Positions 1 through 38,707 of a DNA stretch of 38,707 nucleotides are shown here, piece by piece. A program made the translations under genes and the position numbers. Location: contig CAIPEB010000657.1 in NCBI GenBank assembly GCA_903863885.1, positions 1 through 38,707 of the forward strand, read 5' to 3'. This DNA comes from an uncultured Planctomycetaceae bacterium. Lineage in GTDB: Bacteria; Planctomycetota; Planctomycetia; Pirellulales; Pirellulaceae. Positions within the stretch are counted from its first letter, which is position 1. Every line of letters starts with the position of its first letter. The notes under the pieces were generated by a model, which was not told the origin of the DNA, searched no databases, and saw only the letters and a list, made by a program, of their open reading frames with translations.

Positions 1-345
1 CCGCCCGCGTGCGGGAGGGTTGGCCGCGCGGCGGTCGGGGGGGGCTTCCGAACCAGTCGTGAATTCCACGACTAGCGGCGCGGTAGCCCTCTCCGGGCCG
101 TCGGCCCGACTCTCCCAGAGGGGAGAGTGAAGCATGAATCACGACGGTGCAACTACTTCTAAACCGCACGACCTCCAAGAGGAGAGTGAACCTAAAACAT
201 CTTCTCAGATCTGTTCGGTCGCCCGGCGGTTCGTTGGCTGCTCGGCAGGTTGCGCCATTTCACGCGAGTCCCATTCCGTGATAACCTGAGATCACGGCCG
301 ATCGGTAATTCAATTGACAGCCTCGAACCGGCACGACTTTTTCAA
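1..345. other. Non-coding leader with short hairpins
   Basis: No convincing gene was found here. The stretch holds a GC-rich palindrome at 95-107 (GGGCCG-T-CGGCCC) and, directly after it, a hairpin at 109-128 (ACTCTCCC, loop AGAG, GGGAGAGT). Neither is followed by a T-run, so they look more like dispersed palindromic intergenic elements than intrinsic terminators. An in-frame TTG at 250 could extend the next gene upstream by 32 residues, but that extension is Arg-rich and unlike a membrane-protein N-terminus. Confidence 0.5.
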
Positions 346-1725
346 ATGCAAATGCTGTTTGGTCTCGAAATCCTGGTGATGGTCGTGATGATCCTCGTCA
401 ACAGCGTCTTCGCTGCCTACGAGATCGCGCTGGCTTCCATCACGAAATCCCGCCTGCAGATGCTGCTGCGCGACCGGCGTGCCGGTTCCCGTTCCGCCGC
501 GTATATGAAGGAAAACATGGAGCGAAGCCTGGCCGTGGTGCAGTTGGGCATCACGCTTGTCGGGGCAATTGCCGCGGCGACGGGCGGCGCGGGAGCCGAG
601 GAGCAGATCGCTCCGGCTCTGCAGTATCGGTTCTCGCTCGCGCCGCAGTTGGCTGAGGTCGCGGCCATCGCGTTCGTGGTTCTGCCGCTGACCATGGTGA
701 CGATCATCGTCGGCGAGTTGATTCCCAAGGTCTTTGCGTTGCGGAACAAGGAGTGGGTCTGCCTCCGGCTTTCGCCGATGATGAGCTGGTTCTCGTTCGC
801 CGTCTGGCCGGTCGTCTGGCTGCTGGAGACGTCGGTCATGACGATGTTGAGCATCGGCGAGCGGTTCTGGCAGAAGCGGATCGACCAGAACATCAAAACC
901 GAGTCGGCCGAATTGCAGGAGCTTCGGGCCAGCGTCGCGCTTGCCCGCACCTCGCGGCTGATCGGCGCGCACGAGGAGCGGATCATCCTCGGCGCCGCGG
1001 CCCTCTCGCAGCGGCCGGTCTCCGAAGTCATGCTGCCTGCCGCCTACATCAGCATGCTCGACATCAACGCATCCATGGCCGAGTCGCTCATCGCCGCTCA
1101 CCTGGACATGCACACGCGGTTTCCGGTCACGGAGCAGGCCGGTGACCCGCAGGCCATCGTGGGCTACGTGAACTTCAAGGACATCGTCGCCCAGCTCAAG
1201 CTGGCGCCGCACCAGCCCTCGCTGCGGGTGATCGTGCGCAACATGCCGAGCCTGCAGGAAAACCAGCCCGTGGCCACTTGCCTCGAGCAGCTGATCCGAC
1301 TTCACACGCACATTGCCCTGGTGCGGGATACCGACGGAAAAGTCACCGGTCTGGTGACGCTCGAGGACATGATCGAAGAGCTGGTGGGCGAGATCGAGGA
1401 CGAGTTCGACCGGTTGCCGGCGCACGCGGTATCGACCGGCGGCGGCTGGGTTGCCGGCGGCGGCATCACGCTCGAGCAGCTTCGCAAGGTGACCGGACTG
1501 GAATTGGGCAGCGACGCGGCCGAATCCGCCGCGCGGACCTTGAGCGATTGGGTGCTGGGTCACCTGCAGCAGCCGGCCCGCGGCGGCGAAATCCTCGAGC
1601 GGCCCCGTGTCCGCGTCGTGGTCCGCAAGGTCCGGCGGCAGAAAGTCCTCGAGGCACAGCTCGAGACTCGCGGACCATCAATCGCCCCCGCACCGTCTCC
1701 CGACGCGCCGGGAGACGCGGGGTAG
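346..1725 (+). CDS. CNNM/CorC (HlyC)-family membrane protein with CBS pair
   Basis: This encodes a 459-residue integral membrane protein of the CNNM/CorC family, members of which have been linked to Mg2+/Co2+ efflux or metal homeostasis. From the ATG at 346 the order is an N-terminal DUF21/CNNM transmembrane domain (roughly residues 1-180, with helices around LEILVMVVMILV and the FVVLPLTMVTIIVGELIPK segment), a CBS pair (about 220-350, including GYVNFKDIV and GLVTLEDMIEELVGEIEDE), and a C-terminal CorC_HlyC domain (about 365-445, ending in VRVVVRKVRRQKV). The ELIPK motif after a hydrophobic helix is characteristic of the family. No clear Shine-Dalgarno sequence precedes 346, so starts at 352 (ATG) or 250 (TTG) remain possible. 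It converges on the minus-strand PASTA operon. The transported ion cannot be read from the sequence. Confidence 0.88.
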   Translation: MQMLFGLEILVMVVMILVNSVFAAYEIALASITKSRLQMLLRDRRAGSRSAAYMKENMERSLAVVQLGITLVGAIAAATGGAGAEEQIAPALQYRFSLAPQLAEVAAIAFVVLPLTMVTIIVGELIPKVFALRNKEWVCLRLSPMMSWFSFAVWPVVWLLETSVMTMLSIGERFWQKRIDQNIKTESAELQELRASVALARTSRLIGAHEERIILGAAALSQRPVSEVMLPAAYISMLDINASMAESLIAAHLDMHTRFPVTEQAGDPQAIVGYVNFKDIVAQLKLAPHQPSLRVIVRNMPSLQENQPVATCLEQLIRLHTHIALVRDTDGKVTGLVTLEDMIEELVGEIEDEFDRLPAHAVSTGGGWVAGGGITLEQLRKVTGLELGSDAAESAARTLSDWVLGHLQQPARGGEILERPRVRVVVRKVRRQKVLEAQLETRGPSIAPAPSPDAPGDAG

Positions 1726-2016
1726 GCGAGAGCCAGGAAACACCTGCGAGTCGGCTCGGGCTTTTGATACCGTGTGCCGCCCCATCGCCCTTCGGCGTGA
1801 CCTATCGTGCAACAAGTGCGTCGCAATGCCGCGCGGGATTTTCGAGAAAACGCAGGAAAGTGAAGCCGTCCGTCGGCTGCTGTCCATTGCACGCCGGTGC
1901 GGCCCAGCCTCGCAGGACGTCGCGACACTGCGACATCGTCGCGTGGCGACTTGCCGGATCTTCCGACGAAGGAATTCTTGCCGGATTTGCACGCCTCTCC
2001 AGAACGCAACGAAAAG

Positions 2017-2541
2017 CTACTCTTTGCGCTTTTCGATGACGGGCGTGGAGGGTGGCGAGGCTGTCACCGGACCTCCGTTTCCAGTCGTCAAATAAACCGA
2101 CGTCCCCGCGTAGGCGAAGTTGCCCGCACGCGGAAACTGATCGACGACTCGTGCCGAATCGCCGCTTTCAGTCGCATTCATGGCAATGAAGCCGGCCTGT
2201 TTCAAGACGGACAGAGCTTCCTGAATCGGCTTGCCTCGCACGTCGGGAACTTCGGTCGGAGTCTGTGTCGGTTGAGCCGCTTCGAACATCCAGGCCGCAA
2301 CGGTGGTCCCTTCCGATACCTTTGTGCCCGGTTGCGGCGACTGGAGGTAGATCACGTCGCGCTTGATGTCTTGCCGCCAATTCTTCGGCGACAGGTAAAA
2401 CACGCCGACCTGCAACTTCAAGTCACGCAGCTGCACAATCTGCTTGGCGATGGCGACACGCTCTCCGGTCAGTTTCGGAACCTCCGAGTCCCGAGGCGCG
2501 GTCAGCAGAAAACAGACCAACACCAGTTCCACGGCGCACAT
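2017..2541 (-). CDS. Small exported protein with two PASTA domains
   Basis: This is the last gene of the four-gene minus-strand envelope operon, 174 residues. The start at 2541 is chosen because AAGGA lies about 8 bases upstream and the resulting N-terminus (MCAVELVLVCFLLTAP) is hydrophobic, like a signal peptide or membrane anchor. Longer in-frame starts would overlap the upstream gene. Two PASTA-like repeats follow: one at about 22-90 (VPKLTGERVAIAKQIV, then YLQSPQPGTKVSEGTTV) and one at about 98-160 (VPDVRGKPIQEALSVLKQAG, then VVDQFPRAGNFAYAGTSVYL). The tail is Pro/Thr-rich. PASTA domains in Ser/Thr kinases and penicillin-binding proteins bind muropeptides or beta-lactams, but no kinase or transpeptidase domain is present. 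It follows the PASTA-array gene by 58 bases and probably works with it. Confidence 0.82.
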   Translation of the reverse strand: MCAVELVLVCFLLTAPRDSEVPKLTGERVAIAKQIVQLRDLKLQVGVFYLSPKNWRQDIKRDVIYLQSPQPGTKVSEGTTVAAWMFEAAQPTQTPTEVPDVRGKPIQEALSVLKQAGFIAMNATESGDSARVVDQFPRAGNFAYAGTSVYLTTGNGGPVTASPPSTPVIEKRKE

Positions 2542-2599
2542 GCGGATGTTCCTTATACGGACTGGCTCTCCAGTCGATGATGAAATCACGGATGTGGCG

Positions 2600-5500
2600 T
2601 CAGCGTGCTTCTGCGTCGCTGACGAAAATACGGACCTGGCTTCCCGCTTCGACGGACGCTCCGGAACGCGGGTTTTGTGAGCCCACCCTGGGTTCGGAAT
2701 ACCTCCGTCCAGCGATGCCTTCCGCAAGCGTTTTGGCAATCAAGAACGCGGACCAAGCATCCTTATTGTATGCTTGGCCTTGATACATGATGATCGGCGT
2801 GAGTTCAGCACTTTGAATCCGAGCAGCTGCCGAAGTACTTGGTTCATTGAGTACATTCGGGACGGTGCGCACGGCCAGTTCCATGCGGACCGCGTTCAAT
2901 CGCACCAGGTCCACATCGCTGCGGCGGTAAATTCCGGATCGAGGCGATTGGGATTCCACCACCATATTTCCGACGAGCGCGCGATTGGTTGTCTCGCGAC
3001 TTCCCCGCACGGTGATGCTGCCTCGCAGGCCGGCGGACTGCAGCATTTCGTCGGCCCGTTGTGTCGTGACATCACTGAAGTTGGGCACTCGGACTCCCGG
3101 AACCAGCGTGACTTCGGTCCGTGGCGGTACCCGGCGGTTGCCTTGCGGCGATTGCGAGTGGACCACGTCGGATCGCCCCAATGCGCCGTCGACACGAACG
3201 GATAATCCGCCAGGCAACGCAGCGATTGCGTCTCGCGACTCCAGCAGATTGTCGCCGACGTAGTCCGGCAGCTTTACGCGCACATCCAGCTTGACGGTAC
3301 TGCCCCGCTCGTATTCAGTACCGCCCTCCGGATCCTGCACGGTGATTACGTCGGTGGGCAAACACGTGCCGACCATTTCGACGAGATATTTCTCCTCGTC
3401 GCGCAGCAGGGTGGACGCCTCCGAGACCTTCATGCCGCGCACGTCGGGCAGCACGGACACGATCGGCCCGAGTCGCACCGTCTCGCCATGACGGACGTAC
3501 GTCTTGGGCGCCGGCGACTGGCCTCGCACCGTATCCTTGTCAATTGCCCGGGCGCTGGCGTTTTCCGGCTGCAAATCCAGTTCCTGCAGTTTTTCACGCG
3601 CATTGGCAAGCGACAGATTTCGGACGTCGGGCACGGCAACATGCACGGTGAGCTTGACCTGCTCTCCTCGCGCCACCAGGGCACCGGCTGGAGGCGACTG
3701 CTCGACGACTTTGTCGGTGGAGAATGACTTGGTGGTCGCGTGCCATCCCAGGCCGCGATCCTTCAGTTCCGTTTCGGCCTCGCTCAGCAGCAGGTCAATC
3801 ACCGCGGGCGTCTGCACGGCCAACGTCAGCTTCACCGCCTGGCCCGCTGCCGCGAAACTGCCGGCTGCGGGCTGCTGCTCAATGATGATGTCCGACGGCC
3901 CTGACTCCCCAACCGGCCGGGGTTCCAACTTCGTCGTGCGCAGCAATTGCTCCGCATCGGCCAGCGAGAACTTGGTAACATCGGGGACTCGCCGCGAAGT
4001 GTTGAGCGTAATACTGGAGCCGACGGCGACCCAGGTTTCCTGTTCGGGGTCGGATGCGTCGATACGATCCGACTCGAACAGGTCAAGGAGGTTTGCAATC
4101 TTCAGTCCCAAATCCTCCAGCTTCGGTTTCGATGTCTTTACGATCTGCTCTATCAGTTCGGGAATGCACACCTGATCCGGGGCGTCTCCCGCAGTGACCG
4201 TCGCATCTGCGGCGGAAATCGAGGCCAGCGGATCAACTTTGGGCGGAACGGTGGGAGGAGCCGAAGACGCGGGCCCGACGGATGGGGGCTGTGACAGGCC
4301 GGGAATGACAATCGGCGGCAGACCCTGCTGAAGCCAGTCGGTCGAGTGCGGTTTGTTGGAGAGGATCGCAATGGTATTGCCCAGCGAGTCCTTGGCGATC
4401 ATCACATTGGCGGCCGGATTGAACAGGCCCTGCTGCTGCAGCCATCCCAGGAAGAAAATCACCACATCGTCGGCCGCGACGCCGTTGAGGTTTTGATCGA
4501 GCGAAACGCTGCCGCCCGCCGGCGGGTGTGCGGCTTGCCACGCATTCAGAGCGTCGAGCGACTGGGATGGCGTCAGCGTGATTTGCAGGCGTTGGGCGAC
4601 AATTTCCAGAATGCTCCCGACGGCACTCGCCACTTTCGCCGGATCGTTTTGATGCAGGTTCTGATCCTGCGTCTGGATCGCTTGAGTTATCGCCTGGCCA
4701 ATCGCTCCTGGCAAATTGCCTGGATCGGGTTGTTTGAGAATCGCATCGATTACGACTTTCAAGATTCCGATCAGCACGGCGGCGGCGTGGTCCACTTGCG
4801 GATCCAGTAGCACGCCCGGATCGTCATCGATGCTGATCACACCGCCGCCCGGATTTCCCGCATCCGGATTAGTGATGCCCGTATTCGGCACGTCACCCAC
4901 CAGCGGCGGATCGTCAAGCGGGGGTGTCGGATCGTTGGTGTTCGGTGAAATCAAGCCATCGTCGCCGCTGATCAGTCCCGTTTGGCTCACGTCGATAAAC
5001 TGAAGTTCATCGCCCGTGTTGATCAGTGGGCTGTTTTCCGCGGGAGACGTCACGGGACCTTGTTCGGGCGGATTTCCGGCGGTGTTCCCGGTGTTTGGGG
5101 CATCAACCGTGGAGGTGACGAGCCCGCCTCCGGTAACGAATTCCAGCGGTGATGAAGTCATTTGGTTTGCAGCGGCTTCGTCGCCGACCTCGAGAACCAG
5201 CGCCTCGCCGAGCAGCGCCGACGAACCCGCGACAAGCCCCTGTCGAAGAACGATGGTCTCCGGAGGCAGTTCGTCGCCCGCTGGCGATCCGTCGGTTGCC
5301 TTCACCAGCAGCGGCACCAGGCCCGAATCGCTTGCGGCGCTGCGTGCCGCTTCGACCTTCATCAATTCGACGGCCGGAACGGATACGACGCTGTCGACCG
5401 GCCGGGGCTTGGCGGCCGAGACGACCTGGACCTCGCCATTGACGGAATCGCCGCGACGGCGGACCTTCACGCTCTGCGCCAGAGATCCATCCGGATTGCG

Positions 5501-6616
5501 GATTGTAAGGAGGTGCACGATCTCCTGGGTCTTGCCATCGGCCCGCGGCAGGCCGAGACTCAGGACCGCGCCCGAGCCTTCGCCCGCAGCGACTTTCAGA
5601 ACTCGCGGCACGGTCGGTTTCCCGTCGTACTGAGCCAGATACTCGATATCGCCCGCGGAGGGAATCGGGCAGGCGTGCTCGACGACAAAACCCGGCAGCA
5701 GTCCTTCCACTCCAAGTGTCAACACCACTCCCTCGGCTGGATCTTCCGAGCGAGCCAACCCGACTTGGGTTGACAACTCCAGCTTGGGCAGATCGATCCG
5801 GTGATACCGTTTCTGACCGTCGAGGGTTTCCACCAGCCAGAGGCTGCGCGTGCCCGCACGCAGCGCATGATGGACCGACGTAGAGGGAAGCCGGATTTCA
5901 ATTCCGGCCTCCGCGCGGTCGATGCTCGCCGCGGGAATGCCGATCGGCCCGCCATTGGGTGCCAGCTCGACCTGGGAATTGTCGGCAAGCGGCGGGTTGG
6001 CAAAAAGCACGGCGGTCCCGTCAATCCAGTCGGCGACCAGTTTCGACGTGGAAATACTGTGCGGCATGTGCTGATCGAGCGATGGTCCGACGAAACGCTG
6101 CGGCAATTTTTCGATATCGCTTTCGGCGACCCAGCCGCGCCAGGGATTGGCGCCCACGCGCTCAAACTCGATACGCACCTTGCCCGCGTTCGCCCCTGTG
6201 ATCTGGTGCACTTCGCCCTGGCGAACCGTCCGCAGCACGGTTTCGTCGTCCTTTACCTCCGCCTTCGCGGCTGTCACACGAAGCCAACCGGGCGTCGTGT
6301 CCACAACGGCCGAATCGCCGGAAGTGCCGCCGATCAGACGGACGTCGCTTTCCGGCACGTATCCGCGCATCACCTGCCCGCCGATGCGAATCTGAATCTG
6401 GTAGTTGCTGCCGTCGACCTTGTAGATCTTGTACCGCGAACCCTTCGTCACGTAGCCGAGTATGCGGTTGCCGCTCGTCACGTTGACGCGCGGCTTGATG
6501 ATTTCGAGTTCAGTCGGGTCCTCGGCGAAGGCCTGGACGCCGGACAGCAACGAACAAGCAACGACCAGAGCGAGGCACCCGATCTTCGCGAGCGATACGG
6601 GATTGGCAGGTTTCAT
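2600..6616 (-). CDS. Large exported SH3b-PASTA array protein
   Basis: This encodes a secreted protein of 1338 residues. The start at 6616 gives a signal peptide (MKPANPVSLAK, then CLALVVACSLLSGVQAFA, cleavage near residue 31). An ATG at 6634 is an alternative, and starts further upstream overlap the preceding gene. Two SH3b-like domains lie at about 37-95 and 110-170 (pattern: G.V..G..Y.I......I.I...G...RGYV/GWV.ESD). A Pro/Asp/Gly-rich, partly helical central part has no recognisable fold. From about residue 817 to the end there are about eight PASTA-like repeats, recognised by VPDV/LPDV starts, (A)QSPPAG-type turns and V.L.V ends. The first is degenerate and the last carries a roughly 20-residue insert. 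There is no kinase or transpeptidase domain. SH3b and PASTA both suggest peptidoglycan or cell-wall binding; that function is inferred. Third gene of the operon. Confidence 0.88.
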   Translation of the reverse strand: MKPANPVSLAKIGCLALVVACSLLSGVQAFAEDPTELEIIKPRVNVTSGNRILGYVTKGSRYKIYKVDGSNYQIQIRIGGQVMRGYVPESDVRLIGGTSGDSAVVDTTPGWLRVTAAKAEVKDDETVLRTVRQGEVHQITGANAGKVRIEFERVGANPWRGWVAESDIEKLPQRFVGPSLDQHMPHSISTSKLVADWIDGTAVLFANPPLADNSQVELAPNGGPIGIPAASIDRAEAGIEIRLPSTSVHHALRAGTRSLWLVETLDGQKRYHRIDLPKLELSTQVGLARSEDPAEGVVLTLGVEGLLPGFVVEHACPIPSAGDIEYLAQYDGKPTVPRVLKVAAGEGSGAVLSLGLPRADGKTQEIVHLLTIRNPDGSLAQSVKVRRRGDSVNGEVQVVSAAKPRPVDSVVSVPAVELMKVEAARSAASDSGLVPLLVKATDGSPAGDELPPETIVLRQGLVAGSSALLGEALVLEVGDEAAANQMTSSPLEFVTGGGLVTSTVDAPNTGNTAGNPPEQGPVTSPAENSPLINTGDELQFIDVSQTGLISGDDGLISPNTNDPTPPLDDPPLVGDVPNTGITNPDAGNPGGGVISIDDDPGVLLDPQVDHAAAVLIGILKVVIDAILKQPDPGNLPGAIGQAITQAIQTQDQNLHQNDPAKVASAVGSILEIVAQRLQITLTPSQSLDALNAWQAAHPPAGGSVSLDQNLNGVAADDVVIFFLGWLQQQGLFNPAANVMIAKDSLGNTIAILSNKPHSTDWLQQGLPPIVIPGLSQPPSVGPASSAPPTVPPKVDPLASISAADATVTAGDAPDQVCIPELIEQIVKTSKPKLEDLGLKIANLLDLFESDRIDASDPEQETWVAVGSSITLNTSRRVPDVTKFSLADAEQLLRTTKLEPRPVGESGPSDIIIEQQPAAGSFAAAGQAVKLTLAVQTPAVIDLLLSEAETELKDRGLGWHATTKSFSTDKVVEQSPPAGALVARGEQVKLTVHVAVPDVRNLSLANAREKLQELDLQPENASARAIDKDTVRGQSPAPKTYVRHGETVRLGPIVSVLPDVRGMKVSEASTLLRDEEKYLVEMVGTCLPTDVITVQDPEGGTEYERGSTVKLDVRVKLPDYVGDNLLESRDAIAALPGGLSVRVDGALGRSDVVHSQSPQGNRRVPPRTEVTLVPGVRVPNFSDVTTQRADEMLQSAGLRGSITVRGSRETTNRALVGNMVVESQSPRSGIYRRSDVDLVRLNAVRMELAVRTVPNVLNEPSTSAAARIQSAELTPIIMYQGQAYNKDAWSAFLIAKTLAEGIAGRRYSEPRVGSQNPRSGASVEAGSQVRIFVSDAEAR

Positions 6617-6695
6617 CTTCAAACTCGCTTGCATGCAGTTGTTTGTCGTTCCGTCACACGACTGGTGGAACGATTGGACGAAAGCCGCTGCGGCA

Positions 6696-8456
6696 CTATT
6701 CCGCGTCGGCCTCCGCGGAATCCACCATCTTCGCATCGCGCAGGTTGAGCCAGACGTGACGAGGAGTCCCTTCGACGTTGACCTCGATTCGCGCCTGGCC
6801 GTCCTTCTTCTCGAGCACTTGATAGGTTTTGTTTCGATCCACGTGCCCGATGACCGTCGAACCGACCTTCACGGCGGCCCTGGCTGCGGTAATGCGCAGG
6901 GTCTGTCGCACAGCGACCGGCGCCGCGGGGGCGGGCGGAGGGCCCATTTCCGCGTTGCGACGAGAGACCCAACCGGTGTACTCGCGCCCTCGCACCGTGA
7001 CCGCGATCTTGATGTCTTCGTCGTCGGAATCCACCACGCGGTACTGCTCGCCCCGATTGACGTAGGCCAGCGTGCGGCCGTTAGCGCTGACGGGCACGCG
7101 AGCACCGGTGATCCGAGCGTCACCGGCTTTCCCGGCGGCTCCCGTTTCAAACGTGTACAGATACGAACCGATCTTGTCGGCCTTGTACGCGCGAACCCCT
7201 TCCTTCTCGTCGACCAGCAAGAGCGGCTCACGCTCGTGCTTCGTGTATCTGCGGTGCCTGCCATCCGCGGCGAAGAGCACCTGCGACGCGCGAATCTGCG
7301 TGCCGTCAGGTCCCCTGGGACGAAGTGACTGCTCGGGCGCAATGGTCACGTCCGCTGCCTGCCAGGCGATCGCCCCGGCACTGTTGGTCCGGTAACGCAG
7401 GTGCACAGTGAGTTGCTCCGAAGTCGCATTCTTCAATTCGAGCGTCCGCTCCGTGAAGACTCGCGGTCCCGGCTTGGGCTTGATCGAGTAGACATACGTT
7501 TCGACTTGTTTGGCATGGTACGTCCGCTCGCCGTTGTCCTGCGGATCCGGCTCAACCAGCCACAGCGACTGTCGCTCGTGGTCAAGCCACCGCTCGCCCG
7601 ACTCGCTCTCCGCCCACACCAGCACCCGGTTGGCCGCCAGAGCCTGTGTTCCCCCTTCCGCATCCGTGAACTTCCGCGACTTGCCCGCCGGGACGGTAAT
7701 CTCAAACGGTTTCACTTGTGACGGAGTACCAGGCTTCCAAATCCAAGTGAAACCACCGCTGTCTTCTCCCGCTTCCTGGCTGGCCACGCCCGCGGCAGCG
7801 CCTTTCGTCTGACTGGGCGACTTGTCCCATGTGCGACCATAAGCCCAGACTCGCAACTGTTCGTCCGTTTCATTGCGAACTTCGAACTCCTTCTCGAAGA
7901 ACCGCTGCACGCCGTCGATTTCCGCTTCGGGAAAGAACAGACGAATCAGATCATGAATCCGGTCGCGGGCGATTTGGTCGGCAGGGAAGGCCGAACCGTG
8001 GTTCAGCGGGGCTAGTTCGACTCTTGCTTTCGGACGCGGTTGACCGATCAGTCCCTGCAGCACAATGGTGGCCCGCTGCAGGTCGGCGCCGCTCTTACGA
8101 TCCGAAACTCCTTTTGCCGAATTGATGGCGCTGGAGTACCCGCTGACCTGCAGCGGAAACGCGCACAAGCCATCCTTGCCGTTGGCGGCCAGCGTGCCGG
8201 CCGCTGCCATGAACTGCATGTGCAACTCCGAATTGTTGCTCAGCCGGCGGCCCTCCACCTCTCGGTCGCCGGTTGACTGCCGGCGATCGACCTTGACCTT
8301 CTCGATTGCATCGGCCAGCCGTTCCAACCGCTCGAGGCGATCCTTGTCCTTTGCCGATAAAGACTGCTGTGCGAAACCGCTGAGTGGCATCAAGGCAACC
8401 GCCCCAACGGCAACGAAGAACGCCGAAACAAGTGACCGTGGCGTTGACGTTTTCAT
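6696..8456 (-). CDS. Exported protein with duplicated domain and two SH3b-like domains
   Basis: This encodes a 586-residue exported protein of unknown function. Residues 1-29 form a signal peptide (FFVAVGAVALMPLSGFA, cleavage before QQS), followed by a short charged helix (about 35-58). Two copies of a beta-rich domain follow, at about 188-325 and 335-437. Both begin with E.E.RN.T.EQL-like and LELKNATSEQLTV-like strands and end in matching blocks (DHERQSLWLVE with YVYS; KHEREPLLLVDE with YLYTFE). Two SH3b-like domains occupy about 447-504 (ending YTGWVSRRNAEM) and 519-578 (ending HVWLNLRDAKM). Only weak ribosome-binding sequence (GGGAA) precedes the start. It is second in the operon, 58 bases after the coiled-coil gene and 79 bases before the SH3b-PASTA gene, whose N-terminus carries the same type of SH3b domain. 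Confidence 0.85.
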   Translation of the reverse strand: MKTSTPRSLVSAFFVAVGAVALMPLSGFAQQSLSAKDKDRLERLERLADAIEKVKVDRRQSTGDREVEGRRLSNNSELHMQFMAAAGTLAANGKDGLCAFPLQVSGYSSAINSAKGVSDRKSGADLQRATIVLQGLIGQPRPKARVELAPLNHGSAFPADQIARDRIHDLIRLFFPEAEIDGVQRFFEKEFEVRNETDEQLRVWAYGRTWDKSPSQTKGAAAGVASQEAGEDSGGFTWIWKPGTPSQVKPFEITVPAGKSRKFTDAEGGTQALAANRVLVWAESESGERWLDHERQSLWLVEPDPQDNGERTYHAKQVETYVYSIKPKPGPRVFTERTLELKNATSEQLTVHLRYRTNSAGAIAWQAADVTIAPEQSLRPRGPDGTQIRASQVLFAADGRHRRYTKHEREPLLLVDEKEGVRAYKADKIGSYLYTFETGAAGKAGDARITGARVPVSANGRTLAYVNRGEQYRVVDSDDEDIKIAVTVRGREYTGWVSRRNAEMGPPPAPAAPVAVRQTLRITAARAAVKVGSTVIGHVDRNKTYQVLEKKDGQARIEVNVEGTPRHVWLNLRDAKMVDSAEADAE

Positions 8457-8514
8457 AACGTTTTCCCGAGAATAGCCGTGAAAAATGTCGCGACCGGGCG
8501 GCCACGCCTCACCG

Positions 8515-10617
8515 CTAGAAGGGTGACCACTTCGGGGGTTTCAGCTCCGGCTTCTTGATCGCGTCGTGCCACGCACCGCTGATCAGCTTGCCTCCATCCT
8601 GCATCATGTCGGAGAGATTTCCGCCGGTTTGCTTGCTGAAATTCGACAGTTCTCCACCCAGGCGATCCAGTTCCGGATTGCCGGACTTCCACGGACCTCC
8701 GAGCCTCGCATCAAGATACTTGCGGACTTTGCTGTCGATTTCCGCCGCCAGCTTGCGCAGTTCCCGGTCGGCTTTCGCCAACTCCTTGAGGAACTGCAGG
8801 TAGGCCCGCGACGCATTCTCCTGCAGTTTGTTCCGCAAGAGGTCGAGCGTACACTCGTTCAGGTTGGCCACGGAAAATTTGACATCCAGTTCAGGGCGAA
8901 ACGTCTTGACCGTGACGCGAATCAACTCATCCGTGCGGCGGGTGTCGCCGTCGATTTCGACCGTGCAACTGATCGTCCCAAACGGGTCAACGCCACTGAC
9001 GGACACCGAGCCTATCGAACGCAGTTGCAGGTAGCTTAATCTGGCACCAAGTTCGGCCTCGAAATTATGTGAGAAGTCGGTGCCGAACAACTTGATTGCG
9101 CCTTGCGACGTCAGCTTGCCGCTGCCGTCCGCGAAACTGAACACGCCGTGCGTTTCGTCGATCTTCATGCCGAACATTTCCATCCGGGCATCGACCGTCA
9201 TGTATTCGCGTTGCATGTGCAGCTTGCCTTCTCCGAGCGAGAATCCGGGGATTGCCGACTTGATCCCCGCCGCGGTCTTGAATTCGCCATCGAGCGTTCC
9301 CTTCGCGAAATCGATCTTGCCGACCGTCTCGGCCAGTCCGATCTGCGCAATCTTCAACTCCCCCTTGACTTCAATAGCCCTCACGGGAAACGTAATTGCG
9401 CAACTGGCGACTAACGCAATCACCTCCGGCGTCGATGCAACGGTCGAGATCTGAGTCTTGACTTCCAGTCGGTTCTCCTGCATCGCATAAGATCCGCCGA
9501 TGGTCCACATCGCAAACGGCGTCGGCGACAGCGGAACGGGTTGGGCAAGTTGATAGTCGACCTGCAGCTTGCCGTCTTTCCAATCCACCTTGTTTCCTGG
9601 ATACAAGATCAGATCGCTGGCCAGGATATCGACCTTCTCGAACATGACCATCTTCATGTCGAAGTGGATGCCGCCGCGCATCCCATCCGCCCCCTTGGAG
9701 AAATCCGGCACGCTCTTGAGCGTCACCGTGACCGGCAAGTCCAGATCGGCAATCGCCTGATTGCCCAAGGTCTTGATGTTGTTGAGCGAGGTTTCCTTGA
9801 AATCCGCCTCAACCTTCAAATTGTCGATCGCCGGCTCGGGCAGACCGCCAGCCTTGTACCGGAAATACAGGCCGGTCGCGTTGACTGTCAGCTGACCGGG
9901 AAGATACTCGACCTGCACTCCGAGTTGAGCCTGCGGCGAAAAGATGGAAACTCCGGCGGGCGGCGGTTTCACCTTGAACTTCATATCTCCGTCACCGACC
10001 GACATCGGCTGCGAAACCCACTTGCGAAACTCGCCATCCAGAAAGTTCCTCGCGTACTCCGCCGGATTTCGCAGCTGCTCGATCCGCGCAAACACTTCGT
10101 CTCCCAGCGTCTGACGGATCCGTCGCGATGCTTCCGCCATCGCTTCCTTTTTCGCTCGCTCGCGAAACTGACGCTCGCTGAGATTTCCGTATTTCTGGCG
10201 GTCATACTGCGCCGCTCGCCATTTCTGTTCGGCCTTCTTCAATTCCGTCTCAATCCGTTCCGCATATCCGATCGCCTCCGCCAGCTTTGGATGCGAGTCG
10301 GCGACCTTCTTGAGTTCCTGCGCAACCTGCAAAACCAATGCCGTCAGTTCATCCGGATCACCCGACGCGCCTTCGGCCACGGTCGCGGCGGCCTTCGCCT
10401 TGTCGATTGACTCACGCCACTTCTGAACCTGCGCCAGCAGCTCGACCGCCCTGGCGGCGAGCTGCTCGTCCATGCCCTCCAGAATCTGCTGTTCCTGCGG
10501 CGACAGTTCCTGGCCCGTCAGAGGCACTCCAGCAAGCAGCACCAGACAGATCACGAGACTGAGACCAGGCCGGAACGACGCGATAGAATTGACCGTTGGG
10601 AGAGAGGAGCGTGCCAT
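8515..10617 (-). CDS. Exported coiled-coil/beta protein, first gene of PASTA operon
   Basis: This encodes a 700-residue exported protein that I do not recognise. The ATG at 10617 is preferred over one at 10689 because AGAGG sits about 7 bases upstream and the N-terminus then reads as a signal peptide (LSLVICLVLLAGVPLTG). After the signal come helical, charged, coiled-coil-like segments (about 40-200, rich in E/K/A/Q). A long stretch of alternating hydrophobic beta-type sequence follows (about 210-590, for example LPGQLTVNATGLYFRY and KLHMQREYMTVDARMEMFG), then a second helical segment (about 600-650) and a short basic/proline tail. The repeated amphipathic strands would fit a surface or periplasmic beta structure; that is inference. 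It opens the four-gene minus-strand operon. Confidence 0.85.
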   Translation of the reverse strand: MARSSLPTVNSIASFRPGLSLVICLVLLAGVPLTGQELSPQEQQILEGMDEQLAARAVELLAQVQKWRESIDKAKAAATVAEGASGDPDELTALVLQVAQELKKVADSHPKLAEAIGYAERIETELKKAEQKWRAAQYDRQKYGNLSERQFRERAKKEAMAEASRRIRQTLGDEVFARIEQLRNPAEYARNFLDGEFRKWVSQPMSVGDGDMKFKVKPPPAGVSIFSPQAQLGVQVEYLPGQLTVNATGLYFRYKAGGLPEPAIDNLKVEADFKETSLNNIKTLGNQAIADLDLPVTVTLKSVPDFSKGADGMRGGIHFDMKMVMFEKVDILASDLILYPGNKVDWKDGKLQVDYQLAQPVPLSPTPFAMWTIGGSYAMQENRLEVKTQISTVASTPEVIALVASCAITFPVRAIEVKGELKIAQIGLAETVGKIDFAKGTLDGEFKTAAGIKSAIPGFSLGEGKLHMQREYMTVDARMEMFGMKIDETHGVFSFADGSGKLTSQGAIKLFGTDFSHNFEAELGARLSYLQLRSIGSVSVSGVDPFGTISCTVEIDGDTRRTDELIRVTVKTFRPELDVKFSVANLNECTLDLLRNKLQENASRAYLQFLKELAKADRELRKLAAEIDSKVRKYLDARLGGPWKSGNPELDRLGGELSNFSKQTGGNLSDMMQDGGKLISGAWHDAIKKPELKPPKWSPF

Positions 10618-11200
10618 TGCATACCTCTTTGTGTGATCATGCGGCCAAGAGTGTCGGGTACGCACCGCACTGGTTGCCGCAGTACACAAGCAATAGGACC
10701 GCTCGCAATCGCGAGCGGTCCTGCGGCGATTTCATGTATCGGCCCCGCTGAAACACTCCGGGTGATGACCTTCGCCAACACGCTTGCCGCTCCCCATCAC
10801 ATGGCGAACCTGAAGAGCGCCAAAATAACACGAGTGAAAAATAGCGATAGGACAAGCGACGCGATTCACGATTCGAAACCACGCCTGAAGATAAGGCATC
10901 GCGATGAAATAAGGATCAACGGTCAGGACCCAACCGTGAACCAAGTCAGCGGGCAGGATACCCTTTGACGTTTGCAATATCAAGAATTCGAGACGGTTTT
11001 CTCGCGACAAGTCGATGAGCCGGGGGGTGACCCCCTTTGGGCAGATTGCGACCCGTCAACTCGAAGTCTGGGTCTTGGCATCAACTGCAGCGAGCTCCAA
11101 ACACGGCCAACGCCAAATACCCCAGGTGAGCACAGTCACTGGACTGCCAGCCGGCATTCGATTCGGCAAGGCCGTCACGCAGCAAGTGACCGCTGATCTC
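10618..11200. other. Intergenic region upstream of PASTA operon, perfect hairpin
   Basis: No convincing gene was found here. Its main structure is a perfect 12-base inverted repeat at 10695-10722 with loop AATC. A short minus-strand reading frame (11010-10732, TTG start) has no recognisable motif and codon use unlike the neighbouring genes. A small GGGGG-TGA-CCCCC hairpin lies at 11023-11035. The operon promoter should lie here on the minus strand, but no good -35/-10 pair is visible. Confidence 0.5.
10695..10722. repeat. Perfect 12-base-pair hairpin
   Basis: AGGACCGCTCGC and its exact reverse complement are separated by AATC. No T-run follows on either strand, so a simple intrinsic terminator is unlikely. 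It lies 78 bases upstream of the first gene of the PASTA operon, where it could be an operator, a transcript-end structure or a dispersed palindrome. Confidence 0.75.
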
Positions 11201-11940
11201 TGTGCCGAGAAAAGTCAGCTTCCGACGTGAAGAGTGGAGACGACCGGTTTGCTGCCAACGGCTTGGGAGTTGCCGCCGCGTTTTCCACCGATGACCTGAT
11301 GATCAAAATGGGGACGGGCGACGACTCGCAGGTTGATATGGGAGACGGAAAAGACGAGCTGGTGCTCCACCGTTGTTTGTTGGGCAATGGCTTCGTCGTC
11401 GGTTTGCAGCACGACCTGACAGTGAGAATGGACCAGGGAGGAGGCGTCTTTTGTTTGCGGGACAGTTCGGTCAACGGCGGCGCGACAATTCTACTTGGTG
11501 GACTTGCCGTGGATGAGATGCTGCTTGACCTCGAAAGCTCTCAAGTTGCGGAGAATTGACAGTTACCGGTCTGGCGGGTGTGGAAACTGTGTGGTGTTTT
11601 GACATAGTCGCTCGCGGCGGAGCCTCATTCAAATTCAGATCTGGGAGCGACAAGCTCGGAATCGACGGCTTGGGCGGAGTGACTTCGCTCGTCATTGACA
11701 TGGGGGGAAGGTGATGACGAGGTGGAAATGGAATGCCTGCAGTATATCGGAGCGATGGATGTGCAGTTGGGAAACGGAGCAGACAAGCTCACCGTGGGCA
11801 GCATATGCTCAAATACCCGCTCTGCAATTGGAACCGCAAGTCTCAATTGCGGTGCGAATTCGCTGGCAATGGATATGTTCTCTTTGTACGCTCCGGACGT
11901 GCGGATCGGGACGCTGAAACTGAAGAACCTCGAAGCGTAA
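11200..11940 (+). pseudogene. Frameshifted remnant of an acidic Gly/Asp-repeat (beta-roll-like) protein
   Basis: Three adjacent plus-strand frames read as one protein if two single-base frameshifts are repaired. Piece one (11200-11556) contains KMGTGDDSQVDMGDGKDEL. Piece two (11556-11707, a different frame) contains LTVTGLAGVETVW and ends in LVIDMGG. Piece three (from about 11708 to 11940, back in the first frame) reads GEGDDEVEME, then DVQLGNGADKLTVG. The second break falls at a run of six G at about 11702-11707; removing one G gives IDMGEGDDEVEM, matching the DMGDGKDEL motif upstream. The Gly-Asp-rich turns alternating with hydrophobic strands resemble beta-roll/RTX-like repeat proteins of large secreted adhesins. 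No start codon or signal peptide is evident, so this is probably the C-terminal remnant of a longer gene, or a true gene with sequencing errors. Confidence 0.6.
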
Positions 11941-11981
11941 GCACATTTGTGCGAGTATTAGGCTGAAAGACGCAGGTGCTT

Positions 11982-12926
11982 ATGAACCGTCGGGTGTTTC
12001 TGTCATCCGTTTTGTCGGCAGCGTCCGCGACCATCGCGCCGCGGTGGGCCCGGTCCGCTGAGACTCCGCGATCCGACGTCCCGATTGCAACACTGTCCGA
12101 ATGGGCGGACCGCATCCGTCCTCTTCACGACAGGCTCAACGCACCGGGCCGGTCAGACTGGCTGGCGAAGCACCATGAGGATGGGCAGACATTCAAGCAG
12201 TATCTTGTGGGGCGAACGCGAGTCCGGGATCGATTCAGTGTGATATACATCCAGCCGCTCGGCGAGTTTGAGGGCTCTCAACAGCGGACGCTGGATCTTA
12301 CGGCCGAGTGTATGAAGCTGTTCTTCGGCCTCCCGGTCAAGGTGATGACGCGGGTTGATCTGGCCTTGCTGCCGGACGGGGCGCGACGCGTGCACCCGAC
12401 GTGGCACGTGCCGCAAGTGCTGTCGACCTACATTCTCGATAAGGTCCTCGCTCCGCGTCGTCCCGACGATGCGGTCGCGGTCCTGGGTCTTACGACATGC
12501 GACCTTTGGCCGGGAGAGGGGTGGAACTTCGTCTTTGGACAGGCGTCTCTGTCTGAGCGGGTGGGAGTATGGTCGCTTTTCCGAAATGGTGATCCGAATG
12601 GTGCCCCGTCCGCGTTTGACAAGTACCTCTTGCGATCGTTGAAGACAGCGGTTCACGAAACGGGCCACATGCTGGGTATTCCTCATTGCATCGCTTACTC
12701 GTGCTGCATGAACGGCTCGAATTCTCTGGACGAGAGCGACCGTGCCCCGTTCGAGTTCTGTCCGGAATGTCAGGCGAAGATCTGGTGGACTTGTCGAACG
12801 GAGCCGGTCTCCCGCTGGACGGCGCTGCTCGCGTTTGCCGAACGCAACCGACTCCGCGGCGATGCCGAATTCTGGCGACGCACGCTGGCCGCGTTCGGGG
12901 CAGGCCATCGCGAGGCTGGCAAATAG
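11982..12926 (+). CDS. Exported archaemetzincin (family M54 metalloprotease)
   Basis: This encodes a zinc metallopeptidase of 314 residues. The motif HETGHMLGIPHC at about 225-236, then C241, C242-M243-N and CPEC at 260-263, fits the archaemetzincin signature (HExxHxxGx3Cx4CxM, about 16 residues, CxxC). The three His would bind catalytic zinc, Glu226 is the general base, and the four Cys form a second zinc site. The start at 11982 is preferred to a GTG at 11976 because GCAGGTG lies just upstream. The N-terminus (MNRRVFLSSVLSAASATIA) has an RR-x-F-L motif like a Tat or lipophilic Sec signal, so the enzyme is predicted to act outside the cytoplasm. The family is best known from archaea and vertebrates, and natural substrates are poorly defined. 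It follows the degraded repeat gene and appears monocistronic. Confidence 0.9.
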   Translation: MNRRVFLSSVLSAASATIAPRWARSAETPRSDVPIATLSEWADRIRPLHDRLNAPGRSDWLAKHHEDGQTFKQYLVGRTRVRDRFSVIYIQPLGEFEGSQQRTLDLTAECMKLFFGLPVKVMTRVDLALLPDGARRVHPTWHVPQVLSTYILDKVLAPRRPDDAVAVLGLTTCDLWPGEGWNFVFGQASLSERVGVWSLFRNGDPNGAPSAFDKYLLRSLKTAVHETGHMLGIPHCIAYSCCMNGSNSLDESDRAPFEFCPECQAKIWWTCRTEPVSRWTALLAFAERNRLRGDAEFWRRTLAAFGAGHREAGK

Positions 12927-13054
12927 AGGTTCAATTCAGCTGTCAGTCTCAATAGCGTGTGTTCGTCCCGACCGGCAACTCGCACGCCTCTCGGAAGCCG
13001 GCATACGGCCTCGCCTTGCACATCAAGTCTGACTAGATTGGGAGCACTCGCTGG

Positions 13055-13220
13055 TGCGAGCGAAAAGCCGAGACGCAGTCGCGTAGCGACGGCCTGAAGG
13101 TAGACGTGGGTTTCAACCCACGGCCACAAAGGACTCGATTCGGCATAACTCGACTTGATGCAGCGTGGTCGGAGCGGCGTGTAACACGGGTGGACCAGCC
13201 ACCCGTGGCACCAGAGAAGT
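13055..13220. repeat. 166-base direct repeat, copy 1
   Basis: The first of two near-identical 166-base units; by eye they differ at 8 positions. The unit contains two internal hairpins: CGTGGGTT-TC-AACCCACG, and ACGGGTGG with CCACCCGT around a five-base loop. No reading frame within it looks like a protein. Confidence 0.9.
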
Positions 13221-13238
13221 GTCGTGGAACGGCTCATT

Positions 13239-13404
13239 TGCGAGCGAAAAGCCGAAACGCGGTCGCGTAGCGACGGACTGAAGGTAGACGTGGGGTTCAA
13301 CCCACGGCCGCAATGGACTCGATTCGGCATAACTCGACTTGATGCAGCGTGGTCGGAGCGACGTGTAACACGGGTGGACCAGCCACCCGTGGCACCCGAG
13401 AAGT
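13239..13404. repeat. 166-base direct repeat, copy 2
   Basis: The second copy lies 184 bases after the first and has the same two internal hairpins. It ends with the same GAGAAGT and is separated from copy 1 by only 18 bases. The spacing, length and lack of short identical units rule out a CRISPR array. Confidence 0.9.
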
Positions 13405-13407
13405 TAC

Positions 13408-13445
13408 TGACGGTAGACGTGGGCTTCAACCCACGGCAACAGCGG
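13408..13445. repeat. Partial third copy of the repeat
   Basis: This carries only the GGTAGACGTGGG...CAACCCACGGC hairpin part of the 166-base unit and ends a few bases before the ribosome-binding site of the DedA-family gene, so its hairpin would lie in that gene's 5' leader. Confidence 0.75.
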
Positions 13446-13454
13446 GGAGACATC

Positions 13455-14123
13455 ATGGATTGGTTGATGACGGCAGTGGACTGGTTCCTGCACCTCGATA
13501 AACATCTCGAGGAAGTGGTCCAGCAGTATCACGCGATCGCGTATTTCATGCTGTTCGCCGTTGTCTTCTGCGAAACGGGGCTTGTCGTGACTCCGTTTCT
13601 GCCCGGCGACTCGCTGCTGTTCGCCGCCGGCGCGCTGGGCGCAAAAGGGTGGTTCAACGTGAACCTGCTCTTCCTGCTGCTCACGGCGGCCGCAATTCTC
13701 GGCGATACGGTCAATTACTGGATCGGCGCGATCATCGGACCCAAGGCATTCACCGGCCGGTACCGCTTCCTGAGAAAGGAGTACCTGGATCGGACGCATC
13801 GTTTCTACGAGCGGCACGGCGGCAAGACGATCATCCTCGCGCGGTTCGTGCCGATCATCCGCACGTTCGCCCCGTTTGTCGCGGGCATCGGCGCGATGAA
13901 CTACACGCGGTTTCTGATTTACAACGTCGTGGGCGGCATCGCGTGGGTCGCGATGTTCACCTACGGAGGCTACTTCTTCGGCAACCTTCCCTGGGTCAAG
14001 AAGAACTTCAGCATCATTATTCTCGCGATCATCGTGATCTCCGTGATGCCGCTGGTGATCGAGTTCCTGCGGCAGCGGAACAATCCCGCTGAACCGCAGG
14101 CCGACTCAAACACGGGAGCCTGA
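13455..14123 (+). CDS. DedA/SNARE-associated (VTT) family membrane protein
   Basis: This encodes a 222-residue polytopic inner-membrane protein of the DedA family; members act in membrane homeostasis, and several have been implicated in lipid-carrier recycling. The ATG at 13455 has GGGGAG about 5 bases upstream; longer upstream frames run into the repeat DNA. Family features are ETGLVVTPFLPGDSLLFAAGALGA (about 41-64) and the conserved F.ERHGGKTIILARFVPIIRTFAPFVAGIGAM block (about 118-148), which carries the glycine and the two arginines typical of the family. Transmembrane segments surround both motifs and a final helix lies near 190-210. The stop is only 8 bases from the convergent GH127 stop. 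A specific substrate cannot be assigned. Confidence 0.92.
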   Translation: MDWLMTAVDWFLHLDKHLEEVVQQYHAIAYFMLFAVVFCETGLVVTPFLPGDSLLFAAGALGAKGWFNVNLLFLLLTAAAILGDTVNYWIGAIIGPKAFTGRYRFLRKEYLDRTHRFYERHGGKTIILARFVPIIRTFAPFVAGIGAMNYTRFLIYNVVGGIAWVAMFTYGGYFFGNLPWVKKNFSIIILAIIVISVMPLVIEFLRQRNNPAEPQADSNTGA

Positions 14124-14131
14124 TTCGATCG

Positions 14132-16480
14132 TCACTTCAGGATGCGGCATCCGAAGACTCCGCCCGCCATGTTGCCGGGTTGCGCCTGAAATCGCACGGT
14201 GACCACGTCCTTGCCCTTCGTCAGTTCCGCCGGGATCTCGTAGGCCACGTCGAAGAACTCGTTCGGGTGGTTGTTGTTCAACGTCTGCGTCCCGATCTTT
14301 GTTCCTTCGACGAGGATGTCGAAAGTTCGCGGACCGACGTCGCTTCCCCAGTAGGTCACCTCGAGCTTCTGGGCTTTGTCGGGCTGCACACGCAGCTGGT
14401 ACGAGAACCATCCGCCATCGGACGCATGCCGCCAGAACCGGTCGCCGTACGGGCCGGCGCCCGTCTTCTCGCCACTGAGCTTGTGCTGTTTCTCGTTGTC
14501 GTCGTTTCCGATTTCAACGCGGTCCAGGGTGCGCGCCGCCATTTCCTCCTCGGCCTTCTTCTTGGCCGCAAACTGATCCTCCTTGACTTTCCACTCGGGC
14601 ACCGTGTACCGGTCCCAGTAGACCATGTACGAGCGGCCTTCATGCATCTTGTAGAAAGGTTCGAGAACCAGATCCGCGACGTTGCTCTGGCCGGGCACCC
14701 GCAGCAGACTGCCGGGGACCGTGAATGTCGAGGCCTTGCCCGAGACGGGCTTCAAAGCGGCCGTCACGTCCTCGGTTTCCGAGACGATCGCGGGGAATAC
14801 CTTGCCGGGTTTCACTTCCGCGCTGAGCACCACCGGTCCGTCGAGGAATGCAAACCGCTTCGGGTTGTCCTTGAAGCCTTCGGTTCGCAGCGAGAAGGGC
14901 ATCGACAGACTGACTCGATCGCCGTCGGCCCACTCGCGTTCGAGGACTACATACTGCCCGGGTATCGTCTCCGTCAACTGTTGAGTGCCGTTGATTGCGA
15001 CAGCGAACCCCTTGACTGCCCAGGCGGGCCGGCGGACTGCCAGTCGGAACTTGACGGGCTTTTCGGTTTTCAGAATCAGTTCGCTTTCGGCCGTTTCGGG
15101 GAACCGTGTCTCCTGCCGCACTCGCACTCCCTTGGCCTTCCAGTTCACCTCGGAGGCGATGAACAGGTTGACGAACAACTGTTCGTTGCCGCCGTCATGG
15201 AAATAAATGCTGTCGTTGTACTTCGCATGGTTCTCGACGCCGGTGCCCGTGCAGCACCAGAAAGAATCCGTCTGATCGTTGTAGACCTTGTGCGAACCCG
15301 ATCTCAGCGGCACGTAATAGCACATCATGCCGTCCTTCGGATTCTGGGAGCACAGAATGTGGTTAAGCAATGCACGCTCGTAGTAGTCCGCATAACCCGG
15401 ATCGGCGGTCCACTCGTAGAGGTGGCGGGTCAGCTTGAGCATGTTGTACGTATTGCAGGTCTCGGTCGTGCTGGGACCGAACGCTTCCGACAGCCGTTCC
15501 TTGGGCGTGAACATTTCCCCGTCGCTGTGGCCGCCGATGACGTACGAGCGTTCCTTGGCGACCGTGTTCCAGAAAAATTCCGAGGCGGTTCGCATTGCCT
15601 CGTCGCCCGTCAATTCGTACTCCCGCGCGGTTCCGACGAACTTCGGAATCTGCGTGTTCGCATGTAATCCGGTCAGCTTGTCCTGACGCTGTGTCGCCGG
15701 TCCGATTACTGCCATGTGGTTGAATCGGCGGGCCGCCTCAAGGTATTTGGCCTCGCCGGTGACGCCGTACAGGTTGGCCAGCACCTCGTTCATGCCGCCG
15801 TGTTCGTTGCCGAGCATCTTCTGCATCTGTTCGTCCGTCAGCTTCCCGTTGCGCTCGACGACCCAGTCGCCGAACTTCTCGCATACATCGAGCGCCATCT
15901 GCGAGCCGCAATGCACGTAGACATCCAGAAGGCCGGCCAGGATCTTGTGGAGGGTGTAGTACGGAGCCCACACCTGGCGCTGTGTCTCGACGCGGTCGAT
16001 GAATTCCTCGGGGTAGGCGCTCAGGTAACCGCTGCCGACCTTGGCCTGGCACTCGGCCATGCCGGCGACCAGTTGTTCGGCTCGCTTCTTGAATTGCTCA
16101 TCGCCCGTGCTCGCATACAGGAGCGCGCAGGCCGACAGATAATGTCCGACAAAGTGCCCGCGAACCTCGCACTTCGGCTCTTCCCAGCCGCCGAGCGGCT
16201 TGGCGCTGGACGGCAGGCCCGCGTTGATCCGGAAGCAGTGCAGCAATCGATCGACGTCCAGGCTCAGAACGTACGCCGCATCCAGATCGCGGGCGTGAAG
16301 GAACGGGCCGTCGAGCAACTGCACGTCCGGCATGTCGAACGCGTAGGCTCGTATCTGCGGCTTCGGGGCGACCTTGACGGCTGCATCCGGCGACCGAGGC
16401 ACGTCAGCCAGCAGGTTCGATGTCGCAGCGAGCGCGACAAACAGAGAAATCCATTCGTAACGGTGCGTGAATCGTGACAT
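14132..16480 (-). CDS. Exported GH127 beta-L-arabinofuranosidase-type glycosidase
   Basis: This encodes a 782-residue enzyme of the GH127 (formerly DUF1680) family, which removes beta-L-arabinofuranosyl residues. The N-terminus is a signal peptide (ISLFVALAATSNLLA, residues about 11-25). The zinc/catalytic residues are visible: E340 and C342 in TTETCNTYN, and C409-C410 in FWCCTGTG. They match the Glu-Cys-Cys-Cys arrangement of the characterised Bifidobacterium enzyme. The helical (alpha/alpha)6 barrel occupies about 50-440; beta domains follow, and a carbohydrate-binding-like C-terminal module lies at about 670-782 (GGWFSYQLRVQPDKAQKLEVTYWG). AAGGAG lies 8 bases before the start. It is 30 bases downstream of the GH51 gene, so the two are probably cotranscribed. 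Related families (GH146 and others) share this fold, so exact linkage specificity is uncertain. Confidence 0.9.
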   Translation of the reverse strand: MSRFTHRYEWISLFVALAATSNLLADVPRSPDAAVKVAPKPQIRAYAFDMPDVQLLDGPFLHARDLDAAYVLSLDVDRLLHCFRINAGLPSSAKPLGGWEEPKCEVRGHFVGHYLSACALLYASTGDEQFKKRAEQLVAGMAECQAKVGSGYLSAYPEEFIDRVETQRQVWAPYYTLHKILAGLLDVYVHCGSQMALDVCEKFGDWVVERNGKLTDEQMQKMLGNEHGGMNEVLANLYGVTGEAKYLEAARRFNHMAVIGPATQRQDKLTGLHANTQIPKFVGTAREYELTGDEAMRTASEFFWNTVAKERSYVIGGHSDGEMFTPKERLSEAFGPSTTETCNTYNMLKLTRHLYEWTADPGYADYYERALLNHILCSQNPKDGMMCYYVPLRSGSHKVYNDQTDSFWCCTGTGVENHAKYNDSIYFHDGGNEQLFVNLFIASEVNWKAKGVRVRQETRFPETAESELILKTEKPVKFRLAVRRPAWAVKGFAVAINGTQQLTETIPGQYVVLEREWADGDRVSLSMPFSLRTEGFKDNPKRFAFLDGPVVLSAEVKPGKVFPAIVSETEDVTAALKPVSGKASTFTVPGSLLRVPGQSNVADLVLEPFYKMHEGRSYMVYWDRYTVPEWKVKEDQFAAKKKAEEEMAARTLDRVEIGNDDNEKQHKLSGEKTGAGPYGDRFWRHASDGGWFSYQLRVQPDKAQKLEVTYWGSDVGPRTFDILVEGTKIGTQTLNNNHPNEFFDVAYEIPAELTKGKDVVTVRFQAQPGNMAGGVFGCRILK

Positions 16481-16510
16481 TATCTTGGCTCCTTGGGAAT
16501 GCTAAACCAA

Positions 16511-18895
16511 TCAGCGGCAACGCAGCTCGACCACCGCGGCAGACCAGCGGGGCAGCCGGAACTTGACGGTCGCTCCGGAGACGTCCACCTTGCCGTCCGC
16601 GGAACCAACGGCGCGCGGATCGCCAAGCGTATTGCGAGACTTGAGTGAATCGGGGGCGACGATCTTCATGCCGGCTTCGGCAACCGGAAAATTCGCAAGC
16701 GTCCATTCGACGTCCCGGGCCGAATCGCCGGGGTTCACAGCTTTCAGGTAGAGCCGTTTTCCGTCTTCGGATTTCGTGGCGACCGCGTTGATTCCCGAAG
16801 CGTCGCCCTGCAGGTCGACTCGTGTCGGCGCGTAATGTTCGCGCCACAACTGCATGACGATGTAATTCGGCGCGGGGTACCAGGAGCGGTTGTCGAAGTT
16901 GACGAACGCGTTGTCCCAGTCCGTGGCCGACACGTGCCGCAGGAACAACGCGGGACCTCCGATTTCGAGCACGTCGCCGCAGCGCTCGAACGCGTTGAGC
17001 AGACCGCCCGCATAAAGCCCGGTCCGCCAGTCGGTCGACTGGGCGTTCCACTCTGATACGTAGATCTTCAGCTGCGGGTTGTGCGACTTCTTGATCAGGT
17101 CACCCGTCTTGCGGAAGAACTCCTCGTATTTCCGCGGTCCCTCGGCAAAGAGATCGGGGCTCTCGTAGTGATGGATGCTGAGGAAATCGACCAGCGGTCC
17201 GCAGCGTTCGATGATGGTCCGGTTCCACTGCAGACCGTTGGCGTCGTCGCCGTATCCCGCGCTGCCGCACGCGGCCAGCTGGATGGAGGGATCGGCCTTT
17301 TTCATCAGCGGCGCGATGCGGCACACCGCCTCGGCATAGACATCCGCTCCCATGTGCCACGTTTCGTTGTCGATTTCCCAATACTTGACGTTATACGGCT
17401 CAGCGTGTCCGTTTTCCGCGCGAACGCGGCCCCAGCGGGACGTCGCGGGGCCATTGCAGTATTCGATCCAGTCCAGCACATCCTGTTGGTAGACCGCCTC
17501 GTCATCGTCGCCGCGCCAGGCGGGTGTGCCGATGTTGACAACGATCAGCGGTTCGGCGTTGACCCGTCGGCACATTGCCACGAATTCGTCGGTACCCATC
17601 GAGTTCACGTCGCGGTCGTCCCAGATTTCGATCGGATATACAACCCGCTTGTGCTGCGGTCCGATGCCGTCCTTCCAGCGATAGGCGCTGGCGAAACAGC
17701 CTCCCGGCCAGCGGATGACGGGCGGTCGCAGACCGCGGATCGCTTCCAGCAGATCGGGACGAAAACCGCCTTCTTTTGCCCAGTCGGCCGGCATCAGAGA
17801 CACCTGATCAATCCAGACGCTGGACTGGCCGCGTGCACCGACCTGGATCGCCGCACGTTCGGCGGCGCGGGGAACTGTCAGGGCAAAATCAAACGACTTC
17901 CACGTGTCGGCCGGTGCTTCCAGTTTCGCTTCGGCCAGAGTCTCAGGCCCGTCGACTAGCCGCACGACCAACCCCTCGGATGCTCGACCCCGAGCCCAGA
18001 ACGAACCTTCGTATTTTGTCCCGGCGTGCAGAGCCAGACCGGTCTGCGAAAGCCCCGTTTCTCCTCTCTCGCCGGTGATCCGCTGCGCGAAGCGGCTGTT
18101 CAGCGGATTGTCCGTATCCAGCGTGATGCGTCCCGCGCCGTAACCGGACCACAGTTTTGCCGTGACCGGTTCGTCCTGCGATTTGGGCATTCCCTCGAAG
18201 AGTGTCTTGCCGTCCAGCGAGACGACTTTCAGATTTCGGAACTGGGCTTGTGTCGCCCACGTGCCGATGCCGACCGCGCCCTTAGTCACGGCCCCCTGAT
18301 CGTCGACGAAGTCAATCACGGGTTCGCCGTCAAGTTTCACGCTGATCTTGCGTCCCTCGCACCGCACCTGGATCCGATACCATTGCCCTTTCTTGATCGC
18401 TCCGTCGCGCGCCGGCCCGACCGCGTGCCATCGCTGTTCGCCCGCTCGGCCTCGCTCGATCTGATGGCGCTGGTTGCCCCAGCCTCCGAGGTTCACCCAA
18501 TAGAAATCCTGCTCGCCGGCGACCCGGAACAGAATCAGGAATCCCTCCTGGCCTCCCGTTTTGCGGGCTTCGAGCGTGTATTCGTAGTCGGTCCAGGTCG
18601 GATCCCCGAAAACGAGCCGCACGTTGGTGCCGCGGCTCGCCTGTGCGACGCAACCATCCTCCACGGCCCATTGGCCCGCATCGTTCTGTTCGAAGCTGCG
18701 GTTCCAGACCAGTTCGCCCCACAGTCCGCCGTTGCACGAGTGATAGATGTGTTCCAGAAAATGCCCGTAGACTTTTTCATCGATGCGGTTGATTTCCTGT
18801 TTCGCGTCCGTGCTCAACTTCACAAGCTCCTGAGCCGGAGCGGCAACTTGCAGGCAGAGACTCAGCAACGGTGTCGCGAAAACTGCGAATCTCAT
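16511..18895 (-). CDS. Exported GH51-type alpha-L-arabinofuranosidase with inserted carbohydrate-binding-like module
   Basis: This encodes a 794-residue glycosidase. A signal peptide (residues about 1-21, ending VAAPA-QE) is followed by the start of the GH51 fold (INRIDEKVYGHFLEHIYHSCNGGLWGELVWNRSFE). A concanavalin-like module (about 72-236, GFLILFRVAGEQDFYWVNLGG) interrupts it, and a second beta-sandwich at about 245-367 resembles CBM4/9. The catalytic barrel then resumes at GLRPPVIRWPGGCFAS. The predicted acid/base is E511 (EIDNETWH) and the nucleophile E615 (IYVSEWNAQ); a C-terminal beta domain ends the protein. GGGAG lies 9 to 10 bases before the ATG. With GH127 immediately downstream, the pair should remove arabinofuranosyl groups of both anomeric types from arabinan-like polymers outside the cytoplasm. 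Confidence 0.9.
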   Translation of the reverse strand: MRFAVFATPLLSLCLQVAAPAQELVKLSTDAKQEINRIDEKVYGHFLEHIYHSCNGGLWGELVWNRSFEQNDAGQWAVEDGCVAQASRGTNVRLVFGDPTWTDYEYTLEARKTGGQEGFLILFRVAGEQDFYWVNLGGWGNQRHQIERGRAGEQRWHAVGPARDGAIKKGQWYRIQVRCEGRKISVKLDGEPVIDFVDDQGAVTKGAVGIGTWATQAQFRNLKVVSLDGKTLFEGMPKSQDEPVTAKLWSGYGAGRITLDTDNPLNSRFAQRITGERGETGLSQTGLALHAGTKYEGSFWARGRASEGLVVRLVDGPETLAEAKLEAPADTWKSFDFALTVPRAAERAAIQVGARGQSSVWIDQVSLMPADWAKEGGFRPDLLEAIRGLRPPVIRWPGGCFASAYRWKDGIGPQHKRVVYPIEIWDDRDVNSMGTDEFVAMCRRVNAEPLIVVNIGTPAWRGDDDEAVYQQDVLDWIEYCNGPATSRWGRVRAENGHAEPYNVKYWEIDNETWHMGADVYAEAVCRIAPLMKKADPSIQLAACGSAGYGDDANGLQWNRTIIERCGPLVDFLSIHHYESPDLFAEGPRKYEEFFRKTGDLIKKSHNPQLKIYVSEWNAQSTDWRTGLYAGGLLNAFERCGDVLEIGGPALFLRHVSATDWDNAFVNFDNRSWYPAPNYIVMQLWREHYAPTRVDLQGDASGINAVATKSEDGKRLYLKAVNPGDSARDVEWTLANFPVAEAGMKIVAPDSLKSRNTLGDPRAVGSADGKVDVSGATVKFRLPRWSAAVVELRCR

Positions 18896-19066
18896 GAGCG
18901 GTCACTCCCGGTTGAGCGAAGAAAGTTGTCGGACTGGCAACATGCAAACAGGAATTTGGCCTTTTCCGCGCCGGATCGCAAGCGGTTTGCGACCCGCGTT
19001 GCCGCATGGCCCCGGAAACAGGAGAATCTAGACCGCAGCTGACTACTTACTCAGGGAGAAATATCA

Positions 19067-20476
19067 ATGACCCATCGCTTCAACCGTCGCCGATTTCTGC
19101 AAGCATCGGCGATCGTGTCCCTGGCCGGCACCCGTGGGTTTGCCGCTCCGAGCATTCTTTCCGAGCGTTCACCCAACTCGAAGCTGAACATCGCGGGCAT
19201 TGGAGTGGGCGGACGCGGCCATGCTCACGTCGAGACGTCCGCGGCGGAAAACCTCGTTGCAGTCTGCGATGCCGTCGAGGGAACTGCGCAGAACGCGGCA
19301 CGCTGGGTCGGGAAATACGATCAAGACCACCAGTTGAAACGGCCGCTGCCGCAGGTCTTCACGGATTACCGCGAAATGCTGGACAAGATCCACAAGGAGA
19401 TCGATGCGGTCTTCGTCGGCACACCCGATCACCACCATGCCCTGGCCTCGATGCGGGCCATCCGGCTCGGCAAGCACGTCTACTGCGAGAAACCGCTGAC
19501 CTACACCATCGACGAGGCACGCCAGTTGACGCTGGCCGCGCGCGAGCACAAGGTCGCGACGCAGATGGGCAACCAGGGCCGCGCGGAAGAAGGCTGGCGC
19601 ATTCTCTGCGAAATGATCTGGTCCGGCGCGATCGGCCAGGTCAAGGAAGTGCACGTGTGGACGGACCGCCCCGGCATTCCTTCACGGTTCTGGTGGCCGC
19701 AGGGAGCCGGACGACCCGCGGGATCGGACCCGGTTCCGGCCGACTTGAAGTGGGATGTGTGGCTCGGCCCCGCGCCGGAGCGCCCGTATCTCGACACCTA
19801 TCGCGAAGGCAAGTTCGCCGGCAAACGCGTGTATCAGCCGTTCGTGTGGCGCGGCTGGTGGGATTTCGGAACCGGCGCCCTGGGCGACATCGGCTGCCAC
19901 TCGCTGAGCGGGATCTTCAGCGCACTCAAGATCGAATATGCGTCCGCTGTCGAACTGCTGAAGGATAGCGGCGACGGCACGTCGGAGATGTATCCCAGTG
20001 CCTCGATCATTCGCTGGGACATTCCGGCGCGAGGTGATATGAAGCCCTGCCAGTTGTTCTGGTACGACGGCGCGCAATACCCGCCTCGCGAAGTCGGCGA
20101 ATTGGCCGAAGGCGAGAGCTATCCCGACAACGGGACGATCCTCGTCGGAGACCAGGGCAAGCTCACACTGACGGGCGGCCCGAAACTCATCCCGGCGGGC
20201 AGGATGAAGGACTACAAGATGCCCAGTCCCGTCATTCCGCGATGCGAAAGCTCGCACTTCGGGGAATGGGTCGCGGCCTGCAAAGGTGGACGGCCGGCGT
20301 TCTCCAGTTTCGACCACGCCGGTCCGCTCACGGAATTCGTGCTGCTGGGCAACCTCGCCGTCCGCGCCGGAGTCGGCAACAAAGTCGAATGGGACGGGCC
20401 GAAGCAGCAGTCCTCGAATCGGCCGGAATTGAATCAGTTCGTCAAGCGAAACTACCGCGCGGGCTGGGAACTCTGA
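19067..20476 (+). CDS. Tat-exported Gfo/Idh/MocA-family oxidoreductase
   Basis: This encodes a 469-residue NAD(P)-dependent sugar oxidoreductase-like protein. The N-terminus carries a twin-arginine leader (NRRRFLQAS, then a hydrophobic stretch ending FAAPS), so the folded, cofactor-loaded enzyme is predicted to be exported. The Rossmann motif GIGVGGRG is at about 44-51, the canonical CEKP at 140-143, and the C-terminal domain contains WWDFGTGALGDIGCHSLSG (about 264-282). AGGGAG lies 8 bases upstream of the ATG. It is divergent from the GH51-GH127 pair and convergent with a second Gfo/Idh/MocA protein. The substrate is unknown; the neighbourhood suggests a sugar or sugar acid released by exported glycosidases. 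Confidence 0.92.
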   Translation: MTHRFNRRRFLQASAIVSLAGTRGFAAPSILSERSPNSKLNIAGIGVGGRGHAHVETSAAENLVAVCDAVEGTAQNAARWVGKYDQDHQLKRPLPQVFTDYREMLDKIHKEIDAVFVGTPDHHHALASMRAIRLGKHVYCEKPLTYTIDEARQLTLAAREHKVATQMGNQGRAEEGWRILCEMIWSGAIGQVKEVHVWTDRPGIPSRFWWPQGAGRPAGSDPVPADLKWDVWLGPAPERPYLDTYREGKFAGKRVYQPFVWRGWWDFGTGALGDIGCHSLSGIFSALKIEYASAVELLKDSGDGTSEMYPSASIIRWDIPARGDMKPCQLFWYDGAQYPPREVGELAEGESYPDNGTILVGDQGKLTLTGGPKLIPAGRMKDYKMPSPVIPRCESSHFGEWVAACKGGRPAFSSFDHAGPLTEFVLLGNLAVRAGVGNKVEWDGPKQQSSNRPELNQFVKRNYRAGWEL

Positions 20477-20506
20477 TTCACCGAGCCGAACTTCAAAACG
20501 CAACGC

Positions 20507-20533
20507 GGGGCGGAGTGATCATCACTCCGCCCC
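20507..20533. terminator. Strong hairpin between convergent oxidoreductase genes
   Basis: GGGGCGGAGTGAT and its exact reverse complement are separated by one base (13-base arms, effectively a shorter stem with a five-base loop). It lies about 30 bases after the plus-strand stop and 94 bases after the end of the minus-strand gene. No T-run follows on either strand, so it may be a bidirectional transcript-end structure rather than a classical intrinsic terminator. Confidence 0.55.
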
Positions 20534-20626
20534 GACGCGGCGACAAATGCAGTGTCTGAAAACGCGGATGCCGGATGCCGGTAGCCGGATGGGAGTTTGT
20601 TTTCCTCCAGACTCCAGACTCCAGAC

Positions 20627-21742
20627 TCACTCCAGCGTGAAGTCGGGCAGTTTCACGATCTGGCCGCCCTGCATGGCGGACTCGTGTGCGCAGATGCCGA
20701 CGCAAGTCCAGTTCGCGCTGGTCACTGCGTTGGGCCAGGGGTCGTGATCGTTCACCAGCGAGCTGACGAAATTGTTCACCAGATGCGGGTGCGAGCCCCC
20801 GTGCCCCGCGCCCTGGATGAAGGAGAGATGCTCGGCATCCTGGATGCTGCGGGTGAACGGCCGGATCTCTTCGGGCAGCAGGTGCGCATAATCCGGCGCC
20901 GTCACTCGCGAAGGGATCTCCGGTTCGGGACGCTTGGCCGTGTGGAGCAGGTGCTCTTCGTGTTCCACGAGCGACCATTCAAAGGACTTCTTGGTCCCGT
21001 AGACGTCGAATGACTCGCGGTACTGCCGGGCCGTGTCGAAGAGGAACCTCCAGATGTGGGCCGCAATGTCCGAGTCCTGGATCTTGATGTGACACGATTC
21101 GACCGCGAAGCGATTGCCCGACTTCTTGGCGATCTTTTCGTTGATCGTGCCCGAACCGAAGCAGCTCACATATTCCGCGCGACCTTTGACCAGGCCGAGT
21201 ACCGGGCTCACGACGTGCGTCGCATAGTGCATGGGAATCATGCGTTCCCAGTACTCGGGCCAGCCTTCCATATCCTGCGGATGCGAGGCCTGCATGTACT
21301 GGATCTTGCCGAGTTCGCCCTTGTCGTACATTTCCTTGATGAAGAGGAATTCGCGGCTGTAGACGACCGTCTCGGCCATCATGTACTTCAGCCCCGTTTC
21401 CCGCACGAGTTCGCAGATCTGACGGCATTCTTCGACGGTTGTGGCCATCGGGACGGTGCACATCACGTGCTTGCCTGCACGCAGCGCTTCCATCGACATC
21501 CAGGCATGATCGGGAATCGGCGAGTTGATATGCACGAAATCGACTTCAGGATCGCTCAGCACGTCCTCGTATCGCGTAAATCGCTTGTCGATGCCGAACG
21601 CGTTGCCGATGCGTTCCAGTTGATCCTTGTTGCGGCGGCAGATCGCGTACATTTCCGCCTGGGGATGCTTCTGGTAGATCGGAATGAACTCGGCGCCGAA
21701 CCCCAGTCCGACAATGGCTACTTTGACTCGTTTCTTCGCCAT
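20627..21742 (-). CDS. Gfo/Idh/MocA-family protein lacking the EKP lysine
   Basis: This encodes a 371-residue cytoplasmic protein of the Gfo/Idh/MocA oxidoreductase family with no signal peptide. GAGGT lies 6 bases upstream of the ATG. The N-terminal Rossmann fold is clear (VAIVGLGFGAEF, residues about 8-19) and the C-terminal alpha/beta domain follows (about 125-371). At the position of the family EKP motif it reads AGKHVMCTVPMA (CTVP at 95-98), so the Glu and the lysine that normally contacts cofactor and substrate are replaced by Thr and Val. The rest of the protein is full-length and well ordered, so this is probably a specialised subfamily rather than a decaying gene. The reaction is not assignable. 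It is divergent from ruvX. Confidence 0.88.
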   Translation of the reverse strand: MAKKRVKVAIVGLGFGAEFIPIYQKHPQAEMYAICRRNKDQLERIGNAFGIDKRFTRYEDVLSDPEVDFVHINSPIPDHAWMSMEALRAGKHVMCTVPMATTVEECRQICELVRETGLKYMMAETVVYSREFLFIKEMYDKGELGKIQYMQASHPQDMEGWPEYWERMIPMHYATHVVSPVLGLVKGRAEYVSCFGSGTINEKIAKKSGNRFAVESCHIKIQDSDIAAHIWRFLFDTARQYRESFDVYGTKKSFEWSLVEHEEHLLHTAKRPEPEIPSRVTAPDYAHLLPEEIRPFTRSIQDAEHLSFIQGAGHGGSHPHLVNNFVSSLVNDHDPWPNAVTSANWTCVGICAHESAMQGGQIVKLPDFTLE

Positions 21743-21999
21743 CTGTTACCTCATGCGATTGAATGGATTCCGCGGAACGCCCGACGCCGGGCTTGAATTG
21801 TTCTCAACTTACGCAGTTCGGTGTGCATTGCAACGGCAGGGGCCGCACGGAGTGCGCAAGTGAATTCAACCGGCAGGCAGCCACCACTCGCCGCGCAGAT
21901 GCCCGCGGGTTATCTTCCCTGTCGTAAAGCGTCGTGCCGTTGCCTGCGCTGCCGACCGCTTCGTCAGGTAATCCGCTTCTTCTGCCATGCAATCGGACC

Positions 22000-22509
22000 A
22001 TGACCCAACCCACTCCAGAACGTGTGTTTCCAGAAATCGGCCGCCTTGCCGGGATCGACTTTGGAACGGTTCGAATCGGCGTTGCGATCTGTGATCCGGG
22101 GCGCACGATCTCCAGTCCGCTGGCCACCTATGTACGGGGAAATCGCGAAGCGGACGCGAAGTACTTTCGACGCCTCGCCTCGGAAGAACAACTGGTGGGT
22201 TTTGTGATCGGCCTGCCCGTGCTCGCATCGGGCGACGAAAGCGCCAAGTCGCAGGAAGTCCGCCGCTTTGCCGATTGGCTGGCTTCGGTCACCGCTCTGC
22301 CTTATTGCCTGTACGATGAGCGATACACGACCGTCCAGGCCGGGGAGATGTTGCGGATGGGCGAGATGCGGGGCAAGCGACGCAAGCAGCGCCTCGACAT
22401 GCTGGCCGCTCAGATCCTGCTGGCCTCCTATCTGGAATCGCCCCGCAGCCATGCCCGCGGCGCAATGCCGCTGGATGAATCCGACCAACCGCGGGCCGAC
22501 TTAGAATAA
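22000..22509 (+). CDS. ruvX: RuvX/YqgF-family RNase H-fold nuclease
   Basis: This encodes a 169-residue member of the YqgF/RuvX family, proposed as a Holliday-junction resolvase and shown in E. coli to function in 16S rRNA 5' processing. The RNase H-like fold is visible: GIDFGTVRIGVAICD with D20, FVIGLPVLASGDES (about 68-81) for the second strand and loop, DERYTT with D106/E107, and RLDMLAAQILLASYLE with D133. The ATG at 22000 is chosen because the family normally starts shortly before the first strand; an in-frame ATG at 21934 would add 22 Pro-rich residues. No strong ribosome-binding site is visible. It is divergent from the cytoplasmic Gfo/Idh/MocA gene. Confidence 0.9.
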   Translation: MTQPTPERVFPEIGRLAGIDFGTVRIGVAICDPGRTISSPLATYVRGNREADAKYFRRLASEEQLVGFVIGLPVLASGDESAKSQEVRRFADWLASVTALPYCLYDERYTTVQAGEMLRMGEMRGKRRKQRLDMLAAQILLASYLESPRSHARGAMPLDESDQPRADLE

Positions 22510-22914
22510 TGAAGATATAGGAAACAGGACGGCCAGCCCCTTGTGGGGGGGCTTGTCGCCGGTTGTACCCCGCCGCTTGTTCTTTCCGAGCGAGTTTTTC
22601 TTCCCGACGGCTCGGCGCAAACTATTTGACAATCCCGAGATGGCGGGAAAAGATGGCCGATGGCTTGGATTTGTGCGAAACGGGCTCCGATAAACTCCTA
22701 AACAAGGGAACTAATAAAAGCGAAGTGGCGTCCTAATCTCGCAGCGGTTACTTGGGACAGCTCCCGGTGGCCGGCAGTTATGACGTACTAGCCGACGCAG
22801 GTCCGCTTCCCCCAGCGGGCCGAACCTCGAACAGACCCCATGCTGTCGAGGGGATCGTCGGAGAGTCGTCCGATGTTTCGTCTACACCCTCGTTGCGTCT
22901 CTCTGTTTCGCTCG
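22510..22914. other. Leader region before the anti-sigma-like gene
   Basis: No gene is supported in this stretch. It holds a short hairpin after ruvX (AGCCCC at 22535-22540 pairing with GGGGCT at 22548-22553, no T-run), a TTGACA hexamer at 22625 without a good -10, and the ECF-type promoter motif listed separately. The 5' leader from that promoter to the ATG would be about 175 bases. Confidence 0.55.
22707..22732 (+). promoter_or_regulatory. Candidate ECF-sigma promoter (GGAAC-N17-CGTC)
   Basis: GGAAC at 22707-22711 and CGTC at 22729-22732 are separated by 17 bases, the usual architecture of promoters read by extracytoplasmic-function sigma factors. It is on the same strand as, and about 180 bases before, the anti-sigma-like gene, where autoregulation by an ECF factor would be expected. 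Confidence 0.5.
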
Positions 22915-24162
22915 ATGAATCCCGCGATACCCGAAGATCTGATCAGCGCCTACCTCGACGGCGAAGTGACGTCCGAGGAGCGGGTGCTTGTGGAAGCAGC
23001 CATGTCGCAGTCGGCTGAACTGCGGCAGCTGTATCAGGACCTTCGGTCTCTGCAGTTGGACCTCCGGTCGCTGCCTCGACATCAACTCGGGACCGATTTG
23101 GCCCAACGGATCACCGACCGCATCAGCCGAGAGGCCGTTCAGCCTGCCGCACGAATTGAGCCTTCACGACCGCGTGCAAGCTGGCGCCGCTGGCAGTCGG
23201 CCGTGGCGATGGCGATATCAATTACGGCTGTGCTGCTGGTTGCCTTGCTGGTGAACTCGCGCAGCGGCAGCAAGGGGCTGCCGAAGGGGGCGGGCGAACA
23301 GGTCGCGGTCACTTCTTCGGGAAAGGGTGCCGGCCAGCCAACAGGAGCGGAACCGGTCGAAGATGGCCTGCCGAGCGTGGGGCCGTCGATCGAAACGGGC
23401 CGCTCTCCGTCGGACAGCATTCGTTTGGTGGACACCGAGAGCATGCCGAAGCTGGTCCTGGTCCTGGATCTCACGATCACGCCCGAGGGCCAGAAAGCCG
23501 GAGTATTCGAGGACGCGCTGAAGAAGGCCGGTATTCGCGTCAATCCGGATATCGTTGTCGATGAGAAGCTGGAAAAGCAGCTGTTGGCGAATCGGTTCAT
23601 CGGAGACGTCGAGAAATCGAACCGGGCGGCTCGCAAGGGCCGTAACGCCTCATCGCCGGATGAGGTCGAGATGCACTATATCGTTGGTCCCGGAACGCAG
23701 GTCGATGCGGCCTTGCAGGATCTTCAGAACAGGCCTGCCAAATTCGTTGCCCACAAGAAGTACGATCTGGTGCTGCAGCCTGCGGACATGGAGATGTTCA
23801 AGCTGCTGCATTCGGCGGCTCGTGTAGCCGGCGGTCCGAAACCCGAGGCCCTGCGGGTTCATCGCCTCGCTTTCCGGTTTTCACTGCGGAGCGCATCAGC
23901 CGGGTTCATGGGTTCGATGGCCCGACCGATGTTCAAGGCGGAACTGATGCCGGATACGGCTCCGGAAAAGGCGGCTTCGACCGCAGGCAAACAGGCTTCG
24001 CCGGCTCCCGTGAAGATGGATCTGTCCATGCTTGCCCCGAGCGGAAATACCCGCACCGTGGCAGCGGGCGGCGGTCCCGGCGGCGAAGGCGACAACATGC
24101 CGTGCGAGGCGCTGGTGATTCTGCGGAACCTGCCCTCGGCCGAATCAGCGCCCTCGCGATGA
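22915..24162 (+). CDS. Membrane-anchored anti-sigma-factor-like protein
   Basis: This encodes a 415-residue single-pass membrane protein. The N-terminus (MNPAIPEDLISAYLDGEVTS, then EERVLVEAAMSQSAELRQLY) has the helical pattern of zinc-finger anti-sigma domains. The usual His/Cys ligands are absent: the C-terminal part reads SAELRQL where CxxC would be expected. One transmembrane helix follows at about 94-114 (VAMAISITAVLLVALLV). A long, low-complexity linker precedes an exported domain of unknown type (about 175-310, LVLVLDLTITPEGQKAGVFEDALKKAG) and a Gly/Ala/Pro-rich tail. The ATG at 22915 is chosen to start just before the anti-sigma helix. No sigma-factor gene is adjacent, so its partner would be encoded elsewhere. 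An ECF-type promoter motif upstream supports the assignment. Confidence 0.7.
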   Translation: MNPAIPEDLISAYLDGEVTSEERVLVEAAMSQSAELRQLYQDLRSLQLDLRSLPRHQLGTDLAQRITDRISREAVQPAARIEPSRPRASWRRWQSAVAMAISITAVLLVALLVNSRSGSKGLPKGAGEQVAVTSSGKGAGQPTGAEPVEDGLPSVGPSIETGRSPSDSIRLVDTESMPKLVLVLDLTITPEGQKAGVFEDALKKAGIRVNPDIVVDEKLEKQLLANRFIGDVEKSNRAARKGRNASSPDEVEMHYIVGPGTQVDAALQDLQNRPAKFVAHKKYDLVLQPADMEMFKLLHSAARVAGGPKPEALRVHRLAFRFSLRSASAGFMGSMARPMFKAELMPDTAPEKAASTAGKQASPAPVKMDLSMLAPSGNTRTVAAGGGPGGEGDNMPCEALVILRNLPSAESAPSR

Positions 24163-24292
24163 GGCGGATCGCGGCCCGCGATTTCCGCGACAAGATCTCC
24201 TGAGCCGGCGGTGCGAGGTTTGCAACGCCCTTATCGTTTCCAAGAAGTGTTCGATACGCGCCGTGCTGTCGTGCGCGCCCGCTTGCGGCGGT

Positions 24293-24372
24293 GCTCCTGC
24301 TCGTAATCGTAATCGAAGCGATGTGTCGTTTATTCGATTACGATAACCGCTTCGCTGAGCACGAGCAGGAGC
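24293..24372. repeat. Nested inverted repeats (cruciform-like) between anti-sigma-like gene and lnt
   Basis: The outer arms GCTCCTGCTCGT (24293-24304) and ACGAGCAGGAGC (24361-24372) are exact reverse complements. Inside them, TCGTAATCGAA (24307-24317) pairs exactly with TTCGATTACGA (24333-24343). The element lies about 50 bases before the lnt start and has no T-run, so it could be a structured 5' leader, a termination/processing signal for the upstream gene, or a dispersed element. Confidence 0.7.
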
Positions 24373-24423
24373 GAGAGACAGATCCGTCTGGTCCGCGATG
24401 TTCAGATCTTCTATCTTGTCGCC

Positions 24424-26154
24424 ATGTCCACAAAACGGCGACCGCCTTCTCCCAAGACACACCATCGCGACTGGCTGCGCTCTCCTTTTGCACTGACGCT
24501 GGCCAGCGGGCTGTTGCTCTATCTTTCGTTTCCGCCGTGGGGGTTGTCGGCGGTGGTGTGGCTGGCGCCGACCTTCTGGCTGACCCTGATTCGCAAGCCC
24601 GAACTGACAGGCCGTTGGCTCTGGGGGCAGATTTGGGCCGGCAGCCTGGTTCACTGGCTGCTCGTGCTTGAAGGCATCCGCAAAGCGCACTGGGCCAATA
24701 ATTTCGGCTGGCTTGCGCTGGCGGGCTATCTGGCGGTGTATCTGCCCCTGTTCATCTGGCTGGCGCGTGTTGCTGTTCATCGATTGCGAGTTCCGCTGGT
24801 CGTGGCCGCGCCGGTGATCTGGACGGGGCTCGAATTGGTTCGTGCCCATATGATCACGGGCTTTTCGATGGCTCAGCTCGGACACGCCCTGGTAAACTGG
24901 ATAGCGCTGATCCAGATTTCCGACCTGTTCGGAGCGTATGGAGTCAGTTTCGTCGTGATGTTGGTTTGTGCCGGGTTCATGCAGTCGCTGGCGGAACCAA
25001 AACCGTTGCGCCGCTACTGGCCGATAGCCGTCGCCGTGATCGTCCTCGCGCTGACGGCCGCGTACGGAGTCGTGTGTCTGCGACATCAGACGCCCGCGGG
25101 CGCCAGGTCGCTGAAGGTGGCGATACTTCAAGGGACTGTGGACAAGGTCTTCGAGTTCAATCCGGCCAGGAACGAACGCACGTTTCGCACATATCTTGCT
25201 CTGGCGGAACAAGCCAGAGACCTGCGTCCCGATCTGGATCTGATCGTCTGGCCCGAGTCGGTCTTCACCGCGAACACGCCTGAGCTCATCGTGGAATCAG
25301 AGCCCAGTCCGCCGGAGGGCGTGCCGCTCGATGCAGCCGAGTACCGCCGGCGAATCGAGATGACGCGAACGGATTTCGAGCGCAAGGTCCGCAACACGGC
25401 CGAGCGAATCAACCGCATCTGGCGCGACGGGAAGTTCGCAACGCTCGATATCTCGCAGATTGTCGGCTGTGAAACGGTGGTGGTCGGAGGCACCGGGACG
25501 CTGGACTACAACGCGACGCTGCTGATCGACTCGAAAGGAAACCTGCGGGACCGCTATTACAAGATGCATCCTGTGATGTTCGGGGAGTATGTGCCGTTCG
25601 GCGATATCTTCCCTTGGCTTTACCGACTCACGCCGCTGCCCCAGGGATTGAGTATCGGGAAGTCCCCCAGTTCCTTTGAGATCAAGGGCTTTCGCATTTC
25701 GCCGAGCGTCTGTTTCGAGAGCAGTGTTCCGCATCTGATACGCGGGCACGTGGCGGAACTGGGCGACCAAGGAGTCGAGCCGGACCTGCTGGTCAATGTG
25801 AGCGACGACGGCTGGTTCTGGGGATCCGCGATCCTCGACTTCCAATTGGCGGGCGCTGTATTTCGCGCGGTGGAATTGCGCCGGCCGTTTCTTGTGTCCG
25901 CAAACGCCGGTATTTCCGCTTTAATCGATTCGCGAGGTCGGATCGTGCAGCAGGGGCGGCGGCGGAATGACCAGGCTTTGCTGGCAGATGTGCCGCAGGA
26001 CCGTCAGACCAGTGTATACTTGCGGACAGGCGACCTTTCGTCAGGTCTCTGCTTGGCTGCCTGTGTGGCCGTCGCCCTGTATGCGATTGCCGCAAGGTTT
26101 GTGACAAAGAGCATTTACCGAGCGAATCCGACCGGCCCGAATGTGGCGACCTGA
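24424..26154 (+). CDS. lnt: Apolipoprotein N-acyltransferase
   Basis: This encodes a 576-residue inner-membrane enzyme that adds the third acyl chain to the N-terminal cysteine of diacylglyceryl-apolipoproteins. Multiple transmembrane segments (about 20-215, including SGLLLYLSFPPWG) precede a nitrilase-like domain. The catalytic triad is visible: E278 (LIVWPES), K380 (RYYKMHPVMFGEYVPFG) and C430 (SPSVCFESS). A last helix (about 540-562) returns to the membrane. The distance between Glu and Lys is about 102 residues against 68 in the E. coli enzyme, because of a charged insert at about 285-340. No Shine-Dalgarno sequence precedes the ATG. It implies that the organism makes triacylated lipoproteins, consistent with a diderm envelope. 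Confidence 0.93.
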   Translation: MSTKRRPPSPKTHHRDWLRSPFALTLASGLLLYLSFPPWGLSAVVWLAPTFWLTLIRKPELTGRWLWGQIWAGSLVHWLLVLEGIRKAHWANNFGWLALAGYLAVYLPLFIWLARVAVHRLRVPLVVAAPVIWTGLELVRAHMITGFSMAQLGHALVNWIALIQISDLFGAYGVSFVVMLVCAGFMQSLAEPKPLRRYWPIAVAVIVLALTAAYGVVCLRHQTPAGARSLKVAILQGTVDKVFEFNPARNERTFRTYLALAEQARDLRPDLDLIVWPESVFTANTPELIVESEPSPPEGVPLDAAEYRRRIEMTRTDFERKVRNTAERINRIWRDGKFATLDISQIVGCETVVVGGTGTLDYNATLLIDSKGNLRDRYYKMHPVMFGEYVPFGDIFPWLYRLTPLPQGLSIGKSPSSFEIKGFRISPSVCFESSVPHLIRGHVAELGDQGVEPDLLVNVSDDGWFWGSAILDFQLAGAVFRAVELRRPFLVSANAGISALIDSRGRIVQQGRRRNDQALLADVPQDRQTSVYLRTGDLSSGLCLAACVAVALYAIAARFVTKSIYRANPTGPNVAT

Positions 26155-26468
26155 CGTTTGGTTTTCAGGTCAATCTGCCGTCTGCCAGCCCACGTAATCC
26201 ATTTAACCGCAGTAACTAGCACGCCCAGATAGCCCATTTTTCGCAGAGCGTCGATTTTAACCTGATTTAGTTGACACTCGAGAAATGGGGCAATTATACT
26301 GACTTGAGCATCGACCCCGTCAGAACCGTTGCTGACGCACTTAATTGGCAATGTTTCGCGTGGCTTATCGGCCAGGCAGTTGTCTTGTTGTCTGTCGGCA
26401 CGGGTTCAAGGCGAAGCTAAACAGCAGTTTTCGGCGGGTCTCCGCAGCTTCGATAAGGAAACCGATTC
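26155..26468. other. Intergenic region with sigma-70-type promoter
   Basis: No gene was seen here. A small hairpin overlaps the lnt stop codon (GACCTGA at 26148-26154 pairing with TCAGGTC at 26165-26171, no T-run). The main feature is the promoter at 26271-26300 described separately. From there a leader of about 160 bases, with no clear riboswitch-like structure, precedes the coiled-coil gene. Confidence 0.6.
26271..26300 (+). promoter_or_regulatory. Sigma-70-type promoter for the coiled-coil gene
   Basis: TTGACA at 26271-26276 is a perfect -35 hexamer and TATACT at 26295-26300 a five-of-six -10 match, spaced by 18 bases. It is the best housekeeping-type promoter seen in the window and faces the membrane coiled-coil gene starting at 26469. 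Confidence 0.65.
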
Positions 26469-27311
26469 ATGACCCTCGTGGGGAAGATCTTCACATTCCT
26501 GATCCTGGTGATGAGTGTGGCTTTCTTGATGCTCGCGGCCACCGTCTTTGCCACGCATGTCAACTGGCGTGACAAGGTGATGGGCTCAGGAGACGCCAAG
26601 GGGCTGAAAGCTCAGGTCGAGGAAGTCTCTGACACCAATCGCCGGTTGCGCGAGGAAATCGAGCGGGCCAACGACCGTTTGGCTCTCGAGCAGGCCTCGC
26701 GGGCTTATGCGTTGGCGGGGCTTCAGACGAAGCTGCAGCAGGCCGTTTCGGAACTGCAGGTGAAGGAAAAGCAGTTTGCCGAACTGCAGGCAGCCAATGG
26801 CACGGCCGTAACGACGCTGGAAACGAACTCGGAGAGCCTGAAGAAGATCTCGGACGAGAACACGCAGCTGCGGACTGATCTGCGGAACGCGGAGCAGGCG
26901 CGGGACGAGAAATTCAATCAGGTTGTGCAACTGACGGACAAGCTGAACGAGCTGGAAGGAGTTCGCCAGGATCTTGCCGAGCGTCAGCGGGAATTGCTGG
27001 CCCAGGTGAGCCGCATGAAGGTTGTGCTGGACCACAACAATCTGAACGAATTCACTCCGGTCGTTGATATTCCGCCGCAGGTGGATGGCGTGGTCACAGC
27101 GGTCAGCGACCGCGATCTGCTCGAAATCTCCATCGGCTCGGATGACGGCCTGCGTGTGGGGCACACCCTCGAGGTGTACCGGAACAACTCGTATTTGGGT
27201 CGCGTGGTGGTTCGTCGGGTCGAACCGGACCGCGCCGTGGTCGAGATCCTCAAAGAATACCGCAAGGGCACCGTCAGGAAGGGTGATCGTGTCGCAACCA
27301 AGCTTAGCTAA
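26469..27311 (+). CDS. Membrane-anchored coiled-coil protein with C-terminal beta domain
   Basis: This encodes a 280-residue protein of unknown function. An N-terminal transmembrane helix (KIFTFLILVMSVAFLMLAA, about 6-24) is followed by a long coiled coil (about 44-190, heptad-like, rich in E/Q/L/R). A compact C-terminal domain follows (about 203-279: GVVTAVSDRDLLEISIGSDDG, then GHTLEVYRNNSYLGRVVV, ending GDRVATKL). The pattern of that domain recalls SH3-like/beta-barrel domains of FlgT or MreC-type envelope proteins; this is a resemblance by eye only. AAGGAA lies about 9 bases before the ATG. Its end overlaps the next small membrane-protein gene by 23 bases, so the two are translationally linked and may act together in the periplasm. 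Confidence 0.85.
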   Translation: MTLVGKIFTFLILVMSVAFLMLAATVFATHVNWRDKVMGSGDAKGLKAQVEEVSDTNRRLREEIERANDRLALEQASRAYALAGLQTKLQQAVSELQVKEKQFAELQAANGTAVTTLETNSESLKKISDENTQLRTDLRNAEQARDEKFNQVVQLTDKLNELEGVRQDLAERQRELLAQVSRMKVVLDHNNLNEFTPVVDIPPQVDGVVTAVSDRDLLEISIGSDDGLRVGHTLEVYRNNSYLGRVVVRRVEPDRAVVEILKEYRKGTVRKGDRVATKLS

Positions 27312-27531
27312 ACCTGGCGCCGAAGGTCCCGTCCAGAAGCAGAAGACGAACGTCTACACGGTGATGCTCATCGTGTCGTTCATCTGCATCGTCGCGGCTT
27401 GCCTTCTGTTGTATGCGGAACTGAAACGTTGGGGCTCGTATCCGTGGTGGAATACGGCCGCGGCAACCCCCAATGCTCAGGCGCTCGTTGTACCGGCGTG
27501 CGGCCCTTCGGCGACGGACGTCCTTTGCTAG
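27289..27531 (+). CDS. Small single-pass membrane protein overlapping the coiled-coil gene
   Basis: This encodes an 80-residue protein starting at GTG 27289 inside the end of the coiled-coil gene, in another frame. The start is supported by AGGAAGGGTG just upstream. After a short polar N-terminus (SQPSLAKPGAEGPVQKQK) there is one strong transmembrane helix (VMLIVSFICIVAACLLLYAEL, about residues 21-41), then a conserved-looking aromatic stretch (KRWGSYPWWNT) and a short tail with two cysteines. There is no known domain. The 23-base overlap suggests translational coupling and a joint role with the membrane coiled-coil protein. Confidence 0.75.
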   Translation: MSQPSLAKPGAEGPVQKQKTNVYTVMLIVSFICIVAACLLLYAELKRWGSYPWWNTAAATPNAQALVVPACGPSATDVLC

Positions 27532-27637
27532 GCGTCCGGCCTGACGGCCGGGCTGTCACCTGCTGATCGGCGAAGCTGCTTCGCATCGTCCGGTTCGGAA
27601 CAATCGGCTCCGCATGGCCGGCCATGTATCGCCCGGC

Positions 27638-27682
27638 TCGCAACAAGTAGTAGAATAAAGCCAGTGAACGGGCTTGTTGCGA
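27638..27682. promoter_or_regulatory. Inverted repeat upstream of the zinc-ribbon membrane gene
   Basis: TCGCAACAAG (27638-27647) and its exact reverse complement CTTGTTGCGA (27673-27682) flank a 25-base loop that contains a possible -10 (TAGAAT at 27651). The repeat ends 22 bases before the GTG at 27705. It could be an operator or a leader hairpin. Confidence 0.45.
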
Positions 27683-27704
27683 CCTCGAATCACGGGATTA
27701 CGCC

Positions 27705-29138
27705 GTGGCGCCGGCTCCTCCGTTTCGTCTCATGTGCCCTGAGTGCCGCGCGGTCATCTACATTCCGCGTGAGAAGGCCGGTCAGTCGATTACCTGTCCG
27801 GACTGCCTGAGCGAATTCACGGTGCAATTTCCGGCCGATACGTCCTCTCTTCCGGGCAGGGAGGAATCGGGAGCCCCGGATTCTTTGGAGATTCCCGAGT
27901 CGCCGTCCGGGCCGCCGGAAGCTGTTCCGCGGGTGGCTGAGGTTTGCGATTCGGCATTGCCTGCAGTCGCTGCGACGGACTCGGACACTGCAGCAATTCC
28001 GGGTGATTCGCCGGGGGAGGATGAGGACTACGAGTTCGACGTGGAGTGTCCGCTTTGCGGGACGCGTCAGAACGCGGTGCGAGCGCAGATCGGGGCGAAG
28101 TTGTCGTGCCCCGACTGTTTCTTTGTGATTACCGTTCATGAGCCGCCGGCCAAGGCGCGCCGCAAGCCGTTCGAAACGACGGTTGCCAGCGACGAGGAAA
28201 TCCGGCTGAGCGAGCCGGTCGACTCGAGCACGATGGCCTCGCGTTCGCGGGAGATCCTCGACGCAGCGGAACTGGAGGTTCCGGCCGTGCGGGCCGAGCG
28301 GGGGGCGTCGCGCCGCGGCGAAGAGGGCGATGAGCGGTCATCTGATGCGGAGCGAAGCGAGAGCGAAATGCCGCTGCCGCATCATCCGCTCACGCATCGT
28401 TTGCTGGTTCCTTTTTCGGATCCGCGAGTTCTGATTCGCTGCCTCGGTATCGGGCTGGCGTGCGAGATCCAGCTGGCAGCGACATTGAATGCCTTGGTAC
28501 GGGTGCAGGGCAACCCGTTCGACCAGTTTCTCAGCGCGTTCATGTTCGCCTTCTGTCTGGTGTTCGGCGGAGCGACGCTGTTTGTCAGTTCCGTATACCT
28601 GCTGGCCGTACTGCAGGACACGGCCATCGGGCGAGATGCGATCGAGAGCTGGCCGGAGGGGTTCTTCGTGGATTGGATCGCTGACGGTCTTTTCGTGGTT
28701 GTGCCGCTGTCCCTTTCCATCATGCCTGGGGTGCTGTTGGCTCAACTGGTGCTGTGCGTCGGGGCTACTCCGGAACTCTATACGGAAACGGTGGCGGTCT
28801 GCGGCACCCTGTCGGCGTTTGTGGCGTTTCCGTTTCTGATGCTCTCATCGATGGAGGCGGGGTCGGCCTTTGTGCCCGTGTCGCGGCGGATCAGGCGCAG
28901 TCTTTTGCTGCTGCCGCGGGGGTGGCTGAAGTTCTACGTACTTTCGGGAGGCATGGCGGTTGCGGGGCTGGCGGCGGCGGCCTTCGCCTTCTCGGCGCGT
29001 CTGGTCGTTTCGCTGGCGGCCATGGTGCTGCTGGCTGCGATCCTGATGCTCTATTTCCGGCTGCTGGGCCGTCTGGCGTGGTGCTGCCGCGAAGCCGTTG
29101 CCGAGGCGGAAACGGAAGAAGTAGAGAGCCCCGAATAG
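27705..29138 (+). CDS. Zinc-ribbon multi-pass membrane protein
   Basis: This encodes a 477-residue protein of unknown function. Two zinc ribbons are visible near the N-terminus: CPEC...CPDC (about 11-34) and CPLC...CPDC (about 113-138), separated by an acidic linker and followed by a charged linker (about 145-220). The C-terminal half holds about six transmembrane helices (for example LIRCLGIGLACEIQLAATL, FMFAFCLVFGGATLFVSSVYLLAVL, GLFVVVPLSLSIMPGVLLAQLVL and the last about 410-455). Either GTG 27705 or ATG 27732 could start it; the latter would begin directly at the first CxxC. A function such as sensing or membrane-protein handling is not demonstrable from the sequence. It precedes gyrA on the same strand with a 370-base gap. 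Confidence 0.82.
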   Translation: MAPAPPFRLMCPECRAVIYIPREKAGQSITCPDCLSEFTVQFPADTSSLPGREESGAPDSLEIPESPSGPPEAVPRVAEVCDSALPAVAATDSDTAAIPGDSPGEDEDYEFDVECPLCGTRQNAVRAQIGAKLSCPDCFFVITVHEPPAKARRKPFETTVASDEEIRLSEPVDSSTMASRSREILDAAELEVPAVRAERGASRRGEEGDERSSDAERSESEMPLPHHPLTHRLLVPFSDPRVLIRCLGIGLACEIQLAATLNALVRVQGNPFDQFLSAFMFAFCLVFGGATLFVSSVYLLAVLQDTAIGRDAIESWPEGFFVDWIADGLFVVVPLSLSIMPGVLLAQLVLCVGATPELYTETVAVCGTLSAFVAFPFLMLSSMEAGSAFVPVSRRIRRSLLLLPRGWLKFYVLSGGMAVAGLAAAAFAFSARLVVSLAAMVLLAAILMLYFRLLGRLAWCCREAVAEAETEEVESPE

Positions 29139-29508
29139 TCGCTTCCGCGCTCATGGAGGCGGCGTCGGCCGGACGGCTGAGACACCGGCTTTCCGCCGGG
29201 GTGGCGGCCTGCGGGACGGGGGCGGGCAGCGTCCGGCAAGTCGTTACGCAAATTCAGTTTTACAATCAACTTGCGACGCGAGCCGATTTGTGTTTGGCGT
29301 TGTCGCTGGGCTGCGGAAATGTTAAATTATTCCGTTTGGCAAGGACGATTTTGAGCCCGCTGAGCGACGGGTTTCGCCGGGCTGACTGGCCACGGAAAAG
29401 CGAGCCGGATTTCCCGCTTGATTGGAGCCTGGCTCGTTTTGTATCGGGCCTGATCCGGGGCGGGCTGTCGCTTGGGTTCGGGGGACGTTACACGAAAGGA
29501 CCGGTTGA
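29139..29508. other. Intergenic region before gyrA with candidate promoter
   Basis: No gene is supported. A weak sigma-70-like pair lies at 29300-29327 (TTGTCG, 16 bases, TTAAAT), and an isolated TACAAT is at 29261. Either could drive gyrA. No terminator for the upstream gene is clear. Confidence 0.45.
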
Positions 29509-32205
29509 TTGTCAACAGGAGAGGGTAACGGCGGCGGGCGGATAGTGGACCTGTCGATCGAGACGGAGCTGAAACAGAGTTATCTGACATACGCGATGAG
29601 CGTGATTGTCAGCCGGGCGTTGCCGGACGTGCGGGACGGCTTGAAGCCGTCGCAGCGCCGCATTCTCGTGGCGATGAACGACCTGAATCTGTCGCCCGGT
29701 GCGGCGCGGGTCAAGTGCGCCAAGATCTCGGGTGATACGAGCGGCAACTATCATCCGCACGGCGAGAGCATTGTCTATCCGACCCTGGTTCGCATGGCCC
29801 AGGAGTGGAACCTGCGGCACGTGCTGATCGACAAGCAGGGCAATTTCGGGTCGATCGCGGGACTGCCTGCCGCCGCCATGCGGTACACGGAAGCGAGGCT
29901 TTCTCCCATCGCCTCGATGATGCTGGACGATCTCGAGCTGGACACGGTCGATTTCACGCCCACTTATGACGAGCGGAGGACCGAGCCGACTGTTCTGCCG
30001 TCGCGGTTTCCGAACCTGCTGGTCAACGGCGCGTCGGGAATCGCGGTGGGCATGGCCACTTCGATTCCGCCTCACAACCTGCGCGAGGTCTGCACGGCGG
30101 CGGTGCGAGTGATCGACGAACCGTCCGTGTCGATTGACGAGCTGATGGAGATCGTCGAGGGGCCCGATTTCCCGACGGGCGGGATTATCTGCGGGCGCAG
30201 CGGCATACGCCGCGGATATCACACGGGTCGCGGAACCGTGGTCGTGCGGGCGCGGGCGCGGATCGAAGAGCATGCCAAGGGTCGGTACCGCATCGTCGTC
30301 AGCGAGATTCCGTATCAGCAGTTTCGCGACCGCGTGGTCGAGCGGATCGCCGCGCTGGTCAACAGCGACAAGATCAAAGGCATTGCGGGCATCCGCGACG
30401 AGAGCGATCTGAAGGAGCCGGTGCGGCTGGTCGTGGACCTCAAGCGCGACGCGGACCCCGACGTCGTGCTGAATCAGCTCTACCAGTATTCGCCGCTGCA
30501 GGATTCGTTCTCGATCATTTTCCTCGCGCTGGTGGACGGCAAGCCGCGGACGTTGAACTTCAAGGAACTGCTGCAGGAGTTCCTCCGCCATCGCGTGACG
30601 GTGATTCGGCGGCGAACCGAGTTCCTGCTCTCCAAGGCGCGCCGCCGCAAGCACACGGTCGAGGGTCTGTTGATGGCCCTGGCCAACATCGACGAGATCA
30701 TCCGCATCATTCGCGCTTCGCAGACCCAGGCGGAAGCCAAGCAGTCGCTGATGGGAGTGTCGACACCGGCCGCCATGCTCCGCAGGGCGATGGGCGATGA
30801 GACCTTCGAGCAGTTCCAGTCGGAAAGCGGCGTGGCGGACAGTTATCAGCTGTCGGCGATTCAGGCCGATGCCATCCTGCGCATGACCCTGGGTCAGTTG
30901 GTCAACCTGGAGCAGGAGAAGCTCGTCACGGAACAGCGGGAGCTGCTTTCCGAGATCGCCGACCTCCGCCGCATTCTGGCGAGCGACAGCAATATCCTGG
31001 CCATCGTGCGGGCTGAACTTGAGGAGCTCGCGCGCAAGCACGGCGACGAGCGCCGCACGGAAATCACGGGTGAAGAGATCGGTGACATCGACCTGGAAGA
31101 TCTGATCACCGAAGAGACGATGGTGGTGTCGATCAGTCACCAGGGGTACATCAAACGCACTCCGGCCAGCACGTACCGCGCTCAACGGCGCGGCGGCAAG
31201 GGATTGACGGGTGCCAAGACGGACGACGAGGATCCGATTGCGCACCTGTTCGTGGCCAGCACTCACGCGTACCTGCTGTTCTTCACCAACCAGGGCAAAG
31301 TCTACTGGCAGAAGGTGTATGACCTGCCGCAGTTGAGTCGCGAGAGCCGCGGCCGGGCGGTCATCAATCTGCTGAATCTGGCTCCGGGCGAGAAGATTGC
31401 GGATTGCCGGTCCGTGCGTGATTTCGATCTGCCGGGCCACTTCCTGATGATGGCGACACGCAAGGGGCTCGTGAAGAAGACGCCGCTCGAGTCGTACAGT
31501 CGCCCGAAGAAAGGCGGCATCATCGCGATCAAAATGCGCGAAGACGATGAACTCGTCGACGTCGTGGTGACCAAGCCGGGCGACGAACTGGTGCTGGCCA
31601 CGGCAGGCGGCATGGCGATCCGGTTCAGCGAAGCGGACGTCCGCCCGACGGGGCGCAATACGTCGGGTGTCAAAGGCATCCGGTTGCGCAAAGACGACGA
31701 ACTGGTCGGCATGGTCGTCGCGGATCCCGAGGCAACGCTGCTGACCTCCTGCGAGAACGGATACGGCAAACGCACGCCGTTCGGACCGGGGGGCGACACG
31801 CTCGACACGGGCGAACCGGTGGACGACTCCGACGAACCGGCACCCGAAATTGAAGAGTCCGAGGAGGACGATTCGCCCGGCCCGAACGCGAGATACCGCA
31901 CGCAGCGCCGCGGAGGGCTCGGCATACGGGATATCAAGACCACGCAGCGAAACGGCCGTGTCATCGGGGTCGTCAGCGTCAACGACGATGATGAACTGAT
32001 CATGATGACAGCCCGCGGAAAGCTGCAGCGGATCCAGGCCGCGGACCTCAGCGTCATCGGACGCAACACGCAGGGCGTAAGGATCATGAGCCTCGACGAG
32101 GACGATAAGCTGGCTGCCGTTGTCCGCGTGCCCCGAACGGGGATCGAGGCAGTCGAGGAGCGGTCGTCGGAAGCCGATATTCAACCCGCAGGCGATGAGG
32201 AGTGA
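29509..32205 (+). CDS. gyrA: DNA gyrase subunit A
   Basis: This encodes an 898-residue type IIA topoisomerase subunit that cleaves and religates DNA during negative supercoiling. The TTG at 29509 is taken as the start because AAGGA lies 8 bases upstream and the protein then begins as is usual for GyrA. The catalytic tyrosine is Y126 ([12 protein letters not shown]). The quinolone-resistance region reads [20 protein letters not shown] (about 79-98), with Ser87 at the E. coli S83 position and Pro91 at the D87 position. A GyrA box QRRGGKG is present near 560, which favours GyrA over ParC, and a second QRRGGLG lies near 800. An acidic insert (about 765-792, rich in D/E/P) separates C-terminal beta-pinwheel blades. 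GyrB is not in the window. Confidence 0.95.
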
Positions 32206-32275
32206 AGCAGCCCGGCCAGCGCCCACCCATCCATCCGCGTCGGGCCGACTCTGGCCCGTGTTCGCGCCCAAAGCA

Positions 32276-32305
32276 GCGGCAGGCAGGGGTATACCTGCCT
32301 GCCGC
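32276..32305. repeat. 12-base-pair hairpin between gyrA and ugd
   Basis: GCGGCAGGCAGG and CCTGCCTGCCGC are perfect reverse complements around a six-base loop (GGTATA). It lies about 70 bases after the gyrA stop. No T-run follows, so it may be a transcript-end structure or a dispersed palindromic element. Confidence 0.65.
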
Positions 32306-32368
32306 GCCGCAAAATACACCGAAGGATTCGACCGGTGAGATCGTGCCGGGAGGAGAGGAAGACCGGGT

Positions 32369-33691
32369 ATGAGAATCGCCATGGTGGGTACGGGCTACGT
32401 TGGCTTGGTTACCGGAACCTGCTTTGCCGACAGCGGCAACGACGTGACTTGCGTCGATGTCAACGCGGCAAAAATCGAACAGCTCAACCAGGGCAAGATC
32501 CCGATTTACGAACCGGGGCTGACGGAACTGGTGATCCGCAACTCGGCCGCCGGCCGTCTGCACTTCACGACGCAGCTCGCCGCCGCCACTCGCGACGCCC
32601 AGCTGGTGTATCTTGCCGTCGGCACGCCTCAGTCGGATGACGGCTCAGCCGACCTGACCGCACTGCGCGCCGTGGTGGACGGCGTGGCGCCGCATCTCCG
32701 CAAGGACGCCATCGTGGTGATCAAGAGCACGGTGCCGGTCGGAACCAACGCGGAGACCCACGAGCGTCTGAGGAAGCTCACCGGACGCGAATGCGATGTG
32801 GCCAGCAACCCGGAGTTCCTGAAAGAAGGCGCCGCGGTCAACGACTTCATGTTTCCGGACCGCGTGGTTGTCGGCGTCAGGCGGCCCGAGGTCGCTCAAG
32901 TGCTGCACGAACTCTATGCGCCTTTCCTGCGCACCGAACACCCGTTCCTCGTGATGTCGCCGGAGAGCGCGGAACTCACGAAGTACGTGGCCAACGCGCT
33001 GCTTTCCACCAAGATCAGCTTCATCAACGAGATGGCCAACCTGTGCGAACGGATGGGCGGCGATATCAACGACGTTCGACGCGGCATCGGCCATGACCAT
33101 CGCATCGGGTTCGCATTTCTGTTTCCGGGCGTCGGCTACGGCGGGAGCTGTTTTCCGAAAGATGTTCGGGCGCTTTCCGCGATGGCGCGTTCGGTGGATG
33201 TCGAGCCTCGCGTGCTCGATGCCGTCGATGAAGTGAACAATCGCCAGAAGAAGGTACTGCTTGCCAAGATCCGCAGGCACTTCGGTGAGCGGCTGCACGG
33301 GCGGACGATTGCGATCTGGGGATTGGCGTTCAAGCCCAGGACGGACGATGTCCGCGAAGCGCCCGCCCTGGCGTTGATCGACGACCTGCTGACGCTGGGC
33401 GTGAAGCTCCAGGTGCATGACCCCGAGGCGCTGGGCAACGTCAAGGGCATCTACGGCGACCGTCTGGTCTATTCGACGTATCCCATGGATGTTCTCGAAG
33501 GCGCTGACGCACTGGCGATCAATACGGAATGGGGGGAGTTCCGCAATCCGGACTTCGCCGAGATGCGACGGCGCATGGCTCAGCCGGTGATTTTCGACGG
33601 ACGGAATCTGTACGATCCGCATGTCATGAAGGATGCCGGTTTTGCCTACTATTCGATCGGCCGGCGGCCGGCGCTCCCTGAAACACGCTGA
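32369..33691 (+). CDS. ugd: UDP-glucose 6-dehydrogenase
   Basis: This encodes a 440-residue NAD+-dependent enzyme converting UDP-glucose to UDP-glucuronate, a precursor for acidic polysaccharides and pentose-containing glycans. The Rossmann motif is at the N-terminus ([12 protein letters not shown]), the substrate-binding block contains K205 (ELTKYVANA), and the active-site cysteine is C261 in [11 protein letters not shown]. The C-terminal UDP-binding domain (about 320-430) contains [16 protein letters not shown]. Length and motif spacing are normal for the Ugd/TuaD family. AGGAAGACCGGGT precedes the ATG. The methyltransferase gene follows on the same strand after 120 bases that contain two hairpins, so cotranscription is uncertain. 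UDP-glucuronate made here would feed envelope or exopolysaccharide synthesis; no glycosyltransferase is in the window to say which. Confidence 0.95.
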
Positions 33692-33767
33692 GGACGGTCC
33701 GCCGGAACCGTCCGGCGGTATTCCGCACTTCTCCGGGTTTGCGGAGCCGCCGCCAACGGTGCGGAAT
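33692..33767. repeat. Two consecutive inverted repeats between ugd and methyltransferase gene
   Basis: GGACGGT (33692-33698) pairs with ACCGTCC (33707-33713). A second, larger structure has ATTCCGCAC (33720-33728) pairing with GTGCGGAAT (33759-33767), enclosing a small CTCCG/CGGAG hairpin. No T-run follows. Their position suggests an attenuator, processing site or end of the ugd transcript. Confidence 0.5.
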
Positions 33768-33811
33768 TCAATGAAGCCGGATTCAATAACGCGGGACTTA
33801 AAGAGATAAGC

Positions 33812-34591
33812 ATGGAAATCGTCAAAGGCAACCTGTACGACTACCCGGCCTATTACGACCTGGTGTTCGGCGCGGATTGGAAGGCCGAGCTGAAGTTCAT
33901 GCTGAGGTGTTTCGACCGTTTTGCGGGACGCGCCGTTCACCGCATCTTCGAGCCTGCCTGCGGTACCGGGCGACTGCTTCATCGGCTTGCCCGACGCGGC
34001 TTCGAGGTCAGCGGGCTGGATCTCAACCCGCGCGCCGTGGCCTACTGCAATGCGCGGCTCGAACGGCTGGGGCTCAAGGGCTCGGCTCGCGTCGGAGACA
34101 TGGCCGATTTTCGCCTTCCGCAAAAGGTGGACGCGGCCATGAACCTGATCAACAGTTTCCGGCACCTGCCCGACGAGCGATCCGCCGAGGCGCATCTTGA
34201 GTGCATGTCCCGTGCGCTGAATCGCGGAGGCCTGTTCATTCTGGCTCTGCATCTGTCGCCGCTGGAACCGCCGAAGAACGACGAAGAGCGGTGGTCGGCC
34301 CGGCGAGGCAACCTGTGTGTCAATACGCGGTTGTGGACTCGCGAAAGGGACTTGCGGCGGCGGCGCGAGGCGTGCGGGATGGTGCTCGACATCTACACGC
34401 CGACGCGATCCCAGCGGATTTGCGACGAACTGATCTTCCGCACCTACACCCGCACCCAGTTCCTGAGGCTGCTGGCGCGAGTGCCCGACCTGGAACTCGT
34501 CGAGGCCTTCGACTTTACCTACAACGTAAAGTCGCCGATCGAACTGACCGACAGTACCGAAGATGCCGCTTTCGTACTGAGGAAGCGATAA
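33812..34591 (+). CDS. Class I SAM-dependent methyltransferase
   Basis: This encodes a 259-residue cytoplasmic methyltransferase of Rossmann type. Motif I is IFEPACGTGRLLHRLARRG (about 45-63), the second acidic strand reads VSGLDLNPRAV, and the motif IV region is DAAMNLINSFRHLPDE (about 106-121). The N-terminus YPAYYDLVFGADW resembles small-molecule or sugar methyltransferases, and the C-terminal part is Arg-rich. A purine-rich AAAGAGATAAG precedes the ATG. The gene follows ugd on the same strand, so a role in modifying a sugar nucleotide or glycan is possible, but this is only positional. The acceptor cannot be assigned. It converges with the SDR gene; the stops are almost adjacent. Confidence 0.85.
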   Translation: MEIVKGNLYDYPAYYDLVFGADWKAELKFMLRCFDRFAGRAVHRIFEPACGTGRLLHRLARRGFEVSGLDLNPRAVAYCNARLERLGLKGSARVGDMADFRLPQKVDAAMNLINSFRHLPDERSAEAHLECMSRALNRGGLFILALHLSPLEPPKNDEERWSARRGNLCVNTRLWTRERDLRRRREACGMVLDIYTPTRSQRICDELIFRTYTRTQFLRLLARVPDLELVEAFDFTYNVKSPIELTDSTEDAAFVLRKR

Positions 34592-34594
34592 CGC

Positions 34595-35389
34595 TCACGG
34601 CGAGAGGGCTGAACCTCGCTGGGCCCACCAGGGAAGCGAGATGCCTCCGTCGATCAGCAGCGTCGCTCCGGTCATGTATTCGTGGTGCGGGTCGCACAAA
34701 GTCAGGATGCCGCTGGCCATTTCCTCGGACGTACCCAACCTGCCCAGCGGGATTTGCGTGCCGGCGTTCTGCAGTTCCTGCTCGGTGTTGAATTTTCGCT
34801 CGCCGGGAGTGTCGGTCCATCCGGGCTGCATGATGTTAACGCGGATGCGATGTTCGGCCAATTCGATCGCCGCGGTTTTCGCCATCGATTCGAGCGCCGC
34901 CTTGGACATGTTGTAGGCCATCGACCGCGGCACCGGCAGAAACGCGTGCGGGGAACTGACGAGGACCACTGCGCCGCCCGATTTCTGTCGGATCATCTGC
35001 AGTGAGCTGGCCCGCAGCAGATAGAAAGCTCCCCACAGGGACACTTCCACAGTGCGGCGGAATCTCTCCAGGTCCGCAAGGTGGAAAAGATCGCGGTCGC
35101 TGTACGCCGCATTGCTGATCGTGATATCGATCTTGCCGAATTCCTCGACGGCGCGAGCAATCATCCCGTCGACGGCTTGCGGATCGGAAACGTCGGCCTG
35201 ATGCTTGATCGCGCGGGAACCCGAATCGCGGATAGCCTGCAGGACTTCGTCTGCGGCTTCTTCGTGTTTGTGGTAGTTTACGACGACGCTGGCCCCAGCC
35301 TGTCCCAAGGCCACTGCAGTGGCTCGTCCGATTCCCAGACTGGCACCGGTCACGATCGCGACGCGTCCCTTGAAGTCCAGATTCGCCAT
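34595..35389 (-). CDS. Short-chain dehydrogenase/reductase (SDR, classical type)
   Basis: This encodes a 264-residue NAD(P)-dependent oxidoreductase. The cofactor motif TGASLGIG is at 14-21, the structural NAA at 93-95, the catalytic Ser in VSSPHA (145-146), and the YxxxK pair is Y159 and K163 in YNMSK. The C-terminus MTGATLLIDGG (about 242-252) is the usual SDR ending. The start at 35389 is chosen because the protein then begins with the family's short lead-in; an in-frame start further upstream (35473) would add 28 residues without SDR character. AAAGGAC lies about 12 bases before it. The family resembles glucose-1-dehydrogenase and 3-oxoacyl-ACP-reductase enzymes, but the substrate is not determined. 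It converges on the methyltransferase gene. Confidence 0.9.
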   Translation of the reverse strand: MANLDFKGRVAIVTGASLGIGRATAVALGQAGASVVVNYHKHEEAADEVLQAIRDSGSRAIKHQADVSDPQAVDGMIARAVEEFGKIDITISNAAYSDRDLFHLADLERFRRTVEVSLWGAFYLLRASSLQMIRQKSGGAVVLVSSPHAFLPVPRSMAYNMSKAALESMAKTAAIELAEHRIRVNIMQPGWTDTPGERKFNTEQELQNAGTQIPLGRLGTSEEMASGILTLCDPHHEYMTGATLLIDGGISLPWWAQRGSALSP

Positions 35390-35938
35390 CTTATCACGCT
35401 GTCCTTTTGAAGCTCTGAGCGACTGTCCAGCCCGATGTGGGATAATGCTAACGCGGTAATTCGGAGCGAACAAGGTAACGGAATTGCATGCGTGTCAAGA
35501 TGCTATCGTGCCAGCAAAATGAAGTTCTCGATTTCCTTGGCGGAACCCTGGACCGAACAAATCCCGTAGTTAGAATTTAGGCGATTCCACGTATCCGCGT
35601 TTCATGCTTCCCTGCCATGATTTTGAAGCGTGCGTGTGGTACGAAACTGAGTTGCGGTTATGCTGGAGTTCGGTCGCGCCGGGGCTGGGATTTGTCCGGT
35701 AGCGGATCGGCTCGGGTTTAGATCCGTTCAGGTGTGGGATTAAGGGGTGATGTACACGGGGGGGACTGGGGTGATGATTCGCTCCGCGTCTTCCTTTGGT
35801 CGGGAGCCAAGGGGCTCTCGTCGGGAGCCAGCGGGATGTTGTGCACCGAACTCACCTCGATGGGGTGATGGGAGCAGTGCACATGGCACGCGGTCAGCCG
35901 TTCACGGGAACGCACCGACGCTGCCGGATTGTGCGCTT

Positions 35939-36046
35939 GAGCAGAAGCAGAGAGTCGAGCAGACGAAGTGTATCGTGCAGAAACAGAGAGTCGTGCCGAA
36001 GCACGGAGTTCTGCACACCGAGGAAATCGAGCACACACAGGGAATT
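35939..36046. repeat. Imperfect 18-base-period tandem array, six units
   Basis: Six consecutive 18-base units run from 35939 to 36046, each beginning G/CNGC and ending GTC, ATC or a TT variant (unit one GAGCAGAAGCAGAGAGTC, unit three GTGCAGAAACAGAGAGTC). Read forward it gives hexads such as EQKQRV, EQTKCI and VQKQRV. Read on the minus strand it gives DSLLLL, DTLRLL, DSLFLH and NSVLRH. Weakly matching half-units flank it. Confidence 0.75.
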
Positions 36047-36293
36047 GTCAGGCGAATCGGCAAGTTGTACCGACCTGAAAGCTGCGGCTCTTATCCCCCA
36101 GGCGCAATCTTTTACCATTTGTGCGACAAGCCCGATAACACGTCGCTCGGGTGGTACAATTTTGTGTTTTCAGCAACGGCAAGGATGTTCGGACATGGGA
36201 CAAACAACGGTCTCGGCGATTGACACGGCACGATCTGACTGATTTGCGTGACGCGCCCCTTGCCTTGCATCATGTCCGCCCGGTCTGAAGTGG

Positions 36294-36309
36294 CACCCGC
36301 TAGCGGGTG
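36294..36309. repeat. 16-base perfect palindrome near the sigma-factor start
   Basis: CACCCGCTAGCGGGTG reads the same on both strands. It lies 44 bases before the TTG start of the sigma-factor gene and shares the GGGTGG/CCACCC character of the hairpins in the 166-base repeats. It could be an operator or part of a dispersed palindrome family. Confidence 0.6.
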
Positions 36310-36353
36310 GAACTCTGGTGGTCGGCCTCTGTACTGAGCGTAGGAGTACTGTC

Positions 36354-37928
36354 TTGTACGACGCACTGCTTGAAGAATTTGAGGATGATGTCGCGCGCAC
36401 GACGGACGACGAAGAGAATTTTCAGAAAATCCCGGTGGACGAAATAGAAGACGATGTCGACGACGACCTCGAGCGTGAGGACGATGACGAAAGCCTCGAC
36501 TTGGAAATCAAGCCGGAAGACGACGAAGAGTTCCTGCTTTCCGGTGAGGACAACGAGTCGTGGTCGGATGATCCTGTTCGCATGTACCTCACGCAAATGG
36601 GAGAAATCCCCCTCCTGACCCGTCAGCAGGAAATCCAGCTGGCCAAACGGATCGAGGTGACTCGCCGGCGTTTTCGCACCCGCCTGCTTGAATGCGACTA
36701 TGTGATTCAGGCGGCATTCAAGGTGCTGAAGCGAGTCCACGAGGGGGAACTGCCGTTCGACCGGACCGTTCAGGTCTCGGTGACGGACCGGCTGGAAAAG
36801 GACCAGATCCTCGGTCGTCTGCCGCACAACCTCCGCACCCTCGAAGTTTTGCTCAAACGCAACCGGCGCGACTATCGCATTTCGCTGAGCCGCTCGCAGA
36901 GCAAGGCTCGGCGGCGGGACGCCTGGCAGCGATTGGCCCGCCGTCGCCGTCGCGCGGTCCGGCTGGTTGAAGAACTCGGATTGCGGACGCAGCGGATCGA
37001 GAACATGATCCGCACGCTGGAGGAGTTCAGCCGGCGTGTGGACGAAGTGCGGCAGCAGATCCAGGGTCGCAGCGAATCGCACGATGCTCCGGTGGACCAC
37101 AAGCCGCTGCTCAGCGAATTCCGCACGATCCTCATCGCGACGCAGGAAACGCCCACGAGCTTGCGCGGCCGCGTCCGGTCACTCAAAACGGTCTATTCCG
37201 AATACCAGCAGGCAAAGCGGGAATTGTCCGAGGGCAACCTGCGTCTGGTCGTCTCGATTGCCAAGAAGTACCGCAACCGCGGACTCAGCTTCCTGGACCT
37301 GATCCAGGAAGGCAACGCCGGCCTGATGCGGGCCGTGGACAAATTCGAGTACCGGCGAGGCTTCAAGTTCTGTACCTACGCGACCTGGTGGATCCGGCAG
37401 GCGATCACGCGCGCCGTGGCCGACCAGAGCCGCACGATCCGCATCCCGGTTCACATGGTCGAGACCATGTCGCGGGTGCGAAACGTCTCGCGGCAGCTGC
37501 TCCAGGATCTCGGCCGCGAACCGACGATCGAAGAAACGGCCCGCAAGGCTCGCACAACCGTGGATGAAGCCCGGCGGGTGCTGGCGATGAGCCGCTATCC
37601 GATCAGCCTGGATCGTCCCGTTGGCAACAGCGAAGACAGCCAGTTCGGCGACCTCCTGCCCGACGGAACCGCGGAAAGCCCGGCGGCCGGCGCATCGCAG
37701 GAAATGCTCCGCAGCCGAATCAACAAAGTGCTGAAGACGCTGAGCTACCGTGAACGCGAGATCATCAAGCTGCGATACGGTCTGGGAGACGGCTACAGCT
37801 ATACGCTGGAAGAAGTGGGCCACATCTTCAAAGTGACTCGCGAACGTATCCGCCAGATCGAGGCCAAAGCGGTGAGGAAGCTGCAGCAACCCAGCCGCAG
37901 CCAGGAACTCGTCGGGTTCCTCGATTAA
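36354..37928 (+). CDS. Primary-type RNA polymerase sigma factor (RpoD/SigA group)
   Basis: This encodes a 524-residue sigma-70 family protein. The TTG at 36354 is chosen because TAGGAG lies 7 bases upstream; the GTG at 36318 lacks such a site. The N-terminus is unusually acidic (about 7-70, runs of D/E). Region 1.2 follows ([21 protein letters not shown], about 72-92), then a long Arg-rich non-conserved segment (about 110-285). Region 2 reads [20 protein letters not shown], then [20 protein letters not shown] and [18 protein letters not shown]. Region 4 holds [16 protein letters not shown] and [23 protein letters not shown] near the C-terminus. It is a group 1 or 2 factor; whether it is the principal housekeeping sigma cannot be decided from one locus. 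A strong terminator follows. Confidence 0.92.
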
Positions 37929-37966
37929 TCTGGGAGGCAACCGCTTCCCGGCGTATTGATATCGCC

Positions 37967-37995
37967 TGCCCCGGTTCGTCCGGGGCATTTTTTTT
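37967..37995 (+). terminator. Intrinsic terminator after the sigma-factor gene
   Basis: TGCCCCGG and CCGGGGCA form a perfect 8-base stem around a five-base loop, followed by eight T (37988-37995). It lies 39 bases after the sigma-factor stop and is the clearest intrinsic terminator in the window. Confidence 0.95.
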
Positions 37996-38080
37996 GCGCG
38001 CGTCAGTCGTGACGCGCAGCGTCATGGCTGAACCTGCGAAATTCGTCGCGCACTCAGTTCATGCGGCGATGCGCCGGACC

Positions 38081-38662
38081 TCACTTGCCGCCTTTGCGAG
38101 GCGGGATTCTTGAACGCTCCCGCGATGCCGACCTGGCGGCCAGTGCAACGATGTCCACAAGTTCGGCCAGTCCGGCCTCCGCGAACTCGGGTCCTGTGAT
38201 GTATCGCCCCGGCCGCATCCACGATTGCAGGAGTTCCTGCGAGACGTTCAGCGTGCTCGCCAGCAATTCGTCCATCTGCTTTTCGAGGTGGGCAAAGTGA
38301 CGCGCCCACTCCGCCGCTTCCGGCAGATGCACGTGCTCCTCGCTCTGCCACTTCATCGGATGAAACAGCAGGACGCTGTAAGGCGTCACGATCCTCCGGC
38401 GGCAGGCCGCCAGCGGCCAGATGGCGGCAGACGAACATTCGCCGCACACGATTCCGGTGGCTTGAAGATCACGCAGGACGATCAGCGACATCAGCGAGAC
38501 GGCCGCGTAAGGACTCCCGCCCGGCGAGTCGAAATACAGCGTGCATTCGCCCTGCTGCGGCACCCCGAGCAGCTTGTCCATGAGGTCCGCCCCCTGATCC
38601 GTCAGGTCTCCGGCAAATGCTATTTCGACCGGTCCCTCCATCTCGGGCTCGACATCCGCCAT
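38081..38662 (-). CDS. ClpP-like serine protease-fold protein with altered triad
   Basis: This encodes a 193-residue protein of the ClpP/crotonase fold. The ClpP landmarks are recognisable: [19 protein letters not shown] (43-61), the nucleophile block [14 protein letters not shown] with S78 aligned to the catalytic Ser, and H101 in VLLFHPMK. The third residue, normally Asp in an RDxF(L/M)S motif, aligns with G152 in [16 protein letters not shown], so the triad appears to be Ser-His-Gly. AAGGA lies 7 bases before the ATG. There is no signal peptide. It could be an inactive or differently activated ClpP paralogue that assembles with a canonical ClpP; no Clp ATPase gene is in the window. It converges on the sigma-factor gene, beyond the terminator. 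Confidence 0.8.
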
Positions 38663-38707
38663 GCTTCGGTCCTTATGTGCTGTTGTGTCCGATAATTCCG
38701 TACGAGG

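Follow-up and report, generated by a model that had tools for sequence, protein, structure and literature searches.

Gene content of the putative operon

Within the window, the whole 38,707-nucleotide stretch of planctomycete DNA analysed here, four genes (A, B, C and D) are located on the minus strand and are flanked on both sides by genes on the opposite strand. Their coordinates and their intergenic gaps of 58, 79 and 58 bases agree exactly with those given in an earlier sequence-only reading. The genes and their parts are as follows:

8515-10617, minus strand: gene A, 700 aa, signal peptide by eye, no curated family
6696-8456, minus strand: gene B, 586 aa, signal peptide by eye, two beta-sandwich repeats and C-terminal tandem SH3b
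7557-7898, minus strand: B beta-sandwich repeat 1 (residues 187-300), with a WAESESGERW motif that does not vary in alignments A2 and A9
7146-7499, minus strand: B beta-sandwich repeat 2 (residues 320-437), predicted model
6939-7124, minus strand: B SH3b barrel 1 (residues about 445-506), predicted model
6717-6917, minus strand: B SH3b barrel 2 (residues about 514-580), predicted model
2600-6616, minus strand: gene C, 1338 aa, signal peptide by eye, SH3b pair, family-specific middle and PASTA stretches
6119-6508, minus strand: C SH3b-like pair (residues 37-166), homologous to the B pair by alignment (phmmer E 7e-12)
4337-4819, minus strand: C middle module (residues 600-760), aligning in five C homologues
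2615-3991, minus strand: C PASTA region, the span of five separate genome-search matches
2017-2541, minus strand: gene D, 174 aa, two PASTA domains

The encoded proteins are apparently exported, as judged from signal peptides recognised by eye. For D, an upstream GTG at 2589 may be the start codon; it would yield a product of 190 aa with a more usual signal sequence. A terminator-like site at 8489-8506 falls inside the A-B gap, in a scan whose overall yield was near chance (14 sites found, 10.7 expected, sd 3.2).

The predicted model of A, built from a two-sequence alignment and poor in quality (mean pLDDT 53), places 23 short beta strands between helical segments at the N- and C-termini. A Foldseek search with this poor model returned no match at E <= 0.001, and the VIA rows for LptD, OspA and helical bundles lie no higher than background (Z about 7 for LptD and OspA, at pLDDT 53).

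The model of B, built from a four-sequence alignment (mean pLDDT 62), contains two SH3 barrels, at about residues 446-505 and 519-578, that match the SH3b parts of wall hydrolases, including LytB (Z 8.9 over 61 residues, rmsd 2.3) and NlpC/P60 enzymes; the SH3_3 match in Pfam (E 0.16) lies below the cut-off. In this predicted model, B displays the SH3b fold of bacterial SH3b wall-binding proteins, and it may bind peptidoglycan. The same model resembles the VAB fold (Foldseek rank 3, E 9e-5, probability 0.92; VIA Z 6.6 over 134 residues, rmsd 8.7, at pLDDT 62), and no sequence match was found between B and VAB.

Pfam recognises seven PASTA stretches in C (E 3e-52) and two PASTA domains in D (E 3e-15), and neither Pfam nor NCBIfam identifies a kinase or transpeptidase domain in proteins A-D. 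These results bear out the sequence-only reading in its claim of PASTA proteins devoid of kinase and penicillin-binding domains; its assignment of SH3b to B and C, for which Pfam stays below cut-off, is upheld by the two predicted barrels of B and by the homology of the C pair to the B pair. PASTA copy number differs among C homologues, and homology among them extends past PASTA: the middle module, common to five sequences, encloses an EF-hand/dockerin-like loop (named by eye) at residues 707-718. The first PASTA domain of D carries a GVFYxxPxxWR insert common to three D homologues. In the two fullest relatives, neither B nor C has the SH3b pair.

Recurrence of the cluster in other loci

Co-occurrence of the four genes in other genomes had been named as a test of the sequence-only reading, which survived it: homologues of A-D are linked elsewhere. 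Because the neighbourhood recurs in other genomes, it represents more than a chance arrangement. A diverged second cluster in the source genome (C83) encodes D, a protein designated X, an A-B fusion of 1186 aa, C, a protein designated Y and a caspase in a row, its proteins sharing 28-35% identity with those of the window genes. The G007 locus, from another genus, has homologues of all four window genes; its genes stand in a row, in the order caspase, D, X, A, B, C and Y. Further loci carry a divergent caspase, X and an A-B protein with a PASTA domain (G268); A-B (G088); or D followed by C with a B repeat (G065). No X, Y or caspase was found near the G088 A-B or the G065 D-C. Two metagenome contigs respectively link B with C (L041) and a two-PASTA protein with a caspase, Y and B (L042).

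Five A-bearing loci were counted: the window, C83, G007, G268 and G088. B lies next to A or is fused to it in all five, the fusion occurring in three; C and D are present in three, X in three, a caspase in three and Y in two. None of X, Y and the caspase occurs in the window copy. Two other candidate A loci, G404 (34 positions, E 1.5e-4) and G587 (E 6.4e-4), were dropped before counting and judged to reflect chance or composition.

Counts from the genome searches are lower bounds, few first-look candidates having been scored per genome (3 of 18 in G000), and the class and phylum genome samples overlap. Homologues of A occur in at least 4 of 397 class genomes, one of them represented by a 34-position match. 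B-like repeats also stand singly on other proteins, with matches, mostly limited to a single repeat, in at least 14 of 397 class genomes. Y matches at least 64 of 397 genomes; nearly all of these matches cover the C-terminal half only, and Y alone is therefore no cluster marker. A, the B repeat, the X N-terminus (X-N) and Y all fall below the cut-offs of Pfam and NCBIfam models, and sequence searches of the PDB gave nothing convincing for A, B, C and two X proteins. A mobile plasmid or phage origin was rejected on null matches: A and B had none among 72,556 plasmid records, B had no relative in viral contigs, and A-D had no match in PHROGs.

The X N-termini of C83, G007 and G268 match one another at E 1e-17 to 1e-36, and the corresponding C-termini show no match to each other at E up to 10. 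Among these three C-termini, that of G007 is the one with a supported enzyme identity, probably a Tae4-like amidase. The G268 C-terminus, to which Pfam assigns nothing, appears by eye to be cysteine-peptidase-like, the third carries no assignment, and an unlinked relative in G086 carries DUF922 (E 1e-14). X was seen in only these four proteins, of which the G086 one lies outside any cluster and matches only part of X-N; in the source genome, X-N occurs only at C83. Caspase-domain matches in the source genome number only two, one of them inside the C83 cluster, a placement with a chance of about 0.3% if positions are uniform. Both the C83 and the G007 caspase have a Peptidase_C14 domain and keep the HG and DxCR motifs of the His-Cys dyad.

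The proposal of a dedicated four-gene envelope set stands in so far as a unit of apparently exported, kinase-free proteins recurs, but the unit is larger than four genes. Since the fuller copies hold a caspase-like protease, X and Y, a mere wall-binding set is too narrow a reading. In keeping with the sequence-only reading, which knew of no described equivalent, none was found among the papers listed in literature searches on the subject.

Comparison with known systems

PASTA domains are commonly regarded as the sensing parts of kinases or the anchors of penicillin-binding proteins (PBPs). C and D share PASTA with the PASTA Ser/Thr kinases (PrkC/PknB, NF033483) and match the C-terminal, PASTA-bearing part of that model, but they have no kinase and score 127 bits (C) and 48 bits (D) against a cut-off of 450. 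PASTA is likewise the feature common to the SpoVD-type PBPs (TIGR02214), whereas only the C-terminal end of this model matches, at 20-23 bits against 688, and Pfam detects no transpeptidase. With the domains absent and the scores far under the cut-offs, classification of the window proteins as a PASTA kinase or PBP was rejected.

PASTA was searched for in seven genomes, all picked for carrying cluster genes or relatives of them. All 15 matches in the source genome and all 17 in the six others fall in frames without a kinase or transpeptidase by Pfam, and frames bearing PASTA and frames bearing kinases never coincide in the source genome. Another protein of this genome, the RHS protein C225, resembles C and D in having PASTA domains (three) and in being kinase-free by Pfam; it differs in its RHS/YD repeats, and no A-D relatives were noticed adjacent to it by eye.

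The constant N-terminus and unrelated C-terminal parts of X recall polymorphic toxin systems, in which, according to the part of the account available (PMC3482391), caspase-like proteases carry out processing and SH3 domains provide anchorage at the producer's wall; PASTA is unmentioned in that part of the text. Unlike those systems, the cluster has its caspase as a separate protein, no immunity gene was recognised beside X at C83, G007 or G268 (families as yet unknown could hide one), and the window copy has no X. The C-terminal part of the G007 X protein aligns with the T6SS amidase effector Tae4 (PMC3695027, in the part available) over family positions 2-106 of 125, at E 2e-5 and 24.9 bits (21.9 for the whole protein). 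Its Cys and His motifs, CAIRLS at 255 and HIDVWNG at 341, lie inside the Pfam alignment; the known enzyme uses Cys44 and His126. It differs from Tae4 in belonging to a signal-peptide protein (by eye) of a PASTA cluster and in scoring below the Pfam cut-off of 27.

Candidate functions of the cluster

We favour, at a probability of roughly 40%, a reading in which the window holds a reduced copy of a conserved Planctomycetota accessory cluster, whose products would form an exported, envelope-anchored assembly holding variable hydrolases under caspase control. A and B, being fused in three of five loci, would act as one unit; the long PASTA protein C and the small two-PASTA protein D would fix the assembly to the wall or act as spacers there, and B and C of the window copy also bear tandem SH3b. 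In fuller copies, the assembly would hold X, comprising a conserved N-terminal docking domain and an interchangeable hydrolase, and the exported caspase-like protease would process or release X with the help of Y. The window copy, without X, Y or protease, may borrow those of the second cluster or may now be a purely structural wall unit. This reading is favoured by what the loci show, namely the conserved linkage, the A-B fusion, the swapped X C-termini, the intact dyad motifs of the caspases and the lack of kinases on PASTA proteins; export, wall binding, complex formation, processing and purpose are inferred. Against it count the absence of X, Y and caspase from the window copy and from the surroundings of the G088 A-B and the G065 D-C, the small number of X proteins, the lack of a recognised immunity gene, the Tae4 score below cut-off, the by-eye assignment of the G268 X and the terminator-like site in the A-B gap.

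Self-directed wall maintenance is a possible, somewhat doubtful alternative, in which PASTA and SH3b would attach to peptidoglycan of the cell itself, and its remodelling or repair would fall to the amidase or peptidase of the fuller clusters, with no role in conflict. It accords with the Tae4/NlpC-like part of one X, the likeness of the SH3b parts to those of LytB and NlpC/P60 wall enzymes, the small exported-looking protein of no Pfam family that adjoins A-B in G088, and the failure to recognise an immunity gene, as expected if the own wall is the target. However, the X C-termini are unrelated to one another (one is DUF922, one looks cysteine-peptidase-like by eye) and fit variable targets better than a single wall, and the patchy spread of A (at least 4 of 397 class genomes, one by a 34-position match) fits an accessory trait.

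It is quite improbable that these are plain surface or fibre proteins, with PASTA and beta-sandwich repeats as structural spacers that bind no wall and with the neighbours as passengers. Single B-like repeats on other proteins (at least 14 of 397 class genomes, most with one repeat) and the variable PASTA number of C homologues would suit such a role, whereas the linkage of caspase, X and Y repeated in separate genera, the A-B fusion and the non-repeat module common to C homologues argue against it.

Least probable is an extracellular sensor arm whose PASTA proteins bind wall fragments and signal to a separate kinase encoded nearby: an ECF sigma factor and a WD40 kinase lie upstream of the C83 cluster, an ECF sigma factor and a kinase downstream of the G268 A-B, and a kinase about 6 kb from the G065 D-C, the last of these slightly raising the odds, but the source genome has 83 kinase-domain matches (some split), none of them on the window contig, which gives a chance of about 14% of one so near C83 if positions are uniform, and no kinase was recognised in the part of the frames scanned on the G007, G088 and L042 stretches. 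Given this chance level, an adjacent kinase was rejected as a defining part of the cluster.

The favoured reading of a caspase-controlled, hydrolase-holding assembly has a stronger form that we consider unlikely: an undescribed Planctomycetota envelope system in which a kinase-free PASTA/SH3b scaffold (A-B with C and D) would display swappable hydrolases through X-N docking, the exported caspase-like protease would free them, and PASTA in the carrier genomes would serve this system and one RHS protein, not kinase signalling. Under this form, A-B might pair a beta-groove rod with a VAB-like adaptor after it, a layout otherwise familiar from eukaryotic VPS13.

Across the seven genomes searched, PASTA domains sit on neither kinases nor PBPs, and nearly all belong to the recurring cluster, alongside a caspase-like protease and exchanged enzyme parts. 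Four families without a model above cut-off (A, the B repeat, X-N and Y) are now available as search queries. If the favoured reading is true, secreted bacterial caspases would gain a substrate and a site of action, and the cluster would represent a new way of displaying wall-anchored enzymes.

A kinase-free PASTA operon and its surroundings

The window corresponds to one entire contig (C657) of a source genome comprising 11.0 Mb in 789 contigs and estimated as 96% complete. The sequence-only reading had described a four-gene operon of exported SH3b/PASTA proteins lacking a kinase, and this description is confirmed: four minus-strand genes, here termed A to D, are separated by gaps of 58, 79 and 58 bases, each product begins with an apparent signal peptide (by eye), and Pfam places seven PASTA stretches in C, with two more in D. 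The operon is flanked on both sides by opposite-strand genes.

8515-10617, minus strand: A, 700 aa
6696-8456, minus strand: B, 586 aa
2600-6616, minus strand: C, 1338 aa
2017-2541, minus strand: D, 174 aa (190 aa if an upstream GTG is used)
downstream of the operon, opposite strand: CNNM/CBS/CorC-type protein
11976-12926, upstream of the operon, opposite strand: archaemetzincin-like (M54) protein

The archaemetzincin-like protein appears by eye to carry a twin-arginine leader, which would make it an exported family member. The interval between it and the operon (10690-11950) is without a convincing gene; a plus-strand frame at 11227-11559, with a GTGDDSQVDMGDGKDEL stretch recalling calcium-binding repeats, is perhaps a gene remnant (by eye), and a 12-pair hairpin (AGGACCGCTCGC/GCGAGCGGTCCT) lies at 10695-10722, upstream of gene A and on its strand. 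At 13055-13441, a 166-base direct repeat (copies 95% identical, spacing 184) holds three 35-base copies containing a GTGGGTTTCAACCCAC-type inverted repeat and overlaps the frame start of a VTT-domain gene.

Neither A nor B has a Pfam match above the cut-off, and the PASTA-kinase and SpoVD models of NCBIfam match by the C-terminal PASTA-bearing part alone, far below their cut-offs. In the predicted structure of B (pLDDT 62), beta-sandwiches are formed at about 187-300 and 320-437, followed by SH3 barrels at 446-505 and 519-578; the barrels resemble the SH3b parts of wall hydrolases, including LytB (Z 8.9, 61 residues) and NlpC/P60 enzymes. C carries an N-terminal SH3b pair that shares homology with the pair in B (E 7e-12). 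The homology of C extends past PASTA to a middle module that aligns in five sequences and carries an EF-hand/dockerin-like loop (named by eye). The model of A is poor (pLDDT 53), with a helical N-terminus, 23 short strands and a helical C-terminus, and yielded weak LptD rows in structure comparison. The B beta-sandwiches matched the VAB domain of VPS13 at Foldseek rank 3 (E 9e-5, probability 0.92) and by VIA with Z 6.6 over 134 residues, yet at an rmsd of 8.7; sequence profiles gave no support for a VPS13 likeness of A or B, and this likeness is treated as a lead only.

Recurrence and distribution of the cluster

Homologues of these genes were sought elsewhere and found to co-occur. On C83, another contig of the same genome, a single strand encodes consecutively D, X, a fused A-B protein (1186 aa), C, Y and a protein with a caspase domain; genes for an ECF sigma factor and a WD40-repeat kinase come before them. 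Since its proteins share only 28-35% identity with those of the window, this cluster represents an old second copy and no recent duplicate. The stretch from G007, a genome of another genus, matches the named contig JAGQPF010000284 exactly, and its genes are arranged as caspase, D, X, A, B, C, Y. In this cluster, as in that of C83, the B and C homologues showed neither SH3b pair. Genome G268 carries a divergent caspase, X and an A-B fusion with a PASTA domain at its end; in G088, A and B are likewise fused, in a protein of 1676 aa; and in G065, D immediately precedes a 1803-aa C with a B repeat in its N-terminus. Two named metagenome contigs contain B then C at the contig end (L041), and a two-PASTA protein, caspase, Y and B (L042). 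The metagenome assemblies that hold the named B relatives bear the titles Planctomycetales, Planctomycetota and Planctomycetaceae. At the five A-bearing loci, B is always adjacent or fused (5/5), C, D, X and caspase each occur in 3/5, and Y in 2/5. The proposal of a dedicated four-gene envelope system is partly supported: the kinase-free PASTA unit recurs, but it extends beyond four genes, fuller copies adding X, Y and caspase.

Several neighboring features were recorded. Immediately downstream of the G088 fusion, a small exported-looking protein (L033:7042-7698, minus strand) without a Pfam match contains HEGAFLK and GRSFFQFE stretches recalling a lysozyme-like enzyme (by eye), and about 2.3 kb upstream, on the same strand, lies a patatin-like phospholipase with an inactive-HKD domain (L033:15086-17104, minus). 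L034:47-2677 (minus), roughly 6 kb away from the D-C pair of G065, encodes a protein in which a kinase and an FGE-sulfatase domain are fused. At L042:5728-8140 the two-PASTA and caspase frames overlap as listed, the caspase probably starting later, at its signal peptide (by eye).

The cluster is rare and patchy within the sampled genomes. A single-sequence search with A identified 2 of 60 relatives, and a profile search 4 of 397 class and 3 of 343 phylum genomes (own genome included throughout; the class and phylum samples overlap, and one short, weak match was dropped in each). Of 387 class genomes, 3 gave a match to the conserved X N-terminus, as did 3 from a chosen set of 8. Matches to the B profile occurred in 14 of 397 class genomes; most span a single repeat and lie on other proteins, of which several look exported by eye and two bear TPR repeats (Pfam), one of these two also having a trypsin-like domain. 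On other planctomycete proteins (L035, L036, L037, L038, L024-L027, L030, L031), the single B repeat (NxT ... LxPG ... RVRIWA) is a domain that no Pfam model covers.

PASTA domains, cluster partners and a possible role

The genome yields 83 kinase-domain matches, some being two pieces of one frame; none lies on the window contig, and one is the kinase with WD40 repeats that is encoded, as a separate protein, ahead of the C83 cluster. The genome's 15 PASTA matches are confined to three contigs (window genes 7, C83 cluster 5, an RHS-repeat protein 3). This RHS/YD-repeat protein (2105 aa; contig C225, L010:701-7018, minus), with three C-terminal PASTA domains, is the sole PASTA carrier that the search revealed here beyond the two clusters. 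Six other genomes gave 17 PASTA matches, all of which fall in cluster genes (G007 6, G065 10, G268 1); three of the six have none. Across all seven genomes, each picked for carrying cluster genes or their relatives, Pfam detects no kinase or transpeptidase on the PASTA frames, one of which also carries RHS. Kinase-free PASTA is the rule among these genomes and no peculiarity of the window operon.

Two caspase-domain matches occur in the genome, one within the C83 cluster, and a uniform-position estimate places the chance of such proximity at about 0.3%. Caspases also accompany the G007, G268 and L042 copies, and HG and DxCR motifs are kept in those of C83 and G007.

The three clustered X proteins (C83, G007, G268) match one another at their N-termini (E 1e-17 to 1e-36), and their C-termini show no mutual match, even when E values up to 10 are allowed. 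In G007 the C-terminal part is Tae4-like (Pfam E 2e-5, with 24.9 bits where the cut-off is 27; 21.9 bits for the whole protein) and contains CAIRLS and HIDVWNG motifs; the Tae4 active site includes Cys44 and His126 (PMC3695027). The G268 C-terminus resembles a C39/papain-type peptidase by eye and has no Pfam match. An X relative in genome G086, unlinked to other cluster genes, matches part of the X N-terminus only (E 2.8e-11) and ends in DUF922 (E 1e-14) with a HEIGH motif (by eye). In its constant N-terminus and exchanged C-terminal parts, X resembles polymorphic toxins, which are marked by a constant N-terminus and swapped enzymes, and in whose systems processing is ascribed to caspase-like proteases and wall anchoring on the producer side to SH3 domains (PMC3482391); the examined text of that source does not mention PASTA.

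From the conserved linkage, the A-B fusion, the shared middle part of C, the swapped X C-termini and the intact caspase dyad motifs, we tentatively propose, with a probability of roughly 0.4, an exported assembly at the wall. A-B would form one building block, with C and D anchoring or spacing it at the wall; fuller copies would add X as the cargo and the caspase as a release or control protease. Self-directed wall maintenance is a less likely account, and plain surface proteins are improbable. A sensor arm serving a separate kinase is rated lowest, and is kept alive by the separate kinase genes near three copies (C83, G268, there with an ECF sigma factor, and G065, whose kinase made this reading slightly more likely). 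Under the exported-assembly proposal, the window copy would be reduced: lacking cargo and protease, it might be served by the C83 partners or, alternatively, be a structural derivative in which the SH3b pairs take over contacts.

The earlier statement that no equivalent had been described agrees with the literature search, in which the cluster was absent from titles and abstracts on PASTA, planctomycetes, SH3b, caspase and Tae4 among the open-licence matches listed. The closest published idea encountered is a remark that counts PASTA as a peptidoglycan-associating effector domain in other conflict systems (PMC7159879). Because no tested known kind fits all of its features, the cluster, whose function we infer, is judged to be new in kind.
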